DNA of 64,000 nucleotides from NCBI GenBank assembly GCA_023515795.1, contig JALGPX010000033.1:18626-82625 (forward strand), given 5' to 3'. The notes below the pieces were generated by a model that saw only the letters and a list, made by a program, of their open reading frames with translations, was not told where the DNA came from and did no database searches. Origin of the DNA: Amoeboaphelidium occidentale. Taxonomy: Eukaryota > Aphelidiomycota > Aphelidea. The position numbers and the translations under genes are program-made. Each line of letters starts with the position of its first letter. The first letter of the stretch is position 1. Below, piece by piece: positions 1 to 64,000 of this stretch.

Positions 1-839
1 ATGCTGTTCTAATGTAGTAGCCAGATCGTGAGCTTTGGCAGATGTTGCCCATTGAACTTCTGGAAACAAATTCAGAATCTGCTGTCGCACAGATTTTGGG
101 CCACGCGGTAAAGTCGCAGCAGAAAAGATAAACTGTTTCTCTACTCCACATTGCTTCAATTTCTTTACGAGATCAAACGGATTCTTCAAATCTTTACTAA
201 TCATTGCTTCACCCAATGTCAAATCTACTTCATCGATGATCACTGTAGATGTATTTCCAAAGAGCTCTTTAAGCATCGCGTTTATATTCTCCACTGTCTG
301 TATTGTTGTGATCACGATATCTGCTTCTTTTGGCACAATACACGATCCATAATTACTCAAAAGCAATGTAGATTTAATATCTGTTCCAAAAGAGAGTTCC
401 TCAAGCATTCTATGCGCTTGCACCGCCAATTCATTCGATGGCAGAATAAGTAAAGAATCGATATTTCGTTTCCACGAATGAGTCGATAACAGCGAATCGC
501 TAGTCTTCTTCGCTTCCGCGTTTCTTGATGATTTCCTTTCACTAACTTTAGCCACAACTGGAAGTAAATAAGAGAGAGTCTTTCCAGATCCTGTTTCTGA
601 TAACACGATGGCGTTCTGTCCACTTCTAATAATTGGATAAGCCTACAAGAGATCATTAATCACGTTCATGTGTTGCTTGATCAGCTTACTTTCGCTTGTA
701 TTTCCGTAGGAATGAGTATTTTCCTATTGACTAAATTGACCAGAACGCTCGGCGGTAAGTCCATTCCTCGAAATGATCGCAGAACTGTGTCGCTTTGCTT
801 TGCGTTCGCGATACTGAGCAACCTTCGAAAATGCAACAT
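1..839 (-). CDS. DEAD-box-type RNA helicase, N-terminal part (3' end outside window)
   Basis: ATP-dependent RNA helicase, first RecA domain only; the gene runs off the left edge. The ATG at 839-837 opens a 50-codon exon (690-839) ending in the Q motif (PTEIQAK). A 47-nt GT-AG intron (643-689) follows, then exon 2 (1-642). Visible motifs: Walker A SETGSGKT at residues 65-72, a motif Ia-like LPSNELA, motif II as DEVD rather than DEAD, and a motif III region FSAATLP. The short N terminus rich in Arg and Leu (MLHFRRLL) could be a mitochondrial presequence, as in the Mrh4/DDX28 group, but this is only a guess. Family assignment is firm; the subfamily is not. Confidence 0.85.
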
Positions 840-1111
840 GATCAACTGAAAAACGAAAGATTATTCAGAAGATCAGTGAAACCGCGATATCCTGTCGAAT
901 TGTTTTACGAGCTGGCATTTGTTGTATGATCTTGTGCTGGTACGAGCCATGGCATTGTGAAGAGAAACTCAAACAACACTTCGAGCTAAACAAAAGCTAA
1001 GAATTGCATTTCAGAATGCATTTAACAAATGGAACAATGGTATGAACACGCCTCGACGGTAATCGCTAAAAATAGATAGATCATATGAATCATAGTAAAC
1101 AAAGTCAGTTC

Positions 1112-1331
1112 TTATGTACAGTTTATTAATCTAAAGCTCTATGAGCATATGAAAGATTTAAAAAGACGTTTGAATGCCGCCTTGAAGCCTTTCTTTATAC
1201 CCCTCCAAGAGGATNNNNNNNNNNNNNNTTATGTACAGTTTATTAATCTACAGCTCTATGAGCATATGAAAGATTTAAAAAGACGTTTGAATGCCGCCTT
1301 GAAGCCTTTCTTTATACCCCTCCAAGAGGAT
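1112..1331. repeat. 14-N assembly gap flanked by a duplicated 103-bp segment
   Basis: Fourteen N (1215-1228) lie between two copies of one 103-bp segment, 1112-1214 and 1229-1331, offset by 117 bp. They differ by a single base (a at 1134, c at 1251). This looks like an unmerged scaffold join rather than a biological tandem repeat. The second copy holds the 3' coding end of the gene at 1256-2077. The rest of 840-1255 shows no other gene. Confidence 0.9.
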
Positions 1332-2077
1332 TTTCTTCCATGAGGAGCAGGAGGAGTGGAAGGAGGTTCCAAGATGGTTGGAACATTAGGGAGAGCAGTC
1401 AAAGTTGTAGATAGGGGAGGCGGTGGAGGAGGATCTTTTGGAGGCATTGAAGCAGCCACAACTTCTTTGATATCCATGCTGTTCGAGCGAGCAGAAGAGG
1501 CGGCAAAAGAAATCCTTCTTTCTTCGAGATCATCATCTTCCGAAGCGGCGCACGACTCTTCCAACCATTCAGAATCTTCATCGATGGGTAAGAAGTCAAA
1601 CTTTTTAGTTTGAAGTTGCTGATATGGATGGGTAGTGACAACTGGGGCTGGTTTTGTTTCCGGGGACTTGATTACCAAATCCCTCTTCAGATCACCCCCG
1701 GCGAGGGCTCCCAAGAACTCTTCAATACCCTCCTTCTTTTCCTGTTCTTCTTGTAGCAATGGGTTTTTAAACTCCCAGAGGTATAGTATCAGCTCTCGGC
1801 TGAAACATCCAAATATCGGAGCCAACAATTTTGCCAATTCGTATAGCTTTCTTTTGGCTTCAGGATCATTTTGACATCTGCAACCAAATACAACATCTTT
1901 GGAGCAGGAGGAGTAGGCGACAGGAGAGCAGGGCTCACCAAAGAAACAAGGGCAGATCTTGAGCAGGACTTCAAACTCCATGCGACAGTCTTGTATGATC
2001 TCTTCCTCTGAAGGAAGAGGATCGTAGTCGAGGATTCTTTGCAGAGGGGCTTTTCCTTTAACCTTGTTATAAACCAT
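1256..2077 (-). CDS. Hypothetical Cys-containing protein, 273 aa
   Basis: Single-exon ORF from ATG 2077-2075; no family recognised. The N-terminal half (about residues 30-110) contains eight or so cysteines (CPCFFGEPC, SSCSK, GCRC) and hydrophobic helices. The C-terminal half is low-complexity, with a poly-Pro run (PPKDPPPPPP), an acidic patch and a basic tail (KKGFKAAFKRLFKS) suited to membrane or nucleic-acid contact. There is no signal peptide. A TATAAA lies about 45 nt upstream, which most housekeeping genes here lack. The 3' end overlaps the duplicated gap flank, so the C terminus should be treated with some caution. Confidence 0.6.
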   Translation of the reverse strand: MVYNKVKGKAPLQRILDYDPLPSEEEIIQDCRMEFEVLLKICPCFFGEPCSPVAYSSCSKDVVFGCRCQNDPEAKRKLYELAKLLAPIFGCFSRELILYLWEFKNPLLQEEQEKKEGIEEFLGALAGGDLKRDLVIKSPETKPAPVVTTHPYQQLQTKKFDFLPIDEDSEWLEESCAASEDDDLEERRISFAASSARSNSMDIKEVVAASMPPKDPPPPPPLSTTLTALPNVPTILEPPSTPPAPHGRKSSWRGIKKGFKAAFKRLFKSFICS

Positions 2078-2121
2078 TGTTCGATTTAATGAGAAGAGGA
2101 GGATGATGGATGTTGTGGCTA

Positions 2122-2127
2122 TTTATA
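2122..2127 (-). promoter_or_regulatory. TATA box for the gene at 1256-2077
   Basis: The minus strand reads TATAAATAG here, about 45 nt upstream of the ATG at 2077. The position suits a core promoter with a very short 5' UTR. Confidence 0.5.
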
Positions 2128-2201
2128 CCACTGGCACAGTCAGCGCCTTGCAATAGAAGCCTTAGAGTATTTCCATCTTATAATTAATAATACGCCTTTA
2201 T

Positions 2202-3323
2202 TTAACTAAAAGGTGTGCTGTTTAAAACTGAAGACAACTTATTCTGGCACTCTTGTATTGTTTCCCATTGAGTGTCTACATTTGATGCATCGCTATGCCT
2301 TTCTTCCAAGTCCTTGTTTCTCTTGATTTGAGTTAAAGAACATATACCCTGAATACCAGTCCGTATGCATGATACTTTAAAGTAAATTTGATGATCCCTT
2401 TCGCTGTATCCGGCAGTGCTCAATAACATCACAGGAATAAATTCATAACCAATTCTGACTGAATTTCTACAGGAATCATAAATCAGCGGAATAAATTGAG
2501 CTACTAGAGGGAATTCTAGCTTTTCATCCAGGAGCACTTCCATCTTGCCCAATAAACATATTTCTGAATTATAACAAACAGAACACTTGTTGTTTGCCAG
2601 AGTCTCAATGTCGTCAGTTAGTCCGAATTGCTCCGAAAATTGTAGCTTCTCGAGTGGAGCAACGCACTGTTCGAGTAACGGGCATGCCGGAGGGGGAAGT
2701 GGTGGTAAATCATCAAGCATGATTTCAACTGCTGCCTTTCCATTAACAGTTGTGTTTGTTGTAATCTTCAATGACTCGAATTTAGATGCTCTCAAGAATG
2801 GAGACTTTGTAATACGCTGCTTAAGCATTGAAACTGTTGGACCATCAACATGTTCGACATGATCATCCTTCAATACTTCAGAGTCAGAATTTGCATCGGT
2901 GAAATAATCAGAGTCCTCTGTCATTTCGGGATCACCTGCATTTGTGTTGGTATCGATGATATCAAAAGATGTCTTAGAATCTCTTGCCGGTGTCCCTTTA
3001 GACCCTTCCATAAACCATTTACCATGCTTCTTTGCAACATCAGCCAAAACAGAGTAAAGTTCATCCCTTGATTTTTTGCATGCCCATTTAGATATTTCTT
3101 GGAATAAAAGATAATCCTGTTGCGAAGGAGGTGAAGGAAGTGGCATATCAGTCGGTGGAAGGAATGGCGGAGGTGGTGGCGGAGGAGTGTTAACACTTTC
3201 GCGTGATAGAGACGAAAAGCTTATTTCTGAGCTGTGGAATGAGTGCCTCGACGAAGGAGTGAAATAGGAGGCAGCGTCCAGCGAATGTTCAAGAGATGAT
3301 ATCACGGGAATATTCCTTCGCAT
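2202..3323 (-). CDS. Hypothetical protein with poly-proline tract, 373 aa
   Basis: No family recognised. I start it at the first ATG (3323-3321, MRRNIPV); the open frame extends upstream only through non-ATG codons, and the sequence TCTCTTTCAG just upstream looks like a splice acceptor, so a short 5' exon is possible. There is a poly-Pro stretch near residue 50 (suited to profilin, SH3 or EVH1 binding), an acidic Ser-rich middle (SDYFTDANSDSE) and a globular C-terminal half with scattered Cys (CSVCYNSEIC). No membrane segment or signal peptide. Probably cytosolic; function unknown. Confidence 0.55.
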   Translation of the reverse strand: MRRNIPVISSLEHSLDAASYFTPSSRHSFHSSEISFSSLSRESVNTPPPPPPPFLPPTDMPLPSPPSQQDYLLFQEISKWACKKSRDELYSVLADVAKKHGKWFMEGSKGTPARDSKTSFDIIDTNTNAGDPEMTEDSDYFTDANSDSEVLKDDHVEHVDGPTVSMLKQRITKSPFLRASKFESLKITTNTTVNGKAAVEIMLDDLPPLPPPACPLLEQCVAPLEKLQFSEQFGLTDDIETLANNKCSVCYNSEICLLGKMEVLLDEKLEFPLVAQFIPLIYDSCRNSVRIGYEFIPVMLLSTAGYSERDHQIYFKVSCIRTGIQGICSLTQIKRNKDLEERHSDASNVDTQWETIQECQNKLSSVLNSTPFS

Positions 3324-3569
3324 GTGTTTTGAGATCTGAAAGAGAATTGAGCGCGATTTGTCGATCGAAAAGTCTAATCGAAGCTCGTGCTGCGTTTTAA
3401 GTACCAAGGCACCACAGTATTCTTACTTAGCCCTCTTAAACTGATTTTACATCGCTGTATATCGGCTTTAAAGCATCATTTGCGGAATTTAAGAAGCTGC
3501 TTCAAATACTTCCATATACCGAAATCTTTTTCTGCAACAATCAAAAGGATCTCATAAACTGAAACTCTG

Positions 3570-3854
3570 ATGGACTTTGAGGGACAGAAATTAGCAGAGA
3601 AACTTTACCACTGGATTTTAAATGGATTTGGGGTATTTTTTTTGGATTTACTTTCGAAGCTGATGATTAACCATGTGAAGGTTCTGGCATTGCTCGTGGG
3701 TTACGGCGCAGAGAATGTTTATTATATGTGGTACACTTTTCTAGCGGGAATAGTGGTCAGCTGTGTTGCATGTGTACCACCTTGGCCTTTTTATAGCAAG
3801 AACCCGTTACCATGGCAGACTAAAGTCAGTGACTCTGAAAAGAAGAAGAAATAG
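3570..3854 (+). CDS. SPC1: Signal peptidase complex subunit 1 (SPC1/SPC12)
   Basis: Small two-pass ER membrane subunit of signal peptidase. The start MDFEGQKLAEK matches the family signature (D-x-x-GQKLAE), and a second hallmark, VPPWPFYSKNPLPW, follows the second membrane helix. The frame is open throughout, but alignment to the family shows 16 extra residues between GFG and VLALLVGYGAENV. These are a 48-nt GT-AG intron (3633-3680) that is a multiple of three and lacks a stop. Spliced length is 78 aa, near the usual 75-100. The Lys-rich tail is common in the family. Confidence 0.85.
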   Translation: MDFEGQKLAEKLYHWILNGFGVFFLDLLSKLMINHVKVLALLVGYGAENVYYMWYTFLAGIVVSCVACVPPWPFYSKNPLPWQTKVSDSEKKKK

Positions 3855-4051
3855 TTCAGAAATAAAGATTTTTATGCTTAAATAGTATCTTTGTGGTATC
3901 GCGATAAATGGCAGTTCAAAAGATGTTCAAGATTGTCATTCTCGCTTGTTCTGAAAGAGTTTCCGTGCTACAGCATCGTATGCATCTAATCAAAATCTCT
4001 AATCAAACTCTAAACTACTCGACATGTTCACGTTTCAAATCGAATACATCT

Positions 4052-7000
4052 TTATTCTTTTATGTCATCCAAAATCTTTTCTGTATTAGCCCGTAAAACC
4101 TTTTCGAGAATTAACAAGAACTCGTTCTTTTGTTTCTTTTCTGTAAATTCAATTATAAACGTTTCTGTAACTGTTGTGGCAGAGGTGGCTGTTTGCTCTT
4201 GTCCTGTAGGAGATAGAGTCTTCGAGAATGATGATGATGAGCTTTTAGCCAGACCTTGTGTTTGGTTCTTTGTAGTTGCAGAGTTCATTGACTCTAGGGA
4301 AGTTTTTGATGCACTCTCTTTCAAAGTTCCCTCGTTCACGTTACCTGTTTCAGCAGAAACATCTGTCATTGCAGTTTTTGCCGCTTGATCAAGACTGTCG
4401 ATGTCTGTGTACATGGCCAGAGAATCCATTGATATCAGCGGAGAATTCTTGGATTCATCTTGTTCTTTTATGTCCAAAAAACTCTTGGTACTTTGAGAGT
4501 TGTTCTGAGAAGGAACATCAGGCAGTGGTTTTGTTGGAATACTGCTCGGCATCTTGGTGATAACACCCTTGTCTTGAGATGTGATCGCAGTGTCAAAAGT
4601 CATTTGTTCCAATAAAGAGGCAAGATTTGGATTGCCAGTAGTTAACGATGCGTTTCGAGGAGTAGGCGAGCGAGAAGCGATTGTAGAAGCACGTTGAACT
4701 TTCTTAACGGCTGGAGACCGACTAATAGCTGCAGGATCGCCAGAGAGATTCCTCTTGACAGTCGCCTTTGAAGATTCGCTAGACTCTGAAGCCCTAATCC
4801 TTTCCATAGCCAGCTTTTCGATTTCTTCTACCGTTATATCTCCAGATTCGGACACTTTTGCATCTATCGGTAAATCTTTCTTTTCTACAGGCATAGAAGA
4901 AGCCGGTGTGGACAAGTTCGCAGGACTCGACGCCACACTGTCTGATCGCTTCAGATTTTCATTTGTACTCTTCATCGATGACACTGAGGACCGTTTCCCT
5001 CGACTGAGTGTCGAAGATACAGCAGCGTTATTTGCCATCGCAAGCTCCGTCCAGAACCGCTTCCTTGTAGAAGCGCTTTGACCGTCTGAATTATAAAGAA
5101 TAAGTTTCACCAAATTTTTCATATTTGCAGTATTTCTGGAGGAGCCGCTTCCATTAGACCGCGGAGACAGTAAATCTTCTTCGATATCAACGCATTCAAT
5201 GTCCTTTAGCCAGCTCAGTCTAAAAAGTGCAAGCTTTTCTTTTTTCGAACTAGAATCATGTCCACTTCCGAGTGAAATACTATTCATGTATTTAGAAATA
5301 GATTTCTCTTTCTTCTTTTTTGACTTTGGTTTGGCAAACATGATCAAATCGGTGAATAAGAATATCCGAACAATAGAAACAGATGTCTCCGCAGCCAGAT
5401 TAAGCGCTGGCATAGTAGGAACAACAGATATTCCGGATATAGTGACAGGACTTAGAGCAAGATGTGAATAGTCCTTTGTTACGTCGTTGGAATCGACTTC
5501 AAAAAGAATTCTTCGTTGCGCTGATATTATTGTTGGCGGACAATCTTCAACACTTCGCACAACATGAAACATCCTGGTCATTTCTTCTTCCCTTCTTTTC
5601 ACTTCGTTCACTGTATTTGCGAGCTGGCGCATTTCATCTAATGCAGCGACAATATTAGCATAATCAGGGTGATCATTTGGGGTATGCTTTTTCAAATCTA
5701 AGACGTAAGATGGCTTAAAAATAATAATCTAACCTTGAAGAAGCAATACATATCGAGTTACACGTTGAACAGGTAAAATCAAAAAGTCGCTAATACCTTG
5801 TTTTTGACATTCTTTGCTTTTGAGACAATCTAAAATGAACTGTCTGTAACTCGCGCTATTTTCCTCGCTTCGCCGGACGGCTTCTTTTGCTGCAGAGTAG
5901 TTATCGACGAACTTCAAGTAAACGCTAAAATGCTTGATCTAAGAGATAAGAGTCGCCGCAGCAGAATCTTACATGACTAATGAACAATTCTCCGATACTT
6001 TTCGGTTCAGGATCTCCATCCTTTTTCTCGTAATTCTCTTCTTTTTGTAACTCCCAAATATGTTCGCTTTCTTCCCAGTTCTGAACGACAACTTCTAGTT
6101 CTTTCGCAAATTCTTTGTTGAACTCCCATAAATCGTCGATGCCTCCAAAAATGAGCTTGATATCGACCATAGGAATAATTGCTGTGTGCTTTGAATGATG
6201 TCCATGAACTGAGTCGTGCCTATGTAAGCCAGTTGAACCAATATCATTGACCGAAGTAAACATGGTGCTATTTCCAACGCCAGAGGTAGTAGATCCGAGT
6301 TTTTCTCTGTCTCCCTGAGCAGCTTTTAACAATGGAGCTTTGAATTGATTTAAGACTATTTCAAGATTTGTAACATAGTTTTTCTCAGTAGAAAGCAATT
6401 CCCCTAAGATGTACTTTCGCACTTCCACATACTTTTTTCTTTTTTCGGGAGATATCATAGCTGTAGATGGAAGTCCTTGTCCAACAGCGACATCTGGAGC
6501 AGGTTGAGATGTAACAACCTGAACGCCTTGAGTAGTATTCGCGGAGACAGAACGTCCCAATGTGACACTACGACCTTTCGGTATTGTAGAAATCTCTGGT
6601 AATGTAGGACTCAGTTCATCTGGTGACGTGGGAACAGCTTCTAATGATTCAAAATATGGAGAATCACCAAGAATTGTGTTCTGAGAAGGAGGTGTAAATG
6701 TGCCAAGGAAAGCATCAGACTTTGGAGGCGAACTACTCTCAACAAGATCCGATTCACTATCTCCACCTTTAATACTAACCGATAGTCCAGTCTTTGTCCG
6801 ATTACTACTTTTACTGTTGTTCCCACTGTGTGTAAGCTTCCAATTACGCCCGAGTGTTATCCGGCGCTTCAAATCGGAATACATTGATGACGCAGTTGTA
6901 GCAATAGATGACTTATCATGGCTGACGTTCGATGCGATTTCGCTCTGATCCTCATTCATGGAATTCATAGAATGACCCGATATTGCCCTCTTAAGTGCAT

Positions 7001-7469
7001 TCAGAACCGTCAATCGTTCGACTTCTGATGGACTGTCGCTAGAAGCTGAACTAGAATTGGTTTCCTCTGGAACAACAGAATCCATAAGGATACTAACGTG
7101 TGTCCTTCCAGCTCCTGTAGCGTATCCATCCTCTGACTTGGTGCCTCGAACAAATCCTCCAAACCATTTCTTCTTTGATGAACTTGTAGTGACTGAAGAT
7201 GTATCTGATGCTGCCGTAGTAGATTCTTTTAGCGCCTTTGCCAGGGCTTCCTGAGCGATAAGATCAGCTTCCTGGCTTTCAGGCGGAGAGCCAGTTAGAG
7301 AGGATGATCTAGGCGGTGCAGTTCGCTTGGAAGGGTTGCTCGCTGATTGTCCGGGCGATGGAGGTCTAGACGATGATTTTTGTTCATCCAAGTCGTAATG
7401 TAAGTTCTCTTGTGATGTACCATCTTTTGTGGGTATAGGCGGAGGAGGTGAATCTGTTTTTGATGCCAT
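4052..7469 (-). CDS. Rho guanine nucleotide exchange factor (DH-PH), ~1115 aa
   Basis: Activates Rho-family GTPases at the cortex. Three exons: 5973-7469, 5734-5938 and 4052-5697, with introns of 34 nt (5939-5972) and 36 nt (5698-5733). Splicing restores FISHIKHFSVYLKFVDNY and the canonical DH helix RVTRYVLLLQDLKKHTP-NDHPDY. The N-terminal ~345 residues are Ser/Pro-rich and disordered. The DH domain spans about 350-600 (RKYILGELLSTEKNYV at its start) and includes a loop insertion of about 50 residues (GDREKLGSTTSG... to ...HSKHTAIIP). A PH-like domain follows (LALSPVTISG, FLFTDLIMFAK, LFRLSWLKDIECV). The Ser-rich tail ends in a helical segment. Divergent from importin-9 with 173 nt between ATGs. 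Confidence 0.9.
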
Positions 7470-7642
7470 TAGGAATGCGATATCAATTTTGAGTTGCTAA
7501 CAGTCCACAGTATACAAAAATAACTAAATTTATCAAAACTAATCCTCAATGTCGTTTTTCACTATCCACCGGTGATGTAGAGCGTCACTGAGGAAGAGTG
7601 CGTTGTGGTTGAAAAAGATCAGCGCGCAGAGCTTTTTCCATT

Positions 7643-10600
7643 ATGACGGTAATTCAGCACAATTTGGTTGAAGTTTTAAGGCAGGTCTTGTCACCTGATG
7701 CCGAAATAAGGAAAGTTGCCAGCAATACTTTATTGGCTATGGAGCAACAGCAGCCTGATATTGCCATGTCGCTTCTGCAGTTGATTGCATCGAGACAACT
7801 TGCGACTGCAGAACGACAATTGGCTGCTTTAACTCTTAAAAATTACGTAGACACGCACTGGAGCCAAGAAGATTGTGGAGAGAATTTCAAAGGACCAGAG
7901 CCGCCAATGGAAGTTAAGCAAGCTGTGAGGCAGAATATTCTTGGGATGCTTTCTGAATCTGAGCACAAAATTAGAGTCGCATTGGCTTATTGTGTTTCTA
8001 GAATTGCTCATTATGATTATCCGGAGATGTGGCCCTCTTTTACTCACGAAATTCTGGAGCTGACAAAATCCTCTGATGCGAATGTGGTCGATGGCGCTGT
8101 TAATGTTTTGCAAGATTTCGTTAGTGAAGATTTAAGTGACGAACAGTTTCCTCAAATAGCTCCCGTTCTCTTCCAAGAATTATTCAGAGTGTTTTCTGGT
8201 GGCCATTTGTCTACACGAATTGCTGCTCTTACTGTTTTCCGTAATGCTTTGGAACTGTTGTACATGATGAGCTCAAGAATGAAGGAAGCATGTGATGCTT
8301 TTCTAGTACAAGTATGTCAGGAATGGCTGCCTGCATTCAAGAGAATTATGGATCGTACTGCTTCAGCTGGATTCTCATCGAGATTTGATGTTGTCCTCGT
8401 TGCAGAGATATCAAAGTGTTTGGCACAGATGTTTGAACAGTTCAAGCATGTCACTTCTACGCACGCTGGAGGTTTTGTTGATAATACAATCAATTTGACC
8501 TTCAAACTTGTTGACGTTTTTATTGCTGAACAAGTGCAAGACAAGACAGTTTTCGCTGATGATGCAGAAGAAGCACTTTCCGGAGTTTCAACTTGCACTC
8601 GTGTAGACTATGCTTTGTATGCATTTTATGAATTCATATTGATTTTATGCAAAGTTAAGAAAGTTAGAGCGACTATTGTCAAACCAGATTCAGTGCTCTT
8701 CAAGGAATTAATCCGAAAAGTGATTCTGTCATTGCAAGTAACTATCGAGGATAGCGACTCATGGGAGAGTGATCCTAATCAATTCGTTGCTGATGAAGAT
8801 GATGAAACCTTTTCCATGAGTTTAAGAATTGCAGCAGATCAATTGATAACGTCTTTGGTAGATCTGGATCCCAAAGTTTGTGTTTCTTTAGTTTCCACGA
8901 CTGTGCAAGAGATCATTTCCTCTTCATTATCTAATGTTTCGGAAAATTGGAGGCCGTTAGAAGCTTGTTTGTTCTGCTTGGGCAGAATATCCGATGAAAT
9001 AATTACAGCAACGCAAGACGGTCAGATGCAGTTCCCTTTTACAGAAATCTTGAGGCTTGTTGTAGATCCGATTATTGGAAGCCAAAACAATGCCTTACTA
9101 AGAGGCAGATGTATATGGTTTGCCAGCAAATTTGTCAGTATCGCACCTGCTGATGTAAGTAGAAGCTACTTTGAAGCTGGCGTAAAGGTTCTTATTGCAC
9201 CTAGAGAACAAATTGCAGTGAAAGTCTTGGCAATCAAATCTTTGCAGAACTACTCTGAGCGCATGGATTCAACCTCCGTTAGTCCTTATATTCAGTCTAT
9301 ACTGCAATCGCTTTCTGAATTAGCCTTGGTTGCATCCGAAGAATTCTTGATCCTCATTATGGAAACTTTGAGTTTGTTGGTGAATGCTCCGAACTTGGAA
9401 GCATTATCTCCTTTCGCTCACGGACTAGTCTCGCTTGTTGTCCAGGTTTGGACTAAAAACCCTGCTGATCCTTTGATTGTGAGTATTGTCGAAGAGATGT
9501 TGGGATCTTTTGTAAGTAACGCGGCCTTTCATAAACCCATCCAAGAATTGGTTATGCCTGTTTTGATTGATTGCGTTCTCGAGCGGGACGTTAACGAACA
9601 GGGAAGTCTGATTGCTACAGCCTTGGATATTGTAACTGAATTGCTAGCTCGCGCAGAACCTTCTGTTGCAGAAAGCCTTGCGATGATGACTTACTTGCCA
9701 GTGATGAAGCTTTTGCTATCAAGAGATATGGAAGATTCTGCAATTTTACAGAGCGGCCAACTTTATTTAAGGCAAGTTGTTGTAAAATGCCTTATGTCCG
9801 TCGCTCGATGGAACTTGTCCGAGAATGAAGTTCAGTTGTTTGGTTTAACTGGACCGAAAACGGCTTTAGACTTATTTATGATCTTTTTGGAAAGGGCCTT
9901 GGATCCTGAAAGAACAACAGAAAGCGGAGCTTTATTTATAGGAGACGTTGTATGGAAAATGGTTCGTGTTGGAGGTGATTCAATGAATCCAATTTTGCCT
10001 TCTTTAGTCACAGCAGTAATCAGGCGTATGGAGCAAAGCAAAACAAGCTCTGTTATTCAATCTCTTGTTATTGCAGTTGCGCAACTTATTTTGAAAGATT
10101 CTGTTGCTACTTTGAATGTTTTGAAGGCTGTTAACATTGAGGGTAAGTCAGGCCTGGACATTCTTCTGGACTCCTGGAGTGATAATTTCGAATACTTCCA
10201 TGGACATTTTGCTATGAAACTGAATGTGTCTGCCTTAACTCAAATGCTTCTATTAAATGATGATGCCATAAATAACAAAATGGTGAAGGACAAGGAAATT
10301 ATTGATCAAAACAGCACTGAGATTCTTACACGCTCCAAAGCAAAGAAAAGGCCGATCCAGTTTTCATACATTAAATTCCCTCTAAAAGCACTTCAGTCGC
10401 TTGTTACTCAACTGAAGTATGACCACGATGCAGAGATAAACGAATCCTTGGTAAAAGCTGCTGCCTCAGGAAACACTAGTTTCGATCACGATGTTGATGA
10501 TAGCGGAGAGTGGGAAGATGAAGGCGGTCTGATGTTAGACGAGGCATATGCTTTGGGCAATGCATTAAATGATGAAGATACTTTACTTGAAGACGACGAA

Positions 10601-10753
10601 GAACTGAAGAATGATCCGTTGTATCAGCTAGATACCAAGAAGTTTTTATGTGACTTCTTTGTTCACGTCAGGCAACAAGATCCTTCCATTTTCCAAACCT
10701 TACCACAAGAAGATGTGCGTAATCTAGCTTTGATAGATGCAAGGTTGCGTTAG
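7643..10753 (+). CDS. KAP114: Importin-9 / Kap114-type karyopherin beta, 1036 aa
   Basis: Nuclear import receptor; the family carries histones, ribosomal proteins and TBP. Uninterrupted ORF of 1036 aa, close to importin-9 (about 1040) and Kap114 (about 1000). The importin-beta N-terminal domain shows LAALTLKNYVDTHW and the HEAT block VRVALAYCVSRIAHYDYPEMWPS (two pieces of the same stretch), which I recognise from importin-9. HEAT repeats fill the length. Near the C terminus is the acidic stretch DDSGEWEDEGG followed by LLEDDEEL, like the acidic loop of importin-9. The closing segment DFFVHVRQQDP also fits. The PKA gene follows after 49 nt on the same strand. Confidence 0.88.
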   Translation: MTVIQHNLVEVLRQVLSPDAEIRKVASNTLLAMEQQQPDIAMSLLQLIASRQLATAERQLAALTLKNYVDTHWSQEDCGENFKGPEPPMEVKQAVRQNILGMLSESEHKIRVALAYCVSRIAHYDYPEMWPSFTHEILELTKSSDANVVDGAVNVLQDFVSEDLSDEQFPQIAPVLFQELFRVFSGGHLSTRIAALTVFRNALELLYMMSSRMKEACDAFLVQVCQEWLPAFKRIMDRTASAGFSSRFDVVLVAEISKCLAQMFEQFKHVTSTHAGGFVDNTINLTFKLVDVFIAEQVQDKTVFADDAEEALSGVSTCTRVDYALYAFYEFILILCKVKKVRATIVKPDSVLFKELIRKVILSLQVTIEDSDSWESDPNQFVADEDDETFSMSLRIAADQLITSLVDLDPKVCVSLVSTTVQEIISSSLSNVSENWRPLEACLFCLGRISDEIITATQDGQMQFPFTEILRLVVDPIIGSQNNALLRGRCIWFASKFVSIAPADVSRSYFEAGVKVLIAPREQIAVKVLAIKSLQNYSERMDSTSVSPYIQSILQSLSELALVASEEFLILIMETLSLLVNAPNLEALSPFAHGLVSLVVQVWTKNPADPLIVSIVEEMLGSFVSNAAFHKPIQELVMPVLIDCVLERDVNEQGSLIATALDIVTELLARAEPSVAESLAMMTYLPVMKLLLSRDMEDSAILQSGQLYLRQVVVKCLMSVARWNLSENEVQLFGLTGPKTALDLFMIFLERALDPERTTESGALFIGDVVWKMVRVGGDSMNPILPSLVTAVIRRMEQSKTSSVIQSLVIAVAQLILKDSVATLNVLKAVNIEGKSGLDILLDSWSDNFEYFHGHFAMKLNVSALTQMLLLNDDAINNKMVKDKEIIDQNSTEILTRSKAKKRPIQFSYIKFPLKALQSLVTQLKYDHDAEINESLVKAAASGNTSFDHDVDDSGEWEDEGGLMLDEAYALGNALNDEDTLLEDDEELKNDPLYQLDTKKFLCDFFVHVRQQDPSIFQTLPQEDVRNLALIDARLR

Positions 10754-10802
10754 TGATAATAGTTTTCCTTAAATGGTTGTTGAATTCCGTTGTTTGAGCG
10801 AA

Positions 10803-12024
<1,222 letters not shown>

Positions 12025-12117
12025 AAAGCCGTTAACTTACCAGCAGAAAACATGTAATTACGACTATGTGATAATCAAATTTACTCAAAGATAAAGATTT
12101 TATTTCTTCAATTCAAT

Positions 12118-12513
12118 TTACATCATCGTGAAAATCGCTGCAACGCCAAATACAGCCAAACCAGCACCATTCTTATAACTTGTCATTTTGGAGCCGTTGT
12201 TACTGTTACCGTTAAGTGAAACAACTGGTTTTGATGTTTCACCAGGATTAACGTCTGGCGGAGGTACAACCTGTTTAGGAGGCAAAACAGACTTTGGGTC
12301 ATTGATTATTCTTGCAACAGTTCCAGCCGTGTCATTTCCACCATCGACAACAATTATAGGCGGTCTCTTGGCTAATTTCTCGCCTTTTGGGCCAAGACGA
12401 CGCGGTGCAGCCCCAGCTTCAGAATCAGGATCAACTTGAGGCGCGGTCAAGATGGTTTGAAACAGCAAAACTGCAGCCAATAAAACAATAATTAACAAAT
12501 TTCTAGAAAACAT
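12118..12513 (-). CDS. Small secreted GPI-anchored-type protein, 131 aa
   Basis: Unrecognised family. A strong signal peptide (residues 1-23, NLLIIVLLAAVLLFQTILTA) is followed by a Pro-rich, disordered ectodomain with predicted N-glycosylation sites (NDT, NGS) and a basic stretch RRLGPKGEKLAKRPP that could be cut by a Kex2/furin-like protease. The C terminus, GAGLAVFGVAAIFTMM, is hydrophobic after a small-residue NG site, as in GPI attachment signals. Likely a plasma-membrane or wall protein. It is divergent from the secreted gene at 12824. Confidence 0.65.
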   Translation of the reverse strand: MFSRNLLIIVLLAAVLLFQTILTAPQVDPDSEAGAAPRRLGPKGEKLAKRPPIIVVDGGNDTAGTVARIINDPKSVLPPKQVVPPPDVNPGETSKPVVSLNGNSNNGSKMTSYKNGAGLAVFGVAAIFTMM

Positions 12514-12823
12514 TTATCTATCTAATTAGTGTATGTTACAACTAAGAAAACATGAATTATTGTCTTTGTGTCGCACTGAAGTGTGCGAATCATGAGCACA
12601 ATACGGTGGCCAAGAAAGCACAAGAATATGTGATCACGTTGTTACACCATCTGTGCACTGGATCGCTGTGTAATTATCAGCTGCGTAGACGGGAAATGCG
12701 ATTATGCTAATGACTACGATCTAAGATCAATTGACAATCAGCTAAGATCTCCTTCAGATCAAGATCTTATCTTTCGCATAAAAGGCTAGTAATTCTACAC
12801 TGACTATTATTTTTTGTCTCCAC
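12514..12823. promoter_or_regulatory. Divergent promoter region of two secreted-protein genes
   Basis: No gene is seen here. It contains a cluster of related near-palindromes: GATCTAAGATC (12718-12728), GCTAAGATCT (12741-12750) and AAGATCTTAT (12761-12770), then CATAAAAGG (12777-12785), a TATA-like box about 40 nt before the ATG at 12824. The same elements recur upstream of the gene at 15013. Regulatory function is inferred from this recurrence. Confidence 0.45.
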
Positions 12824-13042
12824 ATGAAACTTTTAAATTCAGTATTGCTTATTCTGTTCGTCCTGTTCGCGCTTGCCAATTGTTCTCCTAATGACCTGAG
12901 CGGAAGATGTTCAAGTTGTTCGAAACAGAATCAAACTGCACCTGTTACCCCACCTTCACATCATTCCGATACAAAACCATGTGGCTGCAAGAAAAAAGAT
13001 CACGGACTTGAAGTTAAGCCAGCATACCCTGTTGCAGCTTAA
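12824..13042 (+). CDS. Small secreted cysteine-rich protein, 72 aa
   Basis: Unrecognised. Signal peptide MKLLNSVLLILFVLFALANC (residues 1-20), then a short mature region with about six Cys in pairs (CSSC, CGCKK) and one NQT glycosylation site. No C-terminal hydrophobic segment, so probably released. Small size, Cys content and a private TATA-like promoter fit a surface or effector-type secreted peptide, but nothing specific shows its target. Confidence 0.6.
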   Translation: MKLLNSVLLILFVLFALANCSPNDLSGRCSSCSKQNQTAPVTPPSHHSDTKPCGCKKKDHGLEVKPAYPVAA

Positions 13043-13103
13043 CTGAATTTTCGTGATGCTACTAGAGATTTAAAATTTGATAAATAAATAGCGTATATTT
13101 AGT

Positions 13104-14768
13104 TTACGACTGGTTGTAAAAGAAGGGAAAGAACTGCATACGCCCATTGCTCCATGATATAAGTGCTAACTCGCCTTCAACTGAACTTTCATTTTGAAAT
13201 TGCAGAAATTCAGCTTGTGGCGGCATTGAAGTCGTAGATTCCCATTCTTCCATTGTCATTGGTAACGGTCCATGAATGTAACCTAAGTTAAGAAATATGT
13301 CACTTGATAATCCAAGTCTTGAGTTGAACTGTGTTTGAAACACGGAAATGTATTCAGAACCATTCATGAACTCATCTTGTTCGAATGAAACCAATAATCT
13401 TCCTCCTGAAGGACTAAGAACCATATTGCGAATTTTCCCATTAATTCTTAGAGTTTCATTTTCTCTTTCGAATATTTCTGGTTGAAGGATGTGGACGCAG
13501 TGAACATCAAACTGGACTGAAGGAAACACTTTGACCAATTGTACACTATGAATTTCACACTTATCCTTCAGCGTAAATAAGCCGCCAGAATTATCAGGGA
13601 ACCAGTTAAAATTTTTGACATCAGTATCATATTCCACGAAACGATCTTTCCAAGTACTGGTCTCAATTATTCTCAATTTTGGGCCTTGGCACAGCGCGAT
13701 GTACAAACCGTCTGGACTAAAATGAATTTCCTGTGTGTACTTGGCCCTTCTCTTCAGTAAAATTCCAGGCCCTTCATCAACCATGGAAAAGATATAAACG
13801 TTTCCATTATCATGACTTCCTGAAACGATAAATCTTCCGTCTGGAGACCATTGGATACAAGACACATTCTGAAGCGATGGACAATCTAACTTTACAGTCT
13901 TGAGATCTTTCAAAGCTGATAAATGAGATTTATCTTTCACATTTCCATGATCTTGATGTTTCCTAGTTGCAGGAAGACTTACATGGCCCAAGTAAACACC
14001 AGTCGCACAACCCACAACTAATTCATCATCTGAAGTTGGATTCCAGTCTAAACATGTAATTCCAACCAGATTCTTTTCATGTAAATATGATCGCAACCAA
14101 GTCTTTCCTTCATAATCATAAACGTAAACAGCATTTTGACGATGTGCAACAGCGAAAACATTCCGTTTCTGATGCCACTTGACAGCAACTACAGGACCTT
14201 CGACATTCAAAGGAGGCTCCACAAGCAAAGGCTTCTTGGCCAAGAAATAATTATAAAAGCTTTCGGCGTAGGCCACAACTAAGTCTGCCCTCTGTTTGTC
14301 ACCCAAAACATTTAATAAACCGCTATAGATTTTATCGCCGCCTGCTTTAAGTAGCATCCCTAACTTGGCCAATACAATTGCCCGTGGGTTACTTGTATCA
14401 ATAGAATCCGATTTAACGCCATGAACAGGAACAGTAGGCAAAGTAGTAGGTCTTTTAACGTGCGAATCCGCTTCACTTTCTGGTTTACCCCCAACAGAAT
14501 TCAAATCGACATTTAAGGGAATCGTAATGTTCTGCCAAATGTCTGTATTTCCGGTAAACTCTACCAGTTGCTCCGCTTCAGCTGCTGAGCTGCAAGTTCC
14601 TTTAAGTAAATTCAGTTTCTCTTGCAGAAGGACTTACGAAGAATTGCGAAATGCTCAAATATTGTCCACGAATTATTAGCAGGAGGATCTCTTAAACGCT
14701 CTATACTCAGTTAATGAGAAGTTAAGTGGTAAAACTTTACGACCAGAGTTTCGGCTCAAAAAGCTCAT
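13104..14768 (-). CDS. AAAS: ALADIN, WD-repeat nucleoporin, 523 aa
   Basis: Nuclear pore scaffold-associated beta-propeller. Three exons: 14741-14768, 14638-14700 and 13104-14584, with introns of 40 nt (14701-14740) and 53 nt (14585-14637); the second acceptor is a tandem ctcag/cagcag, so one Ala may be optional. Only this model gives an ATG; the large ORF alone starts on TTG. Recognised blocks: DIWQNITIPLN near the start, VKWHQKRNVFAVAHRQNAVYVYD (shown here only as a label of the first WD blade), IQWSPDGRFIVSGSHD, MVLSPSGGRLLVSFEQDE, and the C-terminal ISWSNGRMQFFPFFY. Length is close to human ALADIN (546). The gene is absent from budding yeast. Confidence 0.85.
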
Positions 14769-14885
14769 CAAATCACAAATGAAAGTTTCAGAAGAGAGTA
14801 CAGTACTTCATAGAAGCGTACACACCCATAAAGCGCTCTGTCAACTCCGGCGACTATTTCACGAGCGATCTAGTACGAATCGGGT

Positions 14886-14974
14886 GCTAAGATCTTTGCT
14901 CAAAGAGATCTTAGATCTTTACACCTGATTGGTTCATACTTCTGCACACATCTTGATCAACAGAATTTAAATAG
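14886..14974 (+). promoter_or_regulatory. Promoter elements of the secreted gene at 15013
   Basis: GCTAAGATCT (14886-14895) and GATCTTAGATC (14907-14917) match elements upstream of the secreted gene at 12824, the second being the exact reverse complement of the 11-mer at 12718. A TATA-like TTTAAATAG (14966-14974) lies about 40 nt before the ATG. Function is inferred. Confidence 0.45.
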
Positions 14975-15012
14975 CAGTCCACGCGCACAGACTTTCTTTA
15001 GTTACTCTTCAT

Positions 15013-15585
15013 ATGAAACTGAGAATTTTTAGTTTCGTGGCATTAATATTTGCCTCGAATTTCTATTGCGCTCCTGTTGAGAGTGAAACAGAGATCAGCC
15101 TGGCAAAGCGCGAAGCGAGCGATGATTTGTTAGAACCTATAAAAACAACAGAACTAGAAAAGAGACAGTATGGTGGCTATTATGGTGGTGGCTACTCAGG
15201 AGGATATGCTGGTGAAATGATTCCTGGCGGTCTTGGACTTGATGGTATGGGGTATGGTGGTATTCCTTACGGTGGTATCGGCTATGGTGGTATCGGCTAT
15301 GGTGGCTATGCTGATTACGGTTTGAGCCCATTCATGACTCCAGGTGGTGGAATACTGACAAGTGGTGATGTTATACAAACCATGCATGGTCCCGTTTTGA
15401 GGACGATTGCCAAAAGGCCTAGACCAGTGGCTCCCGCAATAGCTCCTGCAATCGCACCCGCTCACGGCGTGGTCGCTGCAACATCTGCAGGGCCTATCCC
15501 GCTCTCCTCTGGATTCAGAAACTTGCCTACCACACACTATGGTACTCTATTAGCTGCAATAACGCTCGCAATGTTTTTAGCGTGA
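15013..15585 (+). CDS. Secreted Gly/Tyr-rich proprotein, GPI-type C terminus, 190 aa
   Basis: Signal peptide (1-19), an acidic propeptide with two dibasic sites (LAKREA at about 31-36 and EKRQYGG at about 49-55), then a Gly/Tyr repeat region (YGGYYGGGYSGGY, YGGIGYGGIGYGGY) and an Ala/Pro repeat (APAIAPAIAPA). It ends in a hydrophobic segment (GTLLAAITLAMFLA) like a GPI signal. The KREA context resembles the Kex2/Ste13 processing sites of yeast alpha-factor precursors; the mature Gly/Tyr region resembles structural wall or adhesive proteins. Family unknown. Confidence 0.65.
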   Translation: MKLRIFSFVALIFASNFYCAPVESETEISLAKREASDDLLEPIKTTELEKRQYGGYYGGGYSGGYAGEMIPGGLGLDGMGYGGIPYGGIGYGGIGYGGYADYGLSPFMTPGGGILTSGDVIQTMHGPVLRTIAKRPRPVAPAIAPAIAPAHGVVAATSAGPIPLSSGFRNLPTTHYGTLLAAITLAMFLA

Positions 15586-15825
15586 GCGAACATCTCACAG
15601 AGCCAACTTACAATACATAATAAAATCAATTAGAATTTAATTAGTTTTAAGTCTTGGAATGGCTCATATCATCAAGATCTTTGTTGAAGTAGAGTCTAGT
15701 TTCAATGTGACCATAACATGAAACAAGGCATTTCTGAAGACAGATATATGTTCAAATAAGCGATTTTTCAAACGCACTTAATCCAAAGCTATGCTTATTG
15801 CCTCTAAGTGTATTGTTTCTGCCGC

Positions 15826-18298
15826 ATGTGTGACAAGATCATTGTGAATCGCTTGGCTGTCCGAAACATCACAGGCGTCGACAATTGGGAGCGTGTCAAG
15901 CGCCAGCCAATTTACGTTACCGTGACAGTTTACACTGATATACGCGAGGTATATTTTGAAGATTCCTTCCGGGCTTACCTTCTAGGCTGGAAAGAAAGAT
16001 GAGCTAAAGTGTTCGGTGCATTACGGAATTCTGTGCAAGCATATCATGGCATTCTCCGAAGCTTCGCATTACAGAACAGTAGAGGCTCTTGGTTTGGGTA
16101 TCATCCAGCATATCTTTCAAAGCTTTAATGAAGTTAATTTGGTTACTGTCAAAGTCGAGAAGCCAAAAGCATTGTTGCAAGCAAAGTCTGCTGGCGTTGA
16201 ACTCACAAGACGTAGAGGTCAAGGAGAAGACAAGTCGCCAGACTCTCCTAACTTCTTGTATCCTTCAAATCCTGTTGTTTCGATGGTTAGAAGCTTGGAT
16301 CATCAGGATGTTATATTTGTTAATCAGTTGGAAGCATTTGTTATCCTTGGTGTTAATCCATGGGAGCGCGAAGAAAAGCAAAGGATTACCATTGACTTGG
16401 TCATTTATCCCGAAGGAAGTTTCGAAGATTTAGGCGATCATGTCAAGAGACAGCACAATTACAGAACCATTTCTCGTGTGGTTCTGGATCTGGTTGAGGT
16501 TTCAAGATTTAAAACTGTTGAGGCATTGGTATCTTCGATAACAAATGTCTGTATTAAGACATGTCATGTTAAGAAAATCAAGGTTCGCGTTGATAAACCG
16601 AGTGCTCTCATATTTGCTGATTCCGCCTCAATTGAAGTTGTGCGTGAAAAGGATGAGACAAAGAATGTAAATACTTTGGAGAATAAGGTTATGAGCGACT
16701 GGCATGTATCATATATTGCATTTGGCTCTAATGTTGGAGACAGAGCTGCAAACATATCTAAAGCGATCGATTTACTAAATGAAAACAGTGAATGCAAATT
16801 AGTGGATACTTCGTTCCTCTACGAAACTACTCCAATGTATGTTACTAATCAAGATACTTTTATAAATGGCTGTTTGAAGTTACTGACCAAGTTAGAGCCA
16901 TTAAACCTGCTGAAACTTCTAAAAGATATCGAAAAGAAAGTTGGTAGAATTGAAAGAGAAAGAAACGGACCAAGAGAAGTGGATTTGGATATTTTACTGT
17001 ATGATAATGTAGAAATGGACGAAACGGAATTGAAGATCCCTCATCCTCTTATGAAGGAAAGGGTGTTTGTTTTGCAGCCTTTATGTGACATTGCTCCTTT
17101 TGTTGAACATCCCTCTTTTCATAGACCATGCTCGCATTTATTAAAGATGAAATTGGAAAGCTTGAGAGATGTTTCCAAAGATAAGAAAGAGCTTGTAAAG
17201 AGAGTCACGCCATTAAAGAATGGCAATTTTGTTCAATGGGGTAATAGGACATTGGTAATGGGTATTATTAATGTTACACCGGACAGTTTTAGCGGAGATG
17301 GGCCTCAATTTTTCGTTTCGCCTGAAAATCAGCGTGCTGCGGATGCTAGTTATGACTTTAATCGAATGCCTTCACATGTTAATGTTCCTCCATTACCTGC
17401 GGCCGATAAGGACAGAATTATAAAGCATATCAAAGAACTTGCTGCAAGCGGATGCGACATAATTGATATCGGTGGTTACTCAACAAGACCAAATGCAGCA
17501 GAAGTTTCCGTCGAAGAGGAATTAAGAAGGGTCCTTCCGATTATTCGATGCGTTGTGGATTCAGGAGTCAATATTCCAATATCCATCGATACTTTTAGAG
17601 CCAAAGTGGCGGAAGAAGCAGTTAAATGCGGAGCATCTATGATAAACGATGTTTCAGGAGGTAATTTAGACAACAAAATGTTGTCGACTATGTCCGAACT
17701 TGATGTTCCTGTTTGTCTAATGCATATGCGCGGAACACCAGAAACAATGACCACTCTCACAGATTACTCCATGTCATCAACTGATTTGGGAAGACTGCAT
17801 GTAATTGCTGGATCAGCTTACGACGACGAATCACTACCAGAACATTTGTCTCAAGACGATTTGAATGTTATCCGTGGAGTGAAACAGGAGCTTAGTCTTT
17901 CAGTAATGAATGGTTTACTAAGTGGCATAAAGCGATGGAACATTATCATGGATCCCGGTATTGGATTTGCCAAGAATGCACAACAAAATATTGCTTTGTT
18001 GAAGCACTTTGATTTGCTGTTAAAAGAGCACACAGATTTTGTGTTTTCATCAAAATCAGATAATAATAATGAACTTCCTTACTGGAATAATTTGGCTGGT
18101 TTTCCAAGTTTAATAGGAGCATCTAGAAAGTCATTCATTGGAAAAGTAACTAACAAACCAGATGCAAAAGATAGACTTTTTGGCACCGCGTCTGTCATTT
18201 CAGCAAGTGTATCTGTCGGTTCATCAATTGTTAGGGTGCATGACGTAAAAGAAATGGTAGATGTGGTAAAAATGTCAGATGCGATTTTCAGGGAATAA
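15826..18298 (+). CDS. FOL1: Trifunctional folate biosynthesis enzyme (DHNA-HPPK-DHPS), 811 aa
   Basis: Makes 7,8-dihydropteroate from dihydroneopterin: dihydroneopterin aldolase, hydroxymethyl-dihydropterin pyrophosphokinase and dihydropteroate synthase in one chain, as in fungi (yeast Fol1 is 824 aa). Two exons, 15826-15948 and 15986-18298, split by a 37-nt intron that restores IREAGKKDELKCSVHYG. Two tandem DHNA repeats cover about 1-120 and 140-265. HPPK (about 278-410) has AFGSNVGDR, GPREVDLDILLYDN and IPHPLMKERVFVLQPL. DHPS (about 435-811) has MGIINVTPDSFSGDG, IDIGGYSTRPNA, ISIDTFRA, INDVSGG, LMHMRGTP, MDPGIGFAKN and GASRKSFIGK. The DHPS domain is the target of sulfonamides. Start chosen at MCDKIIVNRLAVRN. 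Confidence 0.95.
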
Positions 18299-18837
18299 AA
18301 GTTTATTTCATCATTCTAGTTCCTTCATTACCGTATTTGTCAAGAGGGTTAAAGCACATTGGGCAATTCTAAGAAGTTCAAAATCTCTGAGCAACGATGG
18401 CCTAAGTATATATCATCCAATGAATAACCCCTCGTAATATAAACAACTCAGTGCCCGTGTCTGTGAAGTTTTAATCCATCTCTGTGTGAGTGGATCAATA
18501 TTGGGTACAATCGCAGAAAAAAGCAGCAACAACGATATTCTCAATGATTGCTATGGTCCTTTCATAAAGCTGACTGACTTTTGTGAGTGTCCTGTGGTCT
18601 CCCCTAAAGTTATTCTTGGGGTTCTCCTTTTGGGTGCTGCTAATAACTTGATTCTTGTAACAAGCGAAATTTGATTCTTCTGACAGTTACAGTTCGCATG
18701 ACCAGAATTCTATTCAGTCATTCAGTAATTTTACCTGTGCAGGTTGGTATTTTTATTTGAATTAAAAATTCAGTTTTGCCTTGACCGACCGGTGACCAGT
18801 CCAGGTTTCGACTAATTGTTTGGGTGACCAATAAAGT
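18299..18837. other. Intergenic region between convergent FOL1 and TBC1D5 genes
   Basis: No supported gene. An open stretch at 18486-18674 translates to a mildly protein-like sequence ending in a hydrophobic segment (VILGVLLLGAANNL), but it starts on GTG, and extending it upstream by a possible 46-nt intron still gave no ATG. It may be an unresolved small gene or chance. Confidence 0.3.
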
Positions 18838-20966
18838 TTACTTTAAGAGGTCCTCTAATTGTTTCGAACGTGCCTTGTACGCACCAGATGAATATGTGCT
18901 AGTAGCAGGGGATGCAACAGTTGAACGCGGAGACAACGTGGATGAAACAGGTAAACTGAAAGATTCCACTTCAGACATGAGTTGATCGACTGAAACTTGC
19001 TTCGAAGAGGCAGTACTTCCGCGATGACTGCTGATATCTTTTCCATTAGAAACATTTAGAGCTGCGTGCTGTAGTTGAACTTGTTGCTGTTGTTTTAAAG
19101 CTGAAATGCCTTGCGTCATGTACAATCCAAAATCTTCTAGTCTCGTGACCAAGTTATCAAGTTGTTCATCCGCTTCGTGTAAGCTCTTTATCACTCTATC
19201 CCTTGAGGCCTCTGATATAGATCCATTTTGCTTCGATGACGGCAACAACTGATTCACTGTAGGCATATCTGGGGCTGACACGACAGATGGCTGCGATGAC
19301 CAGGGGTTGAGTATGTCTTTATCCAGTTCAGAATCCATCCCACTTGTCATCAATACAGGCGTATTTGACGTAAGGCTTGTTTGCATCAGAATATCAGCTG
19401 CGTGGCCGTTACTAGCGACAGATAATTCTCGTATCTGCTTGATTGCGTCCTGTACATTTCGTTGAATGCTTCGAACATGGTATATCTCTCCCTTTAATCG
19501 CTGTTGGATATCCTCTTCTTTAACCATATTATTTTGTTCAGATGTTTTAAACGATGAATTCGATGAAAAGATCTTGTGCGTTTCTGATGCTGTTTGATTG
19601 GGAGAAAAAGAACCACTCAAAGTGAGCGAAGTTACACCCTGCGCTGAAGTCGCAATATTCTTCAGCACGCTTTTCAGGAAAGCATTGGGACTTTTTCTGT
19701 TGTTTACACTAAGATCATCCCTGCTCAAACTCTTTGGTGTTTCTACAAAGTCAATATGACTTGGTTCAGCATTGGCATATCTGTTAAATATATCCTTGGC
19801 TTTGCGAGCAATATCAACAGGATCGTAATCCCGGGGGTATTTCATGAGAGTACGTAAAACCATACTTGTATCAAGGTCGTCCTTTAAAAGCTCTTGTTTC
19901 AATTCCAGCAAAAGTACAACCGAAACGCATTCAAGATAAAACTCAAAATTGGGCCTTGTCTCTTGTGCATAAGAAAAAACGTTATCCCATAATTGATAAA
20001 TGTGTTTCAATGGATGTACAAACTCTCGCGAGAACAAAAGCCTTATCCATCGAATGCCGTAGATTTGAGGTTCAATATTATCCTTTGTAAGAAAAGCAGA
20101 CAATTCTGAGTCTACTCTCTTCAGTAAAACATTTTGAACATTTCTCAGTATTTTTGCAAGTGGTGTATTTTGTCTAGATGAATCTTGAGAAGATTTAAAT
20201 AGAGCAGACTCATCAAATAGCTTTTTAGGCGAAGCTAAAGAACCTGTAGAGTAAAATGGCAGAAGCAGCTTGATAATCTGTGTAAAAAGGTAAAATGCAT
20301 CATGCTCAATGAATTCAGGCTGAAACAAATCGTGAACACATTCCAAGTCTTTTTCTTTGGGAACCTTTGAAGTAGATTGCGACGCACTGTAGACGAGAAA
20401 TATAAGAATTCCCAATATTTCGTGAAATCCCTGCCTGTAAACTGAGTCTTCGTTATCATTACTTCTGAGTTGCTGCTTGCAATATACCAAGAGAATATCG
20501 CACATCATGTCTTGCACCTCAGAAGTACCTTCAACCTCTTCGCCCTCTGAGTAAGTGCTCCCATTCTTACGAAAAAATGCTTCATCCGGAAATGTTCTTT
20601 CTACATCTTGCCTTATCAGCTTTTTCAATTCTTCGTTCCCAGCACCATCTTCATTGAAGCTAAGTGGATCCAAATCATTTTTTATGGTGTTCTTATCTGG
20701 TAAGTACAGCCTTTTGTGTGAATTGTAATTGTAGCGCTCCTTTTTAATCAAATCTGTTGCTCCGTGAAGGCTATTGCAACCGGGGCTAAGATAACAGGTC
20801 CATAAAAGCAATCGCGACTTAAAACTCGTAGGTGAAAGCTTCCCAGAGTCCGTTAAACTACGCAGGTCTTCAATACAGGTTATCTTCAAGAGATCTCGTA
20901 AAAGCCTACAAGAATTAAGTGCAAAGGCATTGGCGTGTATTACTTTAAATCTCCAGGGTCGTCCAT
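18838..20966 (-). CDS. TBC1D5-like Rab GTPase-activating protein, 696 aa
   Basis: TBC-domain RabGAP; TBC1D5 acts on Rab7 and binds retromer at endosomes. The large ORF lacks an ATG, but a 38-nt intron (20906-20943) joins it to a 23-nt first exon (20944-20966) giving MDDPGDLKLLRDLL. The TBC domain (about 10-400) shows LSPTSFKSRLLLW, the arginine finger in IRQDVERTFPDEAFFRK, YRQGFHEILGILIFLVY (glutamine finger as YRQG) and EFIEHDAFYLFTQI, with the long TBC1D5-style insertion. The C-terminal ~300 residues are Ser-rich and end in a predicted coiled coil (EADEQLDNLVTRLEDFGLYM). Assignment rests on the spacing of these blocks. Confidence 0.82.
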
Positions 20967-21139
20967 CGTTTTGGGAAATCAAGATGCAGTTGTTTCAGCC
21001 CTAAATCGTTGGGTTGCATATGCATGTTACGCTTAAACATATGCGTTTGCACGGCTATTGGCTATTCGGAGACACTTTCATGGCGTTGCATTCGTAATGA
21101 GGTTCAGCGAAGGTTTTGTTTAACACATGTTCAGCCGAT

Positions 21140-22978
21140 ATGTTTCAGCGAGAACACAATAATGAACATTCAGTTTCCAAGCACAGAAACAACCGTCTGT
21201 ATGCACTTGTCTTTATAATGCTTTTGATCATTGGGGGGTTTGTATTACATACTAAATTGATGCAAGACTCTAAAGATGGTCAAGTTATTAAACATGAACA
21301 TGATCATTCGAGTAAAGAAGATCAAGTAGAAGTGGTCGAGTTCTCTTCGGAAGAGTTGCCGTTAAACTTTCAGTTGGAAATGCTGGACAAAAAGAGTGTG
21401 AGCTTGAAGAACATTGATAAACTTCCAAATAGCGAAGGGGAAATATCGTATGATTTCATGGCGCTAGCTGACAAGTATGAGCCAGAACAAGCAGAAGAGG
21501 AGTACGAGCAAGGGTCTGAGTTGGATGAGCAGATGTCTGCATTCATGAAAGGAAACAGAAATAATCAAAGGCGAGGTATACAGGTTGGTGCGACCATATA
21601 TGATAGCAACCCAATTGGCATTATAAAACACATATTTGAAGGTCTTCAAGCGCTTGATACTTCATTAGAAAATACTCTGAGCATGTCAAAGTTCTTGCAT
21701 TGTCTGCCGTCTCATTTAGTTTTGGGTGATCGGGAAGCGTTAGAACAAATCAGACATCTTATGAGACAAGTTTCACACAAATTGAATCCAGATCAAGGCA
21801 AAAGAAAGCAAGTCAAATACGAGTATGATCACTCTGAATCAAGAGAGGACGAATACTCTGTTAATTCTGACTCTGAAAATTCGAAGGGTGAAAAATCGGG
21901 TCCAACTCGCAACATTCTCCAGGTTCCAAAAGAAGAAGTTCCATTCTTCACAGAAAAGGTCCCGTTTTGGCTAAAATGGAGATCGAATCTGAAGCTGCCT
22001 AATTTATCATTGGTTGGCGTGTCTAATGCCATCATGAGACAATATGTCACGCAGAAAACTTTGAGCTTGAAGGATAAAAGAGAAGGACTGGATGATCTCC
22101 CTCCCTCCATGGTAAGTCTAAGAGAATTGCTGTACTGGTATCAAGTTAAGTTCAGCGAGTATGACTTGTTCTTTGGCGATTGCGGAAGCCTTGAAGTAGG
22201 ACGCCTATTTCGGGTCGATATCAACTCGAATTACTTGCATAATCCTTTAGCACCGTTCCTCGTTAAACTCTTTCTTTCGCCTTACACAAATATTACAATT
22301 ATACTGAGAGATCCGTTTGAAACTTTGATTAACGACTACTTGGACGAACTGTGCGAAACGGATTGTTTGAAGAGTGATCAAGATTATATCATGGCAAGTC
22401 AAGAAATTCTAAAACGAATCAAGAACGATACATCACATATCTCAAAGTGTCTGCGGAGTGTTTCTATTAACGCCACGCTGAATGTTAATGGTTCCGATTT
22501 TCTGTTTACGAAAACAAGCGTTAAATGTCTGTTTCCTGAAGATATTATCAAAAGTGATTACTTGAGCACTGAAAATTTAAAGAAAATGTTGAATTTTGAC
22601 GCCATACGTAGGAGCCTGCACGCTTCACTTATCAGATTGTGGACATTTTACTTTAATTCAAACCATATAACCTTATTTTACATCTCTTCCAATGAAGTTT
22701 ACAATCAGAAGCTACTTCATCTTTTTTCAAGTTCGTTTGGAATTGATTTCTCTGGTTACGAGTTCGGCCTGAAAGATTTGAATAGCATGAAACAATCTCT
22801 TTATGATACATTAAGTTCGAGCGAAATTCCCCAAGTCAAATCGGCACTCAACGAAGCTCGGGAAGTGTTCAGCGAGCTCTTCAAATTTCAAATGGAAGAA
22901 CTGGCCATAATTTTGACTAATCAAGTACGTTTCAATGTGGTCATGGAAGAATCTTCTACGCGCAACGTTGGATGCTAA
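21140..22978 (+). CDS. Type II membrane protein, distantly sulfotransferase-like, 612 aa
   Basis: ATG at 21140 gives a short basic cytoplasmic tail (KHRNNR), one hydrophobic anchor (LYALVFIMLLIIGGFVL, about residues 22-38), a charged stem and a lumenal domain, the layout of Golgi transferases. Within the C-terminal half, LPNLSLVGVSNAIM resembles the 5'-PSB-containing strand of sulfotransferases (there IIGVxKxGTT) and ITIILRDPFETLINDY resembles the 3'-PB segment (LRNPxxRxxSxY). The catalytic PAPS-binding lysine and GTT are missing, so it may be inactive or a different family. Several N-glycosylation sites (NIT, NDT, NAT, NGS). The next gene begins 29 nt after its stop. Confidence 0.5.
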   Translation: MFQREHNNEHSVSKHRNNRLYALVFIMLLIIGGFVLHTKLMQDSKDGQVIKHEHDHSSKEDQVEVVEFSSEELPLNFQLEMLDKKSVSLKNIDKLPNSEGEISYDFMALADKYEPEQAEEEYEQGSELDEQMSAFMKGNRNNQRRGIQVGATIYDSNPIGIIKHIFEGLQALDTSLENTLSMSKFLHCLPSHLVLGDREALEQIRHLMRQVSHKLNPDQGKRKQVKYEYDHSESREDEYSVNSDSENSKGEKSGPTRNILQVPKEEVPFFTEKVPFWLKWRSNLKLPNLSLVGVSNAIMRQYVTQKTLSLKDKREGLDDLPPSMVSLRELLYWYQVKFSEYDLFFGDCGSLEVGRLFRVDINSNYLHNPLAPFLVKLFLSPYTNITIILRDPFETLINDYLDELCETDCLKSDQDYIMASQEILKRIKNDTSHISKCLRSVSINATLNVNGSDFLFTKTSVKCLFPEDIIKSDYLSTENLKKMLNFDAIRRSLHASLIRLWTFYFNSNHITLFYISSNEVYNQKLLHLFSSSFGIDFSGYEFGLKDLNSMKQSLYDTLSSSEIPQVKSALNEAREVFSELFKFQMEELAIILTNQVRFNVVMEESSTRNVGC

Positions 22979-23007
22979 AAATAGATTTTTCAATAATCAT
23001 TTCCAAT

Positions 23008-24069
23008 ATGGTTCCCCGCTTCATTAATTATCTATTGGCACTATTATTAGTCTCTTGTGCAGTTAGTGGTGTTGGGTGTACTGAAACCCCATCTGCCACA
23101 ACTGAGTTGAGCACCGATGAAACAACCTCTGCTCCAGTTACAACCATAATCGATTACTACTACGATTATGATAACGCAACAGAGACAACCGCGAATTCAA
23201 CAAGAATAAGAAGCACAAGAAGGAGGCCATCTACAACAAGATCGGTTGCTCTACCAACAACTACTCTTCCACCTCCACCGCCATCTGATTTTCTTGATCA
23301 AGCGCTGGAACAAGCTAAGAATCCCATAATTCTATATGGTGCAATTGGTGGAGCTGGTGCATTTCTATTCTTGGCAATTATTCTATGTTGCTGCTGCTAT
23401 TACCGCTGCAGAGACCGTTACGGTGGGGATGATGATGAAGCAAATAAGAGTCAAAAGAAGCTAAAGAAGTTAAAGACGAAAGTTGACAAGAAGCCTGAGG
23501 AAGATAATTCAATGATGAAGTCTTTGCCTTTACCTATTATGGTTGGCACGTCAAGCTTATCGTCCACACCGCCACAGAATCAGTCTTCGCCGTTATTGAA
23601 GTCGTCATCCAGAAACTTGGGAGACATGCTGAAATCACCTTCATCAAATCTCGACAATTCAAAAGTTTCCAGCTCTTTCGGGTCACCTATGAGACCATCT
23701 CCGTTAGGAAACCCTTACAACAAAGCTCGTAGCGCTTCGACTGCATCCCAAACACGTCGACCAGGAGACGAAGACAGAGGTTACAATGCTATTATGGATA
23801 TTTTAAAGAAACAAAATGACACAGAATCTCCTGCTAATGGTCAGGCAACTGAGAATAAGGCAAGTGCTCCGGCTAAACTGGCTGTTCCTGAACCATCTAT
23901 GACGAAATCTGCTTCAAGCGCATCAGCGGAATTTTCTGCTCCTACCACTAATGCACCTGCACCTCCTCGCCCTCAAACACGTGCTAGATCTTCCAGCGTT
24001 AAGCAGGATGTTAAGCAAATGGATGATATTCTTCATAGTCTGGATGACATGTTATCTGGCTTGAAGTAA
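23008..24069 (+). CDS. Type I single-pass surface protein with Thr-rich stalk and C-terminal LD-like motif, 353 aa
   Basis: Signal peptide (1-23), Thr/Ser-rich mucin-like ectodomain (24-105) with a YYYDYD patch and an RRRPST site, TM helix 107-129 ending in CCCCYYRC (palmitoylation-prone), then a Ser/Pro-rich cytoplasmic tail. The tail ends MDDILHSLDDMLSGLK; SLDDMLSGL fits the LDxLLxxL consensus of paxillin-type LD motifs. I start at the second ATG because it opens directly into the signal peptide; the ATG at 22972 overlaps the previous stop. Its downstream neighbour (32 nt away) has the same architecture, so the two are probably tandem paralogues. No family name known to me. Confidence 0.7.
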   Translation: MVPRFINYLLALLLVSCAVSGVGCTETPSATTELSTDETTSAPVTTIIDYYYDYDNATETTANSTRIRSTRRRPSTTRSVALPTTTLPPPPPSDFLDQALEQAKNPIILYGAIGGAGAFLFLAIILCCCCYYRCRDRYGGDDDEANKSQKKLKKLKTKVDKKPEEDNSMMKSLPLPIMVGTSSLSSTPPQNQSSPLLKSSSRNLGDMLKSPSSNLDNSKVSSSFGSPMRPSPLGNPYNKARSASTASQTRRPGDEDRGYNAIMDILKKQNDTESPANGQATENKASAPAKLAVPEPSMTKSASSASAEFSAPTTNAPAPPRPQTRARSSSVKQDVKQMDDILHSLDDMLSGLK

Positions 24070-24101
24070 GAACATCTATTAATAGAAATTTTCAACTTTC
24101 A

Positions 24102-25385
24102 ATGAGGTTGTTAGGCTTACTTGGAACACAATTATCACTTGCATTAATCGCGATATGTCTGTACGCCCCGGTAGGCTACACTACTGAAACAACCGCTTCT
24201 ACTAAATTGGGCCAAACGACAGTCATTGAATATTACGATGAAACGACGGACACCACGAAGCCAACCGCAACCGAAAGACAAGTTATTACAAGAAGGCGGC
24301 CGAGGTCGACAATGTCCAATTCTGTGGCCTCTTCTCAGTTAGAAAGACTTCCCACAACATCTCCCGCGTTTGGCGACTCGGTTTTTGATCCTCTCACAGA
24401 TCAATTATCAAACTTTGAATGGTGGTGGTACATAATTTTTGGAACAGCTATTGCTATATTGCTACTTTGTTGCGTTGTGTGCTTAAGAAGTATTTGTAAA
24501 TCTAGAGATGATTATGATGGCGATAAACCTCTGAAACTACAAAAACAGACTAGAATAAGAGCAAAAATGAAAGCAGAAATGCGCGCGAAAGCAGTACAGA
24601 AGATCAAAGCTTCATCTGCTGCTAATTCTAGGCAAAACCTAAACACCACAACTGATCAGAAACCTATTGTTGGAAAGAATCCGTTGACGCAAAGTTACTC
24701 AAAGTTCGAAGCTCCGGTTTTTGATAATCTTGATACTCTTCCATTTGGCAAACACAGCGGTACTGTAAGAGATGGAAATGCTCAGTCTTCGAACGAAATT
24801 GATAGGCCTCAAACGCCAACATCTGAACAAAGTAGCTCAAGGCGTACCTCCATGATTTTTAGCGTGGAAACAGAAATTGATGGATATCGAAAAAATATGG
24901 CCACTGGTTCTGCATTTAGGCCTCGAGGGCAAAGTTCGTCATTCTCCGCTAATAACGGCACGGGACTTTTGTTAAGCAAGCCTGAGCCAAGACTGAAAAA
25001 ATACAGCGTGTCTACAACACAACATGATCCATTCACGGCTAGAATTTCAAGATTAAGTCAACTCGAGCCATTGGTGCAGATAAATACTGATGCTCGCAAA
25101 ACAGAAGAAACATTCGAGTCGTCTAGTGCTCTAGTCAAGCATGATATTCAAGGGCAACAAGAAAGCTCTAGTCAGCAAAGCCATATCCTGTCAGTAGAGC
25201 ATACACAGCCGGTGGACGAGAGAAGTGCTAATGTTGATACCGCAGAAACACAGCAGAATGCACTAAACGTGTCAACATCATCCTCACCTGAACCTGTGGT
25301 AATCGACGAAACAAATACTCAGCAGATAGAGCAGACTTTTGATGATATCTTCAGCCAACTAGATGAGCTCACGAAAGGATTGTGA
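24102..25385 (+). CDS. Type I single-pass surface protein, paralogue of the preceding gene, 427 aa
   Basis: Same plan as the gene at 23008: signal peptide (1-25), Thr-rich ectodomain with TTVIEYYDE and RRRPRST (matching TTIIDYYYD and RRRPST in the paralogue at equivalent places), TM helix 109-128 with a Cys cluster (LLLCCVVCL), basic juxtamembrane tail and a Ser-rich cytoplasmic region. The last residues are TFDDIFSQLDELTKGL, aligned with MDDILHSLDDMLSGLK next door. Ectodomain and tail are otherwise diverged, so the conserved pieces are the ones to look at: the YYD box, the RRRP site, the Cys-rich TM end and the LD-like terminus. Confidence 0.7.
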   Translation: MRLLGLLGTQLSLALIAICLYAPVGYTTETTASTKLGQTTVIEYYDETTDTTKPTATERQVITRRRPRSTMSNSVASSQLERLPTTSPAFGDSVFDPLTDQLSNFEWWWYIIFGTAIAILLLCCVVCLRSICKSRDDYDGDKPLKLQKQTRIRAKMKAEMRAKAVQKIKASSAANSRQNLNTTTDQKPIVGKNPLTQSYSKFEAPVFDNLDTLPFGKHSGTVRDGNAQSSNEIDRPQTPTSEQSSSRRTSMIFSVETEIDGYRKNMATGSAFRPRGQSSSFSANNGTGLLLSKPEPRLKKYSVSTTQHDPFTARISRLSQLEPLVQINTDARKTEETFESSSALVKHDIQGQQESSSQQSHILSVEHTQPVDERSANVDTAETQQNALNVSTSSSPEPVVIDETNTQQIEQTFDDIFSQLDELTKGL

Positions 25386-25638
25386 TTATAGAAACAGAAT
25401 AAACTTCGATCTGTTTATGAATGCAATTCAAGCAAGCTGTTTCAACATGGCTTCATGACAACATAGACTAGACGGTTTATCTGGAATAATGAAAGTAATA
25501 CAAATTGCTGCACCACTTGTTTATTACGCGGCGAGTCAAAAGAAAATGCGGATACAGCAAGTGTGAGCCTTGTCTCGAGAAAATCTATTTATATCACATC
25601 ATCTGCAAAGTGTTTGGTGTTCTCCCTAATCTACCACA

Positions 25639-28347
25639 ATGAATATGATAAAATATTGTCTTTGTATTTGGCTTTTAATGTACGTACAGATATGCGTGGG
25701 GCAGACTGTGTCGTCTAGAAGGCCTGCTCCTACTACAACACCTTCAGGCGATGATTCTGGAGGTGGATCAAGCAACCTGTTTCTAGTAACTGCAATAGCG
25801 GGAGGTAGTGTTGTGCTCTTTGCCTTGTCCGGTTTGATATTTGCTGTTGTTATGATAAGAAGAGCGAGAAATAGGAGGTTGATCGAAGCTGGTCTCGAGC
25901 CTGTATCAACTGGTTTTAACCTCAAAATCCAGTCACCGTTCTCAAAGTTGATGGATAATGGCGATCTGGCAAAGAATGAATGGAATGAAATTGTAAAAAA
26001 GCATGGAGGTGCTCCTGATAAGAGGAAGAAGAAAGATGCATTTTATCAACCTGATACTGCTGCCAGCGATGAGAACCTTGCTGCTGTTCCAAATCAGTTC
26101 TTGAACCCGCTTGCATCGCATGAGTTGGAACAAAATGGCACTACGCGTAACTCTACCAATAATTACCAGGAGAATAGTTCTGGAAATACCAATATGAACG
26201 GATCTGCTGGCGCATACGACGGCAACTATGGCCAAACGGAAGATGCACAACAGAGCCAGGCTAACCAATATTCAAATCAAGGCAACGATCAGTATCAGCC
26301 TGATAACCAAGAATATCCAGAAATGACCGCCGACCCTGATATGCCGCCTCAACCTGTCGCAAGACCTGTTGAACCCGTTTCAGCGCACAAATTTATGGAA
26401 TCAAAGAAGCCTGAACAAAACAATGAATTTTCTGGCAATTCAACTGGTCCGGTGGATAATGTTACAGGCTCAGGAGTAAATGAGGAACAAAACGTTCCTG
26501 ATCAGATTCAAGAGTACCAACCAGAGCCGCTTCAAGCTGATGGTCAGAATTATCAGCAAGACCAAGCTTACGCAGATCCAAACTATGGTTACGATCAGCA
26601 GCAACAAGGATATGACGAGCAACAGTATTACGATCAACAGCAACAGCAGCAACAGCAGCAACAGCAATATGGAGAGGAAGGTGCTCCAGTTGACCAAAAT
26701 TACGGATATCAAGGCGACCAAGGCGATCAAGGCCAGGTGCAAGATATCCCATATGTCGGTTCTGGAGAACCAGATGCGAATTATTACGACGCGCCTGATC
26801 AGAACTTAAATCCTGACTTGCGCTACGACCCTAATGCATACACGATATCAAAAGTCAAAAAACCACCTGCTCAAGAAGACGCAAATAATTATGGACAAGA
26901 TCCTGCTAGTTACGGAGAAAACCAAAACTACGATGAAGCGCAACAAGGCGATCAAGGTCAGCAATTACAGCCACAAGAGGAGTATAACAATAACGCACCC
27001 ATTCCTGATCAACAGGCAGCTGGGATTCCTCAAACTATTCAAGAAGCAGAAGAGGCTCAGAACAATGAATCTAGTTTGCCAAAATTTAGGCCAAACTTGG
27101 TCAATGAAATCGATGGTAAAGTCGCATATGAAACAGTACAAGACCAAGCTGTTCTCAATAATGCAGCAGATTCGGATGATTTGAGAACTTTAGCAAAATT
27201 CCAGCCACAGAGTGTACAAAATACAAATGCAAGATTCGGATCTAACCCTGTCAGTTGGAATCGTGTGCCTGGAGCTGATCCTTCGTCTGCAGTTGGCCCT
27301 GGACCTGCATGGGACGGCCAGCTGACACACGGCTCCTATGGTCATAATTCACATCCACAATCTATGGCAAGCACTGATCAACGTTTCCCGCCAGGACAAA
27401 GAGCTTCTCCAAAACCAGATTATTACGATGCTGCACCATACTCAAATGATTATAATATGGGCGCGCAAAACTATAATCAAGGTCCTGGATATCGTCCAGG
27501 TGTCAATCCGCAGAACAATGGTCCTAATTACCCAGTTAATAACCAGGGAGGGTACAGACCTATGCCTCAGACTGCTGGTCCACCCAATGGATACAATGGG
27601 AACGAATACGATAACTACAATCCAAACAACTTTTATAATAACCAACAAAACTATGGACCTAATTATCAGAATTATGGCCCACCAAGACCGGGACCTGCAC
27701 CTTACGGTAATCAACCAAGACCAATGGTTATTAATGCAAGACCACAGCCTGTTAATGTTGCAGGACCGATGAGGCCTCTAAATGTTGTCGCAGTGAATCC
27801 GCGTCCATTTACATCATCCCGACCTCCGTTTAATGGACCAAGACCAGGAGGATTACCCCCTGGAACATTCAGGACACCACAATATTTGGCCAGACCTCCA
27901 AATGATATGTACGGTGGTGCTCCAGGGCCATACGGACCAGCTCCACCACGAGGATATGGATCGCCATACACTCCAGGGCCTCCTCCACCTCATCAACAAC
28001 ACCAGCAGTACAACAACAATTACCTGAGTCGCCAGCCATCTATGGGTAATAGTTATCCTCGGCCCGCTCCACGACCAACAGTTGCAAGACCAGCACAAGC
28101 AAACATGAGTACTTTAATTGATGAAGCCATTGACTCTGGTCCAAGCTATTCTGCATACAACGCTGGACAAGCTGTTGCGTCCCGTGATAACCTGAGATCA
28201 TCGAAGCCAATTGGAGTCCAGGCCTCAACACTTATTGAGGAAGCCTCTGTTCAACCTCCTAGATTTACTCAAGACGCTAGATCTGCGACTGGGGGATACT
28301 ACGACTCAGATTTAAATCAAGCAATGGACTTTTTAGATCCAAAATAG
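25639..28347 (+). CDS. Type I single-pass protein with very long Gln/Asn/Pro-rich cytoplasmic tail, 902 aa
   Basis: Third member of the run. Signal peptide (1-21), a short ectodomain (SSRRPAPTTTPSGDDSGGG), TM helix 47-72, then about 830 cytoplasmic residues dominated by Gln, Asn, Tyr, Pro and Gly. The tail includes an 11-Gln run, QNYG/NYGQ repeats, Pro/Gly-rich blocks and two STLIxEA motifs (STLIDEA, STLIEEA); it ends in an amphipathic DLNQAMDFLDPK. The tail composition is prion-like and could drive condensation under the membrane. A TTTATAT box lies about 45 nt upstream (25588-25594). Family unknown. Confidence 0.68.
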   Translation: MNMIKYCLCIWLLMYVQICVGQTVSSRRPAPTTTPSGDDSGGGSSNLFLVTAIAGGSVVLFALSGLIFAVVMIRRARNRRLIEAGLEPVSTGFNLKIQSPFSKLMDNGDLAKNEWNEIVKKHGGAPDKRKKKDAFYQPDTAASDENLAAVPNQFLNPLASHELEQNGTTRNSTNNYQENSSGNTNMNGSAGAYDGNYGQTEDAQQSQANQYSNQGNDQYQPDNQEYPEMTADPDMPPQPVARPVEPVSAHKFMESKKPEQNNEFSGNSTGPVDNVTGSGVNEEQNVPDQIQEYQPEPLQADGQNYQQDQAYADPNYGYDQQQQGYDEQQYYDQQQQQQQQQQQYGEEGAPVDQNYGYQGDQGDQGQVQDIPYVGSGEPDANYYDAPDQNLNPDLRYDPNAYTISKVKKPPAQEDANNYGQDPASYGENQNYDEAQQGDQGQQLQPQEEYNNNAPIPDQQAAGIPQTIQEAEEAQNNESSLPKFRPNLVNEIDGKVAYETVQDQAVLNNAADSDDLRTLAKFQPQSVQNTNARFGSNPVSWNRVPGADPSSAVGPGPAWDGQLTHGSYGHNSHPQSMASTDQRFPPGQRASPKPDYYDAAPYSNDYNMGAQNYNQGPGYRPGVNPQNNGPNYPVNNQGGYRPMPQTAGPPNGYNGNEYDNYNPNNFYNNQQNYGPNYQNYGPPRPGPAPYGNQPRPMVINARPQPVNVAGPMRPLNVVAVNPRPFTSSRPPFNGPRPGGLPPGTFRTPQYLARPPNDMYGGAPGPYGPAPPRGYGSPYTPGPPPPHQQHQQYNNNYLSRQPSMGNSYPRPAPRPTVARPAQANMSTLIDEAIDSGPSYSAYNAGQAVASRDNLRSSKPIGVQASTLIEEASVQPPRFTQDARSATGGYYDSDLNQAMDFLDPK
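26635..26667 (+). repeat. CAG/CAA microsatellite encoding 11 Gln
   Basis: Mixed CAA and CAG codons in frame within the membrane protein at 25639-28347. The codon mixture would reduce slippage compared with a pure CAG tract. Confidence 0.85.
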
Positions 28348-28386
28348 AGACTGCGCACGGAAACGAATAAAGAATATTTACTACAG

Positions 28387-30157
28387 CTAATCTAGAACAA
28401 TAAGCTCACAATCATCTTCCTCTTCCACTGAGGACTTATCATATTCGACCTCATTTGAATTTTCAATAGTTTTCAATGTTGCGCAAAATTCAGCTACTTT
28501 GGCATTGACTTGAACCTTTGCTGGATGAAAGCCTTTCATTTCAATAGTTTCTAAGGAAACAGCTCTGGAGAGAGCTACGTAAACTTGGCCAGCCTCAAAT
28601 GATCGCGATAAATCAAGTTTCAGAACAGGGATAGTTTGTCCTTGAGCTTTGTGTATTGACATTGCCCACGCCAAGATCAAGGGTATTTGAGATCTAACAG
28701 CGACCCTTTTCCCATTCTCTAAGATGTCCCAATCCTCTTTTTTAACAGCAATTTGAACAGGATGGGGAGATCCTGCGACTTTAAACGCAACGATAGGATT
28801 ATTTGACGAATCGAATCCAGCGACAATTCCCAGAGTTCCATTAAAAAGACCAATATTGTGATCAAGATTCTTGAGCAGCATAACCTGTGCACCTTTCTTC
28901 AACTCTAGCATAAAAGGAGCCTGACATTGGCCATCTAGAGCTTTCTTTAACCTTTTAACTGTTTCTGCCGCTCCTGATTTAAACCAATCGGTAGTTTCAT
29001 ATTTGTGACTTTCTTCATTTAGGCTTTTAAGCCTGTACGTGTTCGCATTTTCAACTTCTCTCCTGGTTGGATACAATTCAATTGGTGCTAAAGAGTAAGG
29101 TTCATTCAAGTGGAAGAATACAGAAATCGCCAATTTTTACAGGCCTATTCAAACTTTTGAGAACTTTAATACTTTCAGCAGATAATTTGTTGAGACGTAG
29201 TTCGTTAAGAATATTGATAAATACAGGATCTGTTTGACGGAATGCATGTGTCAACATTACAGTTTCTTCAATTGCATTCTTCCAGGATTCTGTTTCAAAG
29301 CAAAAAGCTGGAACAATCTTCTTGCCATTGTTATCTCTTTCTGGAACAGGAGGAAGCTGAAAGAAATCGCCACATATGACCAATTGAATTCCTCCAAAGG
29401 GCTTTTTGGAATCCCTAACTATGCGTGCACATTGGTCAATAGAATCAAACAAGTCACCATCGATCATTGATATCTCATCTATGATCAAAACTTCAGTTTT
29501 TTGCCATCTCGCAAGAGCATACTTGTTCTTGATCACTCTTCCAGCCATTTGTGAAGGATGCATTCTCACGATACCGCAACCAACAAATGAATGCAATGTT
29601 TTACCGCCAATATTGCAGGCCGCGATTCCGGTGCTAGCACATATCTGTAAAGCTTCACCCGACTTGATTCTTTTAAACTGTTTGATAATTTCTCTGAGTA
29701 GGAAAGATTTGCCCACTCCTGCATTGCCAGTAAAGAAGACACTTTTCCCTTGGTTGACCACCAAATCCAGAACGTATTGTTGCTCATCTGAAAGCTTAAC
29801 TTCTTCATAGCCAGCGCTATTTGATTTGCCCTTTTCTTCTCGAAACAGCTGATGCTGCTTCATATCTTCATCACCATCCAATAAGACTTGCTCGTAATTC
29901 CTCTTCGGTTGCTTCGGTTTTTGAAAGTAGTTAAAGCCAGCTGAAGCATCAGCATTCTGCATCCTTTTAATGGTATCGACTGGTATTGAGTTCAGAACTG
30001 ATGACTTATCATTCGATTGTTTCGGCGGCATGGCTTTGGCTGGCATGGGCGTGATAGTTGATTCTCGCTTGATTTCACTGCTTGGAGTGCCTTTCTTTGA
30101 CGAAGATTTAAACGTAAAGTAGTCTTTTAGGGACGTCTGCTTCCCGCTACTCTTCAT
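28387..30157 (-). CDS. PIF1: Pif1-family 5'-3' DNA helicase, 578 aa
   Basis: Acts on G-quadruplexes, Okazaki fragments and telomeres in known relatives. Exons 29122-30157 and 28387-29087; a 34-nt intron (29088-29121) restores RPVKIGDFSPIELYPTRREVENAN. Motifs: Walker A GNAGVGKS (144-151), CASTGIAA, GKTLHSFVGCG, LIIDEISMIDGDLFD, VICGDFFQLPPV, and in the C-terminal half QVMLLKN, LAWAMSIHKAQGQT and VYVALSRA. Residues 7-14, QTSLKDYF, match a canonical PCNA-interacting PIP box. Its ATG lies 3 nt after the SRS2 stop and in the same frame. Length is shorter than yeast Pif1 (859). Confidence 0.92.
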
Positions 30158-30160
30158 AGT

Positions 30161-32525
30161 CTATTTAGTTGTTCGTTTCAGAAGTTTCGCAGAAACAAAG
30201 GCGCTGTTTGAAAATGTTGAGGAGCGTTTCACGCCTTTGTGTTTGTAAGAACCTTCATTCGTGTCTTTACTAGTTGATTTTTCATTGGAGCCCTGCAGCT
30301 TTTGTAAGTCTTCTAAATCCATTGACTTCTTCTTGAGCTCATCAATATCAAAAGTCCTGCCAAGTTGCTTAGCAATGTGTACAAAATCGTCAACTTTCAC
30401 TCGAACCATCAGAGTATCGCCTCGACTTTCTACTCTTACATCTTCTCTCTTTTGTAGTAACACTCCGACAAAAGGACTCCAAAATGCATCACTGTCGTCA
30501 TAATAACTGAGCTTTTCATGATTAAACGCCAAAACTAATGAACACTGGGCCCTTGTCATACCAACGTACAATAAACGACGCTCTTCTGCTGTTTTTGGAT
30601 TGAGTTTATGAGGAATGCAGCCATATCTTACATTCAAAATCCATACAAAAGGAAACTCTAAACCTTTTGAAGTATGCAAAGTCATTAGAGAGATTTTAGG
30701 TTCTTTCTTTCGATCTAAAGAATGAGCTGTTACACTTCAAGGCTTACCAGATTTTAATGCATCGGGCGCGGCATCTAACGTTACTTTTTCGAACAAAGTT
30801 TCAACAAGCTTCGTCGTTGAGAGCTCTTGAGGTAATGTTGATGGATCGAGTTCAGTCACAGTTTCATCTTCCTCCTGCAACATTCTAAAATGAGTTTCAA
30901 TCTCACTTCCTCTAAATCCAGACTCAAAATCTTTCAAAAAAGCAATTAATTCTTCAATGTTCTTTTCCCTGTTTGTTTCGTCTTCTGTCTCTGTGGCAGA
31001 TATCACAGTCTTCTTTTTTTGAGATTTATCTAAAGTTCGAACATAAGCGACATATTCTAGAGCTTCTAAACAGTATAGCAATATCTCCTCCAATGTACAG
31101 TTATTTTTTATCATGGATTGAACTTCCTTGATCATATTCAAAAATTTAATAATTTTTGTTTTACCCTTAGCTCTACTCCTCACATGTTCATACAGAGAGC
31201 CTTCATCAGAGTTGTATCCATCAACTAATTGTTTAATGGTGGCAGCACCTACTCCACGCGGTGGAACATTAATTATACGATCAAAAGAGAAGAAATCATA
31301 AGGATTATTAGCAAACTTAATGTAGCAAAGAAGGTCTTTGATTTCTTTTCTATCAAAGAAACTAACACCGCCTCTAACTCTAAACGGTAAATTCTTCATC
31401 AAAAGCGCTTGTTGCAAAGCGTTTCCTTCCTTGTTTGTTCTGTACAAAACTGCAAAATCATTATAATTCAAAACACCAGCAGAAGAATCATGGAGCATTT
31501 CTATGTTACGAGCAATCATTTCAGCTTGTTGCCTTCCATTCTGGAACTCCTGCATAACTACGGGAGTTCCTTCCCAATTCTCGGTCCACAAACCCTTATC
31601 AACACGTTCCTTATCTTCTCTGATTACAGACAAGCTAGCTGATATGATGCTTTTAGTAGATCTATAATTCTGCTCTAAAAATATACTCTCAGAGTCCTCT
31701 TTAAACTTTTCCTGAAATTTAATCAAATTGGTAACATCAGCATTTCTCCAAGCGTAAATACTTTGGTCAGGGTCACAGACAACAGTGAACTTCTGACACG
31801 CGCTCGCAAAGCGTTCCATCAGCATGTACTGAATAGCGTTCGTATCTTGGAACTCATCGATAATAACATGCTTAATAGAGCTTGATAAGTGTGGCCACAT
31901 CTGGAACAACTTCAGAGTAAACACTAACAAGTCGTCAAAATCTAAAGAATTGGTCCTCCTCAGCTCGCGATTATACTCGCGGAAAACTCCGACTGCTAGT
32001 TGCTTAAGTGGGTCACCATCACCATATGATGCTTCGATTTCTTTCTCGGTCCAATTCTGTGCTTTTGCATTCGATATAATTGATCCAAAATTGACTTTTA
32101 ACGTGGCAGCCATAGGAAAGTGTTCCTTAACAACCATATTCAATATCTTCTTACTGTCCTCGGAATCAAGAACTTGGAAGTTGTTCTTTAGGCCAACAAC
32201 TGTTCCGTACTTTCGAAGATACAACGCTCCAATATGATGAAAAGTCCCCAATATCAATTTATCAACAGAGGCAATATCATGTGGTGCCATTTTGTAGAGT
32301 CTTTCCTTCATTTCTGCTGCAGCTTTGTTCGTAAAAGTGGTCACAATGACCGTCTCTGGAGGAATCTTTTCCTGCTGCAAAAGGAACAGAACCCTGTGGG
32401 TGATGACCCTGGTTTTACCTGAACCTAATTGATAAGCTATGTAAAAGAAGAAACATACCTGGGCCGCTGAGAACAATGACTCTGTTCTTCTGGGAAACCA
32501 CAGCTTTCTCTTGCGCTGGGTTCAT
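30161..32525 (-). CDS. SRS2: Srs2-type UvrD/SF1A DNA helicase, 765 aa
   Basis: 3'-5' helicase and anti-recombinase in the fungal family. Three exons: 32459-32525, 30748-32424 and 30161-30714; introns of 34 nt (32425-32458) and 33 nt (30715-30747). The first intron splits Walker A, restoring VLSGPGSGKTRVITHRV. Other motifs: TFTNKAAAEMKERL, VIIDEFQDTNAIQY, QSIYAWRNADVTN, EQNYRST, VRGGVSFFDRKEIKD, TLHTSKGLEFPFVW and RRLLYVGMTRA. It lacks a long C-terminal tail like yeast Srs2 (1174 aa). NUP85 stops 22 nt upstream, and PIF1 begins 3 nt downstream in frame, so the three may share a transcript. Confidence 0.9.
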
Positions 32526-32547
32526 CTGATTATTAAAAATTTTTGTT

Positions 32548-34218
32548 CTATTGCATTACGACACACTTAGCCAATGCATTCAAACAGGAGCTGTTTACTT
32601 CTACATCGTCTCTAAAGCACCTCAATAACTCGTAAACATCGTCAGAGGTTTCTGGTTTTACATACGACAACAAGCGTTTCACGTCCTTCTTTACAACTGA
32701 ACTGTCAATTAGATTCAACCGTAGAATATTTAAAAGCATATCAAGCGCCTGCTTGTAGTTGCCATCTTTTTCGAAGGACTTGCTCCTCCAGAAAGAATGA
32801 ATTGCATCATTACGACTGGCAATTGCCTTCAGCTGCTCATCAGTTCCATGTAGAATAACATCCTTGATCAAGCCATCACTAAGTTCCCGAAATGTCCGCA
32901 TTAGATCTTCGTTCATGGTATTTAAAATAAGAGATGTGCCGTTCTCCGGAAACAAGATACCAAAGCATTCAACGTATTTTCTTGTTCTTCTCAAGTTCTG
33001 AATGAAACAGATTTGCAGACTTGAAACATCCAACTTGTACTTGTGACATACTTTCATAACCTTATCGAATTCTTCAGTGGTATTGATAGGCCTCTTTTCG
33101 ACAAGCAACTGAATAGCTTCTTGTTTACAAATGTATTGTAAATAATCAAGAGCAGTCAGGAACATGTCATAATTTCTCGAAGCATATAACATGAGGGCAT
33201 AGTCAAAATAAATGTAATTCCTAAGATCCAATGCTAAACGCTGATCAATACCATTCCCTGCAGACAACAATCCAAGGTTATACAACAAATCAACAAAAAC
33301 ACCAGCAAAGGTAACATGGAAATGCTCTGTTACGGCTCTAGCCAAACCCAAGTAGTCTCCCTTAAGGAACAGTCGAAGAATTCTATCATACTCATTAACA
33401 ACAGGAGATTCTTTGACCTTATCATAGAATTGGTTGATAATTTCTGGCCATCCGTTAGTCATGACTTGATCATTGTATGAGTGCAACACTTTTGAAAGCA
33501 GCTCTAGTCTCCAGTTACCACCAGAAACAAACTCAATCGCATTAAAGTCATTCGCCAATATCAAATAAATGCGCTTCAGTTTCTCCTTGGAACTGTTCTG
33601 AGCAATTGTCATCATTTCCTTTCGGAACAAGAGCTTTGCTTCCGGCTTGTTCTGCTTCTGCTGCAAAATGCATCTTTTCAAACTTACAGTCAACAATTTG
33701 CTTTCGTCGTCAGATGTATCTGCCGTGCGCTCCAACAATGCAATGGCCTCGCTGTAGTATCCCTTCAGAACCAGCTTTTCCAACAGAACAAAATAAGAAC
33801 TGTGCTGATAAGGGACAGCGCACTTGAGAATATCATCCAACATTTTCTCTTCTAATTTAATTTCGTTGTAAGCTTCTTCTGAAGGGTCGTTCTCAAGCCA
33901 TTCGAACAGATCGGAAATCAACAAGTGAGGCTTCGTAACAAAATTCAAGTAATGCAAAAGGTACGATTCCTGCTTTCCAAATAAACTTAAATAATTCTCT
34001 ACTTTCAATGGTTTCGTATTATCCTGAGTGCCAATTAGTAGCTCGTGACATTTTCTGATCAAATCATTCGGTGCTAATTCCGGAACTGTTCGTACTACAA
34101 CGATTTTCTTGTTGGCATTCGAAGACAGCAGGAGATCGCTTTCCGGTGTAAAAGTCTGCGTTAGTCTCAGTGAAGGAACTTTAAGAGGTTGTTTTTGGTT
34201 TCGACTTTGAAAGTTCAT
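32548..34218 (-). CDS. NUP85: Nucleoporin Nup85 (Y-complex), 556 aa
   Basis: Alpha-solenoid component of the Nup84/Nup107 outer-ring complex. Single exon from ATG 34218. The ACE1-type crown region is recognisable: VFVDLLYNLGLLS, DLRNYIYFDYALMLYAS, FLTALDYLQYICKQEAIQLL (pieces of one stretch), EKRPINTTEEFDKVMKVCHKYKL, which align in order with Nup85. The C-terminal part is all-helical. Length is shorter than human NUP85 (656), with a reduced N-terminal beta region. Divergent from BLOC1S1, whose ATG is 54 nt away. Confidence 0.75.
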   Translation of the reverse strand: MNFQSRNQKQPLKVPSLRLTQTFTPESDLLLSSNANKKIVVVRTVPELAPNDLIRKCHELLIGTQDNTKPLKVENYLSLFGKQESYLLHYLNFVTKPHLLISDLFEWLENDPSEEAYNEIKLEEKMLDDILKCAVPYQHSSYFVLLEKLVLKGYYSEAIALLERTADTSDDESKLLTVSLKRCILQQKQNKPEAKLLFRKEMMTIAQNSSKEKLKRIYLILANDFNAIEFVSGGNWRLELLSKVLHSYNDQVMTNGWPEIINQFYDKVKESPVVNEYDRILRLFLKGDYLGLARAVTEHFHVTFAGVFVDLLYNLGLLSAGNGIDQRLALDLRNYIYFDYALMLYASRNYDMFLTALDYLQYICKQEAIQLLVEKRPINTTEEFDKVMKVCHKYKLDVSSLQICFIQNLRRTRKYVECFGILFPENGTSLILNTMNEDLMRTFRELSDGLIKDVILHGTDEQLKAIASRNDAIHSFWRSKSFEKDGNYKQALDMLLNILRLNLIDSSVVKKDVKRLLSYVKPETSDDVYELLRCFRDDVEVNSSCLNALAKCVVMQ

Positions 34219-34272
34219 CTCTTTGCAAGGAAAGAAAGGCGAGTTTCATTATCGTATTCAATTCGCTACAGA

Positions 34273-34761
34273 ATGTTCCAGTCCCTTCTGAAACACCATC
34301 TACAGAATAAAGACGAAGTTCAACGGCGGTTAGGTAGTTTCGTTTATGGAAAAGATTCTTAGGGTTTTGTTTAAGACACATTGAAGCTCGACGCTGATGT
34401 TGCAATTAAAGAGTACACATCCAGACTAGCGGTTGATCTTAACAAAGAGTGACTCTACTGAAGTAAAATTTAACTTGATAGCGTGGCTCAGCTGTTCTTG
34501 AACCAACAAGATATCGAACATCAGGTGTTGAAGCATGATTTGCTATTTCTTAGTAAAGAGCATCAAAAGCAGCTCAAAGAATGGCATCAGACCTTCTTTA
34601 AAGATTTCTCTGATGTATTTCGAGAGCTTGGTGATGTGGGTCGATTGAGTGAAGTTATAGGGAATGATATGCAGATTATTCTGAAAGTTCTGGAGAGAGT
34701 TCAAGAGCAACGAGCAAAGGCCAAGGATGAAGCTATATCTAATTTATTGAATAAAGCCTGA
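34273..34761 (+). CDS. BLOC1S1: BLOC-1 complex subunit 1 (BLOC1S1/GCN5L1), 137 aa
   Basis: Subunit of BLOC-1/BORC, acting on endosomes and lysosomes. Three exons: 34273-34333, 34376-34448 and 34482-34761, with introns of 42 and 33 nt; phases agree. The spliced protein starts MFQSLLKHHLQNKDEVQRR, like the family N terminus (LLKEHQ...KRR), and continues LAVDLNKDVAQLFLNQQ, matching the ALVDHLNVGVAQAYMNQ block of human BLOC1S1, then FRELGDVGRLSEVIGNDM matching the KEIGDVENWARSIELDM block. Helical throughout. Length is close to human (125-153). Only the last exon is obvious as an ORF, and it has no ATG of its own. Confidence 0.85.
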
Positions 34762-34835
34762 AACGCGTTCAGAGTCTCAGATGTTGCTTTGTTACGAGAC
34801 ATGCCTGCAAACGCAACTTCTTCGAGATCCTTCGC

Positions 34836-36612
34836 TCAATGTCTAAGCTCTTGTAAAACTTCTGCGACTTGATGAAGACCTTCTTTATCAGAAAAATAAA
34901 TCGAGTCTTTGATAGCCTTCTTATAATGGGGTTCTAAATTCTTGATAGAGCCCTCTGCAACCTGTTTGAGTAATTCGTTTCTGTGTCCTTTTAAGACTGC
35001 TTTACCTTCATAAGCCATTTCCATAAAAAATGTCGCGTAGTCTTTTACATACTGCTTTTGCTTCTCTTCTGCAGATTTTGAGAATAGCCACGAAGCTTGG
35101 CTTTTGAACCAGTACCATGTTCTGTAAAACACAGATCTTTGAGAATTGACTTCCTTGTTCAACTTTGATAATACGTAATCCAGTAAAGCCATTGAAAAAG
35201 GATCATTCTTGATACTTTTGTAGCTTTCTGCGATATGTTTCTTTAATTGCTCAGGACTCTTCGTTGCCATATCTCCTAACTTACTGAAAGCCTTCTTCAG
35301 CACACCAACAAACTTTTGCGATTCTTGCTCTGCAAGAGGTTTTATCATAGATTCAGATGCAGAAAGGTACTGCATAATGTTATTTGTGACGTCTTCAAGA
35401 GACATTTCACTCTCTGCTAAAGTGGTCGCTGAGTTCGCGTTGGCTCCTAGCATTGCTTGTTCAGTGTTTGCCTGCTTTCCTGCGGCTACTTTAAAATCAC
35501 TCAAAGCAGCAATCATTGCCAGTTTTTCGAAGCTTATCAGATGAAATAAAGAGCTTTGAGGAGCCAGCTCTGCAAAAACAACTTCAGGCAAGTAAATTTC
35601 CCCTGAACTCTTGGTAATCTTATCTGCGTACTCTTGGTTCTTCGAAATGAGAGGCGATCTGTGGAAACGCGACATGCGGAATGAACATGCCTGCTCTCTT
35701 TTGCATACCATTTCTTGCACCTTAAAAAACCTAGATGCGAATGTTGCTAATTCTTTGTAAGGGCCTGTTTGTAGAACCTTATTCGTTTCAATCGCTCCAG
35801 AATCTTTCATGTAAGCTGCAATTGTGAAGAATCTCGCTCTTGCCTTGTCTTTCGGTATTTTTGAAACAATATCAATACAGCGACGGTCGTCGCTGCATTC
35901 TTTTTCCAAGACTGGCAAATAATCCAACATATTGAATTCTTTCGTGCAGTGCTTTCCCTCAGCTTCAACGGTATTCCCAACATGGAGACCATAATAACAT
36001 ACTTTTCTAGATTCTTCAACCAACTTATCGTAGTAAGTAGCAAACTTTGCGGTGCTAAGCAAGAATTTTCGAGTACTATCTTTTTCTGTTCTGTAGTTGA
36101 ACAAACCCAAATTACGCGAGGCACGAGTGTTTCTTAGTTTCATCGGGTACACTGATATGAACATCATTTGAGGCGCATTCAAGGTCTTGTCCCGCAAGAA
36201 CTCCTGATAAGTCGCCTCCAAATACACGAGCTCTCTCATAATATCCTGAAACTCTGCCAAACCGTTCGCATCAAGTTTCGCAGCAATATCATCAGATGAT
36301 GTTGTCATTATTTCATCAGTATCTTCTCGGATCAAGTCTTTGTATTTATCATAGTCTTCAACGTGTATGTTATACGCAAGATGCTCCCATGACTTGTGTT
36401 TCTCCATCTTCTTGAGCATATGAGATAGAATATTATCATAAGTGCCTCTTACAGAAAATGCATCAGATCCAACTAAGCAATTAGTCTTTGATATTTGACA
36501 AGATTGTGATTTTACCCGAATAAAACTCGCTCGAGCTGCGACTGTTGCTCAATACCAGAGTGAAGCCACAGATGACGAATACCAAGAAGATTTTATCTAA
36601 CGCGCAGACCAT
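34836..36612 (-). CDS. Large secreted protein of unknown family, 577 aa
   Basis: Exons 36516-36612 and 34836-36472 with a 43-nt intron (36473-36515). The first exon encodes a clear signal peptide (MVCALDKIFLVFVICGFTLVLS), which the large ORF alone would miss. The mature part is mostly helical, Lys/Glu-rich, with a few Cys in the first half (VCYYG, KHCTKEF, KECSDDRRC) that could pair, and a Trp/Tyr-rich patch (VFYRTWYWFKSQASWLF) near residue 490. No C-terminal anchor. I recognise no domain. Secretion into the ER or outside is inferred from the leader. Confidence 0.65.
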
Positions 36613-36722
36613 TACTTCGATTTAGAAAAAAGCTAAGGAAGAGTTCACGTGTTTTGCCCCTTGGCTGGCTCGAATCAAAAATCTGGCGTCCGAGCTTGCG
36701 TTTCTATCTCGAAACATAGAAC

Positions 36723-37243
36723 ATGGTATTGAACCTATTCCCAAAAGCAGATTATCCAGAAGACCAAAGATTCCCTCATACCATTCTATACTTGCACGGA
36801 GCGATGAAAGGAAGCCAAGCTGGTTCATTTCTTGGTCTTGGGATTGGATCTTTAGTGTCGCTAGCGAAACATCGCAAAATTGTCCTTCAAACCGTGGCGC
36901 AGGGAGCCGGCATTGGATTGCTTACTGGCACAGCGTTATTGTTTCCTTTAATTGCTTCCAAAATGCACGGCAAAGACGAGATTGAATGGAAGGATAGATC
37001 TTGGCGATTGCAGAGGAACCAAGGACAAGTCGTAAGTTCAAGAAATAATCGAATAACTTTGCAACTTTGTAGAAGACTGATTCTATTGTTGAAACCAGCA
37101 TGGTTAGCGGAGCAATCTTGGGTCCAAGTTTGGGATTGACATTGCTTCAGGGCGCTGGACTGTTTGGAGGCATCAGTGTTCTTCTGGTTGGTACTTACGC
37201 GTCAATATTTTCCAAAAGCAAGCCAAATGTTTCAAGTATGTAA
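36723..37243 (+). CDS. Tim17/Tim22/Tim23-superfamily inner mitochondrial membrane protein, 159 aa
   Basis: Exons 36723-37031 and 37073-37243 with a 41-nt phase-0 intron. Small hydrophobic protein with Gly-zipper membrane segments: GAMKGSQAGSFLGLGIGSLVSL, VAQGAGIGLLTGTALLF (two separate helices), and after the intron VSGAILGPSLGLTLLQGAGLFGG. The loop EIEWKDRSWRLQRNQGQ is one I associate with fungal Tim17-superfamily proteins of the NDUFA11-like type rather than with Tim22 or Tim23 themselves. Family level is reasonable; translocase versus complex I accessory role is not decided by what I see. Confidence 0.6.
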
Positions 37244-37322
37244 ATAGAAACTGTGAGGTCACATGGAAGAGCATATGGTGTGCAAAGCCCCTTTTAACAC
37301 TTTTGATCAGAATCACCACATA

Positions 37323-37877
37323 ATGATACTTAACACCTTGCCAATAATGATATTCATTTGCCTACTACTTCAAATATGCCTCAACGTTGTTGCAGCGAAA
37401 GATACTTCATCCATGGGAAATATACAGATTATACGTCCTGTCCAAAATACCGTGATGGTTGCTACTCAACGACTATACGTCGAGTACAGAGTCAGCTCGC
37501 CTTTGAAGAACACGAAAGTGCAATTGACTTTATTCAGAAGATCATGGCGTGGGAAAAAGGTGAAGATTATGGAATTTGAACCGCTGGATTCCGGTGTTCA
37601 GAAGCATTACTTGGATACGATTGATATGAAGACAAGTTTTGATTACTTTCTATTCGCCACGCTCATTGACGCTGATGGTAAAGAAGTCCCAAACAGCGAG
37701 ACGCAAAGTCCTGCCTTCTCAATTTATTCAACAGTGGACGCAAAGCGACATGGATTTCCTGTCAATGAACCACGACCATATCAATTGTTTGATAGTGGAG
37801 CGTCTCTCAGTTACTCCCAGGGCATCTTAACGGGCTTGGGTGCAGCGCTTTCATTTAGCTTTTATGCGCTTGTTTAA
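37323..37877 (+). CDS. Secreted Kre9/Knh1-like GPI-anchored protein, 184 aa
   Basis: The second ATG (37323) gives a good signal peptide (MILNTLPIMIFICLLLQICL...A, cleavage near residue 25); the ATG at 37263 would add 20 residues that spoil it. The mature domain begins IQIIRPVQNTVMVATQRLYVEYRV, resembling the Ig-like Kre9/Knh repeat (I-x-P-x-x-G/N-T...V-x-Y-x-V) of fungal Ser/Thr-rich wall proteins. The C terminus SQGILTGLGAALSFSFYALV fits a GPI signal. Function in wall or surface glycan assembly is inferred from the family. Confidence 0.5.
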   Translation: MILNTLPIMIFICLLLQICLNVVAAKDTSSMGNIQIIRPVQNTVMVATQRLYVEYRVSSPLKNTKVQLTLFRRSWRGKKVKIMEFEPLDSGVQKHYLDTIDMKTSFDYFLFATLIDADGKEVPNSETQSPAFSIYSTVDAKRHGFPVNEPRPYQLFDSGASLSYSQGILTGLGAALSFSFYALV

Positions 37878-37888
37878 TAGATTAAACT

Positions 37889-40395
37889 TTATTTTGCCGA
37901 CTTCAACAACTTCGATATCAGCATTGCGAGACTGAAAGTATCACCAGCCTTTAGAGCTTCCAAAGTCTTAAATTTGACAACATCACCTCTCAAGGCCCTG
38001 AATACTTCAGGAGCAACAAAGTTTGCGCTCTTAGCATCAATTCGATATAAAGGAAAAGCAATTGTAGCATCCTCATCAGTGAAACATTGCTGCAAACATC
38101 CAAACCCAGATAAGTACCCAGTGATAGATCCCACGGAGTTCCTCTCAATGTAAACGTTTCTCAGTTTTACAGTGCGATGGACATATCCGTTATCATGGAG
38201 ATCCTTGAGAGCGTTAGCAACATTTGTAATAATGTTGTGCAGATCAGATGATTTCATCGGGGATACTCCACTCTGTGAAAGATACGTTTCTAAAGTACCT
38301 AATGAGTAGTAAGGAAAAATAATCGTGAATGGATTAATTGAAAAATGTAGCATTTGAACGATGCCTTTTGAGCTTGAAAGGGCCGACAATACTTCGACCT
38401 CCTCCCAGAAGGAATCCTCAACTCCAGCTTGAAGTTTGTTCATAGATGATCCAAAAACTTTAACAGTGACCTTATCGACCGATCCGTCATGTTTCTTAAG
38501 TAAACCATTGAACAAAGGAACACCATTTTGAGTACCAATTTGATTAATAACATCGATGAGTTGACCATCAATTTTCAAAGTTTGAGGAGCGTTGTCCTTG
38601 GCCTTTTGCACACTAACAGAACTGTACTTCACTAAAGGAGTAGGCACATTGATGGCACTGAATTTGTCCGAGTTGCTGGAATTCATTGTCGCCTGATCTG
38701 GTTTGCTAACATCAGCTGTGGTACCCTGAGTATCCTGTGGTGTTGCAGCAAATATCGCCTCCTTCAAGCTTTGTCTTCGAATATACTGTAAGAGAATTAG
38801 GACCAGAACTACAACTAAAAGAGATGCGCCACCAGCAATTCCAATAATCGCCCCAGAAGGAAGACTTTGCTCAGTCACAGGTTCTTCCGCAGCAAACAGC
38901 GTTCTTGTTCCTTGTTGGATTGATGTTGCTGCTTGAGTAGTCGTCGACGAAGTTACTTCGACCTCGTCCTGCATTAATTCTGGATCTTCTACATCGTCTT
39001 CAAATAGCCAAAAATCGTTCATGATCGCAGAATCGGCCTTAAACCCCCCATGAAAATACATGATTTTTGTTTCATTGTTGTAAATATATCCAGCGTTAGA
39101 CTTGGCTGGCGGATAATTAGAGCTTGATACGGAACCTAGTATAAGCAGTTAAAAAAAGCAATTCTTACCTTTGTTTCCGTAAGATCCTTGTCCGTTTGGC
39201 TGCGTGCTTCCACCAACCCATGCAAACTTAAAATACTCTAAGCTGAATACCCACAAATCACTCATGTATGCACGAGTAGAGCCTCTGATGGACAGGCCTC
39301 CCATAAGATATAGCCTCTTCTTCTCTGTATTCACGTAAAGAACACCTCCAAGCCTTCCCCGAGGAACAGCCAATGATGTATAAGTATTTCTAGGCGGAAT
39401 CCTACCTAAAGAGCCTATTTCTCGTGTTCCTCCTATCCAAGTCCAGGTGGTATTCGATAAATTGAAACACCAAACATCATTCAACACTCCTTCGCCCAAA
39501 AACGTTATTCCTTCCCCGCCAAACATGAACAAAGCCCTTTCATTAACGTCGTAAGTGAAACAACTTTGCACTCTTCCTCCTGGATAATTTTCTGCAGCAC
39601 TTTCGCGTACTTTTCCGTACTTGCCAGCAGAGTTTTTGACACCAGGACCGTGAATCCATGTCCAATTTCCAGATGTCACGTTGTAAACCCATGTGTCAGA
39701 AAGGCGCAATATATCACTGGACTGAGGTTCATAAGTTGCTCCACCCCAGAAGTAAAACGACCTGGTGTCAGGATCATAAAAGTGGACAAAGCCATGCACA
39801 GCAGGCGGCTCATTTGTTGTAGCGGGGACGTTTTGAATTCCATAGTTGCCTTGAAAATTCGTAGCAATAGTTCCTCCAACGTAGGTGTAGAATAGTGACT
39901 GAAAGTTGAAAGAAAATATCGTATTTGTGACAATACTCCTCGAGAAAAGACCACCAAATATGAACATGTTTCCGGTGGTTCTATCAATGAAGCTTCCATG
40001 CTGAGTACGACCACCAGGTTGCACTGAGAAGTGAGGGTTTCCTCTTCTGACTGCATTCATCGGTGCACTAAAACCTGTCCCATCACCTCCGTACCAAGTA
40101 TAATGATAGTTGGTTAGATCAAAAGACCACATGTTGTTGGAGTAAGATCCAGTTTCACCTGCATAACCTCCGAACCAATAGATCCTCTTCTTGTAGTAGA
40201 TCATATCATGGTCCGTTAACCCGGTAGTGTACAGATCTGGACTGCTTACATTCCTGGTACCTGAAGGTCAAAAGGCTTATGATATATATTACCGAATTCT
40301 CCATACGTTGCGGCTGGCGAAGATTGCCCTGATATCCAAACGAATGCCGTATTCACAGTGGAACAAAATGCAATGAGAAGGATGAATAAGAACAT
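37889..40395 (-). CDS. Kelch-repeat receptor with intracellular pseudokinase domain, 813 aa
   Basis: Exons 40293-40395, 39169-40260 and 37889-39135; introns of 32 nt (40261-40292) and 33 nt (39136-39168), frames consistent. Signal peptide (MFLFILLIAFCSTVNT), then about six kelch blades to residue ~445 (YWFGGYAGETGSYSNNMWSF, FIFGGLFS, FYFWGGATYE, LFMFGGEG, LYLMGGLS, MYFHGG), an acidic Thr-rich stalk, a TM helix at about 493-515 with stop-transfer RRQ, and a kinase fold at about 593-811. There the beta3 Lys (VTVKVFG, ~624) and APE (~773) remain, but HRD is HRT and DFG is SGFG, so both catalytic Asp are lost. The gene ends soon after APE and helix F, so the C-lobe is short. It follows the MAP3K gene on the same strand (99 nt). 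Confidence 0.8.
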
Positions 40396-40494
40396 CACAA
40401 TGTTGATTGAAACAAGAACTCACAAACTTGTCTCTCCTGTGACTCGACAGGACTTGGTCAATTTCTATTTTATTACAATATTGGTCATACCTTC

Positions 40495-43400
40495 CTATGG
40501 CGGTGTATTGTCAGTGTTAGAACCTCCTAGAGTTGCTCCACTGAAATAAGAGCCAAGCAGTTCTCGTGTTCCTATACCGACATTTACGCTTGTTAATGAA
40601 TTGAATGAGAAACCAGGCGAATAGAGTCCTGTGATAAATCCAGACCATGCATTAGGGAAGGATGATTTGTTATTCATGCGGTATTCAGCAAGCTTCTGTT
40701 CCAGCTCTTCAAACCAAGGATCAAAAAGAAGCTGCGAGGCAGTGGCTCTTTTATCTGCTGGTTTAAAACACTTTTCCAAAAAGTCGCTACATTTTTTAGA
40801 TACAGTGACCGTGAACGATGTAATATTCTCATCTGATGATGATTGCGTTTCAGAAATACTTGCTCTTGTAGAATTAGATGCAGCTTGCGGGCTGGCCAAA
40901 TGAATATTGAAATTATTGCTGCTATCAGAACCGTTAGCACTAACAGGAGGAATAGGCGGGTGTTGATTAGATATACCGATCTGGTACATAATTGCCCAGT
41001 CATTATCTAAATGGGACCACGGACGTTTCCCAGTAATCATCTCCAAAACCACACAAGCAGCACTCCATACATCTTGCGAACCAATTGGAGCTGAGCTTTT
41101 CTGTCCGTTAATTATCTCAGGCGCCATATAATTCGGAGTTCCAACTAAACTGTTCTTATTGTTCTTGTTCAAAGTGCCTTGATTAACGATCATCTTGGCG
41201 GCACCGAAATCGACCAACTTGATAGTTCCCGATTTATCTAGAAGGATGTTATCAGGTTTGATATCTCTGTGGACAATATCCTAAAAGATCAATCAAATTA
41301 AAAAGTAAATAACCTTTGAATGTAGATACTGCAGCCCATTGTAAAGTTGATAAGAATAAAGCTGGATAATCGATTCATTTTCTATGCGGCCATTTTCCAA
41401 TAGAGACGAAAGAGATCCACCAGAGCAAAACTCCATGAATATGTAGCATTTATCTCTGTGAAGTTCGACGCCATAATAGTTAACAATATTGGGATGGTTT
41501 AGAACTTCAAGGACTTTCATTTCTTCCTTGATGGATAGAATCATTTTAGAGGAAGCGTTCGACTGAAACTTGATTTCTTTTACGGCCATAAGATCGCCAG
41601 ATTCAAGATTAATTCCAACATACACCGATCCGAAAGTTCCGCCTCCAATAAACTTGCCTTGTTGCCATCTCATAGAGACTTTCGAATTAGATACTTTTAA
41701 CAAAAGATTAAGATTCTGATTAGCAGGCTCAGTATGGTCGATGATTTTTCCAATTCTCTTCTGTTGAGAAGCTTTCACGTCCAATACTTTATCTATATTG
41801 AGAACTTTTTGCAGTCTCATCTCAGCAAGTTTAGCAACATCCTCCGGAGTTAACGACTCTGTCACTTTCTCATTCTTCTTTTTCGACATACCATGATCAA
41901 GATGCTCTGCAGAATTGAGGCCTCCAATGATTAATGCCATACAACAAGCAACTTTTCTTTTAATGTCCAAGAAAGCTTCATTGGATAACACCAAGATGTT
42001 GTTGCCTTTGATAACCCACATGACAAACTCAAGTGCCAATAGAGCCCATCTTACAGTTTTCGGATCCGTTGGCAAACAGTCAGAACATGTAAAAGAAATC
42101 CACTCAATAGCCAATTGTAACAAATGTCTTGTCAATATTACTCTTAGTGGTTGCGGTAAACACGATAACGCTATCTTGCCAAATGATGAAGCAAAGGTAA
42201 AATACTCCTCGACTAAATCTACAGGTAACAGCATTCTTCTGATGTTCTTTACGCCTTGAACCAAAATGACGGCTGTCTTAAGAACTGTTTTCTCCATTCT
42301 CAGCAACCATGATTCTACCCTCTTATTAGCTGAACATTTATCAAAGACAAAAGAAGTTTCATGGTATTTTTTCTTGAGAAACTCTCTGAAAGCATCAAAG
42401 CCGTTGTCGCTTGTTCCAGTTATCATAATCTGATTTTTAGAGAGCAACTTTGGATATGTCGCAGCGCAATTTCTTGAGTTCCACAAACTTTGTTTCGTAG
42501 TCAAAAATGAAGCAAAATATTGCTTATCTTCAACTGAAACTCTCGTTGTGACCATGAAAACGGCCGGTGGCGACTCAGCTCTGGGTTTGGATGTTTTTGA
42601 ATCCAAATCTTGTTCAAGAATGTACTCGACAAAGGATGGAAACGATGATTCATTGCATGAAATCAGTAAAGATTCTTCGAGCTCTTCTTTAAGCTGTCTC
42701 GCGTATTGTAACACTTTGCGGGATCTGATACGAACGTTAAACAAAAGCCTTGTGAACCACTTTTCGCGACTAGCATTCTTATCGGATTTCGTGGGATCAT
42801 TAATTCTGATCGATTGCTGATAATAGAAAAGCAACGATTCAAAAAGTTTCTCAGTCATGAAGCAAAACTTTTCTGCAGCAAGTGTTCTCAGTTCCTGAAA
42901 ATCTTTAGCTTTAGAGTAAACATTCTTCTGCAGGAAATCCCATTCCTTCTCTAAGAGCTCGGCATTTCTAAACCAAAGCTGTTGATTCTTGCTGGAAGAT
43001 AACTTTCGTTCAAGAATTTTTAAATACAGCCTAACGCCTTGGACTATTGTTTCATTATCAAGAATATTTTCGTTATTGCTGCCTAGAGCACTGAGAAGTC
43101 TCCTGTAGTTCTGACGAGTGTCGAGTGCTGACTGAATGCAAACCTTGTAATCTTCCAACAAAGCATCCAAGTCCATCGTGATCTCGTCAGATCCCGCACT
43201 TGATGTCTTTTTCTTTGGACTTTCGGTTTCCGAGGGTTCGCCAGCGTTCTCACTTTTTACCCACCACGTTACACATTTTTTGATTATTTGGCCAGGGAAA
43301 GATCCGACAAGAAGTAAATCATCTTCAAATATAGGGAGCCCTAATTTTTTTGAATCTTCAGAGTAAAGAAGCTGAAGTGAAGCGATAGCTTTATCGACCA

Positions 43401-44645
43401 TGAGATTAACAGCGGCAATAACGCTGTGATTCGTGAATAACTTTGGAAGTCCTCCTTCTTTCAAAACAGATTCAATAAACTCATCAGGTAAATCAGCTGC
43501 TAAATCTTTAACATTAGCCCACTTCTTTACTATTTCATGTAACTGTCGTATCGTTTCAAAGAGCGAATTCCAAGTCCGCATGATGTCTAATCTGCGTTGA
43601 ATAGTTTCGAACACCGGCTGATCAACACAAAGCTTCTTGTAAGAAGGATACATCGACTCCACAGCGTCGACCAAATGAAGAATACCTTTTAATTGCTCAT
43701 TAAATGCTGTGAAATCACCGTTGAAATTTCCTTGAAAAGTCACGACAGCAGAAACCGCATCGTTAACAAAGTCGCTTCTCAAAGCACTTAACCATGCAGG
43801 AACTAAAGCTATCGGCTGAGAATATAAATTTCCAATTATCCCGAAGTATAAATGGTCCCTGAACTTCTGGTGCTCCACGGAATCTTGAACAGAATGATTC
43901 TGTATGCGACGCTTCTCCACAGCAACGTCTTCACCGGTCAAGTAACTTGTTAACAGTCTTTGCCATTCTAAGCGCGCATCTGCATCGGCTACAGAGCTGA
44001 ATGGAAGCAAAATGCTTTTCACGCCAATCTCCTCAGACAATCCAGATTTATCCTCATTCTCCCCGTCCAGCGCATCCTCAGAGGTTGTAACATAAAACTT
44101 CTTATCGAATTCAACAAAATCTTTATCATTGGAAGATATTGCTAATGAAGGCGTCGCCATGTCCGTAGCTGATTCTTCCCCAAACTCAAATCCACTTCGC
44201 TCGACATACGGTGTCACATTAGAAGACTGTAACCCAGAAATGCTCTTCTCAGATCCCGGACTTAAAGAAAGCCTGTGCACATTCAGAGAGCTGTCGAGGC
44301 CTAAAGCATGAGATTGCAACTTAATTAAAGATTACCAGCACTCGATCTTGTGAAAGTAGCTTGCCAGATGAACGATTCTGACACAACCGGAACCCCGAAA
44401 TCTATGGCTTCTCTTATGCTCATACTATTCTTCTTAGACTCTTCGGGTGTAGTAACCACATAAGTAGTTTCAGACGTAAGATTATGCGTTACGGTACCTC
44501 CAAAAGATTCTATAACCATTTTGATGTCCTTCGCCTTATCATTGTCAAAGCCAAGAACGTAGAATATTTTCCCTTGAAACAGAACGTTTTCTTCCTGCTT
44601 AGGCAGCGAAATGAAGTGCATTTGGCCCGAGTCCTTTGACGTCAT
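40495..44645 (-). CDS. SSK2/MEKK4-type MAP kinase kinase kinase with N-terminal BRCT domain, 1360 aa
   Basis: Exons 44336-44645, 41314-44300 and 40495-41280; introns of 35 nt (44301-44335) and 33 nt (41281-41313). The kinase domain (about 980-1300) is SSK2/MEKK4-like: FIGGGTFGSVYVG, AVKEI (Lys1011), EEMKVLEVLNHPNIVNYYGV, HRDIKPDN, VDFGAAK, GTPNYMAPE, VVLEMITGKRPWSHLDNDWA. The long central region is helical, as in that family (stress/HOG signalling). Exon 1 encodes a BRCT domain (about 20-97: LFQGKIFYVLG, ESFGGTVTHNLTSETTYVV, VPVVSESFIW). The phases add to an uninterrupted frame, and exon 2 has no ATG near its start, so I read one gene. Unspliced, the BRCT part would stop at 107 aa. Confidence 0.8.
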
Positions 44646-44987
44646 CTCTGCACAACACTTCAAGAAAATCTCCGATCGTGCAGTAACTAGTCTGGTTTAA
44701 AAGGCTATTGTACCAGACAGAGGACAAGAAAGGTTATTACCACAATAGCGCTTTCTTAAGTTCATACAACGTGATATGCTGACTTCATTTTACAGAGCAT
44801 GCACTCGTTCTGAAACGTTAAGATTACGCCGCATGCACGAACTTTATAGTACTGACACGAAATATCAATACTAAAACACGATTAACCTCACAAGATATCA
44901 TGTCTGATGTTTACGAGGCGTCGTTTGATCTTGAGCTTTTTTGTAGCATCGGTTTCAAGGCTTGTTTCAATTACAACAACGCAGGCT
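44646..44987. other. Divergent intergenic region, MAP3K / MCM10
   Basis: About 340 nt with no gene, repeat or recognised motif. It must hold both promoters; the MCM10 frame stays open back to 44907, so part may be coding if an upstream start is used. Confidence 0.5.
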
Positions 44988-47319
44988 ATGGACGATGAGG
45001 ATTTCATTGGTGCGTTTATTGGGTGTGCCTCAGACGATAGTGAAGGAGAAAGTGAGCAGGATGTGGCTAAAGTCATTGTGAAGCCTAACGACGAGGTTGC
45101 TTGTGACAAGGACAAGAAGTTACAAGAGCATTTCAAGGAAGCAGCTGCTCAGAAGCACCCACAAAAGGCTCCAAGAAAGCCATCTGTTGAGAAACCTGAG
45201 TTGTTCCATATTCCGAAAGGTTGCTTTGACTGAATCTCACTTACCTTGAAGATTTGGGCGCGAGCGAAGAAGTCGATATTAAGTTTCTTACAGGAATTAT
45301 CAGAAAGGCGGAGAAATTTAAGTATAACAAAGGCAATTAATTCATGGGATGTAATTTATTGGTAGAATACGTTCTGAAAGCGAAGAATGATTTCTTTGAA
45401 GCATGCTGTAGAGCCGTTGAGCGAGAGAACAAGATGCTCATGCAGCATTATAACAAACAAGTCAGAGATTTATCGTACAAAACAGAAGAAGAAGCAGAGA
45501 CCAAAAGATCGAACGTTCCTTCTTTGTTCGTAAAGGAACAGAAACCAGATGAAACACCTGCAATCGAACGTGTAAAGCATACACAAGCCGATTTCATTGA
45601 GAAAAGGACAAGAATAAGAATTGTGTAAGTTGAAGTTCGAAGTGATCATAACTTTTAGGGATAAATGCGTATCAGAGTCATTTTTGGATGAAAGGATCCA
45701 ACAGCACAAGTATATTTCATTGCTGGATATTGACAGGCACATTAAAGGTGGTATAATCACGGGCGAATGGTGTACTATTGGAGTTGTCTGCAAAGTGGAA
45801 TTGAAACAAGGAAAGAAGGCTCCTTTTTTATTCGTTAGGCTATCGTTGCTTGATAAGTTCACAAGACTTACGTTCATATTTTCTCCTGCAATGGAACAGT
45901 TCAGGTCGCTTAAAGAAGGCACCGTATTGATTCTTTGGTCTCCAAAGATTGCACCTGGTAGTGAAAAGGATACCTCTGCAGCATTAAGCATTGATAATGC
46001 CGACAGAATTTGTGAGATCGGTAAAGCAATGGATGCTGCTCGTTGCAAAGGCTTCACGAAAGGCCGGTCTTGCGAAAACATTGTTGATGGATCTGGCATA
46101 GGATACTGTGACTTTCATCTTTTTGAAGTTCAGAAGAAAATTAAAGGCAGCAGGCCGTATATGGGAATTAGTGCGCAACCAGTTGGAAAACCTGCAAACA
46201 CAAATACAAAGACGGCCGGGCTTTACTATGCAGGTCCTGAAAACGTTGTGGCTAACCCCAAGTCAAATCAGAATGATCAGTTGAAACCACAGAACGGAAT
46301 TAAATCTCGTTATGAACAAAAGATAACGTAAAATTCTAGTCTAGTCAAATCAAGGTTAATATCTTAGAGAAAATTATTTGAAAACGGGCACACATGGCGC
46401 CAGATTAGGTATTCTTGCAGAAGGCGGACAAGATATTCATCAGAAAGACGGTCTCAAACGGATAGTTAGTCAGAAAAAATCTCCCACAAAGTTCAATTCA
46501 AAGAAGGACTTCAGAGAAGCTTTTGCTGTAGACCCTGTTGAAGTCTCAAAAGAGAAACAAGTGAATTTCTCAGACAGTGATGGTGAACCTGACATGAATG
46601 AAGTCAAAAGATCGTTTAAGGCTCCAGATCCAAATAAGTTTGAGTCAAAGAAGCCAACGAAAGAACAAATTGAACGATTGAAAAGTAAGGCGAAAGAATT
46701 AACGGATAAGCCTGCTTTCAGAGAATCGATTGACGAAATTCTTAATCCTCGCAAGAGGTCTAGTAATGAAGAACAAGAAGGTGCAGAGAAAAAGAGAAGA
46801 ATGGCACAACTGGCTGCAAAATTCAATATGGATCCTAATTCTGCGGAATTTCATAAATTGGCCAACTCTAAATCATCTCTAGCTGAAGAATTTAACCACG
46901 AGGAACACAGAAAAATGACTGATTATCTGAAACTAGAAGAATTCAAAGAACAAGTGTCAGAAAAGATTGCAAACATTACGGTTACACATTGTACAGCGCA
47001 TTTTTGTACGAACTGCAACTTTTACTCAAGTGCGCCAGTTGCAACGTGTATTGAAAACGGACATGTGGTCACGAAAAAGACAAATGTGCCAAGAAATTCA
47101 TTCATTTGTTCTAGTTGCAAGAAAAAAATCTTGCATCTGGGTCCTACTCTCCCAAAAAGATGCCAAAAGTGTAACGGTACTCAAATACTTCCGACGAAAT
47201 ATGTCAAGGCAAGTTTATTATTAATTCAATTTATTTTTTAGCAAAACAAAGAATATGTTCCTGAAACTATGAAAGTTTTACCACGAGGAGTTGAGCATGG
47301 AAAATTCTTTAATTCATAA
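44988..47319 (+). CDS. MCM10: Replication factor Mcm10 with metazoan-like C-terminal zinc ribbon
   Basis: Binds CMG helicase and ssDNA at forks. Clear exons: 45366-45624, 45659-46327, 46368-47208 and 47242-47319; introns of 34, 40 and 33 nt. The OB fold and first zinc finger are in the second of these (ITGEWCTIGVVCKV, EGTVLILWSPKI, ALSIDNADRICEIGKAMD, then CX8CX11CX2H starting CKGFTKGRSC). The following exon ends in CxxC pairs (CTNC, CSSC, CQKC), and the last exon gives LPRGVEHGKFFNS, matching the vertebrate Mcm10 C terminus. The last intron is GC-AG (AAG|GCAAGT), or alternatively starts at GTCAAG 6 nt earlier. The 5' part (44988 to about 45321, start MDDEDFIGAF) contains at least one more intron whose borders I could not settle. 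Confidence 0.85.
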
Positions 47320-47339
47320 AATCATTGCATCACTTCTAT

Positions 47340-49324
47340 TTAGTAACCAACAGCTGCAAGTCTCTCCATTACGGCTGTGTCGACATCGTCATCTTCATGA
47401 TCTTCCATATTTGGGCGTCTCGTTGTAATCGGCCTTCCCAATTCCTCAGCTCTTCTCAAAATACCGTAGTATGCTCTGCCATAAGCTCTTAAATATGATC
47501 GGACAGCATCCCATAAAGTCCACTTGCGTGCGAACTTTTTGATGGGAGGATATTCTTCCAGAATGTGTTCCAAAAACTCAACCGAGATCATCAGAACAGA
47601 AACGAATGATAAGGCTCGAGCTGTGCATTTCTTAACATTGGTTCTCAAGCAATTTAAACCAATGACAGAGCCGCTGGGATAAACTTTGCCTTCGATGGCA
47701 ATGACACCTTTTTCAACATAATAAATACCTTGTGGCTTTCCAGCAAAAACGTTGCTGTGAGGCGAGAATGCAAGAACTTTAACACCACTAGCAAGCTCAC
47801 TTACAAGCAATGGATCAAGTGCTAAGAAGGGTTCTAAATAAGGAATCTTCTCTAGAAAATGAACGAATGCGGTAACACTAATGTATGATCTCAATTGAGT
47901 TGGCAATGATTGAAGCAATTTCGTTGTACTGGAGATTGTCTCCACGTTCTCATGATCTTCCCAATATTCCTAAAATAAGCGACGCGATCTAACAAAATAC
48001 CTGAATGCGATTCTTCAATGTGTTCTTTATCCGTAGTCTTTGGAACATATCCAAGTATGAGTCAATCCGCATTTGAGCTTCTCTTGATTTCTTGTTAACA
48101 GCAACGAAAACGTCACACAAAGTTGCTATAGAATAAACGATAAATCCAAAAATTAAAATATTCGCAAGAAATGCATATGCGTATTCTCTATCTGTGTGAG
48201 GCTGTAAAACATCAACACTGGTTGAGCTCATTGCTATTTTGTTTGATGCCCAGTAGATGCTATACAGATAGTACTGCCAAACACCTCTAGGCCCGAAATT
48301 AATTTCCACAAAATGAGGCCATCCTATAAAAGGGTAAGATTTGTGCACAAATTCTTACCGAAGGGATCTGATGGCGAGAATTGGTCTCCAAAGAGTTTGA
48401 AACCACAGGCCAACCAATGAATCATAAAAAGCACATGAATAAAAGTCTAAACTTAGCATCAAAGATAGCATTGCTTACATTCATTAGTTGCATACTGATG
48501 GTCCGTAGATTAATTTTGCCTTTGAAATCTCTCAATTTCTTGCTAGCTTTTAGAACACGCAGTAGCTTCAAAAGTCTCGCCAACCGTAAGAATCTCAACA
48601 ATCTTAACAATGAAAGGTCTTTAGTTGATGAGCCATTTAAAGAAGAGTAGAATAATTCAAACGGTATTATGGAAATCAGATCCACCAGTAACCAGGAATA
48701 AGCGTATCGTTTCAATATCGCTTTTCGATTTGTTACAAGCCTGCCGCTCCTCTCGTCTTTGTAAGGCCTTAAGCACTGTACGAACATATCAATTAAGAAG
48801 AGTACGTCAACTATTCTGTTCATAAAGAAAAGCACATCGACAAGATCTTGCTCCCTAAATGATACTTCAAACGGGATCACTGTAGCAGTCCACAGCAGCA
48901 GCAATAACATAACAATATCCCAGTTTTTGATAAATTTGGAGTTATTATCCAGCAAAGGAAGCACACTATTTGATTCCGATATAACGTAATACTTATCTTC
49001 TCTCTTTGTTAAACCATCCTTGAAGTGTTCCGGCAACTGACTATAAGGGTCCTTCATTGCTCTCCATTTTATCTTTTTGCCGATATGCACTTCTTGCACA
49101 AAGAAACCCTCTTGACCATCGATCTTTTCAGGGTCGGGATCAGGAACAATGAGATCCAAGTTGTATACAATATGATCATAGATTGACCACCAATTTCTAG
49201 TTTTGAACACAGGCAAGTATGGTTTGATCTTTTCGTAACACTGGATTGCCAATGGCTTGTATGGCTCCATGAGGTCCAAGATAGACTTGAAAGCTGAGGT
49301 TTGTTTGGTTTTCGATTCCTCCAT
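47340..49324 (-). CDS. Cyclic-nucleotide-gated/HCN-like cation channel with atypical pore, 628 aa
   Basis: Exons 48479-49324, 48359-48446, 48001-48323 and 47340-47969; introns of 32, 35 and 31 nt. S1 (DIVMLLLLLWTATVIPFEV), S2-S3, and a strong S4 (LLRLLRFLRLARLLKLLRVLK) are present; S5 is completed by splicing (IHVLFMIHWLACGF). The pore helix VWQYYLYSIYW is followed by ASNKIAMSSTS (337-347) where K channels have GYG and CNG channels TIGE. S6, a C-linker and a cNBD-like fold (about 430-570) follow; in the phosphate-binding cassette the GE and R of the usual FGE...R-A are not seen (PSGSVIGLN...CTARAL). Start taken at the first ATG, 49324. Confidence 0.82.
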
Positions 49325-49384
49325 GCACACTTTGTTCAAACAAAGAACAGTTTTCTTTTGCGTCTTGATACCTCAGCCGTATAA

Positions 49385-51669
49385 ATGAGTTCTGAATATC
49401 AAAAGAATGTGGGATTTATAGGCGGTGTCAGTCTATTAGCATCCAGTATTACTGGGCCTGGTCTTGTTGTTTTACCAACGCTGTTTCAATCGGCTGGATG
49501 GTTCTTGTAAGCTTTGCTGTATGATCATGAGGGTCTGATCAATTCTTAGCCCAACTTTGGTCTATTTTATAATGCCAGCTCTTAGTGGCCTTGGTGCACT
49601 ATTCCTAATGGACAGCATGACAAAGTATCCTGGCAACGCAAAATTTCAGGTATCATGATCATAACTCTGTGGCTCAACTGTGTGTAGAAAAACATAGAGT
49701 TGACTACATTGGTCAAGCAATTCTATGGTGATAAATGGGCTTATGCGATGCAGTTATTCCTGTTCCTGTCGATGCAGGCTGTCAATATCACTTCGATCAT
49801 AATTTCTATTCAGGTCATTCTGGAATCCTTTAGCGCTCACGTTTAGACTTTTGATAATCTGCTAATTCAATTATTCGGTAAAACATGTGGTTTTGGACTG
49901 TATCCTACGACGAACTGGCTTTGCGTTGATCAAGTAACTGGCTCGAATTCTCCCTTTGTAGGGAATATCATGTTCATTACATTTGGGTTCGTAATTCTAC
50001 TTCTCTTTGTGGTGCCATTATCACTCATGGACCTTACAGATAATATTCTTATTCAGTTCGGTACAGAAATTTTTTAATTAGTTTTAATTATTTAGTCTCG
50101 TTCAGCGCTACGATTATTATTTCATTACAATGGGTTGATGTGTTTGCTAAAAATGGATACAATGGTGATTTAATGCCCGCATTTGGTAATGATATGAGTC
50201 AAGTTGTTGGTACAGTGATGTTTAATTACGCTTTTGCTATGGTTATTCCATCTTGGATTAATTCTTCACACCCATCAGTCCCTATTAAGAAAACCGTTTG
50301 GACATCTTTAATTCTAGCTACATCAGTTTACTTGTTGGTTGGTTTAACAGGAGGTGCTTCATACCGTATTCCTCCCACTTCAAACATCTTGTCGACCATT
50401 GCTAGCACGCCATTCAATAAGGGATCTGTTGCATTCTCTAACAATTTTGTGTTTCCGATATTCTCCTTGATTACATCAATACCTGTTTACATAATTGTCA
50501 TCAGAGTTAATTTGATACAATCAAAAGTGTTCGACAAAACATGGGCAACATTCTGGTCGTCCATATTTCCTTTCTTTGTGGTGATTCCTTTTCAGACTGG
50601 AGGATATGTAAATGCTTTAATGAACTGGACTTCATTGATCTTTACATCAGTTACTAACTTCATAGTGCCGTTTGTGATTTACATCTTCCTTGACAAGAGA
50701 AATATAAAATCTGACGACGATGAAGAAGATGAGGAATTGGAAATACTTGATTATGACCTTGCTATGAATTCTCTTGCAGTGAACCCAAACCATGCTCCTG
50801 TGCTAGAGCTAGAGGTTGATTACAAACTGAATGGTTCTATAATTATTCCGTCCCCTTCTTCCAAAATGATATCGTCGCCCTCAAAGATGAGTTTAGCTGC
50901 TGGCGAAAGGACTTTATTTCATTTGGCTTCCAGGATACAGGCAAAAAAGAGCATACAAAATCTGGACCAAGCAGATACTTTTGGTAGGGATGGCGCATTG
51001 TCGTACACGTCTAGCTTGGCTAGAAAAGCTAAACTGATTCAAAGATCGAATCTATTTATCAATATGGCAGGCGTATCAGAAGATGAAGAAGAAACTCCAC
51101 AAATTGAACCAAAGAAAAAAGAGTCCTTGGTTAGGCCAATACCAATTCCTGAAATTGTCCTTACAGATGATGATACTCCTTCTGAAAGTACTTCATTGAA
51201 GCAAGAGATTACCACTGAATTAAACATTGGCACACCTCAAGCACGAAGAAGCGGAAAATCAATAACTTTTGCGGGAACAGAGCTTGCTCGCAAGAAATCT
51301 TCAGGTCATGTTAGCATGTCAAATTACAGTGGTGATCATGTCATATCCAGAATAGCCGAAGAAGAAGCGCCGGATTCAGAAAATTCACATCAATCTCCTA
51401 GGCAAGACCCTTACATCAAAGCTTTTGATGATATCAGATCTGAGCCATACAATTTACCGGAAGGGAAAAGAAAGATAATTTTGCCCGAGGGAAAACAAAC
51501 TAAGAAGCCGAAATTCAATCCACTTCCAGAATTTCTTCAGAAATGCATAACCCCACTACATACAGCTATGTGTGCTCTCTCATTGACGAGTATCGCTGTG
51601 TTTGGAACTATCTTGTACTGCTTTTCAGAATTAGCAAGAGGCAATAACGTCTTTGCTGTTGAGGAATAG
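49385..51669 (+). CDS. AVT/SLC36-38-type amino acid transporter, 711 aa
   Basis: Eleven-helix amino acid/auxin permease fold, vacuolar or plasma membrane. Five exons: 49385-49506, 49550-49649, 49688-49813, 49847-50060 and 50096-51669; introns of 43, 38, 33 and 35 nt. TM1 carries the family break SLLASSITGPGLVVLPTLFQSAGW. Later helices include MFITFGFVILLLFVVPLSL, TVMFNYAFAMVIPSWINS and TSLILATSVYLLVGLTGGASY. A cytosolic insert of about 270 acidic, Ser-rich residues (DDDEEDEELEILDYDLA onward) precedes the last helix (LHTAMCALSLTSIAVFGTILY). That long insert is unusual and may be regulatory. Confidence 0.8.
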
Positions 51670-51698
51670 AATAAGTTTAAAACTTAAATCGTCTATTC

Positions 51699-52986
51699 TT
51701 ACAATATTTCAAAAACAGATCTTTCATATTTTAACACTGAGTCTATCACGAAGTCAGAAGTATTTAACTGAATCGGCGAAGTATCGTCGTTTTTAAGCTC
51801 CTCCAAAACTAAATTATACATAAAGTCTTCAGGGACATCATCAATTGTGCTCGTTTTGGCAGTGTTTGCTATTCTATGCTTCACAGGAGGAGAGCTAGAA
51901 GAGTCAGTTTTTCCATGCTGATATCAAAACTTACAATAAATCTTGAGTGGGTTTCAAGTGCCGCAGTTTTTTCCACGATTCCGATAACGAAATTTTTGCA
52001 CGAGGAGCAGTAGTAGAGGGAACATTAGTTTCACCGTAACGAGTGTCTCGATAAGTTGGTATTTTGGAGGGAGCACCATAAATTGAAGCACCGAAGGGCT
52101 TATTCACCACTGAGTTCGCCACCTGCTTTCTTGTTGCATTCATGATACTGTTGGCTTTTTCTTTTGCCATGCCTTGGTCGAGTGTACTTTCTTTTAACCG
52201 CTTCAGCTCGCTCTTTAGAAACTTGGTGGAGTTCAAAGGGATCTTCCCTGTGTAATTATTATTATTCAAGCCATAAGAAGGATCGTTTTCCATATTTTCT
52301 TCATCAAAGGAATATTCCAAGGGGTCATAAACTCTCGGAGACGGTTGATGGTAAGATTTAGCAAGTTGAACTCGCTGTTTCAAGCGTGGGTCTGATATCA
52401 CCTCAGAAAATGCTCGTTTTACTGTAGGCCTCCCTCCAATAGCAGCTCGGTGTGTTTCGTTCTTCATATTTTCTCCATGCAAAGATTTCGCCATCTTTCC
52501 GTGAACAGAGCCGTTATGTTGTTGTCCGTGCTCGAACTGTGACATGTTCTTTGGAAATGTCGGTGGTCTGGAGTGCGAAATTATCCGTACATTTTCAGAA
52601 TCCTCTTCAACGTCAATGACTTCCACTGTATCCACTTTCTTAACAGAAACTTCATTGCTCCACCGTTCCGTCTCAGTAACAGCAACGGCTGCAGATTCCC
52701 CTGCCAAATCCTCAAGCAAACTCATGCGCTCAATTTCAGACATTACTGAAGACATATTGGCCATCGTATCATCGGGCGTAGGATATTCTGGTGGGGGAGT
52801 GGCTTTGAGCACAGGCATTGGATGATCATGTCTCGGTCGTAATGTTCCAGATGCAATTCTGGCAGTACCATCAACATCTTCTCTCCCACTGGACCGATAG
52901 ACGGCGGGCAATGATCTATTTGGCATAAAATTTTTGTTCCTCTGCGGAAATTGAGTTCCCTTGTCCACAGACGCAGCCAAGTTCAT
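51699..52986 (-). CDS. Hypothetical disordered protein, ~411 aa
   Basis: Exons 51935-52986 and 51699-51894 with a 40-nt intron (51895-51934) that joins PTQDLF to SPPVKHRIANTAKTS. Start at the first ATG (52986, MNLAASVDKG); more upstream sequence is open only from non-ATG codons. Mostly Ser/Asn/Pro-rich, with an acidic VEVIDVEEDSENVRII patch that resembles a SUMO-interacting motif, a helical ISEIERMSLLEDLAGE-type segment and a basic Lys/Arg-rich C-terminal third. No family recognised; nuclear location would fit the composition. Confidence 0.55.
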
Positions 52987-53343
52987 TGAAACCCCAATAG
53001 TCGATGTTGATGTGTTTGAAGTCAAAAAGAAGATGGAAATTTTGATGGAGTGGGTCCTTCATAGAAGCTCACTAATGCCTTTGAATTGCTACGAGAGGCA
53101 TAATTGTTTTAAGCCATGGTATACTCTGTTCATGAGGTGTTTCGCTGCAAGTGATTGTTGCGCCAACCTTTCATGAAACATGGCCTCTACCAAGCAAACG
53201 CCATTCTTCAATTTCTAAGTACATCGCGGAACCATTCAGGCTGTCTTCAGAATTTCGAACCAATAGAAAGATCCTTTAAGGCTGAATCGAAATACCCCTT
53301 GCAACTGCGATTCTCCTTTTTGCTGAATTGAAATCACTTCGAA
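52987..53343. other. Divergent intergenic region upstream of GPN1
   Basis: About 357 nt with no supported gene, repeat or motif. Presumed to contain both promoters; I see no TATA-like box near either start. Confidence 0.5.
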
Positions 53344-54297
53344 ATGGATAATAACGAATTACGTGAAGAGAATTTGCCCGTTACGATGATTGTCATTGGA
53401 ATGGCTGGTTCCGGAAAGACTACGATGATGAAGCGCCTGTGCTCAGAGATTAACAAATCGAATAAGAAGAGTTATGTTATCAATCTTGATCCTGCAGTTC
53501 TTGACGTTAATTATCCAGCCAATATTGATATCAGAGACACAGTTGATTATCGCGCTGTTATGGATGAGTATCAGCTGGGCCCTAATGGTGGTATTATGAC
53601 AACGCTGAATCTGTTCACGACAAAATTCGGTAAAGTTCTTGATTATATCGACAAGCGCGTGCATGGCGTAACAGGCGATGGTGATGCAGAAGAGGTCGAA
53701 GTATCTGCCACTGGGAAGAATCTTGACTACGTTTTGCTCGATACTCCGGGACAAATCGAAATATTCACGTGGTCAGCTTCTGGACAAATTATTACAGAAA
53801 GTCTTGCCGCTGAGTATCCGACAGTCATTGTCTATGTTATCGATTCCACTAAGGCATCTTCTCCATCGACGTTTATTTCAAATATGCTTTATGCATGCTC
53901 TATTCTGTACAAGTCAAAGTTACCGTTTGTCGTCGCTCTAAACAAATCTGATGAATGCGACACTGAGAAGATACTGAGCTGGATTAGAGATTTTGAAAAG
54001 TTTCACGAAGCTGCACAAGAAGATACTTCTTTTATGGGAAGTTTGATAACGAGTATGAGCTTGGTTTTGGATGAATTTTATAATCATTTGCGTGTTGTTA
54101 GCTGTTCTGCATTGACAGGAGTAGGAATGGATGATTTCTTCAAAGCTGTTGATGAAGCGGCTAAAGAATATGAAGAAGAGTACAAGCCAGATCTTCAACT
54201 GAAAATGAAGAAGAGGGAGGAGGCTGATAAACAAAGGCAAGAGGAAAACTTGGAACGATTGATCAAAGATCTAAACGTCGACGATTCAGAGAGATAA
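53344..54297 (+). CDS. GPN1: GPN-loop GTPase 1 (Npa3/XAB1), 317 aa
   Basis: GTPase needed for assembly and nuclear import of RNA polymerase II. Single exon. Motifs in order: Walker A GMAGSGKTT, switch-region NLDPAVLDVNYPANIDIRD, the GPN loop in YQLGPNGGIMTTLNLF, DTPGQIEIFTWSASG (G3), NMLYACSILYKSKLPFVVALNKSDE (NKSD, G4; label of one stretch in two parts) and RVVSCSALTGVGMDDFF (G5). FTWSASG and the YACSILYK block are typical of GPN1 rather than GPN2 or GPN3. The coiled-coil C terminus (KKREEADKQRQEENLERLIKDL) also fits; yeast Npa3 is 385 aa. Confidence 0.93.
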   Translation: MDNNELREENLPVTMIVIGMAGSGKTTMMKRLCSEINKSNKKSYVINLDPAVLDVNYPANIDIRDTVDYRAVMDEYQLGPNGGIMTTLNLFTTKFGKVLDYIDKRVHGVTGDGDAEEVEVSATGKNLDYVLLDTPGQIEIFTWSASGQIITESLAAEYPTVIVYVIDSTKASSPSTFISNMLYACSILYKSKLPFVVALNKSDECDTEKILSWIRDFEKFHEAAQEDTSFMGSLITSMSLVLDEFYNHLRVVSCSALTGVGMDDFFKAVDEAAKEYEEEYKPDLQLKMKKREEADKQRQEENLERLIKDLNVDDSER

Positions 54298-54342
54298 ACA
54301 ATAGAATTTATTATTCATTAAGTTTTATTCAAGATTTTTTGA

Positions 54343-56000
54343 TTAGAAGAAGCTACTTTGCTGTTGCTGCTGTTGTTGTCCAAAAGGATTTACTTGTACT
54401 TGACCAAAAGGGTTGTTAACAACTTGACCTCCGAAAGGCTGGTTTCCAAAGACGTTTTGCTGCTGGAAAGGCATTTGTGACTGTTGCGCAGCTCTTGGAG
54501 CAAATGGATTCTGTTGAGGTTGTTGCATAGGAGTCGCAAATTGTTGGCCACCATAGAAATTCTGTTGTGTGAAAGGAACTTGTTGTCCAAAAACAGAATT
54601 TTGACCAGAAAAGGGATTATAGGTTTGCTAAATAAATTTAGAAAGGAAATTTGTAAAAATCTTACATGTTGTTGAGGCTGTGTTTGAAATGGATTAGCAA
54701 CTTGAGGTGCGAAAGCATTCTGTACATTGTTTTGCAAAGGAGTTGAATTAAATAGAGCCAATATATCATCCTTTTTCTTGCTAACTTTAACGGCATTCTC
54801 AGATTCAGAAAATACGCCAGTTAATCCAGCTAGAGGTCCGACACTCTCTTTGCGTGCAGCAGATGCAGACACAGCAACAAATGCAGGCTTTGCATCAAAT
54901 GAGAATACATCAGCGAGTTCATCTCTTGATTTATACACAGGTGGTGCGGTGCTTATTTGCTGTTGCATTCTTGACTGTTGAGATGTAACAGGTGGCTCAA
55001 TACCAAAAGCGGAATTGTTTGAACTAACCATTGAAAAGAAGTCGTTTTGAGGAGCAGATGCCTGCTGAGTTTGCTGAGAGAAGGCTCCCTGTGACTGCTG
55101 GGAAAATCCAGCCTGAGCTTGCTGAGGGAAGCTTGCGTGGGATTGTTGAACAGATGCAGTTTGGCCATTGAAGGCTCCAAAGAAATCCTGATTTGCTTCC
55201 TTTCCTTGTGATATTGGCGGAAGTGAAGAAGGAATAAACGTGAAATTGTTTTGAGTTGGAGAAGGAGGACCACCTTCGGAGGAGATTGAGGGTTGTCTGA
55301 TTCCTCCATTAAATCTTACCACAGGCTCATCACTAATAGATCCACGTGGAGTAGTTAGGGCTGATGTCACTTTTGCACCAGGTTGTGTGGTAAGCCATTC
55401 ACTTGCTTTTAGAATGTTCCCAGAAAACATCTTCAATGCGTATAGCGACATATCTTGGTTGATGTATCCCATGTCTTTTAATCTCCATAATTCAAGATGA
55501 TACTTTTCAAGAAGCTTAGGATCTTCGTTAACAACAGCTCCGATCTTGAATTTGCTTTTACATGTAATTGGATTCATAAATGCTTTCTTTTCATACTTTT
55601 CGCGAATGAACACCTCCATATCATTATCATTCTTTGATGGAATCAAATAAAGTTCTGGATTTGGAATATAATATGCATTTGCTTTCTGATTACCCCATTC
55701 CCTCATGACCTTGATCTGATCTGCGTTCCAACTATCCAATGTCGTTGACTTAATTCTTGTGATATGCGTTCCTATTCTTCTGTGCAAACCACCACATCTG
55801 ATACACAGGAATACACCAAGATTGAAGGATGCCCAACGTGTACCTAAGCAGATTATTAGTTGAAACAGTCAAGTGCAGGATTTACTTTTGGCCCCACAAT
55901 CAGCGCACAACTTGTTCGAGGGAAGAGTTAAGAGTTCTTGTAACTCTCTTTCGTATTGTTGCTTGCCCTTTTCTCTTTGACTTAGAGAGTCCGATGACAT
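54343..56000 (-). CDS. ArfGAP with UBA domain and NPF motifs (Gts1/Ucp3-like), 525 aa
   Basis: Exons 55886-56000, 54666-55843 and 54343-54627; introns of 42 and 38 nt. The ArfGAP zinc finger is completed by the first splice: CADC, then 16 residues, then CIRC, with GLHRRIGTHITRIKS containing the catalytic Arg. A UBA domain follows at about 175-215 (LWRLKDMGYINQDMSLYALK, ILKASEWL). The rest is Gln/Pro/Phe-rich with at least five NPF motifs (NPFQTQ, NPFSG, NPFAP, NPFGQ twice), the ligands of EH-domain endocytic proteins. This layout resembles S. pombe Ucp3 and yeast Gts1. A role at endocytic or trans-Golgi membranes is inferred. Confidence 0.85.
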
Positions 56001-56202
56001 TTTACACACTAGTTGGAACCGTAGCAAAGTTCAATGATGATTCTGATCATATCCAATCAAACTGTCTCAATTTTTGATGTCATCACGCTTGAGTGCAGCC
56101 AGGCAATGAAGTTATTGCCAGAGGTTACGAAAAGCTGTCAGAGATATTCCATTAGCTCTGTTTCAACACACTGCATATCTTTTTGACATGGTTAAAATCA
56201 AT

Positions 56203-57864
56203 CTATTCAACAATGTCACTGACACATGCCATTTTGAAAACCTTCAAATTTAACGTTTTTAACGCTTTAAGAATATCAGCAGCAGAAAGAGCGGATTTAA
56301 CAACACCACTAGTAGTAGAGGCATGGGTTTGTGAAATCTCGGCAGTGTGCTTTATAGGAACAACGTCATCCATGTCTTGATGTGAAGTCCCAACAATATT
56401 GAAACGATGTTCTAATGGTGGACTGGTAGGTAATGATTCAAAATCGACTGTCTTTCCCACAGTTTCAAAAATTCGTAATATGACTTCATCAATAGGAACT
56501 TCCATGTTCGTTTTGGCATTGTTAACAAAAGCAACCTGTAACAACTGAACTGCAGTTTTCAACTCAGCAGCTGTAATCCTCCCAATTTTGTTTGCATTAG
56601 ACTCACGGAAATCATAAGGATCTTTTTGCTGTGCGACGTATTTATCAATATTCCCAATATCTGAAGAACCAATATCTTTCCCAATGCAGTCAAATATATC
56701 AATAATAAAACGGTCTAATTGTTGTTCATAAACAAATTGTCCCTCTCCAAGAGATCCAGATTCTTCTGAAAAGGGCACACTATCATCAGCATCAAAAGTA
56801 GGCGTCTGTTTGCCTCCGTGTGATGTTTGTCTTAGTTTATACCTTCGAAGATTCTGTGTGTAGTCGCGAATTTTAGATAAAGTTGAATTTAAAGGCCAAC
56901 CTTCTAATCGAAGTACAACAGCTGTTGCATTATCATCAGTACCATATCGATCAGCTATATCAATTATCACATTCGCGGCAGAATTAGGGTCTAAACAATG
57001 TTTGACAACATCAACGATTTCCTGATTACTCATCACAGAAGTAACACCATCGGAAACAATAACAAGAAATGCATGGTGGTGTTCCAGAACTTTAGTTGTG
57101 ATGAATGGCTCCGGTGTGATGACATTATTTTGCATACGTTTCAACTTAGGAACTCCGATACTTCTCGTGCAAGCCAGCATTCCCATAACAGCCATCTGCC
57201 CAAAAGAATCTAAAGATATGTTCCCGCCTTGACCGATTATTCGTTCTTTTTCTTCTCTGACAGATGGTCGATGATCTGGTGTCAATTGTATCGCTTTACC
57301 GTCCAAGTTTGAACAAAGTAGAATTCTGCAGTCTCCAACATGAGCGATCGTTAAAAGCTCTCCAGCGGAAACATTTTCAAAAACTGGTAAAGGCTGAACG
57401 ACGGCGACAGAAGCAGTGGAACCGGCCACGCTGTCCTGCGACAAAGTTTTCAACATTTCTTCCTCCGCTCCCAACACAGCACTCTTCAAAACTTTTTCCG
57501 TAAGAACTTTTCGCTTCTCAATTGCCTTTACGTATGACTCATCTTTCTCAGGTTCTAAAGAATTCGCTTCGCTGTGTGTCTCAACGAGGCCATGCAATTT
57601 TGCTGATAAATATTCTGACACGGCTTGTCCTCCATGCCTTCACAAAATTAACAACATCTATATGATATGCATTTACCCGTCGAAAACTGCACAATAAATA
57701 GCGTTGGTGTGTCCCAAATTGACGATTCCTCTGTAGAATCGATCTTCGTTTTGCTTGCGAACTCCTCTAATTGAGCATGCCCCGACTAAATTATGCGATT
57801 CTTCTAATTTCAGACGCAAACGTGCGTTGCTCAGCAGCCTGGACGCAGCAAAAGTTCTCAACAT
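56203..57864 (-). CDS. PP2C-type Ser/Thr phosphatase, probably mitochondrial, 540 aa
   Basis: Exons 57677-57864 and 56203-57637 with a 39-nt intron (57638-57676) that completes FDGHGG. Metal-binding and signature motifs: RGVRKQNEDRF, VFDGHGGQAVSEYL, LLTIAHVGDCRILL, LTPDHRPSV, ACTRSIG, LVIVSDGVTSVMS and YGTDDNATAVVLR. The ATG at 57864 gives MLRTFAASRLLSNARLRLKL, Arg-rich and amphipathic, a likely mitochondrial presequence, so the closest functional match is the Ptc5/Ptc6 group. A ~200-residue C-terminal extension contains ITAAELKTAVQLLQVAF and other helices of unknown role. Confidence 0.85.
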
Positions 57865-57943
57865 GCAAAACGCTGCGAAGCTGCTTTTGTGATTTCTCAA
57901 ACAAAAAAAGATTTGAAACGCAAAACAAAATACTATTTATTCT

Positions 57944-58852
57944 TCACTTTCCGGAACATTCACATGCCTCAACTGCCTTTACAGGTAAATATCCAGTTTG
58001 AAGCTGGAAATTTCTGTTACAATTACGACGATAGACAGAGAATATCTGTACTACAGCAAGAGTGATCAATGATGAAATGAATGCGACAACGCCACAAGCA
58101 AACGCCATCTCATGACTTATCATAAAATATCTGCGTGGAGGCTGATAACCATAAGAGCATCTGGCCTTGTCCGCATCAGGTCCATCTGATACGCAATATT
58201 CATAAGGCATTGGGACCGGGATGGGTTCTTCGATCATATAACCTCCATTTCCAGGTGAAACCACGCCATTCCTAACTGATACGACAGTCCTCAAGTAGTA
58301 TTCCTTAATAGCATCTTTAGTATCACAACCATCGGGGAAAACTATTTCAGCTGCTAGTGGGGCACACTTGGCATTGAAAGTGCTCTCAGCTATATCACGC
58401 TCAGGTGTTGCTAAACATTCTGAGACTTTGATCCAAGATGAAGTGTCAACATCAGGTCTGGATTCCCATCCTGGAACCAACATTAAAGAAGACTTTACTG
58501 CTAACCAAGAACCATCGTCAACAGTTACTTTCACAGGAACACCATCAACAAATACAGATGCTATTACACCTCTTGGAGCACCAGGATTAAAGTTAGGTGC
58601 AGCTATTGCTAAAACATGATCTCCATCAGGAACATCATCAAATTGATAAGATACTACTCTTCCTACACCACCACGATCATGTTGGGCAACCTTGCGTGCA
58701 TGATCAGAGTGATCACGGAAACCTCTGGTTAGAGTGTCTGGTTTTCTACCAGCAAACAGAACCATAGGACGACCAGTGGTAGCCAGATCAACTTGAACCT
58801 TGGCAGCGGAAGCTAAACCACAGAGGGCTAAAGCTAATAAGGAAACTTTCAT
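57944..58852 (-). CDS. Type I membrane protein of unknown family, 302 aa
   Basis: Signal peptide (MKVSLLALALCGLASA), a beta-rich ectodomain with a few Cys (CLATPERD, NAKCAPL, DGCDTK, YEYCVSDGPDADKARC), one TM helix near 246-270 (FACGVVAFISSLITLAVVQIF) and a short Cys-containing tail (VEACECSGK). The ectodomain has repeated VDG/DDG turns (SVFVDGVPVKVTVDDGSW) as in small beta-sandwich domains. Codon use favours common codons, suggesting good expression. I recognise no family. Confidence 0.65.
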   Translation of the reverse strand: MKVSLLALALCGLASAAKVQVDLATTGRPMVLFAGRKPDTLTRGFRDHSDHARKVAQHDRGGVGRVVSYQFDDVPDGDHVLAIAAPNFNPGAPRGVIASVFVDGVPVKVTVDDGSWLAVKSSLMLVPGWESRPDVDTSSWIKVSECLATPERDIAESTFNAKCAPLAAEIVFPDGCDTKDAIKEYYLRTVVSVRNGVVSPGNGGYMIEEPIPVPMPYEYCVSDGPDADKARCSYGYQPPRRYFMISHEMAFACGVVAFISSLITLAVVQIFSVYRRNCNRNFQLQTGYLPVKAVEACECSGK

Positions 58853-59073
58853 TCTGGAATGTAAAAAACTTTCGAAGTGCGTCTTGTTTATTGACTAAGT
58901 TGAAACTGTCCAATCTTTGATAAACGAGTGACAACTATGATCTCGTCTGAAAAGCTTTAGTGATCTTTTTTTCTGCATAGACTTTGTACATGCCGCCACA
59001 TGATTCTGTACTTTTCTAATTAGAACCTGTAGAGCTCGCAGTTACAGTTGATACAGGCTTGTCTCCAACGCGA

Positions 59074-62000
59074 TTAGCCAGATAGATTTGGAAGCACATT
59101 CCTGGGTACAATACTGTCCCATACTATTACGTTCACCTCATGTAAGTTTGTGTAATATTTGTACTTCTTGTCATAATCAGATAAATCATGAATAAATTTC
59201 TTTCTTAACAATTGAAAGTCCGGCTCAGCTATCTTTTTGATCTCATAAGTTGTGCCAAGATTTCCGACTAATACAAGTGATACTTTGCCATTCTTTTTTG
59301 ACCGTCGGAGTATATGGACTGACGTAATTTCTTCCCCGAGGTAGAAGACGAGGAGTCTCTTGTAATTAAGTAAATCGAATAAATGAATGTGACCATTATA
59401 ATCATAAGAAAGTGTATACTGAGAATCAATAACTTGTAAACCTACCGTATAACATAATTGACCCTGAGAATAGATGAAATTGAAGGTGCTATCCTGAATA
59501 TCTACTTTTGACAAGCCGCCGCCAAATTCTCCAACGTACAAAAAAGCATCCGTATCGCTAAACGACAAACTCGTGACAGGATATCTCATCTTCTTTTCAT
59601 TAATCTGGGTCATATTATCGGTATCAAGTAATACTAAAGAATTAAGCGTGAAGCCATCAGTAATTCTTCGTCTTGCAAGAATAACTCGATTTCCTTTGGA
59701 GCAGAACAGGAAACAATCTTCAATACTGCATTGTTTCTCTGTTCGCATAATAATATCAATATCGACCAATAAGAACCTCTTATTAGTCAGAACGTAGATA
59801 ACGTCGCTTGAAACGTCTGAATTCTGTATCTCCAATACTTTCTCTTGATCAGAAAGACCGAGGTCCATTTCAGAAGAAATTTCATATGTCATGGAATCAA
59901 CCACGTAGAGTTTACTAATGTCCGCAATCATCAGTTGATTCTTGTCTTGAAAAATTCTGCTGCACATGGCGTTTGCGTCTTTGATAGTTTCCACACGCCG
60001 AACAACGTAATCGGACTGACTTTTTTGAGGAAGCGCGATGAAAACTAAATCATTAGTGTCAAGAATCGCAGCAATCTTAAAACTAGAGGAGCCAAAACAG
60101 CATACTGATACAGAACTCTTGAAGTCTGGCAGAACAAGCTCTTTAAGGCTTATGACTTTCTTTGAAACTGGATTGAAATCAAGGATCCATGTTTTATCGC
60201 TTTGTAATATCCATCGACCACTTACAGGAGATCCTTGAACTTTTACCGGCAGCACACCTAAATTTGATTGTTCCCAAACAAGCTGGACTTTGTTATCCTT
60301 CAATTCGTATATACGCAAAGAACCATCTCGGAACCCCACCATAAACGTGCTGGCGCCTGCAAAACAAACAGATTCAGCAAGTACATCTAAGTTCAAACAA
60401 TCCAACAGATTCGGTTCATCACTGGCACTGTAAAATAGAAAAGATCCATCAAAGGTTGCAGCCACGATGAAGTTGTCGCACATACACAGTACAGTGATAT
60501 CGCTTTGAATATTCGTTACAGTTACTTTTGAAAATGCATTCACAGAACGCCAATACTTGAATACCTCTCTAGATTTTGATGCGATGAAAACAAGGTCTCC
60601 ATTGAAACAACAGCAAACTGCATTCTCTAGGCTTGTTATAGAACTCACTTTCAATTCACTCATTTCATAGCTAAAATATATCAACGCTTTCTCAAAACAT
60701 ATGACAAGCTCTTCATTAAACGAGTGAACACCAAGAATAGAACCATAATCCACATCCGAAGGGCACTGGACGTTTTGTAAATCTCCATCACTTTCCACTT
60801 TTAGAACAACAAATCCTCCTTCAATCAGCGACATGACCAGGATATTTTCACAATGAAGGTTGATATTGAAAACAGCATTTATGCCCTCAAAAGGCAGAGA
60901 ACATTGTGATTCAATCTTGGCGTCTAATCCTTTGTTCATTTCGTAGAAAATACTGTTTCTAGATAGATAAAGCATGGTCTTTTCATGAGAGCTTTCGCTG
61001 GATGTTTCTATGACTGAGGATACACAGGACAATGCATTGTTCGTAGAGACCAGTTCCGTTCGCTTAGCTTCATCCAGTCTCCAAGACGCTATCAAAGAAG
61101 ATTGATAATCAGAATAAAGCAACTCAGACTCAGATATCATTGAAACAAAATCTACTCTGTCTAAATTTCCCGCGACCTGTCCAAACTTCTCAAAATCTAG
61201 AAGAACAAGTTGACCACTACCAGATAAAGCATAATTTGCAGTCAAGACAGAAACAATTTCGACACTCAAGTCTCTGCGCCTTCTTACGTTTATACAACGA
61301 GCATCCTTCTCTGGTACGTAATTAGACCTCAGTACTTCCTCCACTTCAATCTCCAAACAACACTTATTAAACAGAACCCTCAAATAATCATTAGAGTCAG
61401 TCAATGATAAGCCTAAAATATTTGTTCCAAAGTCTGGAGATATATCTTGAACAGAAAAATAGAACGGTCCCAAGACTTTACACATCTGATCACAGCGTTT
61501 TGAAACTTCAACAACCATCAAACCGCGCTTATCCATTTGACTTCCGGAAGCAACAGTGAAAATCAGTTTACCATCAAATGGGCCAGTTGGCCTTAAGCGA
61601 TACACTTCAATCAACGCAACATTAGACAACGAAACACAGGAAATGCTTGCAGTTTTATAAATGATATTCTCCGATAAGGAAACTTTATATGCCAAAATAT
61701 CATTCCGTAGAAGCCCATGTAACACTACGACAGGATCTTGACCAGTTGAAACAAGTAAAAGTTTAGGATTGATTAGCTCCTTGTCCAGGTTTAATGGCAG
61801 CGAGTAAACCACTTCAACTCCATCATGACGAAGCACATCAATGGAAACTAACAGGAGGTATTTCTTACAAAGAACCAAGATGTGCTTCGGTGAAATTACA
61901 ATAATCGATTGAATCTGCACCAACAAATCCTTCTGGGCAACAATGTCCAAAGCTTCCAGAGAGCACACAAATAATTCTGTCATAGATGTCATTATGAAAC

Positions 62001-62079
62001 GCTCTTTATCCAATGGAGCTGCGCACGTTGGTAATCTCCCAGGAACTTTTAATTTTTCTATTACGAATTTCACAGTCAT
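59074..62079 (-). CDS. DDB1/CPSF160/SF3B3-superfamily beta-propeller protein, 1001 aa
   Basis: A long all-beta protein made of WD-like blades without WD signatures. The order (N-terminal propeller, a KYWRS/FLFYSASDE middle, and a C-terminal CPSF-A-like region with VTSLSFSDTDAFLYVGEF, YDYNGHIHLFDLLNYKRL, VLVGNLGTTYEIKKI and FQLLRKK) resembles DDB1, Rse1 and Mms1. It is shorter than DDB1 (1140) and diverged, so an Mms1-like ubiquitin-ligase adaptor or an unassigned paralogue is possible. The annotated ATG (62079-62077) overlaps the ATG of the divergent gene by two bases, so one of the two starts may be wrong; a later Met is at residue 30. Confidence 0.6.
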   Translation of the reverse strand: MTVKFVIEKLKVPGRLPTCAAPLDKERFIMTSMTELFVCSLEALDIVAQKDLLVQIQSIIVISPKHILVLCKKYLLLVSIDVLRHDGVEVVYSLPLNLDKELINPKLLLVSTGQDPVVVLHGLLRNDILAYKVSLSENIIYKTASISCVSLSNVALIEVYRLRPTGPFDGKLIFTVASGSQMDKRGLMVVEVSKRCDQMCKVLGPFYFSVQDISPDFGTNILGLSLTDSNDYLRVLFNKCCLEIEVEEVLRSNYVPEKDARCINVRRRRDLSVEIVSVLTANYALSGSGQLVLLDFEKFGQVAGNLDRVDFVSMISESELLYSDYQSSLIASWRLDEAKRTELVSTNNALSCVSSVIETSSESSHEKTMLYLSRNSIFYEMNKGLDAKIESQCSLPFEGINAVFNINLHCENILVMSLIEGGFVVLKVESDGDLQNVQCPSDVDYGSILGVHSFNEELVICFEKALIYFSYEMSELKVSSITSLENAVCCCFNGDLVFIASKSREVFKYWRSVNAFSKVTVTNIQSDITVLCMCDNFIVAATFDGSFLFYSASDEPNLLDCLNLDVLAESVCFAGASTFMVGFRDGSLRIYELKDNKVQLVWEQSNLGVLPVKVQGSPVSGRWILQSDKTWILDFNPVSKKVISLKELVLPDFKSSVSVCCFGSSSFKIAAILDTNDLVFIALPQKSQSDYVVRRVETIKDANAMCSRIFQDKNQLMIADISKLYVVDSMTYEISSEMDLGLSDQEKVLEIQNSDVSSDVIYVLTNKRFLLVDIDIIMRTEKQCSIEDCFLFCSKGNRVILARRRITDGFTLNSLVLLDTDNMTQINEKKMRYPVTSLSFSDTDAFLYVGEFGGGLSKVDIQDSTFNFIYSQGQLCYTVGLQVIDSQYTLSYDYNGHIHLFDLLNYKRLLVFYLGEEITSVHILRRSKKNGKVSLVLVGNLGTTYEIKKIAEPDFQLLRKKFIHDLSDYDKKYKYYTNLHEVNVIVWDSIVPRNVLPNLSG

Positions 62080-62623
62080 GTTTGGAAGAAGCCAATCGAG
62101 AAGGATTATCGCGTGTTGGCTTACACAGAAGGTGCTTGTCTGTTTGGGCCGCGAACAGAATCCAGAACTGTTATAGTCTGCTCAAGGACCAGACTGTAAA
62201 CATTTGGTTATCGACGGTAAAGTTTACCGGGTAAACCAATCAACGATTGCCGCATACATTGCTCCTAATCACTTGACTCATCCGTTTTCTCTATCGCTGA
62301 CGACAACGAACAATTCAGAGAGAATATACTTGAAATTTCATTCCACCTGGCCCATTGAAATCGACGAGACCAGTCTTCCTGAACGTTGCCAAACAGTTGC
62401 TGGATTGAAGAAGGTTGTTAAGGAAGCGTTTCCGTTGAAATTGGATGGTTATGGGGAAGTAGATTTTTCCTTGTTCAGTCCAGATGGTGAGAAGTTGGAG
62501 GAAGATCTGTTATTGAATAGGCTGCCTGAAACATCTAGTCGGGAGCCGCTAAGAGTTGTCATTAGGGGGCGATTCACAGGTTTGAAATCATTTCTTGAGT
62601 TTGCTAATGGTTTAAAGGTTTGA
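62078..62623 (+). CDS. Small protein with Crinkler-header-like ubiquitin fold, ~166 aa
   Basis: Proposed exons 62078-62131 and 62177-62623 with a 45-nt intron (62132-62176, GTGCTT...TTATAG); the larger exon has no ATG. The C-terminal ~85 residues read IYLKFHSTWPIEIDE, TVAGLKKVVKEAFPL, VDFSLFSPDGEKLEED, LLLNRLPE, PLRVVIRG. This order (F-x-V/I-E-I, T-V-x-x-L-K-x-x-I/V, L-F/W, ...I/V-x-V-I-V/R) resembles the ubiquitin-like N-terminal domain of Crinkler/CRN-type proteins, or another ubiquitin-fold domain such as RBD. No C-terminal effector domain is attached. First exon is tentative. Confidence 0.5.
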
Positions 62624-62641
62624 GATTGCGCGCAGTATTAG

Positions 62642-62830
62642 CTAATGTTTAGTCGCTTTTGCCTGGTCCGATTCATCTTCTTTGTCGTCCCGGCGTTCAT
62701 CTGTTACGTCTTCGCTGTATAATTCGGCGTCAGTCAACAGCTCAATTCCGTCCTCGTCGGAGCCTTCGCCGGAGGAGTCTGCAGCATCATCTCCCTTATA
62801 TTTACAAAATACCCCAACAAAATCCAACAA
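62642..62830 (-). CDS. Possible acidic small-protein exon
   Basis: Open frame encoding a very acidic C terminus (GDDAADSSGEGSDEDGIELL and DERRDDKEDESDQ). It has no ATG of its own; an upstream exon beginning with the ATG at about 62882 is possible, and a TATATA box lies about 65 nt further upstream, but I could not make a consistent splice. The opposite strand is also open (62682-62885, Ser-rich). Either or neither may be real. Confidence 0.25.
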   Translation of the reverse strand: MLDFVGVFCKYKGDDAADSSGEGSDEDGIELLTDAELYSEDVTDERRDDKEDESDQAKATKH

Positions 62831-62885
62831 TCAATTGAAGTCTTTATCGAGTGATGTTCGACGGCGAAAACCAGGGAATGCATAG

Positions 62886-63200
62886 TAATAAAGTTAAAGC
62901 AGGTGTAATTGCGAATATTGTCTAAACGAAAAATAAAATGAGCGAGGTATATATACCCCCTTTAAGAAAGCGCATTCGCACTCCAGCTCGCAGCATGTAG
63001 ACGCTTGAGCTGGAGCTCTGCGCGATAAACTCCTACCACAACATCCGTTACGAACTCAGTTTTATGCTCTTTGTTGCCAGTGCGCGCGTGCGACAAAAAA
63101 AGCTTTTTGTCTGATTGGGCTATTGTGATATTGTACAACCTTGTGGAATCTTGTCCTACACAAGCTGGCCAAGCTCTTCTTTATTTTTTACTAAATTGAT
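62886..63200. promoter_or_regulatory. Intergenic region with TATA-like palindrome
   Basis: No gene. GTATATATAC at 62947-62956 is a perfect palindrome and TATA-like; it is closer to the minus-strand frame (start about 62882) than to the plus-strand secreted gene at 63201. A GC-rich run with CGCGCG steps follows at about 63000-63095. Confidence 0.35.
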
Positions 63201-64000
63201 ATGAAATTCATCAGTGCTTTATTGTTACTGACCTCTATGGTCGAAGTTTATGCTCAGCAGGATTTTGTGAACAAAATGGTATTAGTCAGGGGTGAACCTG
63301 TTGGCAAAACTCTTCCAGGGTATCCTGTTACTGTTCAAACTGTTGCTCAATGTAACAGATTTTGTATGCAAGCATCGGGCTGCGTCTATGCATTGTATCG
63401 TCGATCTGTTTCTCCTCCATATAGAAGCAACTGTTGGCTAAAGGCAGATTCAGTCGTTAAGCCACAAGGCCAAGGTGTGTATTGCTTGCGTGGATTTACT
63501 TGTCGCAGCTCAAAGAAGACACCATTTCCCTCCCTGCCTCCTTCACCTACGCCTACGCCTCTTCCACCGTCAGGACCACCTGCAGCTTTATCTGGATTTT
63601 CTTCCTTGAGTGATGTTGAGCCAGTCGGTGGTACGCTACCTGGGTTTCCGCTTTATAATTTGGATGCGTCTTCTTGTCAAGAACGTTGTAGACAAGCTGC
63701 AGACTGCAAATATGTTTTATTTAAAAGAGAACCAACTCAGAGTATTTGCTGGATTAAGCCTTCAGATTGTGAATTAAAGCCTCTTGGACAAGGTGTTATG
63801 TGCCCGAATGATGGTAGCAGTACCTGTGCAAGTTTCCAAAAGGATTCTACGGTGCAACCATCACCATCTACACCTCCTCGACCTTCACCTACGCCTCCTC
63901 CACCGTCAGGACCACCTGCAGCTTTATCTGGATTTTCTTCCTTGAGTGATGTTGAGCCAGTCGGTGGTACGCTACCTGGGTTTCCGCTTTATAATTTGGA
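63201..64000 (+). CDS. Secreted PAN/Apple-like repeat protein with Pro-rich linkers (3' end outside window)
   Basis: Signal peptide (MKFISALLLLTSMVEVYA), then repeated ~112-residue units: a Cys-rich domain (LPGFPLYNLDASSCQERC, RQAADCKYVLF, SICWIKPSDCELKP, GVMCP) joined by extensin-like linkers (PPSPTPTPLPPSGPP). The Cys spacing (CxxxC, CxxxxxxxF, CW-x-K) resembles PAN/Apple domains, which bind carbohydrate or protein. The first unit (63220-63520) is diverged; the second and third share long identical DNA. Open to the window edge, so more units are likely. Wall- or substrate-binding secreted protein is the inference. Confidence 0.7.
   Translation, partial: MKFISALLLLTSMVEVYAQQDFVNKMVLVRGEPVGKTLPGYPVTVQTVAQCNRFCMQASGCVYALYRRSVSPPYRSNCWLKADSVVKPQGQGVYCLRGFTCRSSKKTPFPSLPPSPTPTPLPPSGPPAALSGFSSLSDVEPVGGTLPGFPLYNLDASSCQERCRQAADCKYVLFKREPTQSICWIKPSDCELKPLGQGVMCPNDGSSTCASFQKDSTVQPSPSTPPRPSPTPPPPSGPPAALSGFSSLSDVEPVGGTLPGFPLYNL
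63563..64000 (+). repeat. Tandem 336-bp coding repeat, 102 nt identical
   Basis: 63563-63664 is identical to 63899-64000 (offset 336 nt, 112 codons), covering the linker end and the start of the Cys-rich domain. Identity at the DNA level implies recent unit duplication or gene conversion; the match is cut off by the window edge. Confidence 0.9.

Follow-up and report, generated by a model that had tools for sequence, protein, structure and literature searches.

In protein kinases, Mg is held and the substrate acted upon by two Asp residues, the catalytic one and that of the DFG motif, and the whole C-lobe is, to our knowledge, normally thought to be required. ErbB3 is a receptor pseudokinase; as far as we know, the kinase domains of IRAK2/IRAK3, ErbB3 and EphB6 are all full length and none is joined to a kelch ectodomain, and we know of no kinase in the kelch proteins Attractin/LZTR1 and KLHDC2. 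In IRAK2, the catalytic Asp is replaced by Asn, according to the part of PMC7955167 consulted, and EphB6 is listed as a receptor pseudokinase (PMC8347583). RIO kinases have a trimmed fold without most of the peptide-substrate surface (PMC3358306, in part). Aphelid receptor-like protein kinases are mentioned in the consulted part of PMC10608142, which cites Mikhailov et al. (2022, Curr Biol), and are probably the receptor family described here. Aphelid receptor-like kinases have already appeared in print, and we regard the family-wide end point reported below as more interesting than the single gene. A literature search covering titles and the beginnings of abstracts returned no description of kelch/WD40 receptors with kinases ending at alphaF, and the words kinase, receptor, WD40 and kelch are all absent from the text of PMC6299283.

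The gene studied here (the query) lies in a window, the whole stretch of 64,000 nucleotides that was analysed, from Amoeboaphelidium occidentale, an aphelid parasitoid of algae placed in Aphelidiomycota by the NCBI taxonomy. Like IRAK2/IRAK3 and the receptor pseudokinases, its product has lost the catalytic Asp and has an altered Mg-binding motif. The query alone matched IRAK4 best (E 4e-6), and the best PDB matches of the family profile (best 60 of 2821) were TK/TKL and receptor kinases, namely EGFR, JAK/TYK2 and B-Raf chains. The family shares the fold of TK/TKL kinases up to alphaF but stops there, has kelch or WD40 ectodomains, and has Cys in place of the HRD Arg in 106 of 122 aligned sequences. 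The kelch propellers of Attractin/LZTR1 and KLHDC2 were the best Pfam matches of the ectodomain and the Foldseek matches of a paralogue, P0101.

Gene model and domain organization

The query gene (window positions 40395-37889, minus strand) has three exons, the introns between them being very short (32 and 33 nt), and its product is a protein of 813 amino acids. Its features are as follows:

40293..40395, minus: exon 1, signal peptide (hydrophobic residues 1-17) and start of the ectodomain
40261..40292, minus: intron 1, 32 nt, GT...AG
39169..40260, minus: exon 2, all but the last of the six kelch GG motifs (PF24681, PF24981, PF13418)
39136..39168, minus: intron 2, 33 nt, GT...AG
37889..39135, minus: exon 3, from the sixth kelch motif through the stalk, the TM helix, the juxtamembrane part and the truncated pseudokinase to the stop
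38780..38851, minus: single TM helix, residues 494-517, followed by RR (hydropathy; helix 69-105 of the model)
37892..38617, minus: kinase-fold domain, residues 572-813, ending with alphaF (Pfam, family comparison, predicted model)
38459..38461, minus: beta3 Lys624, kept (alignment)
38156..38179, minus: HRTVKLRN, Thr in place of the catalytic Asp (alignment)
38099..38113, minus: LSGFG, Gly in place of the DFG Asp (alignment)
37889..37942, minus: alphaF (Asp797 to the end) and stop, without alphaG, alphaH and alphaI (alignment, model)

The initial annotation had described, at these coordinates, a signal peptide, about six kelch blades, a TM helix and a truncated kinase fold in one chain; both description and coordinates were correct, and the original observation of a kelch receptor with a truncated, dead-looking kinase is confirmed. 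The six kelch GG motifs lie between residues 62 and 429 in a region matching Pfam kelch propeller families, and six of the seven N-glycosylation sequons are N-terminal of the TM helix. The predicted layout, with signal peptide, ectodomain, single TM helix and cytoplasmic kinase fold, is that of a type I receptor, the topology having been deduced from hydropathy, the RR after the TM helix and the placement of the sequons.

The possibility that the kelch and kinase parts belong to two genes was rejected, because in three paralogues a single open frame runs without a break from kelch through TM to kinase. These frames of 823-834 aa are 40-41% identical to the query across almost its entire length, and P0101 likewise carries kelch and kinase in one chain. 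Foldseek matched the P0101 model, which is of low overall confidence, to the kelch propeller of LZTR1 (E 7.5e-21); since the mean pLDDT of the full-length model was 54, closure and packing of the propeller are weakly supported.

Kinase fold and catalytic residues

Pfam searches with the query recovered PF07714 (58.1 bits, cut-off 23.1) and PF00069 (49.7 bits, cut-off 31.7), with the kinase families starting at residue 597 and PF00069 covered only over positions 20 to 192 of 263. Structure prediction, which had been proposed as a check on this region, returned a kinase fold: the predicted model is bilobal, with an N-lobe sheet and alphaC and a C-lobe containing alphaE and alphaF. The C-lobe is not complete; the chain stops 16 residues past the alphaF Asp, and alphaG-alphaI (subdomains X-XI) are missing. 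Alignment bore out the earlier reading that the ATP-contact Lys is kept, HRD has become HRT and DFG is lost: the query retains Lys624 and Glu644 (alphaC), and GFG stands in place of DFG. With both the catalytic Asp and the DFG Asp gone, the domain is classed from its sequence as a putative pseudokinase.

A large receptor family in the A. occidentale genome

Receptor-kinase architectures had been described as rare in fungi, and rarity is not supported in this genome: the kinase part of the query gave 131 matches at E <= 1e-3, of which the weaker end includes kinases reaching PF00069 position 263 (e.g., one on contig C186), and a WD40-family member used as query identified at least 65 loci (65 of 65 scored matched, of 445 candidates). 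These own-genome searches covered 11.3 Mb in 204 contigs, the assembly being listed as 13.56 Mb in 951 pieces in the consulted part of PMC10608142. Fifty-nine of the 65 WD40 loci extend to residue 680 or 681 of the WD40 query, one of them across a stop, and the other six fall short.

Members of the family carry WD40 or kelch ectodomains, with a single ADAM-like case. A hydrophobic signal-peptide-like start was recognised by eye in five WD40 proteins (P0024, P0040, P0052, P0063 and P0064; 1114-1188 aa), and their propellers are for this reason probably extracellular; some other WD40 members, e.g., P0025 and P0050, are annotated without such a start. The ADAM-like case is L025 (C45), in which a reprolysin/ADAM-like ectodomain is joined to a tail resembling those of the kelch pseudokinase clade (TQNG block), the locus, with L088, being cut by the contig end. 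The L025/L088 metalloprotease has a signal-peptide-like start and a TM-like stretch. Active-looking paralogues with a kelch ectodomain, which the initial annotation had suggested seeking, occur in the same genome: L022, L024 and L026 have intact catalytic residues.

In a protein search, no more than two kelch proteins were recovered with the whole query, and the C-terminal part, searched against the same database, added one A. occidentale and two metagenome members that the whole query had missed; the candidates scored were the 7996 and 7994 sharing most words. In a lineage beside Fungi, this is a very large receptor repertoire for a genome of 11-14 Mb, with unusual, probably extracellular WD40/kelch heads, and its owner is a parasitoid that needs to recognise algal hosts.

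A shared end point after alphaF

After 9 of 131 extracted sequences had been removed as duplicates, the alignment of kinase domains comprised 60 loci of the A. occidentale genome and 62 database proteins. The 60 loci are under half of the 131 matches, mostly the better-scoring ones, with the ordinary kinases L001-L008 excluded; several of the database proteins come from one species, and some may be cut by contig ends (P0005 probably). The distance from the alphaF Asp to the chain end was 16-35 residues in 59 of the 60 own loci and 16-30 residues in 61/61 database proteins, P0060, which ends before the alphaF column, being excluded from this count. Truncation had seemed peculiar to the query gene; it proved common to nearly every member examined, catalytically intact ones included. 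Because 59/60 own loci and 61/61 database proteins share the end point, truncation is, on the aligned sequences, a family trait and not decay of the query gene. The stop codons used at the end point vary (TGA 29, TAA 25 and TAG 5 in 59 loci), as do the residues past it.

The exception, L072, continues for 121 residues past the alphaF Asp, and its Pfam match runs to position 257 of 258. Together with L087 (C198), it represents a full-length kinase with HYD, DMG and an alphaG-alphaI tail, the sole one among the 60 own loci; the exon upstream of it specifies a TM-like stretch but hardly any ectodomain. It is possibly an ancestral or shared signalling form. In the tree, L072 sits among truncated members with support of 0.2, so that a single truncation event is unsupported.

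A hidden C-lobe exon past the stop was judged absent, mainly from the lack of conservation downstream. Conservation would be expected of a further exon. Of 1770 pairs of loci, 1536 match in the 60 residues that precede the stop, whereas only 24 (counted by hand) match in the stretches following it, which were 217-420 nt long in the 60 loci, and these 24 are starts of the next WD40 gene or of an F-box-like gene, or come from near-duplicate loci. Within 60 nt past the stop (54 loci), words resembling splice donors were present in few loci only and at differing positions. A C-lobe motif pattern found no match in 420 nt downstream of 54 loci, and it also missed the real tail of L072. The profile of ordinary kinase tails gave a best E of 0.08 over 544 downstream peptide pieces from 59 loci, in what its own controls mark as a weak test (leave-one-out recovered 6/11 known tails, with a clear signal for 4, and missed the L072 tail). 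The eight best-scoring ordinary kinases of the genome all reach PF00069 position 263, five of them unbroken from position 3 or earlier. By eye, F-box-like starts (LPPEIL..IA..L) were observed downstream of kinase loci L045, L051, L070, L082 and L086.

The trimming differs from that of RIO kinases, which are without the activation/APE loop, whereas the receptor family keeps it (APE Glu in 118/121 sequences; VAPE at residues 772-775 of the query). The APE Glu normally pairs with an Arg of the alphaH-alphaI loop; it is retained in these sequences though its usual partner is gone with the truncation.

Intact members and the kelch pseudokinase clade

Of the 114 sequences outside the kelch pseudokinase clade, 112, including L072, retain all five catalytic residues (beta3 Lys, alphaC Glu, catalytic Asp, the Asn of the catalytic loop and DFG Asp); the two exceptions have Arg for Lys (the second copy in L086) and GFG (P0062). 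Truncation alone therefore does not mark the query as dead. A family with so many catalytically intact members, nearly all ending after alphaF, provides a natural setting in which to ask what portion of the fold catalysis requires.

Phylogenetic analysis recovered the kelch pseudokinases as a clade with support of 1.0, branching beside the rest of the receptor family at a weakly supported exact position, in a tree that excluded sequences of 200 aa or less and had deep supports of about 0.7-0.9 and a non-monophyletic outgroup. The eight clade sequences, a small sample comprising six A. occidentale genes (C74, C96, C123) and two metagenome near-orthologues that are not independent (further exon-split members on C186 and C123 are omitted from the count), are all without the catalytic Asp and the DFG Asp. 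At 46-49% identity to the query, the members share the clade-specific blocks TQNG, HR[NT].K and R[IV]D[AG]K[AS]AN[FY]VAPE.

The Lys, alphaC Glu and HRD Arg are kept in 8/8 and the catalytic-loop Asn in 7/8. Retention of Lys, Glu and Asn would suit an atypical enzyme in which Lys624/Glu644 still bind nucleotide and the reaction is a non-canonical transfer, and other kinase folds have gained new activities (work cited in PMC7955167, in part). With both Asps gone in all eight sequences, TQNG in the glycine loop, and alphaG-alphaI absent, however, such an enzyme appears improbable.

Comparison of the near-orthologues with their A. occidentale partners revealed 9/246 and 12/247 differences in the kinase part (96.3 and 95.1% identity) and 11/445 and 3/310 in the kelch part (97.5 and 99.0% identity). 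Both halves are constrained, the dead kinase being somewhat looser and changing slightly faster than the kelch part. The degree to which the dead domain is kept argues against free decay. That the clade has been functionless since catalysis was lost and persists by recent duplication is very hard to sustain: C123 does hold a tandem array, one member of which (L013) is interrupted by a stop, but the three paralogues with open frames are only 40-41% identical to the query, which recent duplication does not explain.

The C123 cluster also contains two frames, L019 and L020, in which, by eye, kelch and a TM-like stretch are followed by a short tail of repeats where the kinase would be. Such forms lend something to the idea of a decoy or sink receptor, whose kelch head would compete with kelch paralogues for ligand while the dead kinase served as a stable, partnerless tail. 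A domain conserved at 95-96% in the near-orthologues and bearing clade-specific blocks exceeds the needs of a passive tail, however, and we consider a decoy unlikely.

The reading that we favour, and hold to be reasonably probable, is that the query encodes a single-pass type I aphelid kelch receptor whose dead, alphaF-ending TK/TKL-like domain signals through binding and not phosphorylation. The kelch head would bind something on the outer side of the zoospore or amoeba, such as the host wall, prey or a self surface, and the dead domain would pass the signal on by binding; the likeliest ways are pairing with paralogues whose catalytic residues are intact or docking of a downstream kinase. Hetero-pairing is the simplest idea because many intact paralogues carry the same trimmed domain, and receptor and IRAK pseudokinases are thought to work in this manner (PMC7955167, in part). 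The likeliest role would accordingly be that of a non-catalytic receptor or co-receptor working via binding partners, and the dead kinase may, as proposed initially, act by scaffolding or allostery. The kinases near the paralogues single out no particular partner.

A broader reading, offered tentatively, is an aphelid system of roughly a hundred receptors built on a minimal alphaF-ending kinase, in which intact members would be active, the kelch pseudokinases would be dedicated dead partners, and a dimer, membrane or partner surface would replace the missing helices. The dead kelch clade provides a defined place to study pseudokinase co-receptor function outside animals and plants.

Genomic context of the query gene

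A kinase gene precedes the query gene on the same strand:

40495..44319, minus: gene for an STE/MAP3K-like kinase, comprising ORFs 41293-44319 and 40495-41217 and separated by 99 nt from the query gene, which lies downstream

The initial annotation had regarded this gene as a suggestive neighbour. The shared strand and the 99-nt gap are what a co-regulated functional pair of receptor and MAP3K-like kinase would display, but gaps of this size are ordinary within the window, where convergent ORFs end 39 nt (28347/28387) and 92 nt (54297/54390) apart. On C96 and C186, no MAP3K-like gene was found in the stretches read next to the kelch paralogues (one side at length); the kinases there are CDK-like, at a distance of about 4 kb, and LKB1-like in one case, at about 7 kb (types read from the sequence, post hoc). 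The kinase listing of C123 contains a receptor-family kinase only. A functional pair is thus highly improbable, and the adjacency looks coincidental, with the MAP3K-like gene outside the system on present evidence. From the initial interpretation as a whole, the kelch pseudokinase receptor stands, whereas the rarity of receptor kinases, a truncation special to this gene and the significance of the MAP3K neighbour are not supported.

Two further ORFs were observed on the other side of the query gene. One of 527 aa (34836-36419, minus strand) has no Pfam match at E 0.001. The other is a convergent gene (37263-37877, plus strand) ending 11 nt from the query gene; its 204-aa product belongs to no Pfam family and has, by eye, a hydrophobic N-terminal region and a hydrophobic, GPI-anchor-like C-terminus.
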